A stretch of 64,000 nucleotides of DNA from Deltaproteobacteria bacterium (GTDB lineage: Bacteria; Myxococcota_A; Polyangia; Polyangiales; Ga0077539), in assembly GCA_947477565.1 (NCBI GenBank), contig CANJUR010000016.1, positions 1 through 64,000 on the forward strand, in the 5' to 3' direction. The first letter of the stretch is position 1. Each line of letters starts with the position of its first letter. Position numbers and translations under genes: made by a program. The notes beneath the pieces are model-generated. The model searched no databases and had not been told where the DNA came from. It saw only the letters and a program-made list of their open reading frames with translations. Of the stretch, positions 1 to 64,000 are shown piece after piece.

Positions 1-497
1 CCCTCTTGGGAGAGGGGGTTGGGGGTGAGGTTTCGCAAGAGGGATCGATCCTTCGAGGGCGTGGCCTTATCAGGGATGCGGCGAAACCATGATCTACCGT
101 CAGAACCCTTGGTTCACCTTCTCTACGCGAGCCCCCACCCCCAGCCCCGCCCCCACAAGTGGGGGCAGGGAGTTCGGAGCGACAAAATGCTTCTGCAATA
201 GATATTTCTGCACCCTCCCCCACTTGTGGGGGAGGGCAAGGGTGGGGGCTCGCGAGCCCCACCGGTCACTTCCGCCGTCGGGTATGAGCGGTGGCTGTCT
301 CGACCCCATGGGAGCCTCCGTCTTCGATCCAGCGGCGGTCCGCGCGCAAGCTCAGTTTCCTCGGCCCGCGCTTGTGCGACGGTTTCCGGGTCTGTGTTTC
401 AGCAGAGTTACGAGCGTTCCCCGCAACCCTGGTAAGGCTGGAATTCGCACCCCGATCTCGGTCGCAAAGGCGAGTCGTTTGTGCAGATTTGCAGGCG
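1..497. other. Intergenic region with palindromic repeats, no convincing gene
   Basis: No open frame here has convincing codon use. The ORFs listed in the track are shadows of the repeat or run-ins to the gene starting at 498. The stretch holds an inverted-repeat element (listed separately) and, at bases 1-30, a diverged partial copy of the same G-rich arm. The left edge may be the tail of an intergenic region belonging to a gene outside the window. Confidence 0.6.
126..254. repeat. Inverted-repeat (REP/MITE-like) intergenic element
   Basis: The outer 15-base arms CGCGAGCCCCCACCC (126-140) and GGGTGGGGGCTCGCG (240-254) are exact reverse complements. Inside lie two further palindromes, each centred on CCCCCACAAGTGGGGG or its complement, around 150-165 and 216-231. 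The whole 129 bases can fold into a long hairpin. Bases 1-30 look like another half copy. This is the architecture of dispersed REP-like or non-autonomous mobile elements; no transposase is present in the window. Confidence 0.7.
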
Positions 498-1817
498 ATG
501 CGAACCCACCTCCCAGCTCTGGCCGTTCTCCTTTTCTCCCATGCGTGCACTCCCTCGGCGGAGAGTTCGCCCGCGGCGACGTGCAGCGTGCCGACCGGCG
601 CGGGCACGCGCCACGGCGGAGACGACATCACCACCGACGTGACCTGGAGCGCTGCGGGCAGTCCGCACATCGTCACCTTTTCGCCCACGGTGCGGCCCAC
701 CGGCACGCTGCACCTCGAGCCGTGCGCGACGGTGCTCTTCGAGGCCGGCGTCGGAATGCAGATCGCCGGGCGTCTCGAAGCGCTCGGCACCGCAAGCCGA
801 CCCATCACCATGGCGGCGAGCGACGCGGCGCGGCCGTTTGGCTACATCGAGGTGCGCGGTGGGTTCGCCGACCTCGCGTACGTCACGTTGAACAACGGCG
901 GAGCGCCGGGCCCCAACAGCAACGCCATGCTCGACGTGTGGGGCGCCTCCACGCCGCAGCGCACGCAAAACGCCCGGCTTCGGCACGTCACCATCGTCGG
1001 ATCGGCGCAGTTCGGGCTCACCCTCGAGCGCTCAGGAACGCTCACCGACGACTCCACCGGGCTGACCATTCGCGGTGCCGTCGGGGGCCCCATCAACGTG
1101 CGCGGCCCTGCTCTCGCGCACGGCATTCCCGAGGGGACGTACACCGGCAACACCGTCGATGAGATTCTGGTCATGGCGACCTCGGAGATGGCCGAAGACA
1201 CCACCTGGCACGACCGCGGGGTGCCATACCGAATCGGCGACACTCAGGGCAACGGCATGGATTTTCGCGTGGGACTCAGCACCGGCAGCACCCTCGCCAC
1301 GTGGACCCTCGAGCCCGGCGTGAACATTCGCGTCTCCCCAGCCGGGCGGGTGCGCTTCCAGGCCAACGCCGCTGCGATCAACGGTTCGCTCATCGCGCAA
1401 GGCACCGCAGCGAGCCCCATCGTCTTCACCTCGGCGGTCACGCCCGCGGTGGCCGGTCAGTGGCGCGGCCTGGTGTTCGAGGCTACCAACGCCGCGTCCA
1501 CGACGCTCGATCACGTGGAGATTCGCTACGCGGGCGGACCGAGCCAGGCCAATAGCTTCCACTGCCAACCAGGCAGCCCCAACGGCGCGTTCAGCGCCAA
1601 CGAAGACGCCGCGCTGGGCGTGTTTGGTCAACCCACGGGCGCCTTTCTCCGCAACTCCACCCTCGCCGACAGCGCGGGCGACGGCGTCAATCTCGCCTAC
1701 CGGGGCGACTCCGTCGATTTCCTCGCGGGCAACACCTTTACTGCCGTTCGCTGTCGGCAGACGCTGCCGCGCTCCCGCACCGGCGCCTGCCCGTCGCCCG
1801 TACCGGACTGCCCGTAG
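498..1817 (+). CDS. Secreted lipoprotein with beta-helix-like repeats
   Basis: The 439-residue product starts with a lipoprotein signal peptide ending in a Cys of SHAC type (near residue 19), so it is probably anchored in the envelope. The body is a series of short beta-rich stretches around phrases such as GTLHLEPCATVLFEAG, LEALGTASRPITMAA and LIAQGTAASPIVFTS, which recur about every 170-200 residues. This is the pattern of right-handed parallel beta-helix surface proteins. The ORF track extends it to 291, but the ATG at 498 sits directly before the signal peptide, so 498 was chosen. Function is unknown. It is convergent with the NHL lipoprotein operon. Confidence 0.75.
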   Translation: MRTHLPALAVLLFSHACTPSAESSPAATCSVPTGAGTRHGGDDITTDVTWSAAGSPHIVTFSPTVRPTGTLHLEPCATVLFEAGVGMQIAGRLEALGTASRPITMAASDAARPFGYIEVRGGFADLAYVTLNNGGAPGPNSNAMLDVWGASTPQRTQNARLRHVTIVGSAQFGLTLERSGTLTDDSTGLTIRGAVGGPINVRGPALAHGIPEGTYTGNTVDEILVMATSEMAEDTTWHDRGVPYRIGDTQGNGMDFRVGLSTGSTLATWTLEPGVNIRVSPAGRVRFQANAAAINGSLIAQGTAASPIVFTSAVTPAVAGQWRGLVFEATNAASTTLDHVEIRYAGGPSQANSFHCQPGSPNGAFSANEDAALGVFGQPTGAFLRNSTLADSAGDGVNLAYRGDSVDFLAGNTFTAVRCRQTLPRSRTGACPSPVPDCP

Positions 1818-1879
1818 CTCGGAACCGCGGCCCCCTGAACGGTGACCTCGTGGCAGAGGCTCACTCCGTCCGCGCTGGC

Positions 1880-3154
1880 TCAGCGCATCATGACGACGCG
1901 GATGCGCTGGTTGTACGTGTCGGCGATGAAGAGTCGGCCTGCGGTGTCGGTCTCGACGCCGTAGGGGCGGTCGAGCAGCGCAAGGGTGGGCGAGGCGCCG
2001 TCGCCCTGGAAGCCGCGCATGCCGCAGCGGCCCGCGACCGTTCGGATGTTTCCGTCGACGCCCACCGCGCGCACGCAGGAGTTCTGCGTGTCGGCGATGT
2101 AGAGCGTGCCGTCGGGCCCGACCTCGATGTCCGTGGGCTGGTTGAGCGTGGCCAGGGTGGCCGGTCCGCCGTCGCCGGTGGCGCCGACGGTGCCGGTGCC
2201 CGCGATGGTGGTGATCACCCCGGCGGCGTCCACCCGGCGAATCGCGTTGTTGCCCGTGTCGGCGATGTAGAGGTTTCCGCGGCTGTCGAAGTCGATGCGC
2301 CCCGCCGGCGAGGCCGCCTGGCCCACCGGGTTGCGCAACTGCGCCATCAGCGCCGAACCGTTGTCCCCGGAGTACCCCGCCATCCCGGTGCCGACGACGG
2401 TATTGATGACATCCATCCCGTTGACGCGCCGGATGCGCTGGTTGGCCTGGTCGGCGATGTAGACCTCCCCGGACGGAGAGATCGCCACGCCCACCGGGAG
2501 GTCGAGCACCGCGCTCAGCGCCGGGCCGCCGTCGCCACCGAAGCTGCGCCCGCCAGTGCCGCAGAGGTCTTCGATCATCGATCCCGCGGTGCCCACGTCG
2601 CGCACCCGCTTGATCATGCTGTTGTGCCACGCGGCAATGAGCATATTGCCCTGCGCGTCGAAGGCCATGGAGGTCGGGTGGTTGAGTCGCATGCGCAGCG
2701 CAGGAGAGGGCATCCGAGGCGTTCCTGGCGGCACGGGCAGGTCTTCGCCGTCGGAGAGTTCGCCAGTGCCAACGACGGTGCGCACGGTGCCGTCCGGAGC
2801 CTGCTCGCGGATGACGTGGTTGTTCCAGTCGAGGAAGTAGAGGCGGCCGTTGGGGCCGAGGGTGATGTCCTGCGGGAGGTAGGTGCGCGACGAGGTGCCG
2901 GCGACGTCGTTGGCGCCGACGCCCGCTTCGCCGTTGCCGATGATGGTGCAGATGGTTCCCGCACTCGGCGTGCAGCGCATCGGACCTACCGGCGTGACCG
3001 GCGTGTCGTTGGTGATGCCGCAAGTGCTGGCGAGCGCGTCGTCTTCGGTGCGCACGTCCGCGCACGGGTCGTGGGTGCAACTCGCGGCGACGACCGCAAG
3101 GAGGGTCAGGGAGAGGGGAGACAGCGTCGGCATCGATCGCTCCATGGAAGTCAT
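1880..3154 (-). CDS. NHL-repeat lipoprotein
   Basis: This 424-residue protein has a lipoprotein signal (LLAVVAASC, with C near residue 26) followed by about six NHL-type propeller blades. Each blade carries the motif LYIADTGNNAIRR or a variant, then a loop like GTGMAGYSGDNGSA. NHL propellers are binding scaffolds for proteins or carbohydrates; no catalytic residues are apparent. The start codon overlaps the stop of the upstream NHL gene in an ATGA, so the two are probably co-translated. The substrate or partner is unknown. Confidence 0.85.
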   Translation of the reverse strand: MTSMERSMPTLSPLSLTLLAVVAASCTHDPCADVRTEDDALASTCGITNDTPVTPVGPMRCTPSAGTICTIIGNGEAGVGANDVAGTSSRTYLPQDITLGPNGRLYFLDWNNHVIREQAPDGTVRTVVGTGELSDGEDLPVPPGTPRMPSPALRMRLNHPTSMAFDAQGNMLIAAWHNSMIKRVRDVGTAGSMIEDLCGTGGRSFGGDGGPALSAVLDLPVGVAISPSGEVYIADQANQRIRRVNGMDVINTVVGTGMAGYSGDNGSALMAQLRNPVGQAASPAGRIDFDSRGNLYIADTGNNAIRRVDAAGVITTIAGTGTVGATGDGGPATLATLNQPTDIEVGPDGTLYIADTQNSCVRAVGVDGNIRTVAGRCGMRGFQGDGASPTLALLDRPYGVETDTAGRLFIADTYNQRIRVVMMR

Positions 3155-5295
3155 CGCCAGACCCGGCGCACGCGGTCGTTGAGCGTGTCGCAGATGAAGA
3201 GGTTGCCCTGCGGATCGAACGCGATGCCGTGCGGGCGATAGAGGTCCGCCGCGAGGGCCGGACCGCGGTCGCCGCCGTAGCCGCGACGCCCGGAGCCCGC
3301 GACGGTGGTGATCACCCCGGTGGCGAGGTCTACCGCGCGGATGCGATGGTTGTTGGTGTCCGCGATGTAGAGCCGACCGTCGGGGCCGAACTCGAGGTCC
3401 TGCGGGAGGTTGAGTTGCGCCATCAGGGCGGGGCCGTTGTCGCCGCCGAAGCCCAGCGCGCCGGTGCCGACCACGGTGGTGATCATCCCGGTGGCGAGTT
3501 CGATGCGGCGGATGCGGTTGTTTCCGGTGTCCGCGACGTAGAGATTGCGGCCGTCGCGGTCGAGGGTGAGGCCGCCTTCGGGTTCGGGGTTTTCCCCCGC
3601 TTGCCAGTTGAAGGTCGCCATCATGGCGGGGCCGTTGTCGCCGCCGAATCCACGCATCCCGATGCCCGCGAGGGTGGTGATGGTCTGCGCGGCGAGGTCG
3701 AGGCGACGGATGCGGCCGCTGCCCTGGTCGAGCAGGTACATCACCGTGCCGGACGTATCGAGCGTGCCCTTGGAGGGCTGCTTGATGCGGGCCATGGCGA
3801 AGGGTCCGTCGATCCAGCCGGGGCCGCGGCCGAGGGGGACGTAGGTCATGCCCGTGGCAGGGTCCCAGCGGCGGATCTTATGGTTGTGCCAAGCCACCAC
3901 CAGGAGGCGTCCATCGGGCTGAAACATCAGGTCTGTCGGGTGGTTGAGCGCCACCGTGGTGCCGAGCGCGCCGGGCTCCATGAGGTCGGTGTTGTTGGGA
4001 GGTCCATCGCCCGGCTCCTCGACCCCCATGATGGTCTCGAAGGTGCCGGTGGCGGTGACACGACGGATGCGGTGGTTGTTCCAGTCGAGGATGAGGGGTC
4101 GGCCATCGGGCGCGAACTCCATGTCCATCGGCCAGTACATCATCGACTCGCGAAGGGACCGGTTGTCGCCGTTGAAGCCCGCCACGCCGACCCCGGCGTA
4201 CGTGCAGATGTTGCCCGGCGTCGGGTCGCACCGGGTGATCGACTCCGGCGTCACGATGGTCGTGTGCGGAATCGCCTCGCCGAAGCGGTAAATCACCCCA
4301 CGTGCGAGGGCGCTGGTCTGGAGGTCACCCCCGACCGTCCAGATGGCGCCCGTGGGATCAACCCAGACGGCGTGGAAGTCGAGTTGCGTGCGGGGCGGGC
4401 GCGCAACCTGCCGCCAGGTTCCGCTGCGGCGCTGGAACAGGGCGCCGGCGTTGCCCACCGCGAGGGCGGAGCCCGTCTCCGGGACGAACACCCCGCTCAG
4501 GCGCGGCGCCGTCTCGATGGTGACGGCGCGCCACGGGGTCGATGGGCCGTCGGACTCCAGCACGATGCCCGACACGTTTCCTCCGACCGCGTAGCGCTGC
4601 GCGCCGCGGCCGTGCACCGTGAAGAGCGGCCCGCGACCAGACTCCGGGACAGCCTCTTGCGCCCAGGCCGAGCCGTTCCAGTGGAGGAGCGCGCCGTTGG
4701 TGCCGCAGACGGACACGTCGTTGGCGGCGCTGCCGTAGACCTTGTACCAGATGGTGTTTGCGTTGAGCCCGCCGGGGGCGTCCTGCGCCGTCCACGCGGT
4801 GCCGTCGAAGTGCCAGAGCACGCCGCTGTTGCCGTCAACGTTTCCGCCGACCGCCCAGACATCGCTGGCGCTGGCGCCCCAGACGCCGAAGAGCGTCGGG
4901 GTGATCGCGGGCGTGGTCATGCGCTGCGTGACGCCGCTGGCGGGATCGTAGCGCAGCACGGTGCCCTCGCTTCCGACCATAAAGACCTGCGTGGGCGAGA
5001 CGCCGTGCACCCACCAGAGGGTGCCGCGGCGGGTGCCGGTGTCGATGCGGGTCCAGCGCGTGCCGTCGAAGTGCAGCGCCTGCGGACCCGTGCCGTCATT
5101 GGCGTCCGCGCCGACGGAGTACACGTCCGTCGCAGAAGTTCCCCAGATGGCGAGCATCGCGCCGGGGAGGTCGGACTGCACCGCCTGCCATTGAAAACTC
5201 GGAGGGATCACGTCGCCACACCCCGATGCGACCGACCCGACCGCTGCCACCATCAGCGCGACGGCGCCGAATCTCGTCCCCATACGAAATGTCAT
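3151..5295 (-). CDS. Two-propeller lipoprotein: WAVGG-type plus NHL repeats
   Basis: The 714-residue product has a lipoprotein signal ending VGSVASGC. Residues about 30-370 contain repeats of the type ASDVWAVGG and DVYSVGADAN, each followed by LWHFDGTAW-like strands, as in a first beta-propeller. From about residue 390 NHL blades follow (for example LYVADTGNNRIRRI). The ATG at 5295 is preceded by AAAGGA at a good distance; the longer ORF to 5406 has no signal peptide at its N-terminus. The downstream NHL gene overlaps by four bases, so this is a two-gene envelope operon. Function is unknown; a surface adhesion or sensing scaffold is an inference. Confidence 0.85.
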   Translation of the reverse strand: MTFRMGTRFGAVALMVAAVGSVASGCGDVIPPSFQWQAVQSDLPGAMLAIWGTSATDVYSVGADANDGTGPQALHFDGTRWTRIDTGTRRGTLWWVHGVSPTQVFMVGSEGTVLRYDPASGVTQRMTTPAITPTLFGVWGASASDVWAVGGNVDGNSGVLWHFDGTAWTAQDAPGGLNANTIWYKVYGSAANDVSVCGTNGALLHWNGSAWAQEAVPESGRGPLFTVHGRGAQRYAVGGNVSGIVLESDGPSTPWRAVTIETAPRLSGVFVPETGSALAVGNAGALFQRRSGTWRQVARPPRTQLDFHAVWVDPTGAIWTVGGDLQTSALARGVIYRFGEAIPHTTIVTPESITRCDPTPGNICTYAGVGVAGFNGDNRSLRESMMYWPMDMEFAPDGRPLILDWNNHRIRRVTATGTFETIMGVEEPGDGPPNNTDLMEPGALGTTVALNHPTDLMFQPDGRLLVVAWHNHKIRRWDPATGMTYVPLGRGPGWIDGPFAMARIKQPSKGTLDTSGTVMYLLDQGSGRIRRLDLAAQTITTLAGIGMRGFGGDNGPAMMATFNWQAGENPEPEGGLTLDRDGRNLYVADTGNNRIRRIELATGMITTVVGTGALGFGGDNGPALMAQLNLPQDLEFGPDGRLYIADTNNHRIRAVDLATGVITTVAGSGRRGYGGDRGPALAADLYRPHGIAFDPQGNLFICDTLNDRVRRVWR

Positions 5296-5428
5296 CGTTG
5301 TTCCTTTGGTCACGCGGGCACATCGAGGCGAGCCCACCGGGCCCAATGCGACAAACATAGACCAACTCTTCGATGCCGTAGAAGGTCTTCCTCGGACGCC
5401 GGTCAACGCCGACCAAACCTGGGTTTGC

Positions 5429-7600
5429 TCAAGCGCGGGGGACGGGAGGCAAGGTCGATTGCAGGATGTTGAAGGTCAGCTCGAACACCGCACCGAGATC
5501 CGAGCGGGCGACCAGCTTGCCCTTCAGCTGACGCGACAGCGCGCGCACGAGTTTGAGCCCGAGGCTCTTGCTTGCGAGGAGATCGAAGTTTGCCGGGAGC
5601 CCGGGCCCGTGGTCGCGCACCGTAAGCCGGAGTTGCCGCGGCAACGGCATGATCTCCACCAGGACGTCTTCGTCCCGGGGGGAGGCCCCGCCATCGGAGG
5701 GGATGCCGTACTTGAATGCATTGGTCAGCAACTCATTCAGGATCAGACCGATGGGCGTCGCGTTCTCGACCGCGATCTCGATCGGCTCCGCGACGATACG
5801 AAGCCGCGCCGTTGGAGCGAGCGTCTGCCGGAGACTGTCCGCAAGCTGCTCGGTGTAGGCCCCGAGGTCGATGCGCTCGAGCGAGGTCGAGCCGTAGAGG
5901 TGCTGATGAATCAGCGCCATCGAGCGCACGCGCTGCACGCTGTCCGCGAGCATGGAGCGAGCAGCATCGGAAGGCATCTCGTTCATCTGGATGGTCAGGA
6001 GGCTCGAGACGATCTGCAGGTTGTTTTTCACCCGGTGGTGAATCTCCTTCAGGAGTGTCTCTTTCTCCCCCAGCGACTCCTTCAAGCGGGCCTCGAGCTG
6101 CTGCTGGTCGGTCAGCCGATCGGTGCTCGTCCGCACGTTGGCAGCCAGCTCATCGCGCTCCCGCCGGAGTTCGCTCTCACGATTACGCGAGGCCGTGATG
6201 TCGCGCACGATAAGCACGAGGCGACCGGGGCCGTTCCAGTCCATCACCATTCCGCGAAGCTCCACGACAAGCTCGGTGCCGCTGCGACGCACGAGGGTGG
6301 CAAGCTCATCGATCAGGGGGAGCCCTTCGCGCATCCGATCGGCGGTCGTGACAAACCAACGACGACACTCGGCCTCGCTGAAATCGGGTTTCAACACCCT
6401 CATCGAGGCCCCGATCAGGGATGGGTACTCCCATCCCAATTCGGTGAGCGCGCCGACGTTGGCATCGACGATGCGCCCGCGATCGTCGAGCACCAGTAGC
6501 GGGCCGAGCACGTTCTCGGTGACCGTGCGCAGCCGCTGCTCGCTGACGAGAAGGTCTTCCTCGGTGCGCGCCCGAGCGCCCAGATCGTCGAGACGCCCGT
6601 CGATGAGGGTGTCCAACAGCGTGAGGCGGGATTCGAGCGCGGCGACCTGCGCCGCCACGTCGGGCGACGCGATCGGGAGCAGCTGCGCCAACGCTCGCGC
6701 ATCGGCGATGGGTACGCTCAACTCCCGCCGCACCTCCGCGATGACGCCCGAGCGCGACGACGAGCGACGCTCAAGGGAGATGTCACGAATGACGCAGACG
6801 ACCTGATCCTGGACATCGACGAGGCGCGACATGCTCGTGCCGCCGCTGACGATTTCGCCGGCCAGTCGCACGAAGCGCAGCTCGCGCCGGGTCGGGCTCT
6901 CCTGCCGTTGAAACGTGTTGGCGAGCATCGCGGAAAAGATTCCCCGGTCCACGGGGAGCACGAAGGCTCCGAGCGGTCGGTCGATCACGATATCCAGAGG
7001 CCGACCGAGCAGGCGACCGAGCGCCTCGTTGGCGCGCACGCTCTTTCCCTCGCGATCGAGCAGCATGAGCGCGAGCGGTGAGTCCTCCCAAACCCGGCGA
7101 TAGGCGAGCCCATCGAGATAGCTCTCCGCCATCGCCGAGAGAGCAGCGAGACGCTCGTGATCCTCGCGGGTCCACTGCCGCGGCTGATGGTCGATCACGC
7201 AGAGCGAACCGACCGCGCTCTGCCCCGGGCCGCCGAGCAACGGGATACCCAGGTAGGCGCGCACGAAAGGGCCGCCAAGGACCAACGGATTGCCCGCGAA
7301 CCGCGGATCCTCGGAGGCATCGGGCACCGAGAGCGGAGTGTCCGAGTGAATCCCGTGGCCGCAGAAGCTCTCGGCCCGCCCGGTCCCCTCCGCATCGATG
7401 CCGAACTTCGAGAGGAAGTACTGCCCCTCGCCGTCGATCAAGGTGACCAGGGCCATCGGCGCATCAAACATCCGGGCCGCAAGAGCTGTCAGCTGGTCCA
7501 GAGTCTCGTGCTGCGCCCTGCCACGAAGCCCGAGTTGAACAATCCGTCGGGTCCGCTCGGACTCGTCTTCGGGGATCGGTGCTCGGCTCCAGTCACTCAT
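5429..7600 (-). CDS. GAF/PAS sensor histidine kinase (HisKA_2 type)
   Basis: This 723-residue protein appears cytosolic, with no membrane segment. A GAF domain occupies about residues 30-165 (APMALVTLIDGEGQYFLSKF). Two PAS-like modules follow, near 165-280 and 350-480, and then a helical linker. The phosphoacceptor helix is EIHHRVKNNLQIVSSLL, with His near 519, typical of the HisKA_2 class. The ATPase domain shows the N-box ELLTNAFKYGIP and the G-box DHGPGLP. No response regulator is adjacent, so it is an orphan kinase whose partner is encoded elsewhere. The GAF domain closely resembles free-standing light/redox-type GAF modules, but the signal cannot be read from sequence. Confidence 0.92.
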   Translation of the reverse strand: MSDWSRAPIPEDESERTRRIVQLGLRGRAQHETLDQLTALAARMFDAPMALVTLIDGEGQYFLSKFGIDAEGTGRAESFCGHGIHSDTPLSVPDASEDPRFAGNPLVLGGPFVRAYLGIPLLGGPGQSAVGSLCVIDHQPRQWTREDHERLAALSAMAESYLDGLAYRRVWEDSPLALMLLDREGKSVRANEALGRLLGRPLDIVIDRPLGAFVLPVDRGIFSAMLANTFQRQESPTRRELRFVRLAGEIVSGGTSMSRLVDVQDQVVCVIRDISLERRSSSRSGVIAEVRRELSVPIADARALAQLLPIASPDVAAQVAALESRLTLLDTLIDGRLDDLGARARTEEDLLVSEQRLRTVTENVLGPLLVLDDRGRIVDANVGALTELGWEYPSLIGASMRVLKPDFSEAECRRWFVTTADRMREGLPLIDELATLVRRSGTELVVELRGMVMDWNGPGRLVLIVRDITASRNRESELRRERDELAANVRTSTDRLTDQQQLEARLKESLGEKETLLKEIHHRVKNNLQIVSSLLTIQMNEMPSDAARSMLADSVQRVRSMALIHQHLYGSTSLERIDLGAYTEQLADSLRQTLAPTARLRIVAEPIEIAVENATPIGLILNELLTNAFKYGIPSDGGASPRDEDVLVEIMPLPRQLRLTVRDHGPGLPANFDLLASKSLGLKLVRALSRQLKGKLVARSDLGAVFELTFNILQSTLPPVPRA

Positions 7601-7649
7601 ATCCAGGGATGTCCGTATCTCGTGGAATTTACAGTGACTTTCATCATAG

Positions 7650-8684
7650 TCATGTCCCCGGGCGACGCGGCGGCGGCCCCTCGACTCGCGGCGGCGTGCC
7701 GACGATCGGCAATCGTCGGTGCGCCGCAGAAGCAGCGTAGTGCGACCGCACCATGTCAGCCATCAGGTCGATGAAGGCCGGTGAGTCATTCACCGCCCGC
7801 GCTCGCGTCATCGCAAGACCGATGGCGTCGCAGGTCGCGCGCAGCTCGTAGTCGAGGTCGTAGAGCACCTCGACATGATCGCAAACGAACCCCAACGGAG
7901 ACACCACCGCGGCCTCCAGACCCTTCGCCCGCTCGGCCCTCAGGTAATCGTTCACATCGGGTTCCAGCCACGGGTCTTCGGGTCGCCCGCTGCGCGACTG
8001 AAACACCACCGCGTGACCGCTGCGCCCGAGGCGTTCCATCACCAGGCGGGCGGTGGCTTCGAGGTTCGCCACGTACCGGCTCGCCGCAGCCATGCTCGTC
8101 GGGATGCTGTGCGCCGTGAACACCACCCGCGCCCCCGGACGCTGCTCTGCCGGCAGCCGACTGAGCCCCTCGGCCACACTCTGCGCGTTGGCGAGCACCA
8201 GGCCCTCGTGGGCGTACCAGTCGCCGACGAAGCTCACCTCCACGTCGGCGAGCCCGCGCGCAGCCAGTTCCTTTCGCGCGTCCGCGACGTTGACCTTGTA
8301 CTGCCCACAGCTCGAGTAGCTCTTGTGCCCCGCGGTGATGAAACCCACCGCCCGACGCACCCCGGCACGTGACATCTCCGCCAGCGTGTCCGCCAGAAAC
8401 GGCCTCCAGTTGCGCATCCCGACGTAGACCGGCAGCGACGGACCGTACGCCTCCAGCCGCTGACGCAGGCCCGCAGCTTGAGCGAGCGTGAGCGCCGTGA
8501 TCGGCGATACGCCGTCAAACAGTTCGTAGTGGTGCGCGACCTCCGCGAGGCGCTCTGGGCTCACCCGCCGCCCGCGCAGCACGTTGTCGAGAAATGGCCG
8601 GATGTCCCCGAGGCCCTGCGGACCTCCGAAGGACACCACCAGCACTGCATCGAAGGGTCGCTGCGTGTCAGTTCGTTCGTTCAT
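7650..8684 (-). CDS. hemH: Ferrochelatase
   Basis: The 344-residue enzyme inserts ferrous iron into protoporphyrin IX (or the metal into coproporphyrin in the alternative route), the late step of heme synthesis. The N-terminal VLVVSFGGPQG motif, the catalytic His in FTAHSIPTSM and the acidic DHVEVLYDLDYE segment are all present, and the length is normal for bacterial HemH. It stands alone, without other heme genes nearby. The start at 8684 follows from the family N-terminus. It reads in the same direction as the upstream histidine kinase and the next gene but is separated from each by a short gap. Confidence 0.95.
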   Translation of the reverse strand: MNERTDTQRPFDAVLVVSFGGPQGLGDIRPFLDNVLRGRRVSPERLAEVAHHYELFDGVSPITALTLAQAAGLRQRLEAYGPSLPVYVGMRNWRPFLADTLAEMSRAGVRRAVGFITAGHKSYSSCGQYKVNVADARKELAARGLADVEVSFVGDWYAHEGLVLANAQSVAEGLSRLPAEQRPGARVVFTAHSIPTSMAAASRYVANLEATARLVMERLGRSGHAVVFQSRSGRPEDPWLEPDVNDYLRAERAKGLEAAVVSPLGFVCDHVEVLYDLDYELRATCDAIGLAMTRARAVNDSPAFIDLMADMVRSHYAASAAHRRLPIVGTPPRVEGPPPRRPGT

Positions 8685-8704
8685 GGATATGCGACGTCAG
8701 ATGC

Positions 8705-9622
8705 TCAAACGTCGGCGTCGGAAGCGCGGGTCCACCCGGAGTCCGCCATGATCCGCGCCCCGAGGCGACGCCACTGCGCGTGCGCCATCGGGAGCAACCC
8801 GAGCGCCTCCAGCAGCGAGCCGACGGTCTCGCCCTCCATATCGCCCGCCACCGCGACCAGCTCCTCCGCGATCGTCGCCCGGAGTGCTGCGCGCTGCGCG
8901 TTGTGCGCCACCACCGCGGGGGCCATCGCGTCCACCTCCGCCCACGCCACGCGCCGTAGCCTCTTCGCACCGTTGGCCTCGGTGCCCTCCAGGGCCTTCG
9001 CCACCGCAGCGCCCCAACGCTTGCCCAGGGCCTTCGACGTCTCATCGCTCTTCAGCCGATCGGCGATGCGCTGCTGCACGTTCGCCATCGCGCCATCGAC
9101 GAAGTCCCCCACGCGGTCCATCAGCTGCCGCTGAATCTCCTCGCCCACGCCGCCCAGCATCTTGCCCGCGGCCTTCGCGCCGAAAGACAGCGCCCCGCGA
9201 AGCATCCCGCCGCCCACCGCTGCGGCCCCTCCCCCGGCGCTCGCCTTCTGCACAAACGACGTCAGCGCCTCGGTCAGCGTCGCTTTCAACTCCGTGCGCA
9301 CCCGCTCGCTCGCGACGAGCTCGTCTACCATCTTCGTCGGCAGCGGCTTCGGCCGACCTGCGCGCTCAACGATGCGCGCCGCCGCCCCAGCGGGCAGCCA
9401 ATCCTTCAGTTGCACACCGCTCTTCGCCGCACGGTCCATCAGCCGGTCGCGCAACGGAACCCCGAGGCGGGCGTTCCAGTATGCGATGCGCTCGGGGTCG
9501 GCGAGCAGGTCGAGCGCCGTCAGCGCCTCCGCGGGGTCAATAAACACCCCCACAGGCTGCGCGCACAGGCGTCCGAAGGAGTCGTCGAGCAGGGCGAGGA
9601 GATCAGCGTCGGGAGCGTCCAT
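8705..9622 (-). CDS. Conserved hypothetical protein, helical, glycine-hinged
   Basis: The 305-residue product has no signal peptide. It is predominantly helical and Ala-rich, with a Gly-rich stretch near residues 145-175 (GGGMLRGALSFGAKAAGK) that could form a membrane-associating helical hairpin. Its C-terminal half is full of charged helices. I do not recognise a family. The start at 9622 was chosen because upstream frame-sharing sequence belongs to a different, broken gene and lacks matching codon use. It lies 20 bases upstream of hemH on the same strand and may be cotranscribed with it. Confidence 0.7.
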   Translation of the reverse strand: MDAPDADLLALLDDSFGRLCAQPVGVFIDPAEALTALDLLADPERIAYWNARLGVPLRDRLMDRAAKSGVQLKDWLPAGAAARIVERAGRPKPLPTKMVDELVASERVRTELKATLTEALTSFVQKASAGGGAAAVGGGMLRGALSFGAKAAGKMLGGVGEEIQRQLMDRVGDFVDGAMANVQQRIADRLKSDETSKALGKRWGAAVAKALEGTEANGAKRLRRVAWAEVDAMAPAVVAHNAQRAALRATIAEELVAVAGDMEGETVGSLLEALGLLPMAHAQWRRLGARIMADSGWTRASDADV

Positions 9623-9639
9623 GGGCGCACGTTGTACCG

Positions 9640-10073
9640 CATCGTGCGACGAGCGCGAACGCCCCGAGTTACCGACTGAAAGCGCCCGCGAACGAAAACG
9701 CCAAGACATTTGCGAACCAGCTGGAGAGCACCCTTCAGCACTTCTAAGCGCCGGGCGATGTCGCCCCCGAACGCGGCGGGAAGAAAGCGCCGGTCGTGTT
9801 CGTCGTCGCGAATCGCCCCGGCAGGCGTGGCGGTCGGGACGCTCATCGCCACCACCGCCCCGACGAACGGCTCGAAGAACCCACGAGCCCATCGGGCGGA
9901 CACCCGAGCCGACGGCGAACGCGAGGTGCTCCGATCCGCCGGGGTTGACCTGGAAGTGCGCACGCCGGGCGACGACCATCATCGCGGACGGCGGAGAGAT
10001 CGTAGAGCACCCCGCGAGGGGAGAGAGCAGCAGCAAAAGCGCGGGGTAGAAGCGTCGAAGGTGGGGGGGTCAT
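9640..10073 (-). pseudogene. Frameshifted lipoprotein gene
   Basis: A lipoprotein signal (LLLLLSPLAGCSTI) and coding-like sequence up to PMGSW lie in one frame, while strongly coding sequence with high third-position GC (FFEPFVGAVVAMSVPTA onward) lies in another. The only upstream ATG, at 10073, is in the third frame and is separated from the signal peptide by a run of seven C (G run at 10063-10069 on the + strand). The second break is at about 9880-9883, in a TGGG. Restoring both would give a short membrane-anchored lipoprotein. The 3' end is unclear. It is either a genuine pseudogene or the result of two homopolymer sequencing errors. Confidence 0.45.
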
Positions 10074-10175
10074 GTCTGCGACTCGTCGCAACGCGCATCC
10101 CTGGTAAAGGCTTTAAAATACGTTGGATTCATGCAGCGCGCACGTGGTCGCCGCGGTGCGCACAGAACGTGACGG

Positions 10176-11480
10176 TCAGCCGTGGAGTTCGCGTGCTCGC
10201 AGCGCGAGGCCGCTCGCGACGGAGGTGAGCTCGTCGCCCGCGCGCAGACGATCCTCGCCGAAGCGGTCACGGAAGATCTTTCGCACCGCGGGCACCATCG
10301 AAGTACCGCCGGTGAGAAACACCCGATCGACCTCCGCGGCCTTCACGCCGGTCTGCGCGAGCAGCCGATCGATGCAGCCGCGCAGGAGTTCGAGGTCGCC
10401 GGCAATCCAGCGTTCGAAGTCCTCGCGGGAGATCGGCAGGTCGATGTCCACGGGGTCGTCGGTGAAGCGGAGGTTCACGCTCTCCTCGCGGGAGAGCTTC
10501 ACCTTGGTGCCTTCGACGGCGCGGTGCAGGTCGAAGCCGAGGTCGTCCTCGACCAGGTGGAGCAGCGCCGCGAGCGCCCGGGGGTCGGGGCACTGGTCGC
10601 GCATCTCCTTCACGAAACGCAGCGTCTCGCGGCTCCGCAGAAACGACAGGTGGTGCCACCGCCGGACGCGCTCGTAGATCCACGCCGGAACGGGGATGTC
10701 TTTGCCGTCGAGGTACGAGCGGTACTTCGTCCCCTTGCCGAGCCGCGGCGACACCACCGCATCGACGATTTCGCCGTCGAACACGTCGCCCGCCAGCCCG
10801 ACCCCCTCGGTGCCGAGGATGCGCTTTGCCGACGGGTCTCGCCGCGCCCCGGGGCCCACGCGTACAAGACAGAAATCGCTGGTTCCGCCGCCGAAATCGC
10901 CGATGAGTACGAGCTCGTCGTGGTCGAGTCGCGACTCGTAGAAGTACGCCGCGCCGACGGGCTCGTACTCGAAGGTCACGTCCTCGATGCCCGCAAGCGC
11001 GAGCGAGGCGCGCAGTCGGTCGAGCGCCCGCTGCTCGTCCGCGGGGGTATCGGCGTTGGAGAACTTCACCGGACGCCCCACCACGAGGCCCTTCACCACG
11101 GAAGACGGATCGCCCAGCGCGTCGCCGCACTGCGCACGCAAGCCGCGAAGAATCAGCGCGATGAGTTCTTCGAGGGTGTAGCTGCGCTCGAAGACGGTGG
11201 TCGAGCGGAGCAGGTCTGTCGCAAGGTACGACTTCAGTGACTGAATGAGCCGCCCCGGAATCTGCGCGTCCCGGTAGTGCTCAAGCGCCTGCGGACCAGC
11301 GTAGGCGCGCACCCCGTGGCGCGTGTCGCCGTCGTTCGGATCAAAGAAAAGCACCGAGCGAAAGGTGCTGCTGGGCCCCTCGCGGGTCGCGAAGTGCACG
11401 AGGTCCGATCGGCCGTCGGCGTGGGCAAGCGAGAGGGCGCTGTTGGTGGTTCCGAAATCGAGGCCGATGAAGCGGTCCAT
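10176..11480 (-). CDS. Hsp70-family ATPase, YegD-like
   Basis: The 434-residue protein has the Hsp70/actin ATPase fold only: phosphate-1 loop GLDFGTTNSALSL at the N-terminus, phosphate-2 IGDFGGGTSDFCLV near residue 200, and the adenosine motif FLTGGTSMVPAVRKIF near 390. No peptide-binding domain follows, which matches the YegD branch of truncated Hsp70 relatives. The start at 11480 places the ATPase motif right at the N-terminus; the ORF track extension to 11816 adds only non-coding sequence. Neither DnaJ nor GrpE is nearby. Its role is probably chaperone-like but is not established. Confidence 0.9.
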   Translation of the reverse strand: MDRFIGLDFGTTNSALSLAHADGRSDLVHFATREGPSSTFRSVLFFDPNDGDTRHGVRAYAGPQALEHYRDAQIPGRLIQSLKSYLATDLLRSTTVFERSYTLEELIALILRGLRAQCGDALGDPSSVVKGLVVGRPVKFSNADTPADEQRALDRLRASLALAGIEDVTFEYEPVGAAYFYESRLDHDELVLIGDFGGGTSDFCLVRVGPGARRDPSAKRILGTEGVGLAGDVFDGEIVDAVVSPRLGKGTKYRSYLDGKDIPVPAWIYERVRRWHHLSFLRSRETLRFVKEMRDQCPDPRALAALLHLVEDDLGFDLHRAVEGTKVKLSREESVNLRFTDDPVDIDLPISREDFERWIAGDLELLRGCIDRLLAQTGVKAAEVDRVFLTGGTSMVPAVRKIFRDRFGEDRLRAGDELTSVASGLALRARELHG

Positions 11481-11610
11481 GAAGAATGGCCTCCGGTGGG
11501 TGCGATTCGCGCGTCCCGTCGCGAGAAGGGTCGGGCGGGATAGCAAAGCCCCTCCGCCAGGGCAACACCCCTTCGCCGCGGAGATGTGAGCTAGTCTGCC
11601 CAACACCTCC

Positions 11611-11964
11611 GTGCGTGCCCGCTGGATCGTCCTCGCCCCGCTCTGCTGCCTCGTCGGGGCGCTCACCGCGCTGCGCTCCTCGCCGGTCGGTGCGCAGCAC
11701 ACCGGCGGGAGCTTCGGCAGTTCGCGCTGGGGCAGCGGCGGCAGCGGCGGCTCGGCCCCCACCAAGACCTGGGGCCAGAAGACCGGCGGCGTCTCGCGGC
11801 CCTCCTGGGGCAGCACCTACCACCCGAGCGCCAACCGTCGCCCGCGCTACAACCGCAACCGCAACGGCAACGGCGGCGAGTGCGCTGCCTCCCTCGCGAT
11901 GATGACCCTGGGCCTCGTCGGCGGCCTCTTCGTGAGCCGAAGCGCGCGCCGCAAGAGCCCATGA
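11611..11964 (+). CDS. Small secreted Gly/Ser-rich protein
   Basis: This 117-residue product has an N-terminal signal or anchor (WIVLAPLCCLVGALTAL), a low-complexity Gly/Ser/Trp/Arg-rich middle (WGSGGSGGSAPTKTWGQ), and a C-terminal hydrophobic helix (LAMMTLGLVGGLFV) followed by basic residues. That tail has a Cys just before the helix, so it vaguely resembles surface-sorting tails, but the match to MYXO-CTERM is weak. The start codon is GTG at 11611. It ends 24 bases before the NUDIX gene. No family is recognised. Confidence 0.6.
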   Translation: MRARWIVLAPLCCLVGALTALRSSPVGAQHTGGSFGSSRWGSGGSGGSAPTKTWGQKTGGVSRPSWGSTYHPSANRRPRYNRNRNGNGGECAASLAMMTLGLVGGLFVSRSARRKSP

Positions 11965-11966
11965 GA

Positions 11967-11985
11967 TTTTACGTTCACCGGTAAG
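11967..11985. promoter_or_regulatory. Operator-like imperfect palindrome, copy 1
   Basis: The sequence TTTTACGTTCACCGGTAAG lies immediately before the NUDIX start codon. Its complement, CTTACCGGTGAACGTAAAA, shares 15 of 17 core positions with copy 2 at 12605. A TTTAC/GTAAA half-site arrangement of this kind is common for TetR-type operators, but that assignment is inference. Its position suggests it could affect NUDIX expression. Confidence 0.3.
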
Positions 11986-11988
11986 CCT

Positions 11989-12603
11989 GTGAGCCTCACC
12001 CTCGACCGCGTCGCCCGCGCACTCCGCTCCTCACCCGACCGATGGACGTACGAGGGCGAGGTCCGCTGGCGCGCCGCGGTGGCGGTCATCCTGCGCGAGC
12101 GTGACGGTGCCGTGGAGGTGCTGGTCATCCGCCGGGCCGTGCGCGCGGGCGACCGATGGTCGGGCCACGCCGCGCTCCCTGGTGGGAAGGTCAGCGAGGC
12201 CGACACCAGCATCGACGACACCGCGCTGCGCGAGACCCGGGAGGAAGTCGGCCTCGACCTGCGCGCCCTCGGCGCCCGGCGGCTCGGCCAACTCGACGAC
12301 CACCCCTCGCTCAAGCAGCGCAGTTGGGCGCGCTTCACCGTCGTCCCGGTGGTGTACGCCATCGAGGGTGATCCGCCGTTGACCCTCGACGCGCGCGAAG
12401 TCGCCGAGGCGATGTGGATCCCTCTCGACGAGGTGCGCCGCACGCAAGGCTCGATGCTGTGGTGGTTTCGGCCGCTCAAGGCCATCCCGGTGAAGCTCCC
12501 GATGCGCCTGCCGCGGTGGCAGTGGCGCGGGCTCACCATCTGGGGCCTGACCTACGGAATGCTGCGGGAACTTCTGGATCGGGCAGACACGGCAGCACCC
12601 TGA
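11989..12603 (+). CDS. NUDIX hydrolase
   Basis: The 204-residue protein carries a complete NUDIX box, GGKVSEADTSIDDTALRETR followed by EEVGLDL, with the expected Glu residues for divalent metal binding. NUDIX enzymes hydrolyse nucleoside diphosphates linked to another moiety. The extended N-terminal strand region and the LPGGKV context resemble CoA pyrophosphatase-type members, but the diagnostic CoA signature cannot be assigned with certainty. The start codon is GTG at 11989. The gene is flanked by two copies of an operator-like motif and ends in a bidirectional hairpin. Confidence 0.85.
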   Translation: MSLTLDRVARALRSSPDRWTYEGEVRWRAAVAVILRERDGAVEVLVIRRAVRAGDRWSGHAALPGGKVSEADTSIDDTALRETREEVGLDLRALGARRLGQLDDHPSLKQRSWARFTVVPVVYAIEGDPPLTLDAREVAEAMWIPLDEVRRTQGSMLWWFRPLKAIPVKLPMRLPRWQWRGLTIWGLTYGMLRELLDRADTAAP

Positions 12604-12630
12604 CTTTTACCGGTGAGGGTAAAGTCAGGG
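12598..12630. terminator. Bidirectional hairpin between convergent genes
   Basis: CCCTGACTTTTACC and GGGTAAAGTCAGGG form a near-perfect 14-base stem around a short GGTGA loop, located between the end of the NUDIX gene and the end of the TSP3 surface protein. No T-run follows on either strand, so efficiency is uncertain. The same bases also contain copy 2 of the operator-like motif, so the two roles cannot be separated from sequence. Confidence 0.5.
12605..12623. promoter_or_regulatory. Operator-like imperfect palindrome, copy 2
   Basis: TTTTACCGGTGAGGGTAAA closely matches copy 1 in inverted orientation on the other side of the NUDIX gene. It is embedded in the inter-gene hairpin, so the similarity may reflect a repeated element rather than a repressor site. 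Confidence 0.3.
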
Positions 12631-12657
12631 CCCGTCTCGCGGGGGGGGGGATTCAGG

Positions 12658-15126
12658 TCACTTCTTCGAGGAGTGGCGACGGCGGCGGCGGAGCGATGGG
12701 ATCGCCACTGCGAGGGCGCCGAGGCAGAGCGCGAGGAGACCTGGCGCGTCGGTCACGCCCGGGTGGACCGAGCACGCGAAGCCGTCGCCCGCGTAGGTGT
12801 ATCGGGCAGCGACGACGCCCGCGTCAGCGACTCCCGCGTCGGCGACCCCCGCGTCAGCGACCCCGGCGTCAGCGACCCCGGCGTCGGCGCGCGGCACGCA
12901 GCGACCCACGGAGGTGTCGCAGACGGGCAGCGTCGGCTCGGAGCAGTTGGCGTTCGGATCAGCCGAGGGCAGGGCTGCGTTGATGCGGTTGGCGCCGTCT
13001 TCGCGGAGGTCGCTGTCGGGCACGCAGTCGTTGTCCGAGTCGCGGTCAAGGAAGTCGGGATTGTCCGAAGCGCCGTCGGTGTTCACCGGGGCGTTGAGGT
13101 TGGCGCCGCCCTCGTCGCGGTCGAGGTCACCGTCGCCGTCCGAGTCGAGGTCGCGGTAGGACGGCAGGCCGTCCACGTCGAAGTCGTCGTCCGCGGTGGG
13201 GTCGAGCATGCGCTCGACGCGGGTCGGGATGCCGTCGTTGTCGTCGTCCGGATCAAGCCAGTCGGGGTTGTCCGTGCCATCCGTGTTGCGCGGCATCGCG
13301 AAGCCCCCGGGAAGGAGTTCGTCGCGCGTGAGCACGGTGTCGTTGTCGTCGTCGGGATCGTTCGCGTCGATCATTCCGTCCATGTCGGAGTCGCGGGGCA
13401 TGGCGCTGCCTGCGGTGCCCAACTCGTCGCCGTCACGGATGGAGTCGCCGTCCGTGTCGGGGTTGTCCGGGTTGGTCCCGATGCGCACCTCGACGTCGTC
13501 GGGGATGCCATCGCCGTCGCGGTCGCCACCGACCGTGGTGGGACCGCAGTTGCCCGTGAGGCGGTTGCACACCATGCCTGCGCCGCAGTTGCTGTTCGGG
13601 TCCACCGACGGGCGCGCCGGATCAACGCGGGCGGTGCCGTCTTCGCGCGAATCGCTGTCGGGCACGCAGTCGTTGTCCGAGTCGCGGTCGAGGAAGTCCG
13701 GACCGTCGGTGCTGCCGGTCGCCACGTCGCTGTTGACGGGCATCGTCGGGACGACGCCAGACTCGTCGCGGTCGAGGTCCATGTCCCCGTCCGAGTCGAG
13801 ATCGCGGTACGAGGGCGTGCCGTCCATGTCGAAGTCGTGTCCGACGGACGTGTCGCGCGCCTCCTCGACCGCGGTCGGAATCCCGTCGTTGTCGTCGTCG
13901 GGGTCGAGCCAGTCGGGGTTATCGACCGTGTCCGTGTTGCGCGGCGCCGCGAACCCACCCGCGCCGAGTTCGTCGCGCGTGAGAACGGTGTCGTTGTCGT
14001 CGTCGTTGTCCCGGTAGTCCGAGGTGCCATCACCGTCGCTGTCGCGGGGAGACATCCCGCCGCCGGTGCCGAGTTCGCTCACCGTGGGGATGCCGTCGCC
14101 GTCGTCGTCGGGCTCGCGGAAGTCCGGCGTGCCGTCCATGTCGGAGTCACGCGTCGGCCCCTCGGTGAGGTCGGGGAGGGTGTCGCCATCGGTGTCGAGC
14201 GCCGTGCACGCCATCGCGCTGACGGCCTGGAAGCGGATGCCGTCGATGGCGAAGTCGTTGCCGCGGTCGGTCGGCTCGTTATCGACCACGCGGAACACCG
14301 TCGAGCCCGAGCGCGTCGCGCGGTGGATGCCGCCCACGAAGTCCCAGAACATTACCTCGCCGTTGGACGGGCGCAGACGGAGCTCCGGCGTCACCGGGGT
14401 GCCGTCGACGGTGATCACGAGGCGGGCGGTCAGCTGCCCGCGCGGGATGTTCTCGCCGCCCCAGTCGGCGACGTTGAACTGCACCACGTAATCGCGGCCC
14501 GCCTCGACGAGCACGCTGGCCTGGTAAGCCGTGCGGACGCCGATGCCGTTGAAGAGCGCCGCGAAGCCGTCGCCGTTCGCGTCCGCCCAACGCACGCCGC
14601 CGAAGGGCGGAAACTCGGGGTTCCACCCGGAGGGGTTGTTGGTGACCGTGAAGTTTCCTTCCGGCCCGCCGCCGCCGAACCCGTCCCTGACGTTGCGCGA
14701 GTCGTCGAAGGTGTAGTCCGACGTGAAGCCCACGCGGCCCAGGACGAAGTCACCGTTGGGCGCGAGATTGCTCGTGGTGTCGCGGCAGCCGAAGCCGAAC
14801 TCCACCCGGCACGCCGCGCTGCAGCCGTCGCCGTCGCGTGCGTTGCCGTCGTCGCACTCCTCGCGAAACGACCCCGCTCCCGCGCGGATGGAGTCGCCGC
14901 AGAGGGCCACACAGGCCGCGCCCGGGGTGCTGCACCGGAAGCCCGGCTCGAGGATGCAGGTGGTACCGCAGCCATCGCCGCCCGTGCGATTGCCGTCGTC
15001 GCAAGTCTCGCCCGCGTTGACGGCTCCGTTGCCACAGGTGATCGGCTGGGCCCACGCGACTTCGGACGCAAGCACTGTCATGGCGCCCGCAAGTCCCCAT
15101 ATCGACCGATGAACTTGTCTTCTCAT
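12658..15126 (-). CDS. DUF4215/TSP3-repeat surface protein with MYXO-CTERM-like tail
   Basis: The 822-residue product has a signal peptide (SIWGLAGAMTVLASEVAWA). Two Cys-rich DUF4215-type repeats follow (CGNGAVNAGETCDDGN and its neighbour), then a beta-rich domain at about 110-300. From 300 on there are many thrombospondin type 3 calcium-binding repeats (DTDGDTLPD, DPDDDNDGIPT) with interspersed DSDNDCVPDSD units. Near the end are DAGVA repeats, and the tail is FACS, a hydrophobic helix (LLALCLGALAVAIPSL) and RRRRR, as in MYXO-CTERM sorting signals. It is probably a calcium-stiffened surface protein. The ATG at 15126 was chosen for its signal peptide; the longer ORF is not coding. Confidence 0.9.
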   Translation of the reverse strand: MRRQVHRSIWGLAGAMTVLASEVAWAQPITCGNGAVNAGETCDDGNRTGGDGCGTTCILEPGFRCSTPGAACVALCGDSIRAGAGSFREECDDGNARDGDGCSAACRVEFGFGCRDTTSNLAPNGDFVLGRVGFTSDYTFDDSRNVRDGFGGGGPEGNFTVTNNPSGWNPEFPPFGGVRWADANGDGFAALFNGIGVRTAYQASVLVEAGRDYVVQFNVADWGGENIPRGQLTARLVITVDGTPVTPELRLRPSNGEVMFWDFVGGIHRATRSGSTVFRVVDNEPTDRGNDFAIDGIRFQAVSAMACTALDTDGDTLPDLTEGPTRDSDMDGTPDFREPDDDGDGIPTVSELGTGGGMSPRDSDGDGTSDYRDNDDDNDTVLTRDELGAGGFAAPRNTDTVDNPDWLDPDDDNDGIPTAVEEARDTSVGHDFDMDGTPSYRDLDSDGDMDLDRDESGVVPTMPVNSDVATGSTDGPDFLDRDSDNDCVPDSDSREDGTARVDPARPSVDPNSNCGAGMVCNRLTGNCGPTTVGGDRDGDGIPDDVEVRIGTNPDNPDTDGDSIRDGDELGTAGSAMPRDSDMDGMIDANDPDDDNDTVLTRDELLPGGFAMPRNTDGTDNPDWLDPDDDNDGIPTRVERMLDPTADDDFDVDGLPSYRDLDSDGDGDLDRDEGGANLNAPVNTDGASDNPDFLDRDSDNDCVPDSDLREDGANRINAALPSADPNANCSEPTLPVCDTSVGRCVPRADAGVADAGVADAGVADAGVADAGVVAARYTYAGDGFACSVHPGVTDAPGLLALCLGALAVAIPSLRRRRRHSSKK
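12815..12889. repeat. Five 15-base tandem units encoding DAGVA repeats
   Basis: Five copies of a 15-base unit of the form ACCCCCGCGTCAGCG encode the DAGVA pentapeptide linker ahead of the C-terminal anchor of the TSP3 protein. The copies differ at a few bases, so the array is not freshly expanded, but such tracts often vary in length between strains. Confidence 0.75.
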
Positions 15127-15214
15127 CAAAGTTGAAGCCTCCACAAACGATGGTCCGTCGCCCGCGAAGAAAACACAACGCACAGCCCCGAGGCCAAGAA
15201 CCACCAATATCTGT

Positions 15215-16531
15215 TCAGGGATTCGCAGCCCGTCGCCGCCTCGGATCGCCCCTTCGGCATGATTGCCAAAGCGCAAATGCGAAGCCCGCGAGTGAAAATC
15301 CGCGAGGCATCGATGTGCTCCCCGCGCGGCAGCCACAGGCGCTCGACGGCGTCGGGGCGATTACCGCGCCGCGGTCCGTAGACGCGTCGAGCAGCGTGGG
15401 CGGAACGAGCGCGCGACGCACCACTGCCCAGCGTCCCGGACACACGTCGTGCGCGGGAGTGCCTGCAGGGCAACGGCCCGGCGGCGGACCGATGTCCGCG
15501 ACCGACAGCGCCGTCACAAAGGGCGCCTCCCCATCGCTGCGCAGTAGCAGCGGACCGTTGGCGACGAACACCCGACAGGCCCAAAGCACCCCATCGCTCC
15601 AGCGCAGGCAGTCCACGGGCTCACCCGAGAAGCGCGTCGGCGCAGCACCGTCCACGGAGCGCCACACGCCGTCGTCGGGCCCGCCGGCCCACACGCTGCG
15701 GCCGTCGTCGGAGAGGGCGAAGCCCCGCATCGGGCCGCGCGTTCGAAGCACCTCGCGCAGCGTCTCGCCGCCGTCGTCGCTGCGAAAGAGCACCCCGTCG
15801 CCGTCGGCGGATCCAGCGTCCATCGTCGCGCCCGCGGCGGTGGCGCGGAGGTACAGCACCTCCGGGCGGCGACCATCGACGCCGGAGACGTACACCCCCG
15901 TGGCTTCGCCGAAGCCCGCCGCCGCGCGTACCCAGTGGACGCCGCCGTCGACGCTGCGAAAGAGCAACGCGCTCCCATCGGCATCGAGCGTCCCGCTGGC
16001 GTAGAGGCGCAGCGGATCCGAGCCCGCGACCTCGATGGTCTGCAACACCACGCCGACGAAGCGATCGCCGACAAAGTCGAAGGTGAGACCGTGGTCCAGG
16101 GAGCGCGCCACGCGGGAGTCCGGCACCGCGCTGCGGGTCACCGCGAGGGCGTAGGTGACTCTGCCATCGACGGAGGTCGCGAGGTCGCGGACGGTAAGGG
16201 ATTCGAGGTCCGGCGAGCGCCGGAAGGTGCAGCCGTCGCGGGTGGTGAGGAGGCCGTCTTCGAGCGCGACGAGCATCGTGCCGTCGGCGGCAAACACCAG
16301 CGTTGGATCATACCCGTCCCCGTATTGCAGTGCGTCTTCGCACCAGTACTCCCAGCGCCGACCGCGATCGACGCTGACCACCAGGCCGAAGGTGGTGCGT
16401 GCGACCAGGAGATCCCGGTTGGGACCGGGGCCCTGGTGAAACTCTTGAGCGCTGGGGAAGCGACCGTTGCCGAACGCGGCGGTGGTCGCAAGAAGGAGGA
16501 GCGCGGTCGCCAGGACAGCGCGGCGAATCAC
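15215..16531 (-). CDS. BNR-like beta-propeller with MYXO-CTERM tail
   Basis: The 438-residue protein begins with a signal peptide (RRAVLATALLLLATTAAFG). The body shows repeated propeller-type motifs of the BNR/VPS10 kind, such as SVDRGRRWEYW, SLDHGLTFDFVG, SVDGGVHWVRAA and SDDGGETLREVL. The end carries SACGCRAG, a hydrophobic stretch (FSLAGFAFALW) and a basic cluster (RRRRAA), so it is probably a surface-sorted MYXO-CTERM protein. The GTG start at 16531 overlaps the TGA of erpA (GTGA), which fixes the start and implies translational coupling to an iron-sulfur gene. Ligand unknown. Confidence 0.8.
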   Translation of the reverse strand: MIRRAVLATALLLLATTAAFGNGRFPSAQEFHQGPGPNRDLLVARTTFGLVVSVDRGRRWEYWCEDALQYGDGYDPTLVFAADGTMLVALEDGLLTTRDGCTFRRSPDLESLTVRDLATSVDGRVTYALAVTRSAVPDSRVARSLDHGLTFDFVGDRFVGVVLQTIEVAGSDPLRLYASGTLDADGSALLFRSVDGGVHWVRAAAGFGEATGVYVSGVDGRRPEVLYLRATAAGATMDAGSADGDGVLFRSDDGGETLREVLRTRGPMRGFALSDDGRSVWAGGPDDGVWRSVDGAAPTRFSGEPVDCLRWSDGVLWACRVFVANGPLLLRSDGEAPFVTALSVADIGPPPGRCPAGTPAHDVCPGRWAVVRRALVPPTLLDASTDRGAVIAPTPSSACGCRAGSTSMPRGFSLAGFAFALWQSCRRGDPRRRRAANP

Positions 16532-16851
16532 ACCGAGAATGAACTCCCGCAGCCGCAGGTGCCCTTCACGTTGGGATTGCCAAACTTGAAGCCCGCGCCG
16601 GAGAGGGACTCGACGTAGTCGATCTCCGTGTTCTCCAGGTACTGAATGGACAACGGATCGACGAAGAGCTGAATGCCCATGCACTCCACGATCTGGTCCA
16701 TGTCCGTGGCCTTCTCGTCGAAGTACAGGTCGTACTGAAAGCCCGAGCAGCCGCCGCCCTTGACCTGCAGACGGAGCCCCTGACCCTCGAGACCCTCCGC
16801 CTTGGCGATCTCCCTGACCTTGTTTGCTGCGATCTCGGTGAGCGTGATCAT
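16528..16851 (-). CDS. erpA: Iron-sulfur cluster insertion protein ErpA/IscA type
   Basis: This 107-residue A-type carrier hands Fe-S clusters to apo-proteins in the cytosol. All three conserved Cys are present: GGGCSGF, then GTCGCGSSF at the C-terminus. Length and N-terminus (MITLTEIAANKVREIA) match the family. A strong ribosome-binding site, AAAGGAGACACCG, precedes the ATG at 16851. The gene is followed with a GTGA overlap by a secreted beta-propeller gene. Assignment to ErpA rather than IscA or SufA is uncertain without phylogeny. Confidence 0.93.
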   Translation of the reverse strand: MITLTEIAANKVREIAKAEGLEGQGLRLQVKGGGCSGFQYDLYFDEKATDMDQIVECMGIQLFVDPLSIQYLENTEIDYVESLSGAGFKFGNPNVKGTCGCGSSFSV

Positions 16852-16972
16852 CGGTGTCTCCTTTAAACCCTCACGGCCGCCTCTGCGACCGTCGTCGTCG
16901 TCCCCTATCTAACGCACGCCTCGCACCCGGTCCAGCGAAGCCACTTCCAGCGATCACCCACGCCGCGAGCGA

Positions 16973-17263
16973 TCACTGCACCCGCAACCGAACAACGCCC
17001 TCCCCCGCCGCGATGCGCAGTTGGCACCCCAGTCGAATCGTCGGCCCCTCCTTCAGGTACGTGAGCAACTCGTCCTCCCAGTTTGTTCGTGGCTCGCACA
17101 ACTCCATTCCCTCGGTCACTTCGAGCCGACAGATGCCGCAGTTGGCGTGCCGACACGAAAACGGCACCCCCGCCCGGATGTCCCGATCGCACGCCTCCAG
17201 CACCGACACCCCATCGGGATAGTCCACCTCGAACCTCGTCCGCTCGAACACCAACCGCGGCAT
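16973..17263 (-). CDS. [2Fe-2S] ferredoxin
   Basis: The 96-residue electron carrier has the plant-type ligand arrangement: SCRHANCGIC (C-x4-C-x2-C) plus a distal Cys in RLGCQL. It is cytosolic, without a signal peptide. The start at 17263 gives TGATG with the stop of the upstream 978-residue lipoprotein, so both are read from one transcript with coupled translation. Its partner protein is not evident; the pairing with a surface lipoprotein is unexpected. Confidence 0.9.
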   Translation of the reverse strand: MPRLVFERTRFEVDYPDGVSVLEACDRDIRAGVPFSCRHANCGICRLEVTEGMELCEPRTNWEDELLTYLKEGPTIRLGCQLRIAAGEGVVRLRVQ

Positions 17264-20199
17264 CACCACAACCCGGCAGCAGTGACGCCCACGTCGGCCC
17301 CGAAGCCCCGCTCGCTCGATGCCTCCGGGTGGATGCGCTGCGTCCACACCCGATTGTTCGTGGGCAATACCATCGTCGCACCAGCCTGACGGTACGTATC
17401 CGCACCACCGCGATCGAGGAAGATACCCACCGTGGGACGCGCGAAACGCCCGGGATCTGTAAGCGATTCGAGCGCCGCGTTGCCGAGCGACAGCACCGCC
17501 GCTGCGTCGTAGACGTCGTCGCCACCCTCGTCCGCGAAGAGGCCCGCGCCGTTGGCGTTGCCCGCGCCCAGCGCGAGGTTGGGCACATGGTAGGTGTCCA
17601 TACCATCGCCGAGACCGAGGAGGATCCCGAGCGAGAAGTCATGCCCCGCGCCGCCGGTCATGTTCTCCCGGGCGCTGTCCTGGTTGTGCACGTCGCTGCC
17701 GCCGCCATCGACCAACGCGCCGAACGCGAAGTGCGCCGCGGCCCCCTGGACGTACCAGCGCGCGCCGTAGTGATCGTCCCCGGCGCCGTCGAGCAGCAGA
17801 CCCATCCCGCTCCAGTACCCGGTGCCCTGCGCGAAGACCCCGGCGGTGTAGCGGTCGGCCCCCGCCCGGTCGCGCAACACCCCGATGCCACCGGCCATGT
17901 TGGTGCGATCCGGGGCGCTGTCGCCGCGCCGACCGAAGCCCGCACCCTGGGTGAAGCTCGAGTTCGACATCGGGCTCTGCGCCGACGGGAAGATCACCGG
18001 CGTCACCCTGGATTCGTACACGTCGTCGCCCGCCCGATCGTGCAGCAGCCCAACCCCCTGCACGTAGCCGAAGCCCTGCGCGTACGACCACGCCGTGTAC
18101 CGGTCGCGGCCGCCGCCGTCGAGCATCACCCCGATGCCAACGATCGCCGCCCCCTGGCCGCCCGCCTCGATGTCGTAGCGATCGTCGCCGCCGTCATCGA
18201 AGAGCCCGCCCACGCCGAGCGCGCCGAAGCCCTGCGCCATTCGCAGCGCGCGATAGCGGTCGTTGCCCGCGCCGAGGTCGTAGAGCAACCCAACGCCCAG
18301 GCGACCAGCACCCTGCCGCGCCGTCCGGCTCATCGAAGCACCGACCGAGCCGCCAGCGCGCACGCGCCCGTCTGCGTCCGACGCGAGCGTCTCCGGCGTG
18401 TCGAGCGAACCGGGCACCTCGAGGTAGCCGTAGGTGTCGTCGCCGGCGAGATCGATCGCGATGCTCACGGGCTGCGCCGGATCCACGTTGGCCCCGACCT
18501 GCGCCTCGTAGGTGTCGTCGCCGCCGAGGTCGAGCAATAGAAGCGTGCGGCGAAACTCCGTCGCGGTGTACCGGTGCGCCGCGCCGTCGCGAATCACGAT
18601 CTGCCCCGCAGGCGTGTCGGCGGTAAAGCTCACCCCGGTGCTGCCCACAAACGGGAGCCAATCGATGGACTCGATCGTCGCCGCGAGGTCCACGGACTCC
18701 CGCGCCGGCAAGCGCACCTCGCCGAGCATCACCGCGAGGTCTTCCGGGTCGGCGAAGTTGGCCCGCTCGTCCGCGCGGTTGGTCGGCAATACCAGGAACG
18801 GTAAGATCTTGAAGAGGTGCGTACGCTCCTCCGGGCTGGGGAAGCGCTCGAGTCCACGGTCGCGCGCCTCCGCGGCGGTGAGCGCTGCCCGCAGCACCCG
18901 GGCCACCGCCTGCTGGAGCGCGAGGGGTACGTCCGCAGCGTCGGCCACCGCAGGCGCACGATCGAAGGTCGCACCGTCGCGCACGGCCCAGCGCTCCAGC
19001 GCGTCCACCAGGGGCTGCTCCCCCGGGGCGGTGAGCGTCGGCGACGGCGCAGCGAGCGCATCAACTTCGCCCGAGAGCCGCAGCCCTGCCGCAGCCCGCA
19101 GCGCCCCGGAGAGGGTCGCGCCGACGGCGTCGATGCTCGGTCCCATGGACCGGGCCCAGCGCGCGCCGGCGAGCCAGTCGCGGTGCACCCGATCGAACAC
19201 CGGCAAGCGGAAGCGGTCGCGCGTCACGTACGCCCCGAAGGCGTCGAGCGTGGCGGCGCTGAAGAAGAGGTTGCAGCGGTCCCACGGGGCTGCCGGATCG
19301 GCGCGCAGCGCGAGGTCAAGCACCTGGTCGCGGGCCTCAAACCCGCAGCGGCACCCGTCGGGCACGCAGACCGCTTGCGTGAGGTCGCAGCGCGAGGTCG
19401 CACCACACTCCGCGTCGGCCGTGCACGCGACGGTGCAGAAGCCTCGCAGCGCAGGGCTCGCGGGCATCACGCAGCGCAGCCCTGCGGGGCACATCACCCC
19501 CGCGTCGCCGCCGCAGGGTGCGTTGAGCCCGCGGGCGTCGAGCGCCCCGACGCCGCACGCGTCCGGCCCGATGCGGTCGTCCGGAACACACGTTCGGATG
19601 GCCGTCCCATCGGAGGCGCGCCCGTCGCGGCACCGCCGAGCGCCGTCTTCGCAGTCGGCATCCACGAGGCACGCGCCAAGGCACACGTTGCCCGTGCGGC
19701 CGACGGAGGGCCGCGTGGCGTCGAGGTCCACGCAGCGATCGTAGCGGCCGACGCACCCCCCGGCAGGACACACCGCCCCGCGCCGGCTCTCCATCGGAAC
19801 GCACCCCGCGACAGCGTCCGGCGTACATACGCGGTTGCCCGCGGCGTCGTCGCGGCAGGTCGCCGGGACCGCAGCGGCGCAGCGCTCGCCCAGCACCGCG
19901 CAGACGAGGCGGCACTCGCGCAGACCCGGGGCGCGCGTGGCATCGACGGCGACGCAGACGCTCCCGTCGTCGCCGCACTCGGCGTCGGCGCGGCAGGGGC
20001 GGCAGGTGCGCGGCGGCGCGGCGATGATCACCGGAGCAGGCGCATCGACGGCAGGCGCATCGACGGCAGGCGCATCGACGGCGGACGCATCGACGGCGGG
20101 CACATCGCGGCCGGCATCGGTGGGCGGACGATCGGTCGCGGGTGCGTCGTCGCAAGCCACGGCGGAGCCAAGGAGAAGGCCGAGGAAGAGTGCACGCAT
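17263..20199 (-). CDS. Large Cys-rich lipoprotein with G-x-D-x-Y solenoid repeats
   Basis: The 978-residue product has a lipobox (LGSAVAC) and an Asp/Ala tether (SAVDAPAVDAPAVDAPA). Residues about 60-290 are Cys-rich modules (CRPCRADAECGDDGSVC). A middle helical domain spans roughly 290-530. From about 555 to 935 a repeat of about 30-35 residues follows, with cores such as LLLDGAGDDHYGARWYVQ, LFDDGGDDRYDIEAGGQG and VLRDRAGADRYTAGVFAQ. I count about twelve cores. The Asp-rich turns suggest a calcium-stabilised solenoid. I do not recognise a named family. It is coupled by TGATG to a ferredoxin. The ATG at 20199 is fixed by the signal peptide. Confidence 0.85.
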   Translation of the reverse strand: MRALFLGLLLGSAVACDDAPATDRPPTDAGRDVPAVDASAVDAPAVDAPAVDAPAPVIIAAPPRTCRPCRADAECGDDGSVCVAVDATRAPGLRECRLVCAVLGERCAAAVPATCRDDAAGNRVCTPDAVAGCVPMESRRGAVCPAGGCVGRYDRCVDLDATRPSVGRTGNVCLGACLVDADCEDGARRCRDGRASDGTAIRTCVPDDRIGPDACGVGALDARGLNAPCGGDAGVMCPAGLRCVMPASPALRGFCTVACTADAECGATSRCDLTQAVCVPDGCRCGFEARDQVLDLALRADPAAPWDRCNLFFSAATLDAFGAYVTRDRFRLPVFDRVHRDWLAGARWARSMGPSIDAVGATLSGALRAAAGLRLSGEVDALAAPSPTLTAPGEQPLVDALERWAVRDGATFDRAPAVADAADVPLALQQAVARVLRAALTAAEARDRGLERFPSPEERTHLFKILPFLVLPTNRADERANFADPEDLAVMLGEVRLPARESVDLAATIESIDWLPFVGSTGVSFTADTPAGQIVIRDGAAHRYTATEFRRTLLLLDLGGDDTYEAQVGANVDPAQPVSIAIDLAGDDTYGYLEVPGSLDTPETLASDADGRVRAGGSVGASMSRTARQGAGRLGVGLLYDLGAGNDRYRALRMAQGFGALGVGGLFDDGGDDRYDIEAGGQGAAIVGIGVMLDGGGRDRYTAWSYAQGFGYVQGVGLLHDRAGDDVYESRVTPVIFPSAQSPMSNSSFTQGAGFGRRGDSAPDRTNMAGGIGVLRDRAGADRYTAGVFAQGTGYWSGMGLLLDGAGDDHYGARWYVQGAAAHFAFGALVDGGGSDVHNQDSARENMTGGAGHDFSLGILLGLGDGMDTYHVPNLALGAGNANGAGLFADEGGDDVYDAAAVLSLGNAALESLTDPGRFARPTVGIFLDRGGADTYRQAGATMVLPTNNRVWTQRIHPEASSERGFGADVGVTAAGLW
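20041..20100. repeat. 15-base tandem repeats encoding an Ala/Asp tether
   Basis: Four tandem copies of CGCATCGACGGCAGG or a close variant encode AVDAP units just after the lipobox of the 978-residue lipoprotein. The near-identity of the units suggests recent expansion. Confidence 0.8.
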
Positions 20200-20315
20200 G
20201 GGGTTGGGCGTCGAGGGTAGCAGCGCGGCGTGGGGGTGACATAGAGTGCGCCGCCCCGCGACCGGGACTAAACCCCCGACAGCGCGAAATGGCCGAGAAA
20301 TGACGGAGACAAGTG

Positions 20316-21266
<951 letters not shown>

Positions 21267-21273
21267 CCCCGCC

Positions 21274-22209
21274 TCAGCCCGTCTGCGTCGCGCCGTCCGG
21301 CAGCGCAGCGTCCTCGAAGCGCTCCCGCACCACGTTCCAGACCCGCGCGTGGGCGCTCACAAGACCCCGCCCGCGGTCGATCTCGTAGACGTTGTACGAG
21401 GCCATCTGCTCGGGGTCGTGGTGCAACAGCGAGGCGCTCGTCGCCCCGAGTCGGTGAATCACCCCGCCCCGATCGCCGGTCAGCTTCTCGTGCCCGCGGC
21501 GGTGCCAGTGGCCGTGCAGCGCGAGCACCTCGCGGCCGTCGTCGAGCGACGCGCGGAAGTCCACCACGTCGTCGAGCCCGCGCATCAGCGATCGCAGCCC
21601 CCCGCGCGGATTCACCACCGGGTGGTGGCTCAGCACCACCGCCACGCGCGCCACGACCTCCGGGTGCGCGAGCGCGTCGCGTAGGGCCTGGCGCTGCGCG
21701 TCTCCAAGGTGACCCGAGGAGATCAGCGGTATCCGCGGAACCGCCGACGACAGACCGATCAGCGCCACGTCTTCGCGCAGTCGCACGAAGGGAAACCGGC
21801 CGCCGGGGAGATCCACCGCGAGGTCGAGGTCGCTCGTGATGTACTTCGCAAAGAACTCCCCAAAGCGCCCCGCCCGCCGAGAACCCTCCGTGTAGAGGTC
21901 GTGGTTGCCCGGGATGACACTGACCTGCGACGGGTCCATCCTGAGGCGCTCGATCATCGCGCGGGCGGCCTCAAACTCGGGCTCGAGCGCCAGGTTGGTG
22001 AGGTCGCCGGTGACCGCGACGTGGTCCGGCGCGAGCGCGCGGAGGTCGGCCATCATGGCTTCGACGATGCCCGGGCGGTGCTTGTGCCCGCGCTTCAAGC
22101 GGAGGTTGATCCACCCCGTGAGCCGCTTGTTGAGCAGCATGCGGTGCAGCGGGACACCCCGCAGGTCGAGGACGTGCGGATCAGACAAGTGCGCCAGGAT
22201 CATAGACAT
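21274..22209 (-). CDS. Calcineurin-like metallophosphoesterase
   Basis: The 311-residue enzyme has the full set of dimetal motifs: HLSDPHVLD, VTGDLTN, IPGNHDLY, LSHHPVV and LHGHWHRRGH. It resembles the 3',5'-cAMP phosphodiesterase (CpdA)/Icc group, but the substrate cannot be settled from sequence. The ORF track starts it at 22773 by reading through the tandem repeat; the ATG at 22209 begins directly before the first motif. It is convergent with the HD-domain gene and only eight bases away from it. Confidence 0.9.
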   Translation of the reverse strand: MSMILAHLSDPHVLDLRGVPLHRMLLNKRLTGWINLRLKRGHKHRPGIVEAMMADLRALAPDHVAVTGDLTNLALEPEFEAARAMIERLRMDPSQVSVIPGNHDLYTEGSRRAGRFGEFFAKYITSDLDLAVDLPGGRFPFVRLREDVALIGLSSAVPRIPLISSGHLGDAQRQALRDALAHPEVVARVAVVLSHHPVVNPRGGLRSLMRGLDDVVDFRASLDDGREVLALHGHWHRRGHEKLTGDRGGVIHRLGATSASLLHHDPEQMASYNVYEIDRGRGLVSAHARVWNVVRERFEDAALPDGATQTG

Positions 22210-22278
22210 CGCAGGCGCGACCCTACCCTGAGGAGCCCTGCTCTCGCCCGCGCCCATCACGGTGATAGGGTCCGCCCC

Positions 22279-22647
22279 ATGAATTCTCGCATCGACCCTG
22301 AGCGCCTCGCCCGCCTCCGCGCCCACATCTTCGCCCTGGCCGGCATCGCCATCACCTCCGTCGCCTCGGCGCAGACGCCGCCGCCGACCAACCGCCCCAT
22401 GCCGCCGGTAAGCCATCCGGCCCCGACACCCACCGTCAACCCGCCGATGCCGCCGCCCTCCGTCAACCCGCCGCCGACGATGCCGCCGCCCTCCGTCAAC
22501 CCGCCGCCGACGATGCGGCAGCCGCACATCAGCCCGCCGGCGCATCCGCCGACCCCGCCGACCCCGCCGCGCCACCCCCGTCGTCGCGCCCCGCGTCCGC
22601 CGCAGAGTGCGCCGCCGCGTCCGATCACGCCGCCCGGCAACGGCTAA
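22279..22647 (+). CDS. Small Pro-rich exported protein
   Basis: The 122-residue product has a signal peptide-like N-terminus (HIFALAGIAITSVASAQ) followed by a mature part made almost entirely of proline with Asn, Met and Thr. Repeats such as MPPPSVNPPPT occur in tandem, and the end is Arg/Pro-rich. It was hidden inside a longer ORF. The ATG at 22279 is the only start that yields the signal peptide. No domain is recognised; a structural envelope protein is possible. Confidence 0.6.
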   Translation: MNSRIDPERLARLRAHIFALAGIAITSVASAQTPPPTNRPMPPVSHPAPTPTVNPPMPPPSVNPPPTMPPPSVNPPPTMRQPHISPPAHPPTPPTPPRHPRRRAPRPPQSAPPRPITPPGNG

Positions 22648-22679
22648 ACCCGCCCTGAGGGCCATCAGCTTGTTTTTGG

Positions 22680-22776
22680 CCGTGCGCACGACCCGGACGG
22701 CCGTGCGCACGACCCGGACGGCCATGCGCACGACCCGGATGGCCATGCGCACGACCCGGACAGTGGTGCGCACGCC
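22680..22776. repeat. 21-base tandem repeat array
   Basis: Four full copies plus a partial copy of a 21-base unit, CGTGCGCACGACCCGGACGGC and variants, lie in the gap between the Pro-rich gene and the CoA-transferase operon. No gene is supported across it; the minus-strand frame reading through it (GRAHGRPGRAHG) is low-complexity and without signals. The repeat has no spacers and is not a CRISPR array. Confidence 0.85.
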
Positions 22777-22856
22777 GCGTTGACAGGGCTTCGCGGGCGG
22801 TGGCGATATGCGCCGGCTGACGCGGCTTCACGCGGGCAACAGCGAAGGGTTGAGCG

Positions 22857-23606
22857 ATGGACAAGGTCTTTGCCGACGCAGACACAGCGTGCGCGGACAT
22901 CCCCGAGGGCGCGAAGGTGCTCGCCGGGGGATTCGGGTTGTGCGGCATTCCCGAGAACTGCATCGGCGCGCTGCGGAGCAAGGGGACGCGCGACCTCTGG
23001 GTGGTGAGCAACAACTGCGGAGTGGATGACTGGGGCCTCGGGCTGCTGCTTGGCAACAAGCAGATCCGGAAGATGACCAGTAGCTATGTCGGCGAGAACA
23101 AGGAGTTTGAGCGGCAGTTCTTGAGCGGGGAGCTGGAGGTGGAACTGGTGCCGCAGGGGACGCTGGCCGAGCGGCTGCGGGCTGGAGGGTCTGGGATTCC
23201 GGCGTTCTTCACCCCGGCGGGCGTCGGGACGCAGGTCGCCGAAGGTGGTCTGCCGATGCTCTACGGCCCCGGCGGAACCATCCGCAAGGCGAGCGAGAAG
23301 AAGGAAGTCCGTGTCTTTGACGGCCGCGACTACGTGATGGAACGCGCCATCACCGGCGACTTCGCCATCGTGAAGGCGTGGCGCGGCGACCGGCACGGCA
23401 ACCTCTTGTTTCGCGCTAGCTCGCGCAACTTCAACCCGCTCTGCGCGATGGCCGCAAAGGTCACCATCGCGGAGATCGAAGAGCTGGTCGAACCCGGGCA
23501 GATCGACCCCGACCAGGTGCACCTCCCCGGTGTGTTTGTGCAGCGGGTGTTCGTCGGCAAGGACCACCAGAAGCGCATCGAGCGCCGCACCGTGCAGAAG
23601 GGATGA
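22857..23606 (+). CDS. scoA: 3-oxoacid CoA-transferase, subunit A
   Basis: The 249-residue alpha subunit is one half of a CoA-transferase that moves CoA between succinyl-CoA (or an acyl-CoA) and acetoacetate-like acids, linking ketone bodies or butyrate to the TCA cycle. It has the family [10 protein letters not shown] glycine loop near the N-terminus and the VSNNCGVDD and [11 protein letters not shown] segments. The B subunit follows with a four-base overlap. Whether the substrate is acetoacetate or another short acid is not certain. Confidence 0.93.
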
Positions 23607-24265
23607 GCGCCATGCTGACCAGGGAACAAATCGCCCGCCGCGTCGCCCGCGAGCTACGCGACGGCTTCTACGTGAACCTCGGCATCGGCATGCCGACGCT
23701 CGTCCCGAACTACGTCGCGCCCGGCGTCGAGGTGGTGCTTCAGAGCGAAAACGGCGTGCTGGGCGTAGGCCCGTACCCGCATGCGGACAAGGTTGACCCC
23801 GACCTCATCAACGCCGGCAAGGAGACGATCACCGTCATCCCGGGCGCGAGCTACTTCGACAGCGCGACGAGCTTCTCGATGATCCGCGGGGGGCACATCG
23901 ACCTGGCCATTCTCGGTGCGATGCAGGTGAGCGAGACCGGCGACCTCGCCAACTGGATGATCCCCGGCAAGATGGTGAAGGGCATGGGCGGCGCGATGGA
24001 TCTCGTGCACGGCGCCCGCCGCGTCATCGTGATGATGGAGCACTTCGCCAGGGACGGCGGCCTGAAGATCGTGAAGCAGTGCACCCTGCCGCTCACGGGC
24101 CGCAACGTGGTGCACCGGATCATCACCGACATGGCCGTGATCGACGTGACGCCGACGGGGTTGCTCTTGAAAGAGCTCGCTCCCGGCGTGAGCGCGCGCG
24201 ACGTGCAGGACAAGACCGAAGCCATCCTCCGCGCCGCGCCAGACCTCTGCGAGATGGAACTCTGA
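23603..24265 (+). CDS. scoB: 3-oxoacid CoA-transferase, subunit B
   Basis: The 220-residue beta subunit carries the catalytic Glu in the [10 protein letters not shown] motif, preceded by the NLGIGMPTL segment. Length and sequence are normal for the family. Its ATG overlaps the scoA stop in an ATGA, so the subunits are co-translated in equal amounts. A second in-frame ATG three codons on (MLTREQI) is an alternative start. Confidence 0.94.
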
Positions 24266-24280
24266 CCCACCGCCACCCCG

Positions 24281-24313
24281 CCGCCCGCGCGCTTCTTACG
24301 GCGTCGCGGGCGG
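24281..24313. terminator. Candidate stem-loop between convergent genes
   Basis: The 9-base arms CCGCCCGCG and CGCGGGCGG are perfect complements with a 15-base loop, lying between scoB and the OmpA gene and overlapping the OmpA stop. No T-run follows. In such GC-rich DNA this could be chance. Confidence 0.3.
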
Positions 24314-25759
24314 GCTTCGCTCGAGCACCACGAACTCCACGCGACGGTTGACCGCGCGCCCCACGGGGGTGGCGTTGTCTACGAGCGGCCGCGTTCGCCC
24401 ATAGCCTCGCGGGACGAGTCGCGTGCGAGCGATGCCCCTGCCCGCGAGCCAGTTGCAGATGGACTCCGCGCGGCGCTGCGAGAGCCGATAGTTGTACTGC
24501 TGGTCGGAGCGATCGTCGGTGTGGCCCTGCACCTCGAGGCGAACGAGTTCAGGGTGCGCCTCCAGCACCGCGGCGACCTCGAGCAGGAGCGGCGCGCTCT
24601 CCGGCAAGATCTGCGCGTGATCGATCGCAAACCGCGGCTGCTGGGTGATGACCACGCGATCGGCGCTCACATAGACGTGCGGACAGCCGTGCGTGGCGGG
24701 GTCTGGGGATGCAGGGCCGGCGTCGTCGGGGCAGTGATCCAGGGCATTGGCGATGCCGTCGGCGTCGCGATCGGGGTTGGGTGGCGGTGCGGGTGGCTCG
24801 ACGACGGGCGGAGCCTCTGGGACGGCGCGCTCGACAAACGGACATCCGCGGCGGCGAGAGTCGGGACGCACTCCGGCGGGGAGTTCGGGACAGAGATCGT
24901 CGGCGTCGGGGACGGCGTCGTGGTCGCGGTCGGCGACGGCGAGGGTGGGTTCGTTCGGCTGCGGGGCATATCCGACGAGGCCGAGCACGCGGAGGTCGGC
25001 GGAGCCTTCGCCGTCGAGGAGGCGAGGTCCGGCGGCGAGTCCGAAGGCGAGGCCCGTGCGGCTCACGTGATGGATGCCTGCGAGGGCTTCAAGGGAGAGC
25101 GCGCCACCGGCGAGGGGCGAGCGGAGCAGCGTCTCGAAGCTGGTCTCGAGCGTGACGAGCACCCGCGGAACAATCGGGAGGGTGACCCCGGCGCGGGCGA
25201 GGAGTTGGTTCTCCCAGCCCGGGCGGAGTGCGACGCCGAGGTTGGCGGCGAAGATGAAATCGCGCGCGTTGGTGAGTTCGAAAAGAACGCGCGGGACGAC
25301 CCCGACGGCGCCATCGCCCGCATTGGCTGCACCGCTTCCGGTGGGGATCAGAAGTGTTGCGGCGAGGGCGAGACGCCCGGCACCACGGCGCGGGAGACCC
25401 AGGAGGCGGACGCGCGCATCGACGCGGAGGTCGCCGGGCGCGAGGGCGGAGTCGGCGCCGGCGAGTTGTTGTGTGGCGACGACGGGCATCACGACGCCGA
25501 GTTGCACGCGATCGAAGAGTCCAACGGTGGCGGCGAGGTGGGCTGTGACGCGGTTCTCGATGGGCACCCCGGCGAGGGCGCGGGCCCAATCGACGGCGAG
25601 GAGGGCGCCGACGCCGAGGTGCGGCGGCACGAGGGCGCGCTCGGTGGCGTTGAGGTCATCGGCGGAGGGTGGAGCGGCGTAGCGGCTGACGGACCAGCCC
25701 TGCCCCCCGGCGACCACGGGCAGCGCCGAGAGTGCGAGGGCGCAGACGATCGGTCTCAC
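24296..25759 (-). CDS. OmpA-family outer membrane protein with TSP3 linker
   Basis: The 487-residue protein has a signal peptide (PIVCALALSALPVVAGG) and an N-terminal beta-barrel-like region up to about residue 290. A thrombospondin type 3 linker follows (DRDHDAVPDADDLCPE, DADGIANALDHCPDDAGP). The C-terminal OmpA domain, with LEVQGHTDDRSDQQYNYRLS, binds peptidoglycan. The GTG start overlaps the stop of the upstream lipoprotein gene (GTGA), which the ORF track misses by starting at 25954. It probably tethers the outer membrane to the cell wall. Confidence 0.9.
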   Translation of the reverse strand: MRPIVCALALSALPVVAGGQGWSVSRYAAPPSADDLNATERALVPPHLGVGALLAVDWARALAGVPIENRVTAHLAATVGLFDRVQLGVVMPVVATQQLAGADSALAPGDLRVDARVRLLGLPRRGAGRLALAATLLIPTGSGAANAGDGAVGVVPRVLFELTNARDFIFAANLGVALRPGWENQLLARAGVTLPIVPRVLVTLETSFETLLRSPLAGGALSLEALAGIHHVSRTGLAFGLAAGPRLLDGEGSADLRVLGLVGYAPQPNEPTLAVADRDHDAVPDADDLCPELPAGVRPDSRRRGCPFVERAVPEAPPVVEPPAPPPNPDRDADGIANALDHCPDDAGPASPDPATHGCPHVYVSADRVVITQQPRFAIDHAQILPESAPLLLEVAAVLEAHPELVRLEVQGHTDDRSDQQYNYRLSQRRAESICNWLAGRGIARTRLVPRGYGRTRPLVDNATPVGRAVNRRVEFVVLERSPPATP

Positions 25760-26706
25760 GGTGTTTCCCGGGCGGCGGCCTCGGTGATGTCGGCTGCATC
25801 GGCGCACACCTCGGTCTCCAACGACGCTGCAGCGCTCGGACCGCCCAGCACTCGCAGCGGCACCCGGAAGCACCGCGCCCCTTCGGTCGCCCGCCCTGCG
25901 TCCACGAGACGAACCTCCGCGACGGATCTTCCGGCGGGGCTCCCATCGGTCCACCGCAGGCGGGCGTCGGCGCGCAGCACCCAGCGGGCGCCGGGGGAAT
26001 CATCGCCGTGGTCGTCGATCTCGAGGTCGAGTGCGGGCAGCACGGCGGACTCCGCGACCACTGCTTCGAAGCGCGCGCACGGCATGGCCACCAGGACGCG
26101 AGCGCCTTCGCCGGTCGCGCGGCGCGAGAGCACGTACACCGGCGGGTCACGGGTGACCTCCACCGTCGCGCCATCGGGGAGCGCGGCGCGGGTGCCCGGG
26201 GCGAGCCTTTCGGCGCTCTGCGTGGGGCGGGCGACCTGCGGCGCGGGGTGCTCGAGCGCGAGTGCGGGCGCGGTGGACAGGGTGATGCGCAGGCCCGCGG
26301 GGAAGACCTCGCTGCCGCGCCCGGGGACGCCGGGCGAGACCGCGAGCGCGCCCGACGGGCCGGACAGGGACAGCCGATCTGCGAGCACGGGAGCGATCGA
26401 CGCGGGGCGCACGAAGAAGCGCAGTCGCATGCCGCGCGGGGGTGCGATCACGGGCGCGCATTGGCGTGCGGAAGCGGGCATGGTTTCAAGTTCGATCCAT
26501 CCGGCGCGGGCGCGCACTCGACGAAGCGTTGCCCCGGCGGCGACGATCACGCCGGACGCCTGATCATCGGCGCGGGTGCGGAGGGTGGTTCCGTCGGCGA
26601 CGCGCACGAGGCGAGCGGCGGGGCGCGCATCGGCGGTGGGATGCGGAGCGGAGGCGCAAGCGAGCGGCAGCGCCGACGCGAGGAGGAGGTTCACGGTGGG
26701 GCGCAT
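25756..26706 (-). CDS. Lipoprotein with SH3-like start, unknown function
   Basis: The 316-residue product has a lipobox (ASALPLAC). Residues about 30-80 (VRVADGTTLRTRADDQASGV) look like a bacterial SH3-type fold. The remainder is beta-rich, with two similar halves around VLADRLSLSGPSGALAV and ALPDGATVEVTRDPPVYV. It shares a GTGA overlap with the OmpA gene downstream, so the pair probably works together at the outer membrane. I do not recognise a family. Confidence 0.75.
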   Translation of the reverse strand: MRPTVNLLLASALPLACASAPHPTADARPAARLVRVADGTTLRTRADDQASGVIVAAGATLRRVRARAGWIELETMPASARQCAPVIAPPRGMRLRFFVRPASIAPVLADRLSLSGPSGALAVSPGVPGRGSEVFPAGLRITLSTAPALALEHPAPQVARPTQSAERLAPGTRAALPDGATVEVTRDPPVYVLSRRATGEGARVLVAMPCARFEAVVAESAVLPALDLEIDDHGDDSPGARWVLRADARLRWTDGSPAGRSVAEVRLVDAGRATEGARCFRVPLRVLGGPSAAASLETEVCADAADITEAAARETP

Positions 26707-26817
26707 GGGAGGGTGCGTAGGGTATCGTCAGGGCGCGCGCTGACGCCACGAGGACGGAGGGTCAGGGCTACACACCCCTCGCGCGACGGCCGCCGAAGTG
26801 ATATCGGCGACACCCAT

Positions 26818-27519
26818 ATGGGCGCACAGTGGAAGCAGAAGGGTCGGGAGCTCGCGGCCAACGCCAAGGGCAAGGTGATGACCAAGCTCACCAAGGAAAT
26901 CATGATCGCCGCGCGGGAGGGGGCCGATGCGAGCGGCAACTCGCGTCTGCGCATGGCGCTCGACGCCGCGCGCAAGGCGTCGATGACCAAGGAGACGATG
27001 GAGCGCGCCATCAAGAAGGGCGCGGGCATGCTCGACGAGGGCTTGTCCTTTGACACAGTGAACTACGAGGGCTTCGCGCCCTACCAGGTGCCAGTGATTG
27101 TGGAGTGCCTTACGGACAACCGTAATCGCACTTCATCCAACGTGCGCATCCTCTTCAAGAAGGGGCAGATCGCGGCGGCGGGCGCGGTGTCCTGGGACTT
27201 CGCGCGGCTCGGCGCGGTGGAGGCCACTCCCCCTGCGGGAGGGAATGTGGACCCCGAGGAGGCGGCCATCGAGTGCGGCGCACAGGACCTCGAAGCCAAC
27301 GACGAGGGCGGCACGATCTTCTACACCGAGCCGACGGACCTCGATCTGGTGTCCAAGGCCCTCGCCGAGCGCAAGTGGACGGTGTCGTCTGCGAAGCTGA
27401 TCTGGAAGGCGAAGAACCCCGTGAAGGTCGATGACGCGCAGCGCGTCGAGGTCGAGGCCTTCCTCGCTGCCCTCGACGACGACGACGACGTGCAGACGCT
27501 CTTCGTCGGTCTCGCCTGA
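26818..27519 (+). CDS. yebC: YebC/PmpR family protein
   Basis: The 233-residue protein belongs to the widespread YebC family. Members have been described both as DNA-binding regulators and as translation factors that relieve ribosome stalling at proline runs. The N-terminus (MGAQWKQKGRELAANAKGK), the KEIMIAAREG segment and the central CLTDNRNRTSSNVRILFKK are diagnostic. The ATG at 26818 gives the canonical N-terminus; the ORF track runs far upstream in an antisense shadow. It is encoded alone. Confidence 0.95.
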   Translation: MGAQWKQKGRELAANAKGKVMTKLTKEIMIAAREGADASGNSRLRMALDAARKASMTKETMERAIKKGAGMLDEGLSFDTVNYEGFAPYQVPVIVECLTDNRNRTSSNVRILFKKGQIAAAGAVSWDFARLGAVEATPPAGGNVDPEEAAIECGAQDLEANDEGGTIFYTEPTDLDLVSKALAERKWTVSSAKLIWKAKNPVKVDDAQRVEVEAFLAALDDDDDVQTLFVGLA

Positions 27520-27530
27520 TCCACCGCCCT

Positions 27531-29261
27531 CTACGCCCCCGGGTCGCGCGTCGCGGCCTCCTTCAAGAAGACAGCCTTCAGCGCCGCCACGTTGATCGCC
27601 GCGCGCGCGGCCTGATCGTCTGCCGACTCGCCGGGCCGCCGTGGCTCGCGGTGGTCGAAGTAGTACTTGATCTTCGGCTCGGTCCCGCTCGGACGGAGCA
27701 TCACGCGCGCGCCGCCGTCCAGTTCGAGTCGCAGCACGTCGGAGGGAGGCAGTCCGAGGGAGTGGTCCCCCGTCGCGTCGCGCCGCAACCCGGTCGCGAA
27801 GTCCGACCACGCCACCACGGCGCGTCCGCCGAGCGACTCCACCGGCCGCGATCGAAACGCCGCCATGATGTCTGCGATGCGCTGCTGACCGGCCGCGCCG
27901 GGGGCCACGATGTTGTGCTGCGCCGACACGAAGAGCCCGTGCGTGGCGTAGATCTCTTCGAGCCGATCGAGGAGTGTCTTCCCCTGGGATTTCAGCGCTG
28001 AGGTGAGCGCTGCGAGAAGGAGCGCTGCGGAGACGCCGTCCTTGTCGCGCACCCACGGGGTCACCGCGTAGCCGAGCGCCTCCTCGTACCCAAACAAGAA
28101 CATCGCCCCCGAGCGCGCGGCGGCTTCGATCGCGGTGTGGGCGATCCATTTGAAGCCGGTGAGGGTCTCGACGTAGGTGGCTCCGTAGGCGGCGGCCATC
28201 ACCCCGAGCAGGGGCGAGGAGACGATGGTGGTCGCGACGATGCGCGGGCCCGCGGTGCAGCGCAGCAGGTGGTCGCCGAGCAGCGCGCCGACCTCATTGC
28301 CCGTGAGCGGCCGCCAGCGCCCGGCCTCCGGAACCGCCGCCGCGAGGCGATCGGCGTCCGGGTCGTTGGCGAGCGCGAGGTCGGCGTTCCTGGACGCCGC
28401 AAGGGCGAGCAGGAGGTCCATCGCGCCGGGCTCTTCCGGGTTGGGAAACCGCACGGTCGGGAAGCGCCCATCGGGCTGCGATTGCTCGGGTACGGAATAC
28501 ACGTCCCCGTAAGGCTGGAGCACGGCCATGGTGAAGCGGTCGCCCACGCCGTGCATGGCGGTGTACGCGATGGTCAGCGGCGCGGACGGCACGCAGGTCT
28601 GCCGCACGAGGTCGAGGTAGTCGGACTCCACCGCCGCGCCGAGGGGCTCGTAGAGGGCGCGCTCGCGGGCCTCGGATTCGTCGAGCAGTGCGATCTCGGA
28701 CAGCGCGCCGATGGCAGCGATGGCCGCCGCGATGCCTGCGTCCACCGGCGGAACAATCTGCGCCCCATGCTCCCAGTAGACCTTGTAGCCGTTGTACTCG
28801 GGCGGGTTGTGGCTCGCGGTGACCATCACCCCGGCGGCCGCCCCGAGGTGCTTCACTGCGAATGCCACCAACGGCGTCGGAACATCCCGCGCGAACACCC
28901 GCGCGCGCACCCCTTCGCCCGCCAGCGCTGCCGCCACGTCTTCCGAGAATACCTTGCTCCCGCGCCGTCCGTCGTAGCCCACGACCACGCCGCGCAGCGC
29001 CGCGTCGGCCACCGTTGCCTTGAGAAACCTCGCGAGCGCCGCGGTGGTTCGCAGCACCACTGCCCGGTTCATCCGGTTGGGCCCGGCGCCCATCACTCCG
29101 CGCAGCCCTGCCGTGCCGAACGCCAGCGCGCTCCCAAACCGATCGGCCAGCGCTGCCTCGTCGCCACTCGCGAGCAGCACCTCCAGTTCCGCCTGCGTCT
29201 CCGGATCCGGGTCTTCCAACATCCACCGTCGCGCCGCGCGCCGAAGCTCTTCCCCGTTCAT
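27531..29261 (-). CDS. pgm: Phosphoglucomutase/phosphomannomutase
   Basis: The 576-residue alpha-D-phosphohexomutase interconverts 1- and 6-phosphohexoses for polysaccharide and glycogen metabolism. The active-site Ser lies in MVTASHNPPEYNGYKV, the metal loop is NDPDADRLA, sugar recognition is FGYEEALGYAV, and the phosphate-binding loop is RPSGTEPKIKYY. Length matches the long PgcA-like group. The ATG at 29261 overlaps the stop of the MBL gene (ATGA) and has GGAGGA ahead of it. Specificity (glucose versus mannose) is not resolvable. Confidence 0.94.
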   Translation of the reverse strand: MNGEELRRAARRWMLEDPDPETQAELEVLLASGDEAALADRFGSALAFGTAGLRGVMGAGPNRMNRAVVLRTTAALARFLKATVADAALRGVVVGYDGRRGSKVFSEDVAAALAGEGVRARVFARDVPTPLVAFAVKHLGAAAGVMVTASHNPPEYNGYKVYWEHGAQIVPPVDAGIAAAIAAIGALSEIALLDESEARERALYEPLGAAVESDYLDLVRQTCVPSAPLTIAYTAMHGVGDRFTMAVLQPYGDVYSVPEQSQPDGRFPTVRFPNPEEPGAMDLLLALAASRNADLALANDPDADRLAAAVPEAGRWRPLTGNEVGALLGDHLLRCTAGPRIVATTIVSSPLLGVMAAAYGATYVETLTGFKWIAHTAIEAAARSGAMFLFGYEEALGYAVTPWVRDKDGVSAALLLAALTSALKSQGKTLLDRLEEIYATHGLFVSAQHNIVAPGAAGQQRIADIMAAFRSRPVESLGGRAVVAWSDFATGLRRDATGDHSLGLPPSDVLRLELDGGARVMLRPSGTEPKIKYYFDHREPRRPGESADDQAARAAINVAALKAVFLKEAATRDPGA

Positions 29262-30127
29262 CGTTCGTCCTCCATCGGGCGCCACCGCGCCGCCGTATTT
29301 TTACCGACCTGTGTAACTTTTCTGTGCAGACGCAAGCGCTCCAGATGGGCTCGCGCGCTCTTCGCCGCCACCGGCCAGAGCCATGCAGGCGTGTCTTCGT
29401 AGGCCCGCACGACCACCGCGGTCAGGGTCTCCGCACCGGCCGCCACCGCGCGCCGCACGCGCTCCTCCCGCGCCTCGCGGTGAGCCACGTAGGCCGCCAG
29501 CCGCGCCACTCCATCTCCCACCGGGTCGCCATGCGCCGGCAGCAGCGTCGTCGGACCGAGCGCCGCCATGCGCTGCAGTTCGGTGATGTACGCGTCCATG
29601 TCTCCGTCGTCGTCCGGATCGATCACGATGCTACTGAGCGACGAGAGCATGTCGCCGACGATCATCCACCCGGCGCTCCGCTCGAAGAGGCAGAGGTGTC
29701 CCGGAGCGTGTCCGGGGGTGTGCAAAACGGCGAGGTCGAGTCCTACGGGCGCGCCGAGGTCGGTGGTCTCCTCGTCGATCAACACGTGCACCGAAACTTT
29801 CCCTGCGAGCTTTTCACGGGTGCGAATGTGCGCCATCAGCGGCACTCCAAAGCGCGCGCACACGGCCGTCGCGCCGCCGATGTGATCGGGGTGATGGTGC
29901 GTGGCGATGACCCCGAGGAGGCGATGACCGCGCTGCTGGCGAGCCTCGATGAGGTCGTGGAGGCGCACCTGCTCGGGGCCGTAAGGCGAGGCGGGTTCTA
30001 CGAGGTAGAAGTCGCGCCGACCCACAAAGAAGCTGTTGGTGTGCGTGGCGGGCGGCAGCGTCGGGGTGCGAAGCGGCAGGCGCTCGACACCGGGCGCGGT
30101 GGTGTCCTGGAGGCTATGGTCGCTCAT
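29258..30127 (-). CDS. MBL-fold metallo-hydrolase
   Basis: The 289-residue protein has the dizinc motif THHHPDHIGG and later His and Asp ligands (HTPGHAPGHLCLF, IVGDMLSS). The C-terminal helical extension resembles the LACTB2-like group of beta-lactamase-fold proteins, members of which act as RNases or thioesterases; the substrate here is unknown. It shares an ATGA with the downstream phosphomutase. The last codons (KVTQVGKNTA) are unusually A/T-rich and overlap an operator-like sequence. Confidence 0.88.
   Translation of the reverse strand: MSDHSLQDTTAPGVERLPLRTPTLPPATHTNSFFVGRRDFYLVEPASPYGPEQVRLHDLIEARQQRGHRLLGVIATHHHPDHIGGATAVCARFGVPLMAHIRTREKLAGKVSVHVLIDEETTDLGAPVGLDLAVLHTPGHAPGHLCLFERSAGWMIVGDMLSSLSSIVIDPDDDGDMDAYITELQRMAALGPTTLLPAHGDPVGDGVARLAAYVAHREAREERVRRAVAAGAETLTAVVVRAYEDTPAWLWPVAAKSARAHLERLRLHRKVTQVGKNTAARWRPMEDER
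29299..29317. promoter_or_regulatory. Operator-like motif, copy 3
   Basis: TTTTACCGACCTGTGTAAC lies in the last codons of the MBL gene, 38-56 bases before the phosphomutase start. It shares the TTTACCG start and GTAA end with the copies at 11967 and 12605. The local A/T-richness is unusual for this genome. A repressor site or an internal promoter for the phosphomutase gene is inference. Confidence 0.25.
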
Positions 30128-30176
30128 CACTGCACCCGGTTAGGAACCTATCACGCCCCATGGGCGGCCTCTCCTG

Positions 30177-31970
30177 ATGGTACGGTCGCGAATCGTGAAG
30201 ATCACGTTCTGTCGGAGTGGTTGCCTCGCGCTGGTGGTTGCCCTCGGCTGCCGTGGTTCCGGTACTTCCCTCGACCCCGAGGACGCGTCCGCCATCGACC
30301 GCGCCGCAGCAGATGCGGCGATCGTTCGTGATGCGAACGATCTCGGCGCGCCCAGCCCGGACACCTCGCCCAGCCCGGACACCGCCACCGGGATGGACGT
30401 GCCAACGGGCATGGATGGGGTCGCGAGCATCGACGCGCCCGTGGACGGACCCGGCCGCGATCGCCCGCTGCCACCATTCGATGCCCCGCTCGCGATGGAC
30501 CTCGGCACCGACGCCAGATCGCCGACGGACGTGGGAGCGCGCGATGTGGTGCGCAACGACGTGGGACCGCTCACGGCGGGCATCGGTGAGGGTCTCTCTC
30601 CCGACGCGCGCCCGGAGGTGCGGGTGACTTGTAGCGGGGTGGTTCCGCCAATGCCGCGAGTGACGGCGGGCGCGGCGGACCGCTTTGTTCTGCGAGGCCG
30701 CGTGGTGACGCCGACTGGGGTGCTCGCCCCGGGAGAGGTCTTCATCACCGGCGGAACGCTGACCTGTGTGGCGGCGAGTTGCGCCAGCCGAGCGGGCTAC
30801 GTGGGCGCGACGATCATCGAGACCGGCGGCATCATCGCGCCGGGGATGATCGATACGCACAACCACCCGCAGTACAACTTCCTCCCGCCGTGGCCGCCAC
30901 CGCGCCGGTTTACGCGCTCGGATCAGTGGCAGTCGGTGCCCGAGTATCACGACTTCACGCAGGTGCTGCGCGACAACGAGAACCTCAACAACAACACCTG
31001 CGCGATGGTGAAGTGGGGCGAGCTACGCGCGCTCATCGCCGGGACGACGACGATTCAGGGCGGTCCGAACCTCAACTGCGTGACTCGAACGCTCACGCGC
31101 AACATCGAGTCGGGCAATGACTTCGGGGGCGTCGACACCCACCGCCCCAACACCCTCGGCATCGCCACGGTGAACCCCGCCGACTCTCTGTCTCTCCGCG
31201 CTGATATGGATTCAGGCCGACTCACTGCGTACATCCTTCACTTGAGCGAGGGCATCGATGAGCCTGCCCGGCGGGAGTTCGATCAGCTCACGGCGCGCAA
31301 CCTACTGACTCCTGCGATGGTGATTATTCACGGCACCGCCCTCGGCGCGCCGGAGTTCATGCAGATGGGTGCGGCGCGCTCGAAGTTGATCTGGTCGCCG
31401 CGCTCGAACATCATTCTTTACGGTCGCACCACCAACATTGGCCTCGCGCTCGATGCTGGAATCACCGTCGCCCTCGCTCCAGACTGGTCTCCATCGGGCG
31501 GTCCAAACCTCCTCTCCGAGCTACGCTACGGCCGTTATGTTTCGCAGGAGGCGATGGGTGGTCGGCTCGGCTCGCGCGACCTCGTCGAGATGGTCACCTC
31601 CCGGGCGGCCACGGCCGTGGACCGGCCGCAGATCGGATCGCTCGTCGAGGGCCGCTACGCCGATGTGATGGTGATCCCCGACCGTGGCTGCGACGCGTAC
31701 GACAGCCTCATCGACGCGCCGACGGCGGACGTCCGCCTGGTGGTTCTCGGAGGCCGCCCGGTCTACGGCGACGCCTCGCTTCTCGACGCCCTCCCGGATG
31801 CTGCGCGCGCGCGCTGCGAGCCCGTCACCATCTGTGGCCAGTCGAAGACCATCTGCGTGGCGCTGCCCCCGTCCGCTTCGTATGTCCTGATCCAACAGAC
31901 GCTCGCCGACATCGAGGCGCAGCTCCGGGTGTTCACGACTCCGTACCCTCTGGCGCCCCTGTGTCCTTGA
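30177..31970 (+). CDS. Lipidated amidohydrolase
   Basis: The 597-residue protein has a lipoprotein signal (CLALVVALGC) and an Asp/Pro/Ala-rich tether to about residue 145. The enzyme domain starts near FVLRGRVVTPTGVLAPG. It has the amidohydrolase signatures: the first metal site GMIDTHNHPQYN, a later His in MVIIHGTAL and an Asp in LAPDWSPSGG. The closest relatives are imidazolonepropionase- and cytosine deaminase-type enzymes; the substrate is unknown. Exporting and lipidating such a domain is not usual. The gene diverges from the MBL gene across a 49-base gap. Confidence 0.85.
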   Translation: MVRSRIVKITFCRSGCLALVVALGCRGSGTSLDPEDASAIDRAAADAAIVRDANDLGAPSPDTSPSPDTATGMDVPTGMDGVASIDAPVDGPGRDRPLPPFDAPLAMDLGTDARSPTDVGARDVVRNDVGPLTAGIGEGLSPDARPEVRVTCSGVVPPMPRVTAGAADRFVLRGRVVTPTGVLAPGEVFITGGTLTCVAASCASRAGYVGATIIETGGIIAPGMIDTHNHPQYNFLPPWPPPRRFTRSDQWQSVPEYHDFTQVLRDNENLNNNTCAMVKWGELRALIAGTTTIQGGPNLNCVTRTLTRNIESGNDFGGVDTHRPNTLGIATVNPADSLSLRADMDSGRLTAYILHLSEGIDEPARREFDQLTARNLLTPAMVIIHGTALGAPEFMQMGAARSKLIWSPRSNIILYGRTTNIGLALDAGITVALAPDWSPSGGPNLLSELRYGRYVSQEAMGGRLGSRDLVEMVTSRAATAVDRPQIGSLVEGRYADVMVIPDRGCDAYDSLIDAPTADVRLVVLGGRPVYGDASLLDALPDAARARCEPVTICGQSKTICVALPPSASYVLIQQTLADIEAQLRVFTTPYPLAPLCP

Positions 31971-32005
31971 CGGGGGCCGGGCCGCACGGCTAACCCTTCG
32001 CTGCC

Positions 32006-32293
32006 ATGCTCGAAAACGAACGCCTCTTGGGAATGCTCCGGGCCCTCTCCGACGTGAAGGAGGAAGGCGGCGTCTTCACCGCGCCGGACACCGCCCTGTT
32101 GACGCTGCACGCTGGCCACGACGGCGTGCCGCTCACCGTCACGCAAGTCACGACCGCGGTGCTTAGCGGTCCACTCTTGATCGCGCAGACCACCAAGGGC
32201 CAACGCTACGTGCTCGACGCGAGCGACGTGTACGCCCTCGCGCAAGAATCGTCGCCGACCGACCGCGGTGGCCGCAAAGCAGGGTTTTTCTGA
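32006..32293 (+). CDS. Small conserved hypothetical protein
   Basis: The 95-residue cytosolic protein begins MLENERLLGMLRALSDVKEE and has a beta-rich second half (LTVTQVTTAVLSGPLLIAQT). No motif or metal ligand is visible. It is followed by a strong stem-loop and is convergent with a lipoprotein gene. Codon use looks coding. No family is recognised. Confidence 0.65.
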   Translation: MLENERLLGMLRALSDVKEEGGVFTAPDTALLTLHAGHDGVPLTVTQVTTAVLSGPLLIAQTTKGQRYVLDASDVYALAQESSPTDRGGRKAGFF

Positions 32294-32309
32294 GGGATAA
32301 CAGGGAGGG

Positions 32310-32333
32310 CCTCCGCCCGGTCACGGGCGGAGG
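32310..32333. terminator. Bidirectional stem-loop
   Basis: CCTCCGCCCG and CGGGCGGAGG form a perfect 10-base stem with a GTCA loop, between convergent genes ending at 32293 and 32373. No T-run follows, but the stem is strong and symmetric, so it could stop transcription from both sides. Confidence 0.5.
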
Positions 32334-32348
32334 AATCGAGGAGGGAAT

Positions 32349-32363
32349 GCCTGTCTGACAGGC
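32349..32363. terminator. Second small hairpin in the same gap
   Basis: GCCTGT CTG ACAGGC forms a 6-base stem with a 3-base loop just beyond the larger hairpin. The pair may reinforce termination of the upstream minus-strand gene. On its own it would be unremarkable. Confidence 0.25.
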
Positions 32364-32372
32364 ACCGTCAGG

Positions 32373-32807
32373 TCACGGGCCGACGCGCACACCCGCGTTG
32401 ACGCCTGCGTTGAAGGTCGGGACCGCCACGGCCGCGTTGACCCCCACTCCGTAGGCCGGACGAGCGTACGCGGGCTGCGGTTGCTGGTACTGCGGCTGCT
32501 GGTACTGGGGCTGCGCGACGACCACGGTGTTGTAGCCCGGTTGCACGTAGCCCGGCTGCGCGACAACCGTTGCACCGCCATAACCGCTCTGGAAGAACGG
32601 AGCATTCGGCTGGTAATACCCAGGCTGGTAATACGTGCCTCCATGGTTGCCGCCCTGATAGTAGACCGTGTTGGGTTGAGCCACGGTGGCGTATCCGTAC
32701 GAGCCGTAGCCCGGACGCGCCGCGACAATGCAGCCTCCGAGTGCGTAGGCCGCGCCGGTGACGCCGACGGCGAGGAGGATGGATCGGGTGACGGTCGTGA
32801 TGTTCAT
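32373..32807 (-). CDS. Gln/Tyr/Pro-rich lipoprotein
   Basis: The 144-residue product has a lipobox (AYALGGC) and a mature part rich in Tyr, Gln, Gly and Pro, with repeats such as QPQYQQPQYQQPQPAY and YYQPGYYQP. Low-complexity proteins of this kind are often outer-membrane or matrix proteins. The end is hydrophobic and Val/Ala-rich (GVGVNAAVAVPTFNAGV). The ATG at 32807 was chosen for its signal peptide. It sits 213 bases from a second Gly/Val-rich lipoprotein of similar style, so the two may be related in role. Confidence 0.75.
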   Translation of the reverse strand: MNITTVTRSILLAVGVTGAAYALGGCIVAARPGYGSYGYATVAQPNTVYYQGGNHGGTYYQPGYYQPNAPFFQSGYGGATVVAQPGYVQPGYNTVVVAQPQYQQPQYQQPQPAYARPAYGVGVNAAVAVPTFNAGVNAGVRVGP

Positions 32808-33020
32808 GATTTTCACAGTACCACCCCCCAAAGAGTCTTTCCAACGCGTGCACGGCAACCGTGGAGGGTGGGCGGGGACGCGCGGCGCGGGGGGGGTAGT
32901 GGCTGCGACGGCGACCGATCCGTTGCGATGGTACGCGCAGCCACCCGCGGCTCTTCACGAGCATGGTGAACCTTTGTGGGGGACTCGTGCTGAGACCGGG
33001 GAGCGACGCCCGTATCGGGA

Positions 33021-33713
33021 TCAGTTGCCAGCAAACGCCTGAACGCCGATCTCGCCGCCGCCCGAGTACATGATGACTTCGATCTGGAAGGTTCCTGACC
33101 AGTTGAGGCAGAGCGGACGCTGAAGTCCGAGCACCGGGAAGTTGTCTGTCGCAACGTCCTGATCGATGACATTCCCGCTCATGTCGCGAAGGCGGAGGTC
33201 GAGATCACGGACGCCCGCACCACCGACGCCGATGACCCGGTAGCAACGACCTGCCTGCGCATCGACGGTCACATACTGTCGCTGCCCCTGCCCCATCGAC
33301 GAACGGAAGAGTTGCGTGATCGGCGTGTAGCCAGCCGCGAACTGCCTCGCCCGGAGGGACATATTGTACGAAACGAAGTCCTGCTCGGCGTAACCGTTGG
33401 TCACCCAATTGTTACTCACCGGACCGAAGCCGACGTTGACTCCCACGCCAACCCCCATACCGACACCGGGCGGCGCGGTGTACACGTTCGGTTGTGCAAC
33501 CGCGAACGCGGCAGGGTTCTGATAGACCGGCGCGGGCTGCGCAATGACAGTGGTCTGAACCGGTTGCACCGCGATCGTCGAGGGCTGGACGTTGATCGTC
33601 CCCGTGGTGCCATAGCCACTCGTCCCGCGGACAACGCAGCCCGTCAGGGCGAGGCCAGCGATCACGGTCACTCCGACACGCAACAGGGTCAACACGGAGG
33701 CTTGAGTAGACAT
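33021..33713 (-). CDS. Lipoprotein with C-terminal beta domain
   Basis: The 230-residue product has a lipobox (GLALTGC) and a low-complexity middle (QPSTIAVQPVQTTVIAQP, GVGMGVGVGVNVGFG). The C-terminal region of about 110 residues (SMGQGQRQYVTVDAQAGRCY to the end) is beta-rich and resembles the small sandwich domains of bacterial surface proteins. No family is named with confidence. It precedes the other Gln/Tyr-rich lipoprotein on the same strand. Confidence 0.75.
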   Translation of the reverse strand: MSTQASVLTLLRVGVTVIAGLALTGCVVRGTSGYGTTGTINVQPSTIAVQPVQTTVIAQPAPVYQNPAAFAVAQPNVYTAPPGVGMGVGVGVNVGFGPVSNNWVTNGYAEQDFVSYNMSLRARQFAAGYTPITQLFRSSMGQGQRQYVTVDAQAGRCYRVIGVGGAGVRDLDLRLRDMSGNVIDQDVATDNFPVLGLQRPLCLNWSGTFQIEVIMYSGGGEIGVQAFAGN

Positions 33714-33860
33714 CGTTAGGGTTCTCTTTCGGCGGGGTCGTACCGTGACTCCAGGCCCTCAATCGGAGGGACCACTGCACTGTCTGCCGACCGTCGCCGC
33801 CCAACGATCGCGTTCGTCACTCTCGCGCCAACAGCGGTCGAAATACAACCGCCCAAAACC

Positions 33861-34556
33861 CTATGGGTCGCGCGTTCCGAAAATCGCCGTTCCGACCCGC
33901 ACGACCGTCGCTCCAGCGGCAACTGCTTCCTCCATGTCGTGGGTCATGCCCATGGACAAATCGGGAAGCAGCACCTCGCCCCCATGGGCCTCGCGCAGCC
34001 CACGCAGCGCATCAAACCACCGCCGCGACTCCACCGGATCATCCACTGCAGGCGGTACCGTCATCAGCCCGCGCAACCTCACCCCCGGCGTCCCCTGGGC
34101 CGCCGCGATCAACTGCGGCAGCGCAGCCAGATCGCAGCCAGACTTCTGTGCCTCGCATGCGACGTTTACCTGGATGAGTATTTCGAGGGTCCGCCCTGTC
34201 GCCGTCGCGCGCCTCCCCAGTTCTTTCACAAGCCGCTCGGAGTCAACGCTCTGCACTGTCGCGACCAACCCCGCGACCTCTCGGCACTTGTTGGTCTGCA
34301 GGTGTCCGATGAGGTGCCAGCGCAGACCCACAAGATCAGCGAGCGCCGCCGCCTTCGTGACCAGTTCCTGCACGTAGTTTTCGCCGAAATCACGCTGCCC
34401 GTGAGCGTAGGCCGCGCGCACCGCGTCGGGCCCGTGGGTCTTCGAGACCGCCAGCAACGCCACCGCAGACGGATCGCGTCCTGCCCTCCGCGCCGCTGCG
34501 TCCAGGCGTGTCCGCACGGCGTCGAGCGCGTCCTGCACTTTCGCCTCGGACGTCAC
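33861..34556 (-). CDS. yggS: YggS-family PLP homeostasis protein
   Basis: The 231-residue protein binds pyridoxal 5'-phosphate without catalysing a reaction and keeps cellular PLP in balance. The PLP-binding Lys lies in LLAVSKTHGPDAV. Other markers are FGENYVQELVTK, WHLIGHLQTNK and LSMGMTHDMEEAVAAGATVV with VRVGTAIFG at the end. The start overlaps the maf stop by ATGA, so the two are co-translated. Confidence 0.95.
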   Translation of the reverse strand: MTSEAKVQDALDAVRTRLDAAARRAGRDPSAVALLAVSKTHGPDAVRAAYAHGQRDFGENYVQELVTKAAALADLVGLRWHLIGHLQTNKCREVAGLVATVQSVDSERLVKELGRRATATGRTLEILIQVNVACEAQKSGCDLAALPQLIAAAQGTPGVRLRGLMTVPPAVDDPVESRRWFDALRGLREAHGGEVLLPDLSMGMTHDMEEAVAAGATVVRVGTAIFGTRDP

Positions 34557-35179
34557 AGCGGAAATCCCTCGAGGGCCTCTACGCGAAGCAGCACCTCGAC
34601 CACTCGGTGCAGGGGGAGGCCCACCACGTTGGAATAGCTCCCCTCGATGCGCTCGACGAAAGCCGCGGCGAGCCCCTGAATGGCATACCCGCCTGCCTTG
34701 TCGGCCCCTTCGCCCGTCGCTGCGTAACGGCGCACTTCGTCCTCCGTGAGGCCACGAAACGTCACCGCCGTCGTCTCCGCGTACGCCGGGGCATCGAACG
34801 CGTCGGCCCCATGAAGCACGAACCCCGTCGTCACATGGTGCGTGCGCCCGGAGAGCAGCCGCATCATGCGCCGAGCATCGTCTGCGTCGCGCGGCTTGCC
34901 GAGAAGCTCACCGCCGATGTGCACGATGGTGTCGGCGCAGAGAATCCATCGAGGCGGGTCAGCCCGGCCTTCGCGGTGGAGCGCGTAGAGCACCGCGGCG
35001 CCCTTCTGCCGCGCCAGGCGAGTCGCCATCGCGTCGGGCCGCTCACCTGGCACCATGGCCTCATCCACCGGAGCGACAAATACCTCGATGGGTATACCGA
35101 GCCCCTCCAACAACTGGCGCCGTCGTGGCGACTGCGAGCCCAGGAGCAGTGGGTTGGCCAGACCAATTCGCGCAAGCAT
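34553..35179 (-). CDS. maf: Maf-family nucleotide pyrophosphatase
   Basis: The 208-residue enzyme hydrolyses non-canonical nucleoside triphosphates such as dTTP/UTP or modified pyrimidines, and family members are linked to septum control. Motifs present are LLGSQSPRRRQLLEGLG, CADTIVHIGGELLGKP and YAIQGLAAAFVERIEGSYSN. Length fits. It overlaps yggS by four bases. Which subgroup (YhdE- or YceF-like) it belongs to is not decided. Confidence 0.94.
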   Translation of the reverse strand: MLARIGLANPLLLGSQSPRRRQLLEGLGIPIEVFVAPVDEAMVPGERPDAMATRLARQKGAAVLYALHREGRADPPRWILCADTIVHIGGELLGKPRDADDARRMMRLLSGRTHHVTTGFVLHGADAFDAPAYAETTAVTFRGLTEDEVRRYAATGEGADKAGGYAIQGLAAAFVERIEGSYSNVVGLPLHRVVEVLLRVEALEGFPL

Positions 35180-35212
35180 CAGCCGAGCATTCTTCCCTGG
35201 AATGGCGATTCG

Positions 35213-36319
35213 TCAACCGCGCGCGCGGCGTCCGACCACCGCGGCGAGCGATGGAACCACCTCGGACCGCAGCCGCGTGCGCAGTCCCTCGGTGATCTCC
35301 CGCGCCATCGTCGGCCCCTCGTAAATGAACCCCGTGTAGACCTGCACCAGAGACGCACCTGCCTCGATCATCGCCCAGGCGTCGTCAGCCGAAGCGACTC
35401 CGCCGACTCCGATCACCGGGAGGGCGCGGCCGGCGCGGGAGAAGATGCGAGACACCACCGCACGGCTGCGGCTCCGCAGCGGCTCCCCCGAGAGGCCCCC
35501 GTCGCCAAGAGCGCGAACCTCGTCCGAAGGGGTCGCCAACCCGTCACGGCGGAGCGTGGTGTTCGTCGCGACAAGACCAGCGAGCCCCTCGGCGAGCGCC
35601 AGATCAACCACGGCATCGACGTCCTCGTCCGCGAGGTCGGGCGCGATCTTCACCAACAGAGGGACCCCGCGATCGGCGAGCGCAGGGCGCACCGCGCGCA
35701 CGATGCCAACGAGGGCATCGACGGACTGGAGTGAGCGCAGCCCCGGGGTGTTGGGCGACGACACGTTGATGACCGCATAGTCGGCAAAGGGCCCGAGGGC
35801 GCGAGCGCTGGCTGCGTAGTCGGCCGGCGCATCCGCGAGCGCGGTGACCTTCGACTTGCCCAGATTGACACCGACGATGACGTGGTCGGGCGGGTGCGCG
35901 GCAAGTTCCTTCGCCACGGCTGCGCAGCCGGCGTTGTTGAAGCCCATGCGGTTGATCACGGCGCCATCGCGGGGAAGGCGGAAGAGCCGTGGGCGCGGAT
36001 TGCCGGGCTGCGCGTGGGCAGTCACGGTGCCGACCTCGACGAAAGAAAATCCCATCGCCCCAAGGGCGTTGTAGGCAACCGCACCCTTGTCGAGCCCAGC
36101 CGCGATGCCGAGCGGAGTCGGGAATCGGCGACCGAAGAGATCGACCGCGAGTGAACCGTCATCCGCGACGCCAAAGGTGCTCCGCAGGGCACTTCGTAGG
36201 AAAACGGACCTGTGCGCGGCCGCGAGCGCGTGCAAAGTGAGTTCATGCGCTCGCTCGGCGTCGAGTGAGAAGAGCGATGGGCGCAACGCGGAGCGGTAGA
36301 GCGAACCCACGATGCTCAC
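35213..36319 (-). CDS. pyrD: Dihydroorotate dehydrogenase, class 2
   Basis: The 368-residue enzyme oxidises dihydroorotate to orotate in pyrimidine synthesis and passes electrons to quinone at the membrane. The N-terminal helix (LYRSALRPSLFSLDAERAHE) is the class 2 membrane-associating helix. The FMN and active-site motifs are AAGLDKGAVAYNALG, INRMGFNNAG and VNVSSPNTPGLRSLQ, whose Ser is the base of class 2 enzymes. It overlaps the upstream lipoprotein gene by ATGA. Confidence 0.96.
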   Translation of the reverse strand: MSIVGSLYRSALRPSLFSLDAERAHELTLHALAAAHRSVFLRSALRSTFGVADDGSLAVDLFGRRFPTPLGIAAGLDKGAVAYNALGAMGFSFVEVGTVTAHAQPGNPRPRLFRLPRDGAVINRMGFNNAGCAAVAKELAAHPPDHVIVGVNLGKSKVTALADAPADYAASARALGPFADYAVINVSSPNTPGLRSLQSVDALVGIVRAVRPALADRGVPLLVKIAPDLADEDVDAVVDLALAEGLAGLVATNTTLRRDGLATPSDEVRALGDGGLSGEPLRSRSRAVVSRIFSRAGRALPVIGVGGVASADDAWAMIEAGASLVQVYTGFIYEGPTMAREITEGLRTRLRSEVVPSLAAVVGRRARG

Positions 36320-37401
36320 GCGTCGTCACCGCAAGAGAGCGTCCGCTCGGCGAGTCCGCGGGACGGGTCGAGTTGCAGGATCACGAAGCCCGCCGGCGTC
36401 GCCAACGCGCTCCCGAGTCGGCAACTCGTCGCGTCGCTCGAGGACTCGTGCGCAACCTGCCGACGAGCCACATCGTAGACATGCAGCGCGCAGCCAAGTT
36501 CACCCTGTAGCGGCGAGTGGAGCAGCAGCACGCGATCGCCGGACACCACGGCCGCGATCAGGTCGTTGGTGAGAATGTTGGTGTCGATTCCGCCCGCAGG
36601 CCCGGTGAGAGGGACGAGGCGCAGCGCCTGCGAGCGCCCGCCCGGGCCCGCGCCGAAGTCTGCCCGCAAGCAGCCACTGAGGGGACACACCACCGGCCCA
36701 GCGCCCGACCAGGCGCTGCGACCGTCGGGTTCCAGAACCCACGACCAGGTCTCGTAGCGCCCGCCTACGGCCTCACCCTCAACCACGAAGCGGCCGAAGT
36801 CCCAGCGCGCGTGCAGGGTGCGAAGTGCCGCCGGAGCACCTGTCAACGGCCGCGGAACCATCCTGATTTCTCCCCCCGGACCGATCAGACTCACCCACGG
36901 CGAGCCCTCCGCCTCACCCTCCCGGCCGCCTTTCAGCCACACGACCAGCACGGCGTCTTCACGGGCCGCGGTGGAGATCGAACCCGCCTGTTGGAGAGAC
37001 AGCCGATGCAACGGCCGCGGCTCATCGAAGCGCGCATCGGTGATCGTCGCGCGACCATCGAGTACTCCGAAAAACCCGCGGCCGGTCCACGCGACGCTCT
37101 GCGTGACGAGCGAGAGCGAAGTAGCGAGGGTGCCCTCGGAGTGGGAGTCTCGCCAGGAGAGCAGGCCGCTCGAAATGGTGCGCCCGATCACCCGCGGACC
37201 CTCGGGACCGCGCAGCAACCACGGTGCCTCGAGCGCCTCGAGCGTCGACACAAAGGGACTCTGTTCGAACGCGCAACGAGGGGGCGTCGCACGCGCTGCG
37301 GGAACCCCCATCGGGATCATCGCCGACGGCGCGGGCGTCTCGCCTCGCGAACACCCGAAGAGCGACAAACCAAGCACCACCAACACACTCGCCACACGCA
37401 C
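36316..37401 (-). CDS. Lipoprotein of unknown function
   Basis: The 361-residue product has a lipobox (GLSLFGC) after a short signal. The mature part is beta-rich, with recurring phrases such as WLLRGPEGPRVIGR and VLLLHSPLQGELGCALHV, perhaps an irregular propeller. The GTG start at 37401 is needed for the signal peptide. Its stop overlaps the pyrD start in an ATGA, so a surface lipoprotein and a pyrimidine enzyme share a transcript. No family is recognised. Confidence 0.7.
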   Translation of the reverse strand: MRVASVLVVLGLSLFGCSRGETPAPSAMIPMGVPAARATPPRCAFEQSPFVSTLEALEAPWLLRGPEGPRVIGRTISSGLLSWRDSHSEGTLATSLSLVTQSVAWTGRGFFGVLDGRATITDARFDEPRPLHRLSLQQAGSISTAAREDAVLVVWLKGGREGEAEGSPWVSLIGPGGEIRMVPRPLTGAPAALRTLHARWDFGRFVVEGEAVGGRYETWSWVLEPDGRSAWSGAGPVVCPLSGCLRADFGAGPGGRSQALRLVPLTGPAGGIDTNILTNDLIAAVVSGDRVLLLHSPLQGELGCALHVYDVARRQVAHESSSDATSCRLGSALATPAGFVILQLDPSRGLAERTLSCGDDA

Positions 37402-37427
37402 CGAAAGACAGTAGCGCGATCCGCGGG

Positions 37428-38393
37428 TCAGTTTCGTCGATGGAGGCGAAACTCCACCAGCATCCCCGTGGGGCCACCCTCGAGGTTGCCGAAGTTGCGC
37501 GTCGCACCCTCCCGCGCCGGAAGATTGAGCGTCGAGCCGAGGAGGGGCAGCGTGCGAGGCGCGTCGATGTGACGGTCAGCGTGCGCCAACTCTGGCGAAC
37601 TGGCTCGCTGACCGTCAAGGTCGAGCAGAAGTTGCCCGCTCGCCGGGTCTACCCGTCCAGCCACCGCCGTGATCGTGTTGCCCCCGAGCGCACGGCCACG
37701 GCGGACGGTGCTCTCTTCGCAGGTTCCGAAGTGGGCGAGGCGCGCCACGCAGCGAGACGGACCCAGGGACTCGATCCTCAGATCGTCTCGCACGGTGAGG
37801 TCGATCGCCATGCCCCGACAGGTCAGGTCATAGTTGGCCAGGGGGCTCATTCCGACACAACGCGACGCATGAGTGGTGTCTACCTCCAGTCGCCATGATC
37901 GCTCGATGAGACGCAGCGAAGTCGTCATCGCTACGCTGTCCACCACGCGGGCACCCTCGGAGAGATCGACGCGGACGCGCACCTCAAGCTCCGGAGGATC
38001 CGGGATCTGAAGCGGTGCGGTGTACCGCACGTTGGCGTTGAAGCCCGGAGTGAGGCCCCCGACACCGGCAACATTCGTTGATCCACTCGACGACCACTGC
38101 ACCCGCAAGGACCGACCCGCACCGAGGTCGCCGACTTGCGGAACCGCCGGGGGACCTTCCCCCGTCGGATTGCGCGTCGAGGGGATGCCCGTACACCAAA
38201 CCTCCAGTTCGGCGGTCGCGCCCGGCACCAACACCCGACGGTTTACGTCCAGTCGGCACGAGAAGCGCCCCGCGTTCGAGGGGTTGAGTGGCCCCCCGGC
38301 AGGCGCACCGGCGTCCTGTGCCTGCGCCGCCGAAGCGGCCATGAACAACACGCACGCGGGCGTAATCGCCCTAAAAATCTGCTGATTATTCAT
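37428..38393 (-). CDS. Exported protein of unknown function
   Basis: The 321-residue product has a signal peptide (AITPACVLFMAASAAQAQ) without a lipobox. The mature part has two beta-rich regions (RFSCRLDVNRRVLVPGATA and LEVRVRVDLSEGARVVDSVA) and four Cys in the second half that could form disulfides. The start at 38393 is preceded by GGAGG. It lies 26 bases upstream of the pyrD-linked lipoprotein on the same strand. The family is unknown. Confidence 0.65.
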   Translation of the reverse strand: MNNQQIFRAITPACVLFMAASAAQAQDAGAPAGGPLNPSNAGRFSCRLDVNRRVLVPGATAELEVWCTGIPSTRNPTGEGPPAVPQVGDLGAGRSLRVQWSSSGSTNVAGVGGLTPGFNANVRYTAPLQIPDPPELEVRVRVDLSEGARVVDSVAMTTSLRLIERSWRLEVDTTHASRCVGMSPLANYDLTCRGMAIDLTVRDDLRIESLGPSRCVARLAHFGTCEESTVRRGRALGGNTITAVAGRVDPASGQLLLDLDGQRASSPELAHADRHIDAPRTLPLLGSTLNLPAREGATRNFGNLEGGPTGMLVEFRLHRRN

Positions 38394-38560
38394 TGGCCTC
38401 CAAGTGTGCTCCCGCAACGCGAAGCGTCGCAACATCCTGCGCAGCAGAACGCCGGGTGTAGCGGCCACATTCATCGACCGCCAACGCCGATGATCACGAA
38501 CGGAAGGCTCGCGAAGAGGACCTTGCTTTTATGAAGGGAGGTAATGTCCGAGGCGGGGCG

Positions 38561-40996
<2,436 letters not shown>

Positions 40997-41211
40997 TCGA
41001 TCACCTCGGCTGCGCCACAGAAACAACGCTCGCCCCGAAGTGTCGTGCCTGATCCCGCGCACCAAGCGCGCACCTCACGCGACCTCGAAAACAAGCGCCT
41101 CTGGGCAATTGTGGGCGGACCTTAGTCACTTGACTCCCGCATGGCAACGGCACTTCTGGGGCCAACGCCCGCGAAGGTCGAGACCGAGCGACGCACCCGA
41201 CGCCGCGACCG

Positions 41212-42498
41212 TCAGTACCAGCCGCCCACCGCAGGCACCAACGGAAGAGCTAGTCGCTGATCCATCCGACGATCGTCGGCGATCTCCTCGAAGTAGCGCC
41301 GCCACCCCGGCACGCCCTCCACCAGTCGGAGGAAAACGCCGCGCGGCAGCACCAACACCATCCCCCCCTCGGTGGCCGTCACCGTCGCCGTCACCGGAAC
41401 GCTCTCGATCATCGAGATCTCCCCGAAGACATCGCCAGGTCCGAGGTCCGCCATCGATGCGGCTCCGTGCGGGGTAGCGCGCGTGACGGACACCGCACCA
41501 TGCAACACCACATGCAACCCGCTGCCGGGCTCCCCTTCGCGCAGCAGCACCTGTCCCGGCACGATCGCCACAGGCTCGAAGCGCGACCCCAGTTGCAGGC
41601 GCTGGCCGGCGTCGAAGGGCTCGAACATCGGGTGCGTGTCGAGCAGCCGCCTCACCAACCGCTGCCGCATGAAGCGCTCCAGCGTAGCGGCGATCACGGG
41701 CAGGTCTTGCGCAGCTACGGTCAACGCATCGCGCCCAAAAACAAGCACATCTGAAGGCTCCGTCGCGGTCACCGTCGCGGCGCGAGGGGAGGCGGAGAGC
41801 AGGGCCATCTCGCCGAAAATCGTACCCTCTTCGAGCAGGGCGAGAGCTTCCCCGTTCCGAGCGACGCGGACCCTCCCCCGCGCCAGCAGGAAGAACGAAT
41901 CCCCCGGATCGCCCTCGTGCACCACTGCCTCGCCCGCCGCCAGTGATCGTCGCTTTACGACAGCGAGTATGTTCGCGAGGGCCTCCGGCGGCAGCTCAGA
42001 AAGCAACGGCATCGCTGGAACGATCTCTGGCCAGACGGGCAGACCCTCGCGCGATGCCCCGAGCGCCGCAGCAGCGTCGCAGACCTCATCATCACTCCAG
42101 GCGTTCGGAACCCACGCCTCGGACGGCACCACCATGGACGCATCGGGGCGACCAAGGCGCACCGCGCGACCGAGCGCGTCCGAGCCCGCGGCATAGCGCG
42201 AGGCGAAGTTCGGAAGCAGCGCGCGCGCGGCCGGGTCGAGCGACTCCAGCGCCTTCAACGCCACGATCGCGGTCAAAGGGTGGCCCGCGGCGCTCGACTC
42301 CGCGAGCACCAGCGCGAATACCTGCGCGGCCTGCGGCAGTCGCCCGAGCGCCGTCAGCGTGTCGGCGATGCCCAGGCGCGAATCAAAGTCGTGCGGGGCA
42401 GAACGCACCATCGAGACCAGGCCGCGCAATGCGTCGATCGGGGCATGAGCAAGCAGGGCAGATTCGATCTGTTCAGCGAGGTCGCGTCGCGTAGGCAT
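41212..42498 (-). CDS. Protein with two cyclic nucleotide-binding domains
   Basis: The 428-residue cytosolic protein has an alpha-helical N-terminus (about 20-110, TPR-like) and two cNMP-binding beta-barrels. The first, near 180-280, has VVHEGDPGDSFFLLARGRV and FGEMALLSASPRAATVTA; the second, near 300-400, has LLREGEPGSGLHVVLHG and FGEISMIESVPVTATVTA. No DNA-binding, kinase or transport domain is present. It diverges from the M50 protease gene. The ligand and output are unknown. Confidence 0.9.
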   Translation of the reverse strand: MPTRRDLAEQIESALLAHAPIDALRGLVSMVRSAPHDFDSRLGIADTLTALGRLPQAAQVFALVLAESSAAGHPLTAIVALKALESLDPAARALLPNFASRYAAGSDALGRAVRLGRPDASMVVPSEAWVPNAWSDDEVCDAAAALGASREGLPVWPEIVPAMPLLSELPPEALANILAVVKRRSLAAGEAVVHEGDPGDSFFLLARGRVRVARNGEALALLEEGTIFGEMALLSASPRAATVTATEPSDVLVFGRDALTVAAQDLPVIAATLERFMRQRLVRRLLDTHPMFEPFDAGQRLQLGSRFEPVAIVPGQVLLREGEPGSGLHVVLHGAVSVTRATPHGAASMADLGPGDVFGEISMIESVPVTATVTATEGGMVLVLPRGVFLRLVEGVPGWRRYFEEIADDRRMDQRLALPLVPAVGGWY

Positions 42499-42569
42499 CG
42501 GTGCGTGACGATACCCCGGCACGCCTGCCGCTGGCACGACCCCGCGGTGGCTGGTACAGCGTGCACGGT

Positions 42570-43202
42570 ATGGACACCTCCACGCTTGAATTGCGCTTTC
42601 GAATCGGATCGATTCCCGTGGTCGTCGAGCCGTGGTTCTGGCTGTCCGGGCTGATGCTCAACATGTCTAGCCTGCAGGGGCCGCGCATCGTGCTGTGGCT
42701 GCTGGTGTTCTTCGTCTCGGTGCTGGTTCACGAGCTTGGTCACGCGCTGGCCACCCTCGCCTTCGGCGCGCGCGCGAGCATCCGGCTGCACTCTTTTGGA
42801 GGCATCACCGCGCCGTCACGCAACCTCTCGCGCTGGCGCAACGTTGCGATGACCCTCGCGGGCCCCGGGGCAGGCTTCGCGCTCGGCATACTCGCGATGG
42901 TCACCCTGCAGATCGTTCCAATCCTCCCGCCGCTCGCCTCGTGGACCCTCAACCAACTGATGTACGCGAACTTCTTCTGGGGTGCGATGAACCTGCTGCC
43001 CATCCCTCCGCTCGATGGCGGACACGTACTGCTCAACGTCCTCGGCCGACGACACGAGCGCACCGCCCGCGTCATCGCCGTCGCCGTCGCCGGGCTGGTC
43101 GTGCTCTACGGCCTCTCGTCCGGTCAATTCTTCCTCACTGTGATGTTTGGCCTGCTCGCATTCCAGAATGTCCAGACGCTACGGGCGATGAGCAGCCACT
43201 GA
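42570..43202 (+). CDS. Site-2-protease-type M50 metalloprotease
   Basis: The 210-residue integral membrane protease has the zinc motif HELGH in VSVLVHELGHALATLAFG and a second ligand in the LLPIPPLDGGH stretch. About five membrane helices are predicted. The family cuts transmembrane segments of anti-sigma factors or other regulators. No PDZ domain is present, as in the short SpoIVFB-like group. The ATG at 42570 was chosen because it begins directly before the first helix region; the ORF track starts at 42501 inside the divergent promoter. Confidence 0.9.
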   Translation: MDTSTLELRFRIGSIPVVVEPWFWLSGLMLNMSSLQGPRIVLWLLVFFVSVLVHELGHALATLAFGARASIRLHSFGGITAPSRNLSRWRNVAMTLAGPGAGFALGILAMVTLQIVPILPPLASWTLNQLMYANFFWGAMNLLPIPPLDGGHVLLNVLGRRHERTARVIAVAVAGLVVLYGLSSGQFFLTVMFGLLAFQNVQTLRAMSSH

Positions 43203-44178
43203 ACTCTTCAGGTCTCCGCCTGCTCGAAGGGAACCTCTTCGCGAGATGCCAGAAATTCCGCACGGAAAGAAGGCCGTCATCATCACGGAGCCAACCACGC
43301 TGTCACCTCGCTGGAGCTGTGCACCGAGCCGGGGGCCCGCGAGCGCGGCACCGCAGTAACCCGTGGCGTGGATCGTCGCCTCCCGAAAGGCGCCCTATCC
43401 GTGCAACTTCGGGGCGTCCTCGCGGTGCCACGTGCTCCGCCATGCACCCTCGACAAAGACCCTCGTGAGCGCCGGAATTTCCCGCGCGCCCTTTACCCGT
43501 TACGTTGGCCACTGTCGCAGTCGCCGAATCCTTCGGCGCACTGCACTGCTCAGGTCGCCGTAGCGTTGTCCCCCACAGCGCCTGCCACCCCTCACAGGCA
43601 CCACAGCGAACGGCATACGACCGCAGATCGAAGCACCGTGTGCCGCAGCGCGCCGTTGTCGCATCGAGCGTCACGTTCGCGGTCACGACCTCCATGGTGC
43701 CCGCGGCGTCGCCGCCCGTCCCGGCGTCCGTAAGCCGACGGCGCCGTCGGTCGCTCGGATATTTTGTGATGCACGATCCGCGGTGTGTCGGATCGGCCGC
43801 CGCGGCGTCGCAGGTCGATGCGTGCCCATGGAGATCGGCATTCGCCCGCTCTGGCCCCGAAACCCAACGCGACGATGCACGCGAGCACGGTTGCCGTAGC
43901 CCTGATCAGCCGCGCCGATTGCGTGCCGGGGATGCTGAGGCTCGCGCGCCCAATGCCTCATTCAGCATCGCTCGGGGCGACGGTGGCCCCGCGCGCGCAC
44001 GACCACGGCGACGCGATCGCGATCGTCGTCCGGCATGGCGGTCGCTGATTGCAGGCGTTGTCCGTGGGGCGGCGGTGGTCTATGACTTCGCGCCCCGGAA
44101 GACTATGGCGGTGGTTCGGGTTGTGCCGATGCACGACAACCACCGCGGTGCTCTCCGCGGATACGGAAGGAACCCTCG
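43203..44178. other. Region between the M50 protease and secA, mostly decayed sequence
   Basis: About 975 bases separate the M50 protease and secA. The minus strand holds fragments of a Cys-rich secreted protein in different frames (listed as a pseudogene). The remaining frames look like shadows. The last 100 bases hold the secA leader with a GGAAGGAACC ribosome-binding site. No RNA gene is recognised. Confidence 0.5.
43303..43935 (-). pseudogene. Fragmented Cys-rich secreted protein
   Basis: In one minus-strand frame a signal peptide-like stretch (TATVLACIVALGFGARAG) is followed, after a run of four G at 43855-43858, by a different frame that is open to 43303 and has coding-like third positions. 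It reads ADPTHRGSCITKYPSD, then DAGTGGDAAGTMEVVTANVT and ARCGTRCFDLRSYAVRCGAC. The Cys spacing and the D/A/G linker look like a myxobacterial secreted protein. The only ATG in that frame is internal, at 43695, and would lose the signal peptide. A decayed gene or an assembly error is possible. Confidence 0.35.
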
Positions 44179-47100
44179 ATGATCCCCTGGCTGCTCCAGA
44201 AGGTTTTTGGCACGAAGCACGAGCGCGAGCTGAAGAAGATCCGCCCGCTGGTGGTGGCCATCAACGAGTTGGAGCCGAAGATGCGCGAGCTCTCGGATGA
44301 CGGCCTGCGTGGGAAGACGGTGGCCTTCAAAGAGCGCGTCGGCAACGGGGAGCACCTCGACAAAATGCTGCCTGAGGCGTTCGCGGTCTGCCGCGAGGCC
44401 GGTCGGCGTGTGCTCAACATGCGGCACTTCGACGTTCAACTCATCGGCGGCATCACCCTGCACCGCGGAACGATCGCGGAGATGAAGACCGGCGAGGGAA
44501 AGACGCTCGTCGCGACGCTGGCGAGCTACCTCAACGCCCTCGAAGGCAAAGGGGTGCACATCGTTACGGTGAACGACTACCTCGCCACCCGCGACTCGGA
44601 GTGGATGGGGCGCATCCACCGCTCGCTCGGCCTCGAGGTCGGCGTGGTGGTCAACAGCCAGAGCGACCGCGAGAAGAAGGCCGCCTACCGGGCGGATATC
44701 ACCTACGGCCAGAACAACGAGTTCGGCTTCGACTACCTCCGCGACAACATGAAGTTCTCGGTCTACGACTGCGCGCAGAGGGAATTGAACTTCGCCATCA
44801 TCGACGAGGTTGACTCGATTCTCATCGATGAAGCGCGCACGCCGCTGATCATTTCGGGGCAAGGCGAGACGAGTACTCACCTCTACGGCGAGGTCACCAA
44901 GGTGATCCCGTACTTGCGCCGCGACGAGCACTACGTGGTGGACGAGAAGGCTCACTCGGTGTCGCTCACGGACGAGGGCATCGACGAGGCGCAGCGTCGG
45001 TTGAAGGTGAAAAACCTCTATGATCCCGCGCACATCGAGGAGCTGCATATCCTCCAGCAGTGCCTGCGTGCGAGCACGCTCTACAAGCGCGACGTGAACT
45101 ACATGGTCAGCGACGCCGGCGAGGTGCTGATCATCGACGAGTTCACCGGGAGGGTGCTTTCCGGTCGGCGATGGAGCGACGGGCTCCACCAGGCCGTGGA
45201 GGCGAAGGAACACGTCCGCGTGCGCGAAGAGAACCGCACGATGGCGACGATCACCTTCCAGAATCTCTTCCGTCTCTACAAGAAGCTCTCTGGGATGACC
45301 GGCACGGCGGAGACCGAAGCCGAGGAGCTGCACAAGATCTACAAACTGGAAGTGCTGCAGATTCCGACCAACCGGAACATCCAGCGCAAGGACTACGACG
45401 ACCTCGTCTACAAGACCGAGCGCGAGAAGTTCAAGGCGGTGGTCGAGGAGATCGCGGACAGCGTAGAGCGCGGACAGCCCTCGCTGGTGGGCACGGTCTC
45501 GGTGGAGAAGTCCGAGGCCATCGCGTCGCTGCTGCGCAAGCGCGGCATTAAGCATGAGGTGCTCAACGCGAAGCAGCACGAGCGCGAGGCGTTTATCGTG
45601 GCGCAGGCCGGGCGCAAGGGCTCCGTCACCGTGGCGACCAACATGGCCGGCCGCGGGACGGACATCATCCTCGGCGGCAACGCGGAGATGCTCGCGAAGG
45701 CCGAGATGATCCTCGCGCGAAAGGATCCGACTTCGGAGGAGCACCTCGGCGAACTCGATGTGCTCATCGCCCAGTACAAAGAGCGCTGCGAGAAGGAGCG
45801 CGAAGAGGTCGTCGGGGCGGGCGGTTTGCACATCATCGGCACCGAGCGGCACGAGTCGCGGCGCATCGACAACCAACTTCGCGGTCGCGCGGGACGGCAG
45901 GGAGACCCCGGGAGTTCGCGCTTCTACCTGTCGCTCGAAGACGACCTGATGCGCATCTTCGCGGGTGAGCGCGTGCAGTCGATCATGGATCGGCTCGGGA
46001 TGGAGGAAGATGTTCCGATCGAGCACCCGTGGGTGACGCGCTCGGTGGAGAACGCGCAGAAGAAGGTCGAGGCCCGCAACTTCGATCAGCGCAAGAACGT
46101 CCTCGAATACGACGACGTGATGAACCAGCAGCGCAAGGCTGTTTACAAGCTCCGTAAGGAGGTGCTGCTCGGGATGTACACCCGCGAGGTGCACGCGGAT
46201 GACAGCGATGCTGCGCCGACCATCGCCGCCCGTGAGTGGGACGAAGCCACGATGAAGCGCCTCGGTGAGGTGCTCGACGCGATGATGCGGCATTTCCCGG
46301 TGCCGAGCGGCGTGCGCCCACCGTCGACGTTGGAGGAGATGGAGGGCTTCGACCCCGAGCGCCTTGGCATGGAGGTTTATCACTATTTCGGCGCGCGAGT
46401 GGACCTGGCGAAGCTCGTCGCGGACCCGAAGGCCGCGCATAAGAAGTTGCTCACGGAGGTCGCGCACTCGATGCAGATGCAGCGAGAGCGTGTGCTCGAC
46501 CTGACCGACGAGGTCATCGCCCGGGACATCGGGAAGCACGCGCCGGAGAAGGCCACCTCGCGCGAGGAGTGGAACCTTGAAGCGATCAGTTCGCTCTTCT
46601 TTGAGCGCTTCGGCGAGAAGGCGCAGGACCTGGACGCCGTCCATGGCGGTCGCGACGAGATCGCGCGGGCGCTCTATGCGCAGGCCGAAAGGATCTTCGA
46701 TGCGCGCGAAGGCGACGCAGAGCCGGAGTTGATCCTGCGGGCGTTCAAGTCGCTGATGCTCGAAGAGGTCGATCGGGCGTGGATGGACCACCTGACCAAC
46801 ATGGAACACCTCCGCGACGGCATCGGTCTGCGCAGCTTCGGCCAGCGCGACCCGAAGCTCGAGTACAAGAAGGAGGGCTTCGACATGTTCACCGCGATGA
46901 TGGAGTCGGTGAACGCAGGAGTGCTCACGAAGCTGTTTCACATCCAGGTGCGCAAGGAGGAAGAGCTCGCGCAGATGGAGGTTCAAGAGGCCCGCCGCTA
47001 CGAAGAGCGGCAACGACGGATGGTGGCCTCGCACGCGGGTGACTCGGGCGTGGACGAGGGCTCCGAGGCCGACCTGGTCTCGGCGCTCGCGAGCCTGGGC

Positions 47101-47397
47101 CTGGACCCCTCGAAGGTGCAGGCGGTCCGGGCGCGCGCTCCGAAGAGTCGCAGCACCGGCGCTAGCGTAACGTCGACGCCGCGTGCTTCGACCGCACCGG
47201 TGGCCGAGGATGCCCTCTCCATCGATGACGCTTCGAAGTTGGAGGAGGGCGCTCCATCCACGGAGGGCCTCCAGGCGGTGCGCACCCGTGCCCCGAAGAT
47301 CGGCCGCAACGACAACTGCCCGTGCGGCTCAGGCAAGAAGTACAAGGACTGCCACGGCGCGCCAGGCACCACCTCGAACGACAGCACCCCGGCCTGA
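44179..47397 (+). CDS. secA: Preprotein translocase ATPase SecA
   Basis: The 1072-residue motor drives protein export through SecYEG. Walker A is [13 protein letters not shown] near residue 104 and the DEAD-like box is [14 protein letters not shown]. The second ATPase half has [17 protein letters not shown] and [20 protein letters not shown]. The C-terminus ends in a SEC-C zinc motif ([17 protein letters not shown]) that binds SecB or ribosomes. Compared with E. coli SecA it is about 170 residues longer, mostly through inserts in the C-terminal region and a linker before the zinc tail. GGAAGGAACC precedes the start. Confidence 0.97.
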
Positions 47398-47419
47398 TCT
47401 CCCGCCTCCGAGGGTCGGC

Positions 47420-49303
47420 TTAGCGGCCGACCTTTCGCTCCAACTCCCCCCACCGCAGCGTAAAGACCACGGGCCGCCCATGCGGGCAGTGCCCGGCGAA
47501 GTCCACCGTGTCGAGCGCCAGCAGCAGCGCCCGAACCTCTTCTGGCGCCATCTCGTCGCCACCGCGCACGGAGCCGTGACAAGCCATCGTCGCCAGCACC
47601 AGATCGACGGCCTTGCTGAAATCGTTGCCCTGCCGCGCGAGTTCGGCAATCAGGTCGCGCGCCAGCCTCCGAGGATCAGCCCGCAAAAGCATCGCCGGCA
47701 CCGCCCGCACCGCCACCGTCGTCGGCCCGAGCGGCGCGAGATCGAGCCCGACGGAGAGGAGTTCCTCGGTGCGTTCTTCGACTAACGCGACCTCATCGGC
47801 CGCCAACTCGACGCGCTCAGGCACCAGCAGAGGCTGCATCGGGACGCTTCGCGCAAGGTACGAACGGCGGAGTCGCTCAAAGGTCACCCGCTCGGCCGCG
47901 GCGTGCTGGTCAAGGATCACCACACCGCTCTCGCCCTCGCACACGAGAAACATTCGCCGCAGTTGTCCGACGTAGCGCAGCGCTCCAAAGGTGGAGCCGT
48001 GGAGTTCACTGCGCGCGGAGCCAGCATCGAAGTGTCGCGGCTCGGCCAGCATCTGGGGGACGCTCGGACGCGTCGATTCAGCGTACCCGGCCGGAGGAGA
48101 TGGCGCGGCCGCCAGCCGTGCCCATGGGTCCGTCGCATCCGGGGCAGCGCCCAGAAAGGCCGCCAGCACGTGCTGCTCCGTGGGCAAGCGCGGGGATTCT
48201 TCGAGCCGTGGCGATGCAGGATGGCTTACCAGATCAGGTAAGTGATGCGTTGGCGCCGCGGGTCCGGGGGAGAGGTGCTCGGTCCAGAAGTCGCGCGGAC
48301 GGGTGGCGGCGTGAGCCCACGGAGCGGTCGCTGCGGCGTCGCGCAGGACGGACATCACGGCCTCGAATACGGCACCCTGTGACGCAAAGCGCACCTCGGT
48401 CTTCTGCGGGTGGACGTTGACATCGACGTCCTCCGGCGGAACCTCCACCAGCACTGCCCCGGCGGGGTAGCGCCCGGATTCCAGGGTCGAGCCGTACGCC
48501 TGCGCCACCGCCCGCAGCAGCAACCGATCCTTCACGTGACGACCGTTGACGTAGAGCATGAGGTGTGAGGCGCCGCTTCGCGCCCGCTCCGGGGGACCGA
48601 GGAGCGCCACGACACGCACCTTGCCACGCGACCCGCGCAGTTCGGCCAAGGGCTCGTCGGGCAGCAACTCCCGCACCCGCGCCGCGACGTCCGCGTGCCG
48701 CAGAAACTCCCGCACCACCTTGCCATCGCGGCGCACGACGAAGCGCACCTCGGGCTTCGCGACCGCCAAACGCACGAGCCCTTCGACGCACGCCGCTCCC
48801 TCCGTCTGCGGGGTTCGCATGAACTTCCGTCTCGCGGGCGTGTTGAAGAAGAGGTCTTCCACGCTGACCGTGGTGCCCTCGGCGCAGCCCGCCGGGCGCA
48901 GCACCGCAGTCGCGCCACCCTCCACCACGGCCTCGTTGCCCTCCGCGGTGCCACGCGCGCGCGACGTGACGCGGGTGCGCGACACCGAGGCAATCGAGGG
49001 CAGCGCCTCGCCGCGGAAGCCGTAGGTGCCGACCCCGACGAGGTCCTCCGCCGAGCGGATCTTGCTCGTCGCGTGGCGAAGCAACGCAAGGGCTAAGTCA
49101 TCCACGCCCATGCCGAGGCCGTCGTCGGTGACGGCGATGCGTGCGAGTCCTCCGCCGTCGATGGACACGGTGATCGTAGTGGCCCCGGCGTCGAGGGCAT
49201 TCTCGACGAGTTCCTTCATGACGGAGGCTGGGCGTTCGACCACCTCCCCGGCTGCGATCTGGTTGGCGACCTCTGGCGGGAGCAAGGCTACAGCTGACAC
49301 CAC
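47420..49303 (-). CDS. mutL: DNA mismatch repair protein MutL
   Basis: The 627-residue GHKL ATPase couples MutS mismatch recognition to strand removal. The ATP-binding motifs NQIAAGEVVERPASVMKELV, ENALDAGA, DDGLGM and TYGFRGEALPSI are all present. The C-terminal dimerisation domain (FGALRYVGQLRRMFLVCEGE to the end) ends with CHGSVRGGDEMAPEEVRALL and CPHGRPVVF motifs. The start is GTG at 49303. It diverges from the kinase gene with an 85-base gap. mutS is not in the window. Confidence 0.95.
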   Translation of the reverse strand: MVSAVALLPPEVANQIAAGEVVERPASVMKELVENALDAGATTITVSIDGGGLARIAVTDDGLGMGVDDLALALLRHATSKIRSAEDLVGVGTYGFRGEALPSIASVSRTRVTSRARGTAEGNEAVVEGGATAVLRPAGCAEGTTVSVEDLFFNTPARRKFMRTPQTEGAACVEGLVRLAVAKPEVRFVVRRDGKVVREFLRHADVAARVRELLPDEPLAELRGSRGKVRVVALLGPPERARSGASHLMLYVNGRHVKDRLLLRAVAQAYGSTLESGRYPAGAVLVEVPPEDVDVNVHPQKTEVRFASQGAVFEAVMSVLRDAAATAPWAHAATRPRDFWTEHLSPGPAAPTHHLPDLVSHPASPRLEESPRLPTEQHVLAAFLGAAPDATDPWARLAAAPSPPAGYAESTRPSVPQMLAEPRHFDAGSARSELHGSTFGALRYVGQLRRMFLVCEGESGVVILDQHAAAERVTFERLRRSYLARSVPMQPLLVPERVELAADEVALVEERTEELLSVGLDLAPLGPTTVAVRAVPAMLLRADPRRLARDLIAELARQGNDFSKAVDLVLATMACHGSVRGGDEMAPEEVRALLLALDTVDFAGHCPHGRPVVFTLRWGELERKVGR

Positions 49304-49336
49304 GCGAAACTATCACGGCCGCTGCGGTTCGTTCGA

Positions 49337-49366
49337 TTGACCCCCAAACCAGCGCGATGCTAGCGT
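49337..49366 (+). promoter_or_regulatory. Weak sigma-70-like promoter for the first kinase gene
   Basis: TTGACC (49337-49342) and TAGCGT (49361-49366), 18 bases apart and with a TGC just before the second box, lie 23 bases before the kinase start in the mutL/kinase gap. In this GC-rich DNA such a match is suggestive only. Confidence 0.25.
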
Positions 49367-49388
49367 CCGAAGGCGCGGTTGGTCGTCG

Positions 49389-51461
49389 ATGGTCCGCGCG
49401 ATGACCCCAATGAAGTTCTGCCCCAAGTGCAACCTCGAGTACGACGACAGCCTCGTTTTTTGCACGCAGGACCGAACCCCGCTCAAATCGGACTTGAAGG
49501 CCGCCACCCTGCGTTCACCAGGGATAGCCCTCCGTTCCGAGCGGGGCTCGAGGCTTGTCTCCAGCCCGCTGCGCACGGCTGCCTTGCGCCCTGCGGCATC
49601 CAATGCCGCTCTCGCGACCTCGCTCGATCTTACGAGCGACCCGAACCCCGCCGAAGGGCTCACCCGCGAATTGGAGATCACGCCCTTTCAGCCGCATGCG
49701 GTGCCGCCGGACGATGACTTCGGATCGGGCGGCGAGGCTGATTCATACGCCCACTTTCCGACGCTCGCGATTTCGGCACCGATGACCGCGGACACTGCGG
49801 CACCGGCGGGTTCGAAAACTGCAAACTCGGAAGATTCCAACGACGGTGAACACGAGGAACCAGACCTCTCTGGGCAAACCATCGCGGGCCGCTACAGGGT
49901 CATCCGACAACTCGGCGAAGGCGGGATGGGCGTCGTGTATCAGGCCATCGATGAGCGACTCGACAAGCCCGTGGCGCTGAAGGTGTTGAAAGAGGATTTC
50001 TCCAAGCGTCCAGACATCGTCGCGCGCTTTACCCAGGAGGCAAAGTCCGCTGCGCGTATCAAGCACGAGAACGTGCTCGACGTGACCGACTACGGAAAGA
50101 CCGAGTCGGGCAGCTACTACATCGCGATGGAGCTACTCGTCGGCAGCGACCTCGCGGACGCGCTCCGAAAAGATGATCCGATGACCGTCGAGCGGGCGAC
50201 GGACATCGCCGTTCAGATTTGCCGCGCTCTCTCGGCGGCACACGGCCTCGGCGTGGTGCACCGCGACATGAAGCCGGAGAACGTCTTCCTGCTAAAGAGC
50301 ACCGAGGGCCGCGAGGTCGTGAAGATCGTCGATTTCGGCATCGCCCAGATGAAAGACGCGGCGGGTGAAAACACACGCAAACTCACGCGAACCGGGATGA
50401 TCTTCGGCACGCCTGAATACATGTCTCCAGAGCAGGCTGCCGGGAAGCAGATCGACCATCGCGTCGATGTGTACGCGACCGGTGTGATCCTCTACGAGAT
50501 GTTTGCCGGGCGGGTGCCTTTCGTGGGCGACAGCTTCATGGGGGTGCTCACTCAGCACATGTTCGAGGCGCCCCCCGCGATTGCTGAACTCAATCCCGAC
50601 ACCGGCGTCACCCCGGAGTTCTCCGCGGTGATCTTCAAGGCTCTCGCGAAGGATCCAAACCAGCGCTACGCCTCGATGGCTGAGTTTTCTGAAGACCTCA
50701 TCCGCGTCCGGCAGGGTTCGCGACCCTCTGCGCCGCTCGATTACTTTGCCATCGGTAGCCCGACTGCAGCGCCCGTGGCGACGGCTCCGATCCCGTCGGG
50801 TAGCTCCACCGAGGGGTCAGCCCGGTGGGCCCGCTCGGTCGGAGCGGCAGGCACCATGGAAACCGAGCGCCCGCGCAAGCGCTCCCCTGGGCCTGCCATC
50901 GCCATCGCCACGGTACTCATCGGCGGTGCTATCGCAGCTGCATTCGCTCTCGGGTCCAAGAGCAACTCAGGAAACCAGACGCGGCTCGCGGTCTCGCCCG
51001 TCGTTCCGATCCGGCCGCTGGTCCCGCCGGTGATGCGCCCGCCGGTGACGCCCCCCGCGGTCAACCCTACGATCATCGCGCCGCACCCGGTCGCTCCCGC
51101 CCACACGCTCGTCACAATGCAGGTGATCACCACGCCGACGGGCGCCCAGGTTCGCGGCGAGCCCATTGAGGGCAACGGTGTCACCTTCACGTGTACAACC
51201 CCGTGCACCGAACATGTCCCATCTGACGTACCGATGCGGTTGACGGCCCAGCGCTCAGGGCGACGGGGCACCATGGTGGTCACTCCCATCGAGGCGATGG
51301 CCCCGGTGCAGATTCAGTTGGAGGGCACGCGATTGCGTCCGTCGCCGTCTACTCCGACACCATCCACCCCACACTCCCACTCGCCCCGCTGCGGCATGCC
51401 CGACCCCGATACGGGGCTCCTGATACCTTGCTTCAATCATGACTCCGGCAATGCCCATTGA
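49389..51461 (+). CDS. Ser/Thr protein kinase with N-terminal zinc ribbon
   Basis: The 690-residue Hanks-type kinase begins with a zinc ribbon-like pair (FCPKCNLEYDDSLVFCTQD). A low-complexity linker leads to the kinase at about 166-440: Gly loop RQLGEGGMGVVYQ, Lys in VALKVL, catalytic loop HRDMKPENV and DFG in IVDFGIAQM. A membrane helix (IAIATVLIGGAIAAAFAL) near 505 leads to an outside Pro-rich stretch and a PEGA-like beta domain. Its end overlaps the next kinase gene by 23 bases. The ATG at 49389 is used; 49401 and 49410 are alternatives. Substrate unknown. Confidence 0.93.
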   Translation: MVRAMTPMKFCPKCNLEYDDSLVFCTQDRTPLKSDLKAATLRSPGIALRSERGSRLVSSPLRTAALRPAASNAALATSLDLTSDPNPAEGLTRELEITPFQPHAVPPDDDFGSGGEADSYAHFPTLAISAPMTADTAAPAGSKTANSEDSNDGEHEEPDLSGQTIAGRYRVIRQLGEGGMGVVYQAIDERLDKPVALKVLKEDFSKRPDIVARFTQEAKSAARIKHENVLDVTDYGKTESGSYYIAMELLVGSDLADALRKDDPMTVERATDIAVQICRALSAAHGLGVVHRDMKPENVFLLKSTEGREVVKIVDFGIAQMKDAAGENTRKLTRTGMIFGTPEYMSPEQAAGKQIDHRVDVYATGVILYEMFAGRVPFVGDSFMGVLTQHMFEAPPAIAELNPDTGVTPEFSAVIFKALAKDPNQRYASMAEFSEDLIRVRQGSRPSAPLDYFAIGSPTAAPVATAPIPSGSSTEGSARWARSVGAAGTMETERPRKRSPGPAIAIATVLIGGAIAAAFALGSKSNSGNQTRLAVSPVVPIRPLVPPVMRPPVTPPAVNPTIIAPHPVAPAHTLVTMQVITTPTGAQVRGEPIEGNGVTFTCTTPCTEHVPSDVPMRLTAQRSGRRGTMVVTPIEAMAPVQIQLEGTRLRPSPSTPTPSTPHSHSPRCGMPDPDTGLLIPCFNHDSGNAH

Positions 51462-53199
51462 GGCCCCTGTGGTGAGCGAAGCCGCGAATCCGTCCACGCC
51501 CACGCCCACTCCCACGCCCAGTGAAGTGCTTCCGCGGCGCTTCGGGCGCTACACGCTGCTGCGTCGGCTCGCCAGCGGCGGCATGGCCGAACTCTACCTA
51601 GCGCTCCACCGGTCGCTCGCCAACTTCGAGCGTCTCGTGGTCATCAAGCGCATCCTGCCGGCGCTCGGTCGTGACCAGTCATTCATCACGATGCTGCTGC
51701 AAGAGGCCCGAATCGCGGCGACCTTCTCGCATCCCAACATCGTGACGACGTTCGACGTCGGACAGGCCGAGGGCGAGTACTTCATCGCGATGGAGCACAT
51801 CCACGGGGAAGACCTTCGCTCGATCGTGCGCGCGATGCGCCCGAAAAACGTGTCCGACTTCCCTCTGGAGCACGCCCTCGCCATCGGCGTCGGCGTTGCC
51901 GCAGGCCTCGCCTACGCACACGAGCAGCGGGACCTCCATGGGGTTCCCCTCGCAGTGGTTCATCGCGACATTTCTCCCCAGAACATCCTCGTCACCTTTA
52001 CTGGCGACGTGAAGGTCGTTGATTTCGGCATCGCCAAAGCCCACCTCTCCCACGAGGCTCCGACGGGCGCAGACTTGGACACTGGCCTCATCTCCGGCGT
52101 GGTCGCCATGGGGCCTTTGCCCGATACGGGCGCCGGCAAAGTGAAGGGGAAGCTGCCCTACATGTCCCCGGAGCAGGCGAGCGGCGAGGCCCTCGATGCT
52201 CGCAGCGACATCTTCTCCCTCGGAATTATCCTCTTCGAACTCTGCACCGGTCGCCGCCTTTTCCGCGGCCCCAGCGATGCGGACACCCTCCAACTCATCC
52301 TCGATGGGCAGTACCCCGCTCCTTCGAGCGTCAACCCGCGCGTCCCCGACGCCCTCGGGGACGTGATCTCCAAGGCGCTCGCGTTCGACCGCAACGACCG
52401 CTATGCCACCGCGAGAGATCTTCAGTCCGATCTCGTTCGGGTCGTGCACGAAGAGCACATCGCGCTGTCCTCCGTGGCCTTCGGCGAATGGATGCAAATG
52501 CTCTTCGCCGAGCGCCTGACCTCGCAACAAGAAGCGCTCACGCAAGGCAAGCAACTCGCCGACGTGCTCGCCGCCGAAGACCCCGATCCGTCGGACATCT
52601 CCTCGCGCTCGCACCCGTCGGGCTCCTCCGAGCACGCGCTGCCCTCGACGCCAACGCCCGCTCCCGCCGGAAGCCCTCGCCTCACGGTTGTACTGCTCGC
52701 CGTCATCGCAGTGCTCCTGCTCGTCGTCGTCGTCGTCGTCGTCATCGGCGGACACACTCCGACGCCTGCACCCGCGCCTGCACACGCACGCACCGTTGCG
52801 CCCGCGGTCACCGCGCCATCGAACGTCGTTTTGCCCGAGGCCCACGACCCCGTCGCCATCCCGGTGCCGATCGCCCCTCCGCCGATCGTCGAAGAGCCGC
52901 TGCCCGCACACGAACGTCACGTGCGCGACCGCCCCCACCATGCGCTCAGCTTGCAGCCCCCGACCACCACGGCCCCGGCCGCGGTTGACTCCACACCGGG
53001 TCGCCTCACGGTCGGAGCCACTCCCTGGTGCACTGTCACCGTCGATGGCGTCGGCCGCGGTCAAACTCCCGTCGTTGGCATGTCTTTGCGACCGGGTGCG
53101 CATCGCATCTCGTGCATCAACCCCGAGCGTGGCACCCAGGAGCGCGCAGTGACGCTGAGCCCCGGACAAGACCTTCGCGTTCGCATCACCTTCCCGTAG
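51439..53199 (+). CDS. Ser/Thr protein kinase with PEGA-like tail
   Basis: The 586-residue kinase domain spans about 34-330, with Gly loop LRRLASGGMAELYLA, Lys in VVIKRIL, catalytic loop HRDISPQNILV and DFG in VVDFGIAKA. A helix (LLAVIAVLLLVVVVVVVIGG) near 415-435 crosses the membrane, and an outside Pro/Ala-rich stretch ends in a PEGA-like domain (GRLTVGATPWCTVTVDGVG). It overlaps the upstream kinase by 23 bases, so the pair is probably one transcript. The activation segment is long and Gly/Pro-rich. Confidence 0.93.
   Translation: MTPAMPIEAPVVSEAANPSTPTPTPTPSEVLPRRFGRYTLLRRLASGGMAELYLALHRSLANFERLVVIKRILPALGRDQSFITMLLQEARIAATFSHPNIVTTFDVGQAEGEYFIAMEHIHGEDLRSIVRAMRPKNVSDFPLEHALAIGVGVAAGLAYAHEQRDLHGVPLAVVHRDISPQNILVTFTGDVKVVDFGIAKAHLSHEAPTGADLDTGLISGVVAMGPLPDTGAGKVKGKLPYMSPEQASGEALDARSDIFSLGIILFELCTGRRLFRGPSDADTLQLILDGQYPAPSSVNPRVPDALGDVISKALAFDRNDRYATARDLQSDLVRVVHEEHIALSSVAFGEWMQMLFAERLTSQQEALTQGKQLADVLAAEDPDPSDISSRSHPSGSSEHALPSTPTPAPAGSPRLTVVLLAVIAVLLLVVVVVVVIGGHTPTPAPAPAHARTVAPAVTAPSNVVLPEAHDPVAIPVPIAPPPIVEEPLPAHERHVRDRPHHALSLQPPTTTAPAAVDSTPGRLTVGATPWCTVTVDGVGRGQTPVVGMSLRPGAHRISCINPERGTQERAVTLSPGQDLRVRITFP
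52721..52743. repeat. Trinucleotide run in the kinase membrane helix
   Basis: About eight uninterrupted TCG/GTC triplets encode the run of valines in the membrane helix of the second kinase. Slippage would add or remove single valines without shifting the frame. Confidence 0.7.
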
Positions 53200-53215
53200 T
53201 CTCCGCCGCCCGCTG

Positions 53216-54247
53216 ATGGCGCCACTTCCAACCTCTGATTCTGCTGCTGTTGCCCCCGAACCCTCGGCCACGAGGCGCGCCTGGGAGGGCTGGCCGGGTC
53301 GTGTCCTGCGTGTGCTCATCGCTGCGCTGCCCCTCTACTGGCTCTTTCGTCGACTCAACTGGCGCGAGGTCATGCGCGAAGCCGCAGCCGTCGGACCCAC
53401 CGGAATCGCGCTCGCGTTCACGTGCGTATTCGTCTCCGTGGCCGTCGGGGCCGTGCGCTGGGGCGTGATGCTCCGTGCCTACGGAGCGACCGATCTGCCG
53501 CCGCTCTCCACGATGCTCCGGCACAACCTGATTGGGCTTTGGTTCAACCTCCTCCCGAGCGGCGTAGCGGGAGACGCCGTCCGCGGACACCGCGTGCGCG
53601 AGTACGCCGGCGGACTCCCGACTTCGTACACCGTCCTCTTCGTCGAGCGCGTGTCCGGCCTGCTGGGCCTCTGCCTCATCGCCGCCCTCTCCACGCTGTC
53701 GCCGATCTCCATCCGAAGCGACGCCGTCTCCTGGACCCTCGGCCTCGGCCTTCTCGGCGCCGCTGGGCTCAGCGCAGTCGTGCTTCTCGTGCCCTTTGCA
53801 ATCACCCGTCGCCCGTCGCTGCGACTCCTCGTCGAGCGCGTGCCCGTGCTTGGTCCGATGATCGTGAAGATCCCCCCGCCCCGCTCGGTGCGCGGACCAC
53901 TGGCGTCGGTGTTTCTCTCCGTGCTCACGCAGGGCGCACTCGTCGTTTGCGTATTCTTCCTGCTCCGCCCGCTCTCCCCCGTCGCCACCTTCGGCGTCTG
54001 TGCGCGCGTGGTGCCCGCAATCATCCTGGTCACGTACATCCCGATCACACCCGGCGGACTCGGGCAGCGAGAAGCGGCGTTTACGGGGCTCTTCGGACTG
54101 GCCGGCGTCCCCGGCACCATGGCCGTCGCCGCATCGTTGCTGTTCTTTGCGGAGATCGTGGGAGTGTCAGTGCTGGGAGGACTGTGCCTCGCAGCCGAGC
54201 GAATCGCTGCCGTGCGCGGACGCCCGTGGGACCTCCCGCGCGCCTGA
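53216..54247 (+). CDS. UPF0104/LPG-synthase-TM-like membrane protein
   Basis: The 343-residue protein has about eight membrane helices and the conserved family motifs ALAFTCVFVSVAVGAVRWGV, LWFNLLPSGVAGDAVRG, FVERVSGLLGL and YIPITPGGLGQREAAF. The family covers lysylphosphatidylglycerol synthase membrane domains and putative flippases or glycan-lipid transporters. It is 17 bases behind the second kinase and may be in the same transcript. The transported or modified lipid is unknown. Confidence 0.9.
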   Translation: MAPLPTSDSAAVAPEPSATRRAWEGWPGRVLRVLIAALPLYWLFRRLNWREVMREAAAVGPTGIALAFTCVFVSVAVGAVRWGVMLRAYGATDLPPLSTMLRHNLIGLWFNLLPSGVAGDAVRGHRVREYAGGLPTSYTVLFVERVSGLLGLCLIAALSTLSPISIRSDAVSWTLGLGLLGAAGLSAVVLLVPFAITRRPSLRLLVERVPVLGPMIVKIPPPRSVRGPLASVFLSVLTQGALVVCVFFLLRPLSPVATFGVCARVVPAIILVTYIPITPGGLGQREAAFTGLFGLAGVPGTMAVAASLLFFAEIVGVSVLGGLCLAAERIAAVRGRPWDLPRA

Positions 54248-54251
54248 TCGA

Positions 54252-55013
54252 TCAGAAGTAGAAGGTTCCGCCGCCGAGCACGCCGAGCAGACCGCCCTTC
54301 AGGCCGTACTCGTCGCTGTTGAGCACGATGTGGTCGTATCGCACCGCGATCTCGAGCGAGAGCGTGTCGCTCAGCTCAAGCTCGCCGCCGAGGGCTGCTC
54401 CGAGGGAGACACCCGTCCCTGCGCTGGTGGTCGTCGCCGACGCGCTGGTGGCCTGAGCGACGGTGCTAAAGGCATCGACAAGCACCTCGCCGTATGGGCG
54501 AAACGTCGCTCGCGGTGCCGTCCAGCGGAGACCCGCGCCGTAGAAAACAGACGTCAGTGTGGTCCCAGCAACGGCTGGAACCTTCCATCCGTTGGAGCGC
54601 ACGCCGAGCTCAGCGCGGGCGCTGATGCCGCTGCTGGTGGCCCAACCGATGTGCCCGAGGCCCATGAAGCCCGTGCCGAGAAGGTCTCCGTAGTCGCCCA
54701 CGAGCGGGAGAGCCGCGCCGCCCTGCACGCCCACGAAGAGCCCCTGGCGGCTGGGCGGAGGAGGAGGACGGAGCAGCATCGGCGGCTGCGACATCATCAT
54801 CGGAGACTGCGGATTGTACACGGCGACCGGAGGAGGCGCGTTGTACACAGCGACCGGAGGAGGCGCGTCGTATCCGGCTACCGGAGGCGGCGCTCCCTGG
54901 ACGACAGGGGGCGGCGGCGCGGGGTTGTTGAGCCGCGCAGGGTCGGCCGAGGCCGCCGCGGAGGCAAACAGGAGGGAGACTGGAAGCAAGTAACAAAACG
55001 AGTTTTTTCGCAT
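54252..55013 (-). CDS. Outer-membrane beta-barrel protein with Pro-rich N-terminus
   Basis: The 253-residue product has a signal peptide (CYLLPVSLLFASAAASA) and Pro repeats (APPPVAVYNAPPPVAVY). A domain of about 150 residues with alternating strands ends in aromatic residues (LGGGTFYF), the typical C-terminus of small outer-membrane barrels. The start at 55013 was chosen for the signal peptide. It converges with the flippase-like gene across four bases, the two stops sharing the palindrome CTGATCGATCAG. Confidence 0.8.
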   Translation of the reverse strand: MRKNSFCYLLPVSLLFASAAASADPARLNNPAPPPPVVQGAPPPVAGYDAPPPVAVYNAPPPVAVYNPQSPMMMSQPPMLLRPPPPPSRQGLFVGVQGGAALPLVGDYGDLLGTGFMGLGHIGWATSSGISARAELGVRSNGWKVPAVAGTTLTSVFYGAGLRWTAPRATFRPYGEVLVDAFSTVAQATSASATTTSAGTGVSLGAALGGELELSDTLSLEIAVRYDHIVLNSDEYGLKGGLLGVLGGGTFYF

Positions 55014-55146
55014 GAGCACGCGGAATATCACGCATCGGCGCACACGCGAAGCGACCCATCCGGTGGGGTCCGAGGTCATCCCGGAGAGGCGCGCGCGAAG
55101 ATCAGAACTGGCGGGACGCCGTGCGCTGATCGATAGATGCAGGACA

Positions 55147-55896
55147 ATGTGCAGACTGCTGGCGGTGGTGACGTTGGCACCGGGCGGATGGCGGCAACGC
55201 CTCGTGGATGCACCGCGGAGCCTCTATCGGCTGTCGCATGAACACCCGCACGGCTGGGGCGTGGCGGTGCACACAATCACCGACGGATGGAGCATCGACC
55301 GGAGGGCCCGGGCGGCGTTTCTCGACGATGAGTTTGCCGTCGCGGCGGAGCGGGCGGGCTCGGTGCTGCTCGCGCACGTGCGGCAAGGGACGGTTGGCGA
55401 AGTGGCAACACGCAACACCCACCCCTTCCGCCGAGGTCGCTGGGTTTTCATGCACAACGGAACCGTCGAGTCGACGGCGTGGATGCGGACCAGCACGTCG
55501 GCCGCGCGCCTGGCCGAGGTCGAGGGACAGACCGACAGCGAACTGCTCTTCGCGTGGCTGCTGAGCCTCCTCGACGCAGCCGGACTCACCGACGAGCCAT
55601 GCAGCGCGGCGACAGATCAAGTGATCACCGCGGCACTGCGTGAAGCCCGAGCGGCGCACGGGAGCGGGGCCATCAACGTGGTGCTCTCCGATGGCAAGAC
55701 GGTCTATGCGCACCGCTGGGGCCGGACGCTCTTCCTGCGCGCAGACGAGGCCGCGACGGTGTCTGTCGCTTCCGAGCCCGAAGATGGCGCCGAAGGCTGG
55801 AGCGAGGTGGCAGAAGGTGGACTCGTGCGAGTGGACTACTCCCCGACGCTCCGCTGGACACTGCTGGACGGCGCGATGATCGCCCGCGACGGTTGA
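55147..55896 (+). CDS. Class II glutamine amidotransferase
   Basis: The 249-residue enzyme has the N-terminal nucleophile Cys2 (MCRLLAV) exposed after Met removal. Other class II markers are HEHPHGWGVAV, LLAHVRQGTVGEVATRNTHP and WVFMHNGTVE. Only the glutaminase half is present; no ammonia-using domain is fused, as in YafJ/EgtC-like members. The start at 55147 is set by the need for Cys2. It lies directly ahead of a penicillin acylase gene. The reaction is unknown. Confidence 0.92.
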   Translation: MCRLLAVVTLAPGGWRQRLVDAPRSLYRLSHEHPHGWGVAVHTITDGWSIDRRARAAFLDDEFAVAAERAGSVLLAHVRQGTVGEVATRNTHPFRRGRWVFMHNGTVESTAWMRTSTSAARLAEVEGQTDSELLFAWLLSLLDAAGLTDEPCSAATDQVITAALREARAAHGSGAINVVLSDGKTVYAHRWGRTLFLRADEAATVSVASEPEDGAEGWSEVAEGGLVRVDYSPTLRWTLLDGAMIARDG

Positions 55897-55928
55897 ACGC
55901 CGGTCGGTCGGCGTGCTTCGATCGAAGG

Positions 55929-58748
55929 ATGCGACGCACCAAGGCCTTTCTCGGCCTCCTCGCCCTCTCTTCCTGTTCGGACAACACCGCTCCGACACCC
56001 ACCGCGGACGCGGGCCCCAGGGACGCGAGCGTGGCCATCGACGCCCCGGCCGGGAGCGTCGCTTCACTACCCATTCGACAGACCACCCGCCTGCCCGGAA
56101 TGGACGGCCCGGTCGATGTAGCCGTCGATATCCACGGCTGGTCGCACATCCGCGCAACCACCCTGCGCGACGCCATTTATGTGCAGGGCTACCTGCAGGC
56201 CCGCGAACGAATGGCGCAGATGGACATCCTCCGCCGGCTCGGCTCGGGCACCCTCGGCGAGGCCTTTGGCGTGGTGTCCTCCGCCGCCATCGGGCAAGAC
56301 CTCGCCTTCCGTGCCATCGGACTGCGACGCGCGGCGGTCGCCATGTGGGCGCGGCTCCAGACCCAACCCTCCGGGGCACGCACCCGCGTTGCCCTCACGG
56401 CCTTCAGCGCCGGGGTGAACCAATACCTCCGCGAGATACGCTCGGGCCGTACCGAGACGCCCCCCAGCACCGAACTCGTCGTCGGCGACACCACGCCCGA
56501 CTGGACGGAAATCGACTCGCTCGTGATCGGCCGGTACCAGTCTTACTCACTCTCGTATTCTGCCGACACAGAGATCGCCAACTCACAGCTTATCGACGCG
56601 GTTCGCACGACCTTCGCGGGCGCCAACCCGACCACCGATGCGGCGCGGTATGCCCGCCGCGCGATGGCGCAGGACGTCCTGGTGTGGCGGCCGCCATCCG
56701 ACACCGCGGTGGTGCCGGACTTCTATCTCGCGCGCACCGGGATGCCGCAGGTGTTTCGTCCGGCGGCGCAGCGGCCGGTGCTGTCACCAGGGCTCTATGA
56801 GCGGGTGACACCCTTCTTCCGACACGTGCGCGAAGGCCTCGCGATCTGGGGCGACGAGAGCCGCGGGAGCAACAACTGGGTGGTCACCCCGGCACTGACG
56901 CGCAATGGCCGACCGCTGCTCGCCAATGATCCGCACCTCGCGCTGCGGGCGCCGGCCATCTGGTGGGGAACGCACGTCACCGTCACCGGCGGGCCGGACG
57001 CCGTCGATGTCGCAGGGACCACGTTTCCTGGCGTTCCGGGTGTGGTCATCGGGTTCAACCAGCGCATCGCCTGGGGCGTCACGACGGCCTACTACGACGT
57101 CACGGACGTCTACCTGGAGACCATCACCGCAGGCGTCGGCGGCGCGCCGGACACAGTGCTCTTCGATGGACGCCAGGTGCCGATCCAGGTTCTCACGGAG
57201 CAGGTGCCGGATGGCGCCGGGGGCAACGTCGCGGCGCGGCTGGAAGTGGTTCCGCACCACGGACCGATCGTGCCGGAGATCGTCAACGGGCGCATCGTGC
57301 GGCGCACGAGCAACCGCGCTCTCTCGATACGCTGGACCGGACACGAGGCGACGGATGAGTTCGGAACCTTCCTCGGGCTCTCGTACGCGCGCAACGTCGA
57401 GGAGGCGCGAGCGGCCATCGCGGGCTTTGGGGTCGGCGCGCAGAACTTCGTCTTCGCCGATGCCGATGGCAACACGGGCTACGCCTCGCAGGCGGTAATT
57501 CCGCAGCGCGCAGCAGGCGCCCTCACCTGGCGCGCCGACAACCCCGAAGGAACCAACCCCTGCACCGTGCTTCCAGGAACGGGCGAGGCCGAGTGGACGG
57601 GGACTGTTCCGCCTGCACAGATTCCGCAGGCCGTGGGGAGCGCGACGCGGCCGTTCATCGTCACGGGCAACAACGATCAGGTCGGCGCGACCCGGGACGG
57701 CAACCCCTTCGACGCGACGGTGTACCTCGGCTGCGGCTACGCCTCTGGCTGGCGGGCCGAGCGCATCACCCAGCGGCTCCAGATGGCGGGCACGCAGATG
57801 ACCATCGAGGACATGCAGGCCGTACAAGGCGATCACACCGTCCTTGCGGGCGGACGTTTCCGGCCGTTCTTGATCAGCGCGTTTGCGCGGCTCGAGGCCG
57901 AGTGGACAACCCCGGGGGCCCACCCAGACCTGGCGGCCCTCGCGCTCACCTTGCGGCCCCGCGCCGACCGACTACGCGACGCCGCCATGCGAGTGCAGGC
58001 GTGGACCCTCGACGGTGCCTCCGGGGTGGAGTCCGACGCGACCCCGGCGCAGCAGCGCGACGCCGTGGCCACGACAATCTTTCACGGCTGGATGTCCCGG
58101 GTGCTGCGCGGCACCTTCGCCGACGAAACGACGGTGCTCCGCGTGAGCGGCTTCGACTCGATTCGCGCGGCACTCCACCTGCTCGAGCATCCGAACGAAC
58201 TGCGCGCGCGCACCCCGGCCGGCGAGAGCGTGCTCTGGGACGACCTCGCGACGACCGGCGTCACCGAGACCCGCGACGTGATTCTGCTGCGCTCGCTCGA
58301 CGGCGCGATGGCAGACCTTGAGCGCCTCACGACGACCGCCGACGTCACCCGCTGGCTCTGGGGAACCGTGCACACAGTGCGCTTCTCGTCGCTCATCCCG
58401 GGCACCGACAGCACGCTCTCCATCCCGCCGACGACGGACCCGATCTTTCCCCGCGGGTTCCCCCGCCCCGGTGGCATCGACGTCGTTGACGCCTCGGGCC
58501 CCGGCCTCGGCGGAAGCAACTATGCCTTCGGCAGCGGCGCCTCGCAGCGCTTCAGCGTCGAACCTGGGCCCGACGGACCCCACGCCTTCAACGCCCTCCC
58601 CGGCGGGCAGTCCATCGACACTGGCTCCCCACACTTCCGCGACGAAGCAGAACTCTGGCGCTCCAACCGCACGCACGCGGTGCCCTACCGCGAGGCCGAG
58701 ATTGTCGCCGAGGCCACCAGTCGCTGGCGCTTCGAGCCAGCCCCCTGA
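55929..58748 (+). CDS. Lipidated penicillin acylase family protein
   Basis: The 939-residue protein is an N-terminal-nucleophile hydrolase. It has a lipobox (LGLLALSSC) and an Asp/Ala tether (ADAGPRDASVAIDAPAG). The alpha-subunit part spans about 50-310. The autocatalytic cleavage and nucleophile site is GDESRGSNNWVV, with Ser near 314. The beta-subunit part includes LLANDPHLALRAPAIWWG and ITGN-type NDQ segments. The family acylates or deacylates beta-lactams, acyl-homoserine lactones and other amides, so quorum quenching or antibiotic turnover is possible. It shares its strand with the upstream Ntn-fold amidotransferase, 32 bases apart. Confidence 0.93.
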   Translation: MRRTKAFLGLLALSSCSDNTAPTPTADAGPRDASVAIDAPAGSVASLPIRQTTRLPGMDGPVDVAVDIHGWSHIRATTLRDAIYVQGYLQARERMAQMDILRRLGSGTLGEAFGVVSSAAIGQDLAFRAIGLRRAAVAMWARLQTQPSGARTRVALTAFSAGVNQYLREIRSGRTETPPSTELVVGDTTPDWTEIDSLVIGRYQSYSLSYSADTEIANSQLIDAVRTTFAGANPTTDAARYARRAMAQDVLVWRPPSDTAVVPDFYLARTGMPQVFRPAAQRPVLSPGLYERVTPFFRHVREGLAIWGDESRGSNNWVVTPALTRNGRPLLANDPHLALRAPAIWWGTHVTVTGGPDAVDVAGTTFPGVPGVVIGFNQRIAWGVTTAYYDVTDVYLETITAGVGGAPDTVLFDGRQVPIQVLTEQVPDGAGGNVAARLEVVPHHGPIVPEIVNGRIVRRTSNRALSIRWTGHEATDEFGTFLGLSYARNVEEARAAIAGFGVGAQNFVFADADGNTGYASQAVIPQRAAGALTWRADNPEGTNPCTVLPGTGEAEWTGTVPPAQIPQAVGSATRPFIVTGNNDQVGATRDGNPFDATVYLGCGYASGWRAERITQRLQMAGTQMTIEDMQAVQGDHTVLAGGRFRPFLISAFARLEAEWTTPGAHPDLAALALTLRPRADRLRDAAMRVQAWTLDGASGVESDATPAQQRDAVATTIFHGWMSRVLRGTFADETTVLRVSGFDSIRAALHLLEHPNELRARTPAGESVLWDDLATTGVTETRDVILLRSLDGAMADLERLTTTADVTRWLWGTVHTVRFSSLIPGTDSTLSIPPTTDPIFPRGFPRPGGIDVVDASGPGLGGSNYAFGSGASQRFSVEPGPDGPHAFNALPGGQSIDTGSPHFRDEAELWRSNRTHAVPYREAEIVAEATSRWRFEPAP

Positions 58749-58821
58749 ACCGGTTTATCAATGCCTGTATTCTGGGGTCGCTGACAAAACAACGATTGAA
58801 CGGACACTCGCAACGCTGACG

Positions 58822-59158
58822 ATGACGGACGCCCAACACAAGGCTCCTGCACCCAACGTCGAACGGGGAGAAGACCTTCGGGCGACGCTCAGGCTCACGA
58901 GCCAGGGGAAGATCATCGGGCACCACCCGAGCATTCGGGAGGCGGTCATCACCGCCGAGCGAGCGGCCACTTCGAACTGCGCGGTGCACTCTTGCAGGAG
59001 CGGGAATACATCCCCGTTGGCGACACCAGGCCGACGCGTTGCTAGATCCGCGTCGTGGCCGCGACCCAACGCAACCTGCGAGGCCGAGGTCATCGCGGGG
59101 CTCTTCCGCGAAGGCCTTTTCTATCGCATCAACGTGGTGCGCGTTCGAACGCGCCGCG
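58822..59158 (+). pseudogene. Remnant of a sigma-54 enhancer-binding protein
   Basis: Three pieces of an NtrC-like AAA+ domain remain. The first reads GKIIGHHPSIREAVITAERA. In the +1 frame RGALLQEREYIPVGDTRPTR follows, then a TAG and RVVAATQRNL. Back in the first frame EVIAGLFREGLFYRINVVRV follows. Walker A (GESGTGKE), the GAFTGA loop and Walker B are all missing between the first two pieces, as are the receiver or FHA part and the Fis-type tail. It cannot work. Sequence from 59159 to 59395 is open but unrecognised. Confidence 0.75.
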
Positions 59159-59395
59159 ATGCCCAGGCGCGAGCCCCCGGCGACGGAGAGCCTGCGCAGC
59201 GTGATCGGCGCGGGGCCGTCGAGCGACCCGTTCTTCCGAGCGTTGCGGCCGCTAGACCTCCTGCCCGCCGATCAGACCCTCGCGGCGCTACTCCGCGGTG
59301 TGGTTGTGGAGAACGTGCTGCCCGCAGTGCCGCCGGCCTCGGCGCGTATTCTCTTCGCTGATCTGGCGCAGCCCTCCGGTACACTCCCTTCCCCT

Positions 59396-60274
59396 ATGGT
59401 GGCCAACCTCCCCGTGCGTCTCTTGTTGGGTGCCGCGCTTACCGTGGCATGTAAAAGCGGTCCGCCCACGCTGCCGCCCAATCCTCAGACCGAAGCGCCG
59501 CTGGGCGTCGATCTCGCCCCGGAGCACATCCGCCGTGGATCCACCGTGGGCGCCGCGCAGGGCGTTGACACCGATCGGCCCGATGGGCGCGTGCGCGGCG
59601 CCGTGCTGCGTCACCGCGACGCCATCCGCGAGTGCTATGAGCGCGTGCTCCCTGCCTCGCCGGACGCAGCGGGTCGGGTCGACGTGAGCTTCGTGGTCGA
59701 GACCAGCGGGCACATCTTCGACGCCGCCGCGGAGACCGACGCGCCCGCGCTGCGACAGACCCGCGAGTGCGTGCTCGCGATTCTCCGTCCGCTGCACATC
59801 GACGGCATCCAGCACCCGATGCGCGTGACGTTTCCGCTGATGTTCGAGAACCCACCGCTGGCTCTTACCATCCCAGAGATGCTTGTTTTTCCGCGGATGC
59901 ACGTCGCCGGCTCGGACAGCGTCGCGGCGGTCGTGCACGCCGGCTCGGGCAGCCTCACCCCCGACGAAGTCGCCGCGGTGCTCTCGCTGCACACGACCGA
60001 TCACCGCGCCTGCTACGTCCCGCTGCTGCGCGAGCGCGCGACCCGCCGCGCGGAAGGCTCCGCCCGCTTCATTCTGTCGGTCGGGCCGGACGGCGCCGTC
60101 GGCGACGTGTCCCTCGGGCCCCTCGATGACTCCGTGCGCTCGAGCGGCGAGTGCCACCTCAACCTGCTGCGTGCGACGCAGTTCAGGGCGACCGGGCAGC
60201 GCGCGACCATCGCGGTCACCATCGCGATGCGCCCGCAAGAAGAGCCCACGCCGCCGCCCGCGCACCTGCGCTGA
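59396..60274 (+). CDS. Lipoprotein with two AgmX/PglI-type domains
   Basis: The 292-residue product has a lipobox (LLGAALTVAC). Two copies of a domain with a conserved Cys follow: IRECYERVLPASPDAAGRVD with VSFVVETSGHIFDAAAETD, and, more diverged, RACYVPLLRERATRRAEGSA with FILSVGPDGAVGDVSLG. This is the pattern of the AgmX/PglI C-terminal domain of myxobacterial motility proteins, a TonB-like fold. The ORF track begins at 59039 in unrelated sequence; the ATG at 59396 gives the signal peptide. Confidence 0.85.
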   Translation: MVANLPVRLLLGAALTVACKSGPPTLPPNPQTEAPLGVDLAPEHIRRGSTVGAAQGVDTDRPDGRVRGAVLRHRDAIRECYERVLPASPDAAGRVDVSFVVETSGHIFDAAAETDAPALRQTRECVLAILRPLHIDGIQHPMRVTFPLMFENPPLALTIPEMLVFPRMHVAGSDSVAAVVHAGSGSLTPDEVAAVLSLHTTDHRACYVPLLRERATRRAEGSARFILSVGPDGAVGDVSLGPLDDSVRSSGECHLNLLRATQFRATGQRATIAVTIAMRPQEEPTPPPAHLR

Positions 60275-60352
60275 ACGGCAAGCGGAGGAGACTCGACAAA
60301 CAAGGGCGCGTCGCGATATTCGCCAGCACACCGCACAGGAGGAGACCCGACG

Positions 60353-60865
60353 ATGAACAAGTTCAGCGTGACCCACGAGTTTGCGTGCACCCCGGAGACC
60401 TACTGGAAGCTCAACTTCGATCGGGAGGTCAACGACGCGCTCTACAAAGGCGCCCTGCACTTCCCGGACTACACCGTGCTCGAACTGCGAGAGACCGAGA
60501 CCGAGACGTTTCGACGGACCGTGGCGACGCCGAAGATGGACGTACCGGCAGCGGTACAGAAGATCCTCGGATCGAACTTCAAATACACAGAGGAGACGCA
60601 CTGGGACAAGAAGACCGGGCGATCGACCTTCAAGGGCATCCCGAGCACGATGCCCGAAAAGATGCTCACCAACGGGGTGATGCGCATCGAGGCCGTCGGC
60701 GCCGACCGCTGCCGCCGAATCGTAGACTTCGTCGTCGAAGCGAAGGTGATGCTCGTCGGCGGCCTGCTCGAGCAAACCGCGGAAAAGCAGATGCGCGACG
60801 CCTACGACAAGAACGCCCTCTTCATCAACAAGTGGGTCGCCGACCACGGCCTGACCGGCAAGTAG
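60353..60865 (+). CDS. DUF2505 family protein
   Basis: The 170-residue cytosolic protein matches the DUF2505 pattern of a START/polyketide-cyclase-like fold: an N-terminal FSVTHEFACTPETYWKLN, a central strand region and a C-terminal amphipathic helix (VGGLLEQTAEKQMRDAYDK). The cavity could hold a hydrophobic ligand. The start has GGAGGAG at a good distance. No operon partner is evident. Confidence 0.85.
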   Translation: MNKFSVTHEFACTPETYWKLNFDREVNDALYKGALHFPDYTVLELRETETETFRRTVATPKMDVPAAVQKILGSNFKYTEETHWDKKTGRSTFKGIPSTMPEKMLTNGVMRIEAVGADRCRRIVDFVVEAKVMLVGGLLEQTAEKQMRDAYDKNALFINKWVADHGLTGK

Positions 60866-61042
60866 TCGCTCCGACTGCCGGTCGAAGTGACCCTCTAACT
60901 CCCCCCCACACCCTCAGACCCGGCCCGGCCTTCGTCCCCGCGGCGGCGCTCCGGTCGCCCTCGATGATCAGTCGCCCTGGTCGCGCACGGCGAGCGTCTC
61001 TCCGCGCTCTCGCTCGGCCCCCAGAAGGGGACAGCGCGAAGG

Positions 61043-61825
61043 CTACCGCCCCGTCCAAACCGGCGTGCGCTTCTCGAGGAAGGCCGCGATGCCCTCCCGC
61101 GCGTCGTCCGTCGAGAGCAACTCGGCGAGCGCGTCGCGCAGCATCGGGAGCGACTGCTCCATCGCCATGTCTCCCTGCCGTGCCCACGCCTTGAGCCCGT
61201 GAGACATCGCCGTCGGCGACCTCGCGGCCAGTTCGCCCGCGAGCGCTTCCACTGCGGCGTCGAGCGCATCGGCAGGCAGCACCCGGTTGAGCAACCCCAG
61301 ACGCTGCCCGTCCAGCGCCGAGAGCTTCTGCCCAAGCAGCATCAACTCCAACAGCGGGCGTCGGGGCACCACGCGGGAAAGCACCGCCATGATCATCATC
61401 GGAAATAATCCCCGATGAATCTCCGGCGTCCCGAGCACCGCGTCGTCGGCCGCGAGCGCAAAGTGCGACGCCGCCACGAGGCCGAGCCCGCCGCCCATCG
61501 CCGTGCCGCGAACCTTCGCCACGATGGGCTTCGGCGATCGCACCATCGCCAGGAGAAGGTCGGCGTAGTCGCCCTTGAAATCGATTCCGTCGCCCTCCCC
61601 GGACATCTGGCCGATGTTGCCGCCCGCGCAGAAGTGACCGCCCGCGCCGGTGAGCACCAGCGCCCGCACGTCTGCATCCTCGGCCACCCGCGCGAGCACG
61701 TGCAGAAGCTCATTGGCCATCTCCGGGCCGATGGCGTTGCGCTTCGTCGGGACGTTGAGCGTCGCAGTCGCGATGGCGCCGCCCTCAACCCCATGCGTCT
61801 CGTACGTCAGCGTGCGAAACGTCAT
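61043..61825 (-). CDS. Enoyl-CoA hydratase/isomerase family protein
   Basis: The 260-residue crotonase-fold enzyme has the oxyanion loop GAGGHFCAGGNIGQMSG and the second segment GTAMGGGLGLVAASHFALA, with the acidic residue in GTPEIHRGLFPMM. It acts on short acyl-CoA thioesters; the exact reaction cannot be read from the motifs. The start overlaps the BKACE gene stop by ATGA, so it is co-translated with it. Confidence 0.92.
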   Translation of the reverse strand: MTFRTLTYETHGVEGGAIATATLNVPTKRNAIGPEMANELLHVLARVAEDADVRALVLTGAGGHFCAGGNIGQMSGEGDGIDFKGDYADLLLAMVRSPKPIVAKVRGTAMGGGLGLVAASHFALAADDAVLGTPEIHRGLFPMMIMAVLSRVVPRRPLLELMLLGQKLSALDGQRLGLLNRVLPADALDAAVEALAGELAARSPTAMSHGLKAWARQGDMAMEQSLPMLRDALAELLSTDDAREGIAAFLEKRTPVWTGR

Positions 61826-62682
61826 CGCGAGAGCCCCAGCATCGCCCGCGCCTCATCGACCGTCGCCACCGCGCGGCCGATGTCACGGGTCATCTGGACA
61901 CCCTTCTCCACAAGCTCGCCGTTGGAGCGCGCCATGGTGCCGTCGGGCAGATAGAAGTTGTCCTCCAGGCCGACGCGGATATTGCCGCCCAGGGTGAGCG
62001 CCGCCGCGCAGAGCGACCACTGATCGCGTGAAATACCCACCACCTTCCACGTCGATCCGGCAGGAACCTGGTCGGCCATGAACGCGAGGTGCTTCGCGCT
62101 GGCCTTCACCCCGCCGATGACCCCCATCACCAGGGAGAAATCGAGTGGCGGCTTGAGCAGACCCATCTCGATGAGCGGCTCGGCGGAGCACACGTGCCCC
62201 GTGTCGAAGCACTCAAGCTCGGGCTTCACTCCGCTCGCGTTCATCTTCGTGAGCAGCTCGGCGATGTAGTCGAAGCTGTTCTCGAAGACGAAGTTGAAGA
62301 CCCATGCCTTCTTCTTCGCGTTGTACTTCGCGTAGTTCATCGAGCCCATGTTCAGCGCCGCGATCTCCGGCCGGTAGTCCGTCACGTGAGGCGCCTTGCG
62401 GCCCTCCGGGTCGATGGTCCCGGTGGAGAAGTTCAGGATGATCGGGCACGCCGCGCGGATCGCGTCGCCGATCGCCCGGTAGCGCCCCGCGGTGTAGTCC
62501 GGCGCGCCGTCGTCCGTGCGCGCGTGGATGTGCAGCACCGACGCCCCGGCGTCGTAGGCCCGCTTCGCCTCCGCCGCAAACTCCTCCACCGTGTACGGAA
62601 TCGCTCCGCACTGCGCCCGCGTAGTGACCACGCCGCTCATCGCGCACGTGATGATGACCTTCTCGTTTGTCCCTCGGCTCAT
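61822..62682 (-). CDS. BKACE-family beta-keto acid cleavage enzyme
   Basis: The 286-residue zinc enzyme of the beta-keto acid cleavage family condenses beta-keto acids with acetyl-CoA to form acetoacetate and a new CoA thioester. The founding member cleaves 3-keto-5-aminohexanoate in lysine fermentation. Ligand-type motifs are VLHIHARTDDGAPDY and CFDTGHVCSAEPLIEMG. The start at 62682 was chosen since the longer ORF reads through the upstream lipoprotein gene antisense frame. It is co-translated with an enoyl-CoA hydratase. The true substrate is unknown. Confidence 0.9.
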   Translation of the reverse strand: MSRGTNEKVIITCAMSGVVTTRAQCGAIPYTVEEFAAEAKRAYDAGASVLHIHARTDDGAPDYTAGRYRAIGDAIRAACPIILNFSTGTIDPEGRKAPHVTDYRPEIAALNMGSMNYAKYNAKKKAWVFNFVFENSFDYIAELLTKMNASGVKPELECFDTGHVCSAEPLIEMGLLKPPLDFSLVMGVIGGVKASAKHLAFMADQVPAGSTWKVVGISRDQWSLCAAALTLGGNIRVGLEDNFYLPDGTMARSNGELVEKGVQMTRDIGRAVATVDEARAMLGLSR

Positions 62683-62722
62683 CGCAGTCTCCGATCTTCG
62701 TGTGATGTGTCTCGCGCGGCCC

Positions 62723-63343
62723 TCACGGACAGCCCTCGTCTCTCGTCCCGTTGCAGTTGTCGTCGAGCCCGTTGGCGCAGATCTCCGCCGTCCGCGGAAC
62801 CACCTGGCCGACGCACAACGGTGTGCTGCCGCCCTCGCAGCGCTGCATCCCCTCGTGGCAAACCCCCACCCCCCGCGTCGCCATCGGACCCGTGTAGCAC
62901 TGGGCCCCCTGGATGTTGTCCACCGCGCCGTCGCAGTCGTCGTCGATGGTGTTGCACACCTCCCCCTGCGGCCGTGTCTCGCCGTTGCATTGCACCCCCC
63001 AGCGCGCTCCCACGCACCGCTGAAACCCATCCGCGCAGAGCCCCACACCCCGCGTCGCCGGGAGCCCCGTGTAGCACCCGCGAGTCGTCCCCTCGACGCA
63101 CGTCCCGCTGCCCACCTCGCCGCTCGGGCGATCGACCGGCACGTCCACCGAGACCTCCGCACCGACGTCGGTCCTGGCAGGGAGGATGTCCTCGGGCGCG
63201 CCGAGATCCGTACCGCCGGCGTCCAGGTCGGTGAAGGTTCCGCCGGCGTCCAGGTCGGTGAAGGTTCCGTCGGCCTCCGATGCGGTCGCGCAGCCCGACG
63301 CGGCAGTGAAGAGAAGCGCCGCAGCGAGGGTGCATCGAAGCAT
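62723..63343 (-). CDS. Lipoprotein with MopE-like metal-binding repeats
   Basis: The 206-residue product has a lipobox (LLFTAASGC) and the tether GTFTDLDAGGTFTDLDAGG. Two Cys-rich repeats follow (RGCYTGLPATRGVGLCADG and AQCYTGPMATRGVGVCHEG), each ending in an Asp/Asn/Cys loop (EVCNTIDDDCDGAVDN, EICANGLDDNCNGTRDEGC). The D-x-D-C-D-G loops match the putative metal-binding motif of MopE-type proteins. Calcium or copper binding is plausible. It is upstream of the BKACE operon on the same strand. Confidence 0.85.
   Translation of the reverse strand: MLRCTLAAALLFTAASGCATASEADGTFTDLDAGGTFTDLDAGGTDLGAPEDILPARTDVGAEVSVDVPVDRPSGEVGSGTCVEGTTRGCYTGLPATRGVGLCADGFQRCVGARWGVQCNGETRPQGEVCNTIDDDCDGAVDNIQGAQCYTGPMATRGVGVCHEGMQRCEGGSTPLCVGQVVPRTAEICANGLDDNCNGTRDEGCP
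63214..63267. repeat. Two 27-base direct repeats encoding a lipoprotein tether
   Basis: Two exact tandem copies of a 27-base unit beginning CGCCGGCGTCCAGG encode GTFTDLDAG twice in the linker after the lipobox of the MopE-like lipoprotein. Identity of the copies suggests recent duplication. Confidence 0.85.
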
Positions 63344-63461
63344 CGGAGCCGAATGCTATCAGCCACCGCACCGCAGCATCCGACGAAGAATCAGTCGGCT
63401 GACGCTGCTGCGTAGACGTGTACGCTCCGCGTCGACCCCACGTGTCGAGGAAAAGTCATTA

Positions 63462-64000
63462 ATGACGCGATCGCGATCGACGGGGCAGCGGACGTTTCGC
63501 ATCGCCCTCGCACTCGGGGCCCTCAGCCTGCTTTCATCCGGCTCCGCGGACGCCCACTTCATCCTTCGCGAGCCCGCTTCGTGGATGTCCCAGGACGTGC
63601 TCGGCAGCCCGCAGAAACTCGGCCCCTGCGGCAGCGAACCCGGCGGCACCCCCACCGGAACCATCACCGCCGTACAGGCCGGTTCGACCCTCACCGTCAC
63701 CATCACCGAGACCCTCTTCCACCCAGGGCACTACCGCATCGCGCTCGCAACCAACGACCGCAGCGATCTCCCCGCGGAGCCCGTCGTCACCCCGGGCGCA
63801 GCCACCCCCTGCGGCAGCGTCGTCATCCAGGATCCGCCCGTCTTCCCCGTGCTCGCCGATGGCGTCTTCCTGCACACGCGCCCCCTCAGCGGACCGCAGA
63901 CCCTCGAGATCACCCTCCCGCCCAACGTGACGTGCACCCACTGCACGCTCCAGATCCTTGAGTTCATGTCGAACCATGGACTCAACAACCCCGGCGGCTG
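63462..64000 (+). CDS. LPMO-like copper protein, SCE4755-type (truncated by window)
   Basis: At least 179 residues are visible; the gene runs off the right edge without a stop, so the ORF track missed it. A signal peptide (ALALGALSLLSSGSADA) ends directly before HFILREPASWM, placing His at the mature N-terminus as in the copper-binding histidine brace of lytic polysaccharide monooxygenases. A second conserved His-rich segment is ETLFHPGHYRIALA. CTHCTLQILEF has paired Cys, and SNHG follows. The pattern matches the SCE4755-like family of polysaccharide monooxygenase-like proteins found in myxobacteria. Activity is unproven. Confidence 0.75.
   Translation, partial: MTRSRSTGQRTFRIALALGALSLLSSGSADAHFILREPASWMSQDVLGSPQKLGPCGSEPGGTPTGTITAVQAGSTLTVTITETLFHPGHYRIALATNDRSDLPAEPVVTPGAATPCGSVVIQDPPVFPVLADGVFLHTRPLSGPQTLEITLPPNVTCTHCTLQILEFMSNHGLNNPGG

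Follow-up and report, generated by a model that had tools for sequence, protein, structure and literature searches.

Our analyses show that REP, a solenoid-repeat lipoprotein of 978 amino acids encoded from an ATG start on the reverse strand at positions 17263-20199 of the window (the whole stretch of 64,000 nucleotides analysed here, with its list of open reading frames), is a genuine member of a widespread and uncharacterised family of exported proteins, probably of the beta-solenoid kind. Orthologues occur across the host phylum and in a distant clade and the sequence evolves under purifying selection, so that REP is a real gene and not an artefact. Its repeats form a domain of twelve coils with a set of near-invariant residues in coils 6-9, which suggests a putative binding or catalytic site. 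The [2Fe-2S] ferredoxin encoded immediately downstream is a local operon neighbour of REP, the adjacency of the two genes being limited to the host family.

Architecture and conservation of REP

REP begins with a type II signal peptide, identified by inspection, that carries the lipobox SAVA|C, with Cys16 as the lipobox cysteine and Asp at +2 (20152..20199, reverse strand, as are all parts of the gene). It is followed by a linker rich in Asp, Ala and Pro (residues 17-65; 20005..20151), a Cys-rich module with 29 Cys and without any Pfam match (residues 66-287; 19339..20004), a middle domain that is mainly alpha-helical according to the secondary structure of a low-confidence model (residues 288-540; 18580..19338) and a solenoid of twelve units, defined by motif, alignment and a five-coil model (residues 541-945; 17365..18579). 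The Cys residues are concentrated at the N-terminal side, with 29 of them within residues 61-290 and a single one within 291-978. The preliminary description of a 978-residue lipoprotein with about twelve repeats and a Cys-rich N-terminal part is thus confirmed in its open reading frame, lipobox, 29 Cys and twelve units.

The same architecture of lipobox signal peptide, Asp/Ala-rich linker, Cys-rich module, helical domain and solenoid is common to the orthologues of REP (L021, a Myxococcales metagenome-assembled genome (MAG), and L023-L038), whose identity to REP amounts to 79% within the genus, 51-61% within the family and 38-45% outside the family but within the order. By inspection, nearly all orthologues whose start is covered carry a comparable lipobox and signal peptide. 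The Cys-rich module retains 28-29 Cys in the host-family orthologues and in several other families, and lipobox and Cys number are both kept in most orthologues of the host order; the module is missing from two members of family f7. The middle domain is conserved across homologues, including the distant L022. Nei-Gojobori dN/dS values for the three closest sequences are 0.14-0.22 in the solenoid and 0.20-0.22 in the Cys-rich module; the linker (residues 20-60) evolves fast, at 0.55-0.85.

With these features, REP looks like an exported lipoprotein, for which lipidation is predicted and a location outside the cytoplasm is to be expected. In Myxococcus xanthus, Lys at +2 is the mark of inner-membrane lipoproteins and Ala at +7 that of matrix lipoproteins, whereas outer-membrane lipoproteins follow no such rule (PMC3222651). 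In REP these two positions are taken by Asp and Thr, respectively, so that neither signal applies to the protein, and the outer membrane is a weak guess as to where it might reside.

A repeat domain of fixed size in a large family

Residues 541-945 of REP contain 11 copies of the turn motif D-x(2-4)-G-x-D-x-[YFHW]; when these residues were shuffled 2,000 times, the motif turned up 0.26 times on average and never more than three times in one shuffle. The turn Asp residues are found at positions 562, 588, 647, 673, 699, 726, 782, 809, 836, 868, 895 and 934, spaced by 26-27 residues in 7 of the 11 intervals and by 59, 56, 32 and 39 residues in the others, and the 27-residue unit has the consensus GxGxLxD-x(2-4)-GxDxY-x(6)-QG. 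The 49 homologues that we aligned come from three groups. When anchored on the turn Asp, each of the twelve units has its own orthologous counterpart among them, the Asp being present in 49/49 homologues for units 2-5 and 7-11 and in 46-47 of 49 for units 1, 6 and 12. As this residue is kept in every unit, the repeats make up a twelve-coil domain of fixed size and not a variable array. In tandem arrays that serve as stalks or as adhesins, the number of copies is usually variable.

REP had been described as carrying a repeat that matches no nameable family, and the profile searches bear this out: it has no match at E <= 1 in the Pfam and NCBIfam profiles or, by phmmer and profile search, among PDB sequences, and none in PHROGs, and 15 of its orthologues have none in Pfam. 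Searches of viral contigs, plasmids and phages yielded no homologue, and those of the literature on solenoid repeats in Myxococcota or in lipoproteins no relevant paper. The further claim of an undescribed surface repeat holds as far as the repeat is undescribed in the libraries searched, but its fixed number is unlike that of typical surface arrays.

REP has matches in 95/284 genomes of an even sample of the host phylum; by our count the match extends over the repeat part in 73/284, the remainder being weak N-terminal matches. Homologue L022 derives from a distant bacterium, and 39 of the 61 genomes searched around it match too. Several separate solenoid homologues per genome are encoded in G179, G281 and G285, which suggests an expansion of paralogues in some lineages. 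In L022 (5167-8076, forward strand), HEAT repeats lie C-terminal to the solenoid (HEAT_2, E 7e-26), the sole Pfam matches above the curated cut-off among the REP homologues tested. In L059 and L060 the Cys-rich N-terminal part is greatly extended (1259 and 1363 amino acids), from which it follows that the Cys-rich module varies in size and the solenoid is constant.

Structure models and comparison with known solenoids

An AlphaFold model of a five-coil fragment of REP (residues 766-905), built from six sequences, reached a pLDDT of 72.5 and a pTM of 0.63 and shows two strands of about ten residues each per coil. A 694-residue model, for which only three sequences were used, has for this reason a low confidence (pLDDT 40) and was not relied on. 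Both models drew their sequences from the window and its related loci. The case for a solenoid thus combines 27-residue units in register and the moderately confident five-coil model, from which we infer that the coils of REP are stacked as in a beta-solenoid, but the long model is poor and the fold matches are not significant. Neither model matched a PDB fold at E <= 0.001, nor did the five-coil model match viral structure models at that threshold; its top PDB matches, at a non-significant E of 0.012-0.05, were the amyloid solenoids of curli CsgA and of FapC. These have two strands per repeat, as in the model of REP; repeat lengths and motifs differ, and REP carries a lipidation signal and a helical domain. 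Weak matches of the models to SufB/SufD were also obtained and, since REP is exported, were judged to be due to chance in spite of the neighbouring Fe-S genes.

Other repeat proteins offer partial parallels. The ice nucleation protein has a solenoid with a Tyr ladder, built from some 65 copies of a 16-residue coil (PMC9418140); it shares with REP the stacked coils and the Tyr at one position, whereas REP has 27 residues per coil and a fixed number of twelve. FG-GAP/integrin-alpha repeats (PF01839) are likewise rich in Gly and Asp and common in exported proteins of the host genome, but they form propeller blades and not coils, and none of their 134 matches in the genome falls at 17263-20199. 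The Ca2+-bound beta-solenoid antifreeze region IV of MpAFP (PDB 3p4g) bears a weak, non-significant likeness to the low-confidence model of REP (TM 0.43 by target, E 0.97); it has Ca2+ turns and differs from REP in coil length, with no match in sequence.

The ferredoxin as a local neighbour

The downstream gene, FDX (16973..17263, reverse strand), codes for a [2Fe-2S] ferredoxin of 96 amino acids (Pfam Fer2 PF00111, E 1.5e-11) with the Cys pattern C37-x4-C42-x2-C45-x34-C80 and, in contrast to REP, without a signal peptide. The overlap of the REP stop with the ferredoxin start in TGATG, as initially reported, is correct (17261..17265, reverse strand): the TGA of REP occupies 17265-17263 and the ATG of FDX 17263-17261. 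The next gene downstream codes for an ErpA-type iron-sulfur insertion protein (16528..16851, reverse strand; NCBIfam NF010147, 128.7 bits for a cut-off of 117). A BNR/Asp-box protein follows (15215-16531, reverse strand), its likely GTG start overlapping the ErpA stop; synteny of these two genes past FDX is found within the genus only. Further on, an 892-residue protein (12658-15336, reverse strand) combines DUF4215 with TSP3-like Ca2+ repeats; its C-terminus, a hydrophobic stretch with a tail rich in Arg, resembles a MYXO-CTERM anchor. On the other side, a divergent gene (20313..21266, forward strand) encodes a 317-residue protein with Pfam HD and PolyA_pol_RNAbd domains; devoid of a match to the nucleotidyltransferase domain, it resembles a stand-alone C-terminal part of the CCA-adding enzyme (tRNA nucleotidyltransferase). 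The intergenic region between HD gene and REP (20200..20312) contains conserved blocks, and a consensus scan found no sigma-70 consensus promoter in it.

The HD gene is the divergent neighbour of REP and ferredoxin through most of the host family, where the order HD, REP, ferredoxin is kept in genomes with sufficient flanks, the window included; a larger distance separates the HD gene from REP in G005, and two further genomes with short contigs preserve the adjacency of REP and ferredoxin. In the ten family members with REP, the two genes are on the same strand and spaced by -1 to about +18 bp, which makes their co-translation likely. Outside the host family, in the homologues examined, REP and the best ferredoxin match are on different contigs or no ferredoxin was found. 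An Fpg-like gene with the start MPELPDV directly follows the REP homologue in family f3 (L031, L033, L036), at 17-19 bp (L031:6225-7118; L036:11414-12307), and elsewhere REP adjoins an aldolase or other unrelated genes. Conservation of the gene pair therefore holds for the host's own family, but no homologue examined outside it has an adjacent ferredoxin.

The tight spacing on the same strand in these ten genomes, and the ErpA gene that comes next in the genus of the window, might be taken to mean that REP and ferredoxin are a functional pair, with the ferredoxin as a source of electrons or Fe-S clusters for REP itself or for the assembly of REP. We consider this very improbable, not only because REP has other neighbours beyond the family. 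In G003, which belongs to the same genus, REP is gone and HD gene and ferredoxin are 167 bp apart; the remaining scar (L102:5767-5932) consists of the conserved block upstream, a start resembling that of REP (MRA...), some twenty codons and the retained TGATG, and reads as an in-frame deletion of nearly the whole of REP. The conserved blocks upstream persist there despite the deletion, and the ferredoxin is 88% identical to FDX. REP is also absent from G008, of the same family, where the gap measures 135 bp. G003 is 64% complete, and absences of REP in MAGs were judged on contiguous sequence across the locus. As it is retained after the loss of REP, the ferredoxin does not need it, and since REP would be exported and the ferredoxin lacks a signal peptide, direct electron transfer between them is unlikely. 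Of the co-translated redox carrier and surface protein initially envisaged, the co-translation thus stands as likely, but the functional pairing is not supported, given these losses and the different compartments to be expected for the two proteins. A natural deletion of REP in so close a relative implies that the conserved TGATG overlap says little on shared function.

A candidate site and a possible function

Beyond the ladder positions, each of N746, S748, R758, D760, W796, H823, H853 and D854 recurs unchanged in 45-48 of the 49 aligned homologues (candidate site N746, S748, R758, D760, W796, H823, H853-D854; 17638..17964, reverse strand). Counted back from the turn Asp or its equivalent, W796, H823 and D854 share one position across three successive coils; the insert of coil 6, the coil directly before them, contains R758 and D760. 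In a parallel solenoid, this register would make W796, H823, D854, R758 and D760 neighbours, although some of the near-invariant residues may be structural instead.

We lean slightly towards reading REP as an exported lipoprotein with a fixed twelve-coil solenoid, probable Ca2+, a candidate site in coils 6-9 and a ferredoxin that is not its partner. The protein would be exported, lipidated at Cys16 and tethered through the acidic linker and a disulphide-rich module, presenting the helical domain and then a beta-solenoid with exactly twelve coils of 27 residues. Every one of these coils would contribute one Asp/Gly turn (D..GxD) and one Tyr and, in most cases, a Gln-Gly turn at the opposite edge, such that stacking would generate ladders of Asp, Tyr and Gln. 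By analogy with RTX beta-rolls, Ca2+ is probably bound between the paired Asp residues of the turns. N746, R758, D760, W796, H823, H853 and D854 would probably form one binding or catalytic site in coils 6-9, with a glycan or another envelope or extracellular polymer as its likeliest ligand. The ferredoxin would share the transcription unit of REP in the host family and act in the cytoplasm. No constant gene neighbour hinting at a substrate was detected across REP homologues with the crude gene calling used, generic Ser/Thr kinases alone recurring widely.

The analogy with RTX raises the question of whether REP is itself an RTX-type Ca2+ beta-roll or adhesin. Like RTX/HemolysinCabind proteins (PF00353), REP has stacked turns rich in Gly and Asp, an Asp ladder possibly binding Ca2+ and a signal for export; its turns GAGND, GGGRD and GAGDD resemble the RTX turn GGxGxD, and the 694-residue model (pLDDT 40) had its top fold matches in an RTX domain and in the Ca2+ solenoid of MpAFP. 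These matches are weak and non-significant, however, and an RTX coil has 18 residues and two turns, whereas REP repeats every 27 residues instead of every 9 or 18 and has a single Asp turn in each coil. Moreover, a search of the whole genome with PF00353 gave no match up to E <= 10, the 15 orthologues lack any Pfam match, and the signal peptide is that of a lipoprotein and not of type I secretion, so that we regard this identity as quite unlikely. A structural spacer or stalk without any specific site is a less remote idea, if still an unlikely one: solenoids often act as rods, and several homologues bear other domains at one side, such as the HEAT repeats of L022 and the extended Cys-rich parts of L059 and L060. 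Against it speak the fixed coil number and the non-ladder residues of coils 6-9, near-invariant between distant clades, which a mere spacer would not need.

Within the preferred reading of REP as a solenoid with a specific site, it is conceivable, though we would not expect it, that REP represents a new class of exported enzymes with a twelve-coil Ca2+-braced solenoid, a putative active site in coils 6-9 (R758, D760, W796, H823, H853-D854) and a polysaccharide or envelope polymer as substrate, present in at least two distant lineages. REP brings to light a large and strongly conserved family, found in about one quarter of the sampled genomes of the host phylum and in a distant clade, for which the libraries searched offer neither a domain nor a structure nor a name. 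Its fixed coil number and near-invariant Trp, His, Asp and Arg residues make REP a good target for structure determination.

Follow-up and report, generated by a model that had tools for sequence, protein, structure and literature searches.

A myxococcotal SCE4755-family protein with an LPMO-like fold, invariant brace residues and a MYXO-CTERM sorting tag

Lytic polysaccharide monooxygenases (LPMOs) frequently carry an axial Tyr and leave free the copper-site position at which X325 proteins have an additional ligand, an Asp from a Gly-rich loop (PMC7529816). BIM1, in turn, is a GPI-anchored fungal copper-acquisition protein (PMC10952591). Proteins that end in a MYXO-CTERM tag are thought to be lipidated on Cys, cut by a myxosortase and displayed at the cell surface, a processing that was shown with MrtX and TraA rather than with MrtC (PMC11980579). 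Here, we describe a protein with features of all these systems, encoded at the end of the window, i.e., the whole stretch of 64,000 nucleotides that was analyzed, which belongs to contig 16 of a 6.65-Mb genome. The protein is assigned to the SCE4755 family, for which our literature search found no paper using the name; we know of no assay of any member. The window protein adds a member to a known family that is apparently uncharacterized.

An earlier note, made from the window alone, had recognized an LPMO-like gene running off its end. The frame indeed opens at 63462 on the forward strand and is still open at 64000; read along the whole contig, it stops at base 64241, and the full gene thus retrieved encodes 259 amino acids. 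In a protein scan the product scores 110 bits against NF043005, the curated model “SCE4755 family polysaccharide monooxygenase-like protein” (cut-off, 75), over positions 14 to 145 of a profile of 146, and the genome search gives 118 bits for the gene, bearing out the SCE4755-like assignment of the earlier note. This score against a curated family, together with the invariance of residues across phyla described below, excludes a chance resemblance.

A scan of GTDB contigs recovered 29 relatives, mostly from Acidobacteriota and some from Alphaproteobacteria, with one also found in a Marinimicrobia MAG and a closer one in a “delta proteobacterium”. The member from a MAG titled Bordetella parapertussis (L024) is very near to one from Bryobacterales, and the title looks wrong. 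The family is present in 68 of the 379 Myxococcota genomes searched, and among the 13 genomes of the window's own taxonomic family it occurs only in that of the window. A quick tree of 75 domains, in which several deep forks are weak, resolves two subfamilies and places the window protein in the one with acidobacteriotal and alphaproteobacterial members. Both subfamilies are found within one genome in some Myxococcota (L044 and L083 in genome G362).

Table 1. Positions of the SCE4755-family gene, its parts and its neighbors
Feature	Position	Strand	Basis or remark
Enoyl-CoA hydratase, beta-keto acid cleavage enzyme, ordinary metabolic	61043-62683	-	PF05853 for the beta-keto acid cleavage enzyme
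Small protein resembling a lipoprotein, with a metal-binding motif of the MopE type	62723..63343	-	PF11617, 39 bits; divergent neighbor
SCE4755-family gene, part in the window	63462..64000	+	NF043005; full gene, contig 63462-64241 (L003:7463-8242:+)
Predicted Sec signal peptide of 31 aa, cut between SADA and H	63462..63554	+	Leader features; arrangement in relatives
His1, N-terminal residue of the predicted mature protein and first half of the putative histidine brace	63555..63557	+	Invariant in 75/75
LPMO-like beta-sandwich domain, residues 1 to ~160	63555..64000	+	AlphaFold2, Foldseek; ends at about contig 64034, outside the window
His56, second brace histidine (FHPGHYR)	63720..63722	+	Invariant in 75/75; pairs with His91 of TdAA15A (5msz)
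Axial Tyr151 codon	contig 64005-64007	+	Past base 64000
MYXO-CTERM tag	contig 64143-64238	+	TIGR03901; past base 64000
WYL/WCX-type regulator	L003:8239-9258		Convergent, downstream

The leader of the protein displays a basic n-region, a hydrophobic core and an A-x-A motif ahead of the His. With the cleavage site predicted by eye and from conservation among relatives to lie between SADA and HFILREP, the mature protein would begin with His1, as the earlier note had proposed, and a signal-peptide-like leader precedes this residue in all 75 aligned relatives. Across the 75 domains, His1, His56 and Tyr151 show no variation, nor do Lys21, Pro24, Cys25, Gly26, Arg61, Pro122, Cys127, Cys130, Gln133, Met138, and Cys154, while Glu52 is kept in 74 (conservation was also computed on an earlier alignment of 58 sequences). 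The segment FHPGHYRIAL (63717-63746, +) had been credited with additional His. We observe that His56 would provide the second brace His, whereas His59, the second His of FHPGH, is His in 62 of the 75 domains and was rejected as a copper ligand because it varies.

A PDB search with the family profile yields matches to AA15 (5msz, E = 1.5e-5), AA13 (7e-5) and, weakly, AA9. In the profile alignments, along which positions were counted by hand, His56 pairs with His91 and Tyr151 (the Tyr of YxxC) with Tyr184 of TdAA15A (5msz), both of them established copper ligands of that enzyme. In the copper-site geometry deduced from this pairing, the brace and the axial Tyr would thus sit where an LPMO has them. 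The near-invariant Asp102 was considered as an X325-type ligand, a role that seems improbable given its alignment with the Asp of the LADG motif of AA15. Twelve myxococcotal members of the window protein's subfamily carry Cys149 (codon 63999-64001 in the window protein), and 11 of them have Cys86 (codon 63810-63812) as well; this clade-specific pair probably forms a third disulfide pinning the loop beside the axial Tyr.

The structure prediction that had been suggested as a check returned an LPMO fold. An AlphaFold2 model computed with 58 relatives (pLDDT, 95.2; pTM, 0.89) has its best Foldseek matches in the PDB among AA15 enzymes (E = 2.8e-5), followed by AA11, AA9, and AA10 LPMOs, with E values from 2.8e-5 to about 1e-3 and modest TM-scores of 0.4 to 0.6. 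A second model, of the more BIM1-like relative L034, likewise finds AA15 (6e-7) and AA10 first. The features of the LPMO class (CAZy AA9-AA17), i.e., a predicted N-terminal His, a second brace His, an axial Tyr and an immunoglobulin-like beta-sandwich fold, are all present, and the match to the LPMO copper site that the earlier note had drawn extends to both fold and ligand residues, with AA15 as the best fit. Neither of the results that the earlier note had named as speaking against its reading, a cleavage site predicted elsewhere or a site lacking a second His, was obtained. We consider it very likely that the window protein is a copper histidine-brace protein with an LPMO fold.

Following the domain, the protein continues with a linker of 30-odd residues rich in Asp, Ala, and Ser, after which come NGCGC, a hydrophobic stretch and a run of five Arg (RRRRR). 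The MYXO-CTERM model TIGR03901 (cut-off, 20) gives 28.2 bits when the genome is searched and 24.1 bits in the protein scan, and the genome contains about 40 MYXO-CTERM matches and encodes the myxosortase MrtC (208.8 bits; cut-off, 195). The features of a MYXO-CTERM protein, namely the Cys motif, transmembrane helix, Arg cluster, model score and a myxosortase in the same genome, are thus found together, and judging from this tag and the encoded myxosortase, the protein is probably lipid anchored on the cell surface. Of 31 mostly myxococcotal members, 15 match TIGR03901 at E ≤ 0.01, and most of the others have a similar tail by eye, while the acidobacteriotal members stop shortly beyond the domain. 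In one myxococcotal member (L054:1213-1908), a dockerin-like tail stands in place of MYXO-CTERM, at 21.8 bits against PF00404, slightly below its cut-off of 22.9. Alphaproteobacterial members L016, L021, L023, L025, L027, and L029 carry a lysine-rich, KAKGKKKS-like tail and no anchor. Carbohydrate-binding domains, which the earlier note had advised looking for, were absent from the window protein in a Pfam scan; a carbohydrate-binding module was rejected, the tail consisting of the linker and MYXO-CTERM.

An all-against-all comparison of neighboring frames found no neighbor gene conserved across relatives. What recurs is the family itself, frame shadows, broad families and clusters from near relatives, and a conserved operon was rejected. 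Neighbor genes were called with a rough GC3 score, by which the target gene was missed in about 20 loci. In a Pfam scan of 92 adjacent genes we observe no enrichment of copper genes or CAZymes. A copper link through the divergent MopE-like neighbor was rejected, as its motif is common in the genome: with 87 PF11617 matches genome-wide, and 2 among the 92 scanned neighbor genes, its position is probably due to chance, and the gene is probably an ordinary member of this abundant motif group unrelated to the SCE4755 gene. It contains an in-frame tandem repeat, with TFTDLDAGG occurring twice. Neither a PF03067 match nor CopC or a GH18 chitinase turned up in the whole genome, which has one weak match to GH5; these absences are soft because the assembly is 93% complete. 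A nutritional role on chitin or cellulose accordingly has little support, and the genomic context supports neither such a role nor a copper operon.

This context bears on two further explanations. An idle or repurposed LPMO fold, serving as a carbohydrate-binding or structural protein at the surface with copper incidental, would agree with the lack of conserved operon partners and with the scarcity, in the families searched, of enzymes dedicated to glycan degradation. However, that His1, His56, and Tyr151 never vary in 75 divergent sequences would be surprising if no metal site were under selection, making an idle fold improbable. We give an equally low probability to an LPMO-like oxygenase acting at the cell surface on a protein, lipid or small molecule: nothing positive points to any such substrate, even though the compact domain lacking a binding module and the neighborhood lacking CAZyme enrichment would suit it.

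The main rival to the LPMO reading is a copper-acquisition or -delivery protein at the surface, a bacterial counterpart of BIM1/X325 that would bind copper without cutting polysaccharide. It finds support in the relatives, 36 of 58 of which match the BIM1-like model PF20238 at E ≤ 0.1, with L034 reaching 43.5 bits against a cut-off of 27; 31 of the 58 match PF03067 (LPMO_10), and some lie above both curated cut-offs. The window protein itself, however, has no PF20238 match at E ≤ 0.1 (gathering score, 27), and LPMO_10 is the only one of the two that it matches, below the cut-off of 23, at 15.6 bits for the full protein and 17.3 bits for the mature domain. A genome-wide search with PF20238 gave no match, and as its controls also gave none, it is uninformative. 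The putative lipid anchor resembles the GPI anchor of BIM1 (PMC10952591), and the absence of GH18 from the genome also agrees with copper acquisition. On the other hand, SNHGLNNPGGCFYHHC (residues 138 to 154), the presumed counterpart of the X325 loop as judged from PMC7529816 and the X325 motif, holds no Asp. The Tyr is invariant, no X325 entry is found among the 50 matches listed in either fold search (window protein or L034), and the adjacent genes are not enriched in copper genes. On balance, the LPMO reading is favored over a copper carrier, which we regard as rather unlikely.

Our best overall explanation, which we hold with moderate confidence, is a surface-anchored copper oxygenase of the LPMO type that nicks polysaccharide. 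A single-domain LPMO-fold protein would be exported by Sec, trimming would leave His1 at the N terminus, and the genome's myxosortase would act on the MYXO-CTERM tag to yield a lipid anchor on the outer cell surface. While the family, the invariant ligand residues, the fold and the anchor signal are computed results, we infer that one copper ion would be chelated by His1, through its amino group and side chain, and by His56, with Tyr151 as the axial residue and one of the equatorial sites free for O2 or H2O2. The resulting oxygenase or peroxygenase would nick polysaccharide on the cell surface, prey or particles, with surface, envelope or prey glycans as possible substrates. LPMO-type catalysis on a polysaccharide, taken by itself, appears more probable than not.

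At the level of the family, we tentatively suggest that SCE4755 may be a bacterial histidine-brace class lying between LPMOs and BIM1/X325, brought by MYXO-CTERM to the surface of myxobacterial cells, and acting there as a tethered LPMO that targets glycans of prey or envelope or as a copper-acquisition factor. The window protein offers a clean example of a curated family found in Myxococcota, Acidobacteriota, Alphaproteobacteria, and others, and settling its function, glycan cutting or copper handling, would provide an answer for the whole family and probe whether LPMO-type oxidants are tethered by bacteria to their own surface. New here are the MYXO-CTERM sorting tag at its C terminus and the myxosortase in its genome.

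Compared with the NF043005 family at large, the window protein has the same invariant His1, second His and Tyr and the same Cys pattern, to which it and its myxococcotal neighbors add an extra cysteine pair. It shares the N-terminal His brace and surface anchoring with BIM1/X325, whose PF20238 model many SCE4755 relatives match, but differs in escaping that model, in its conserved axial-type Tyr and in having no Asp in the presumed counterpart of the Gly-rich loop. With AA10 (PF03067) it has the fold and brace in common, and its near relative L060 lies above the Pfam cut-off at 37 bits. The best match in both sequence profile and fold is AA15, represented by TdAA15A of Thermobia (5msz), with which it shares the LADG and CxxCxLQ motifs at about 20% identity, while being a smaller, bacterial domain anchored by MYXO-CTERM.
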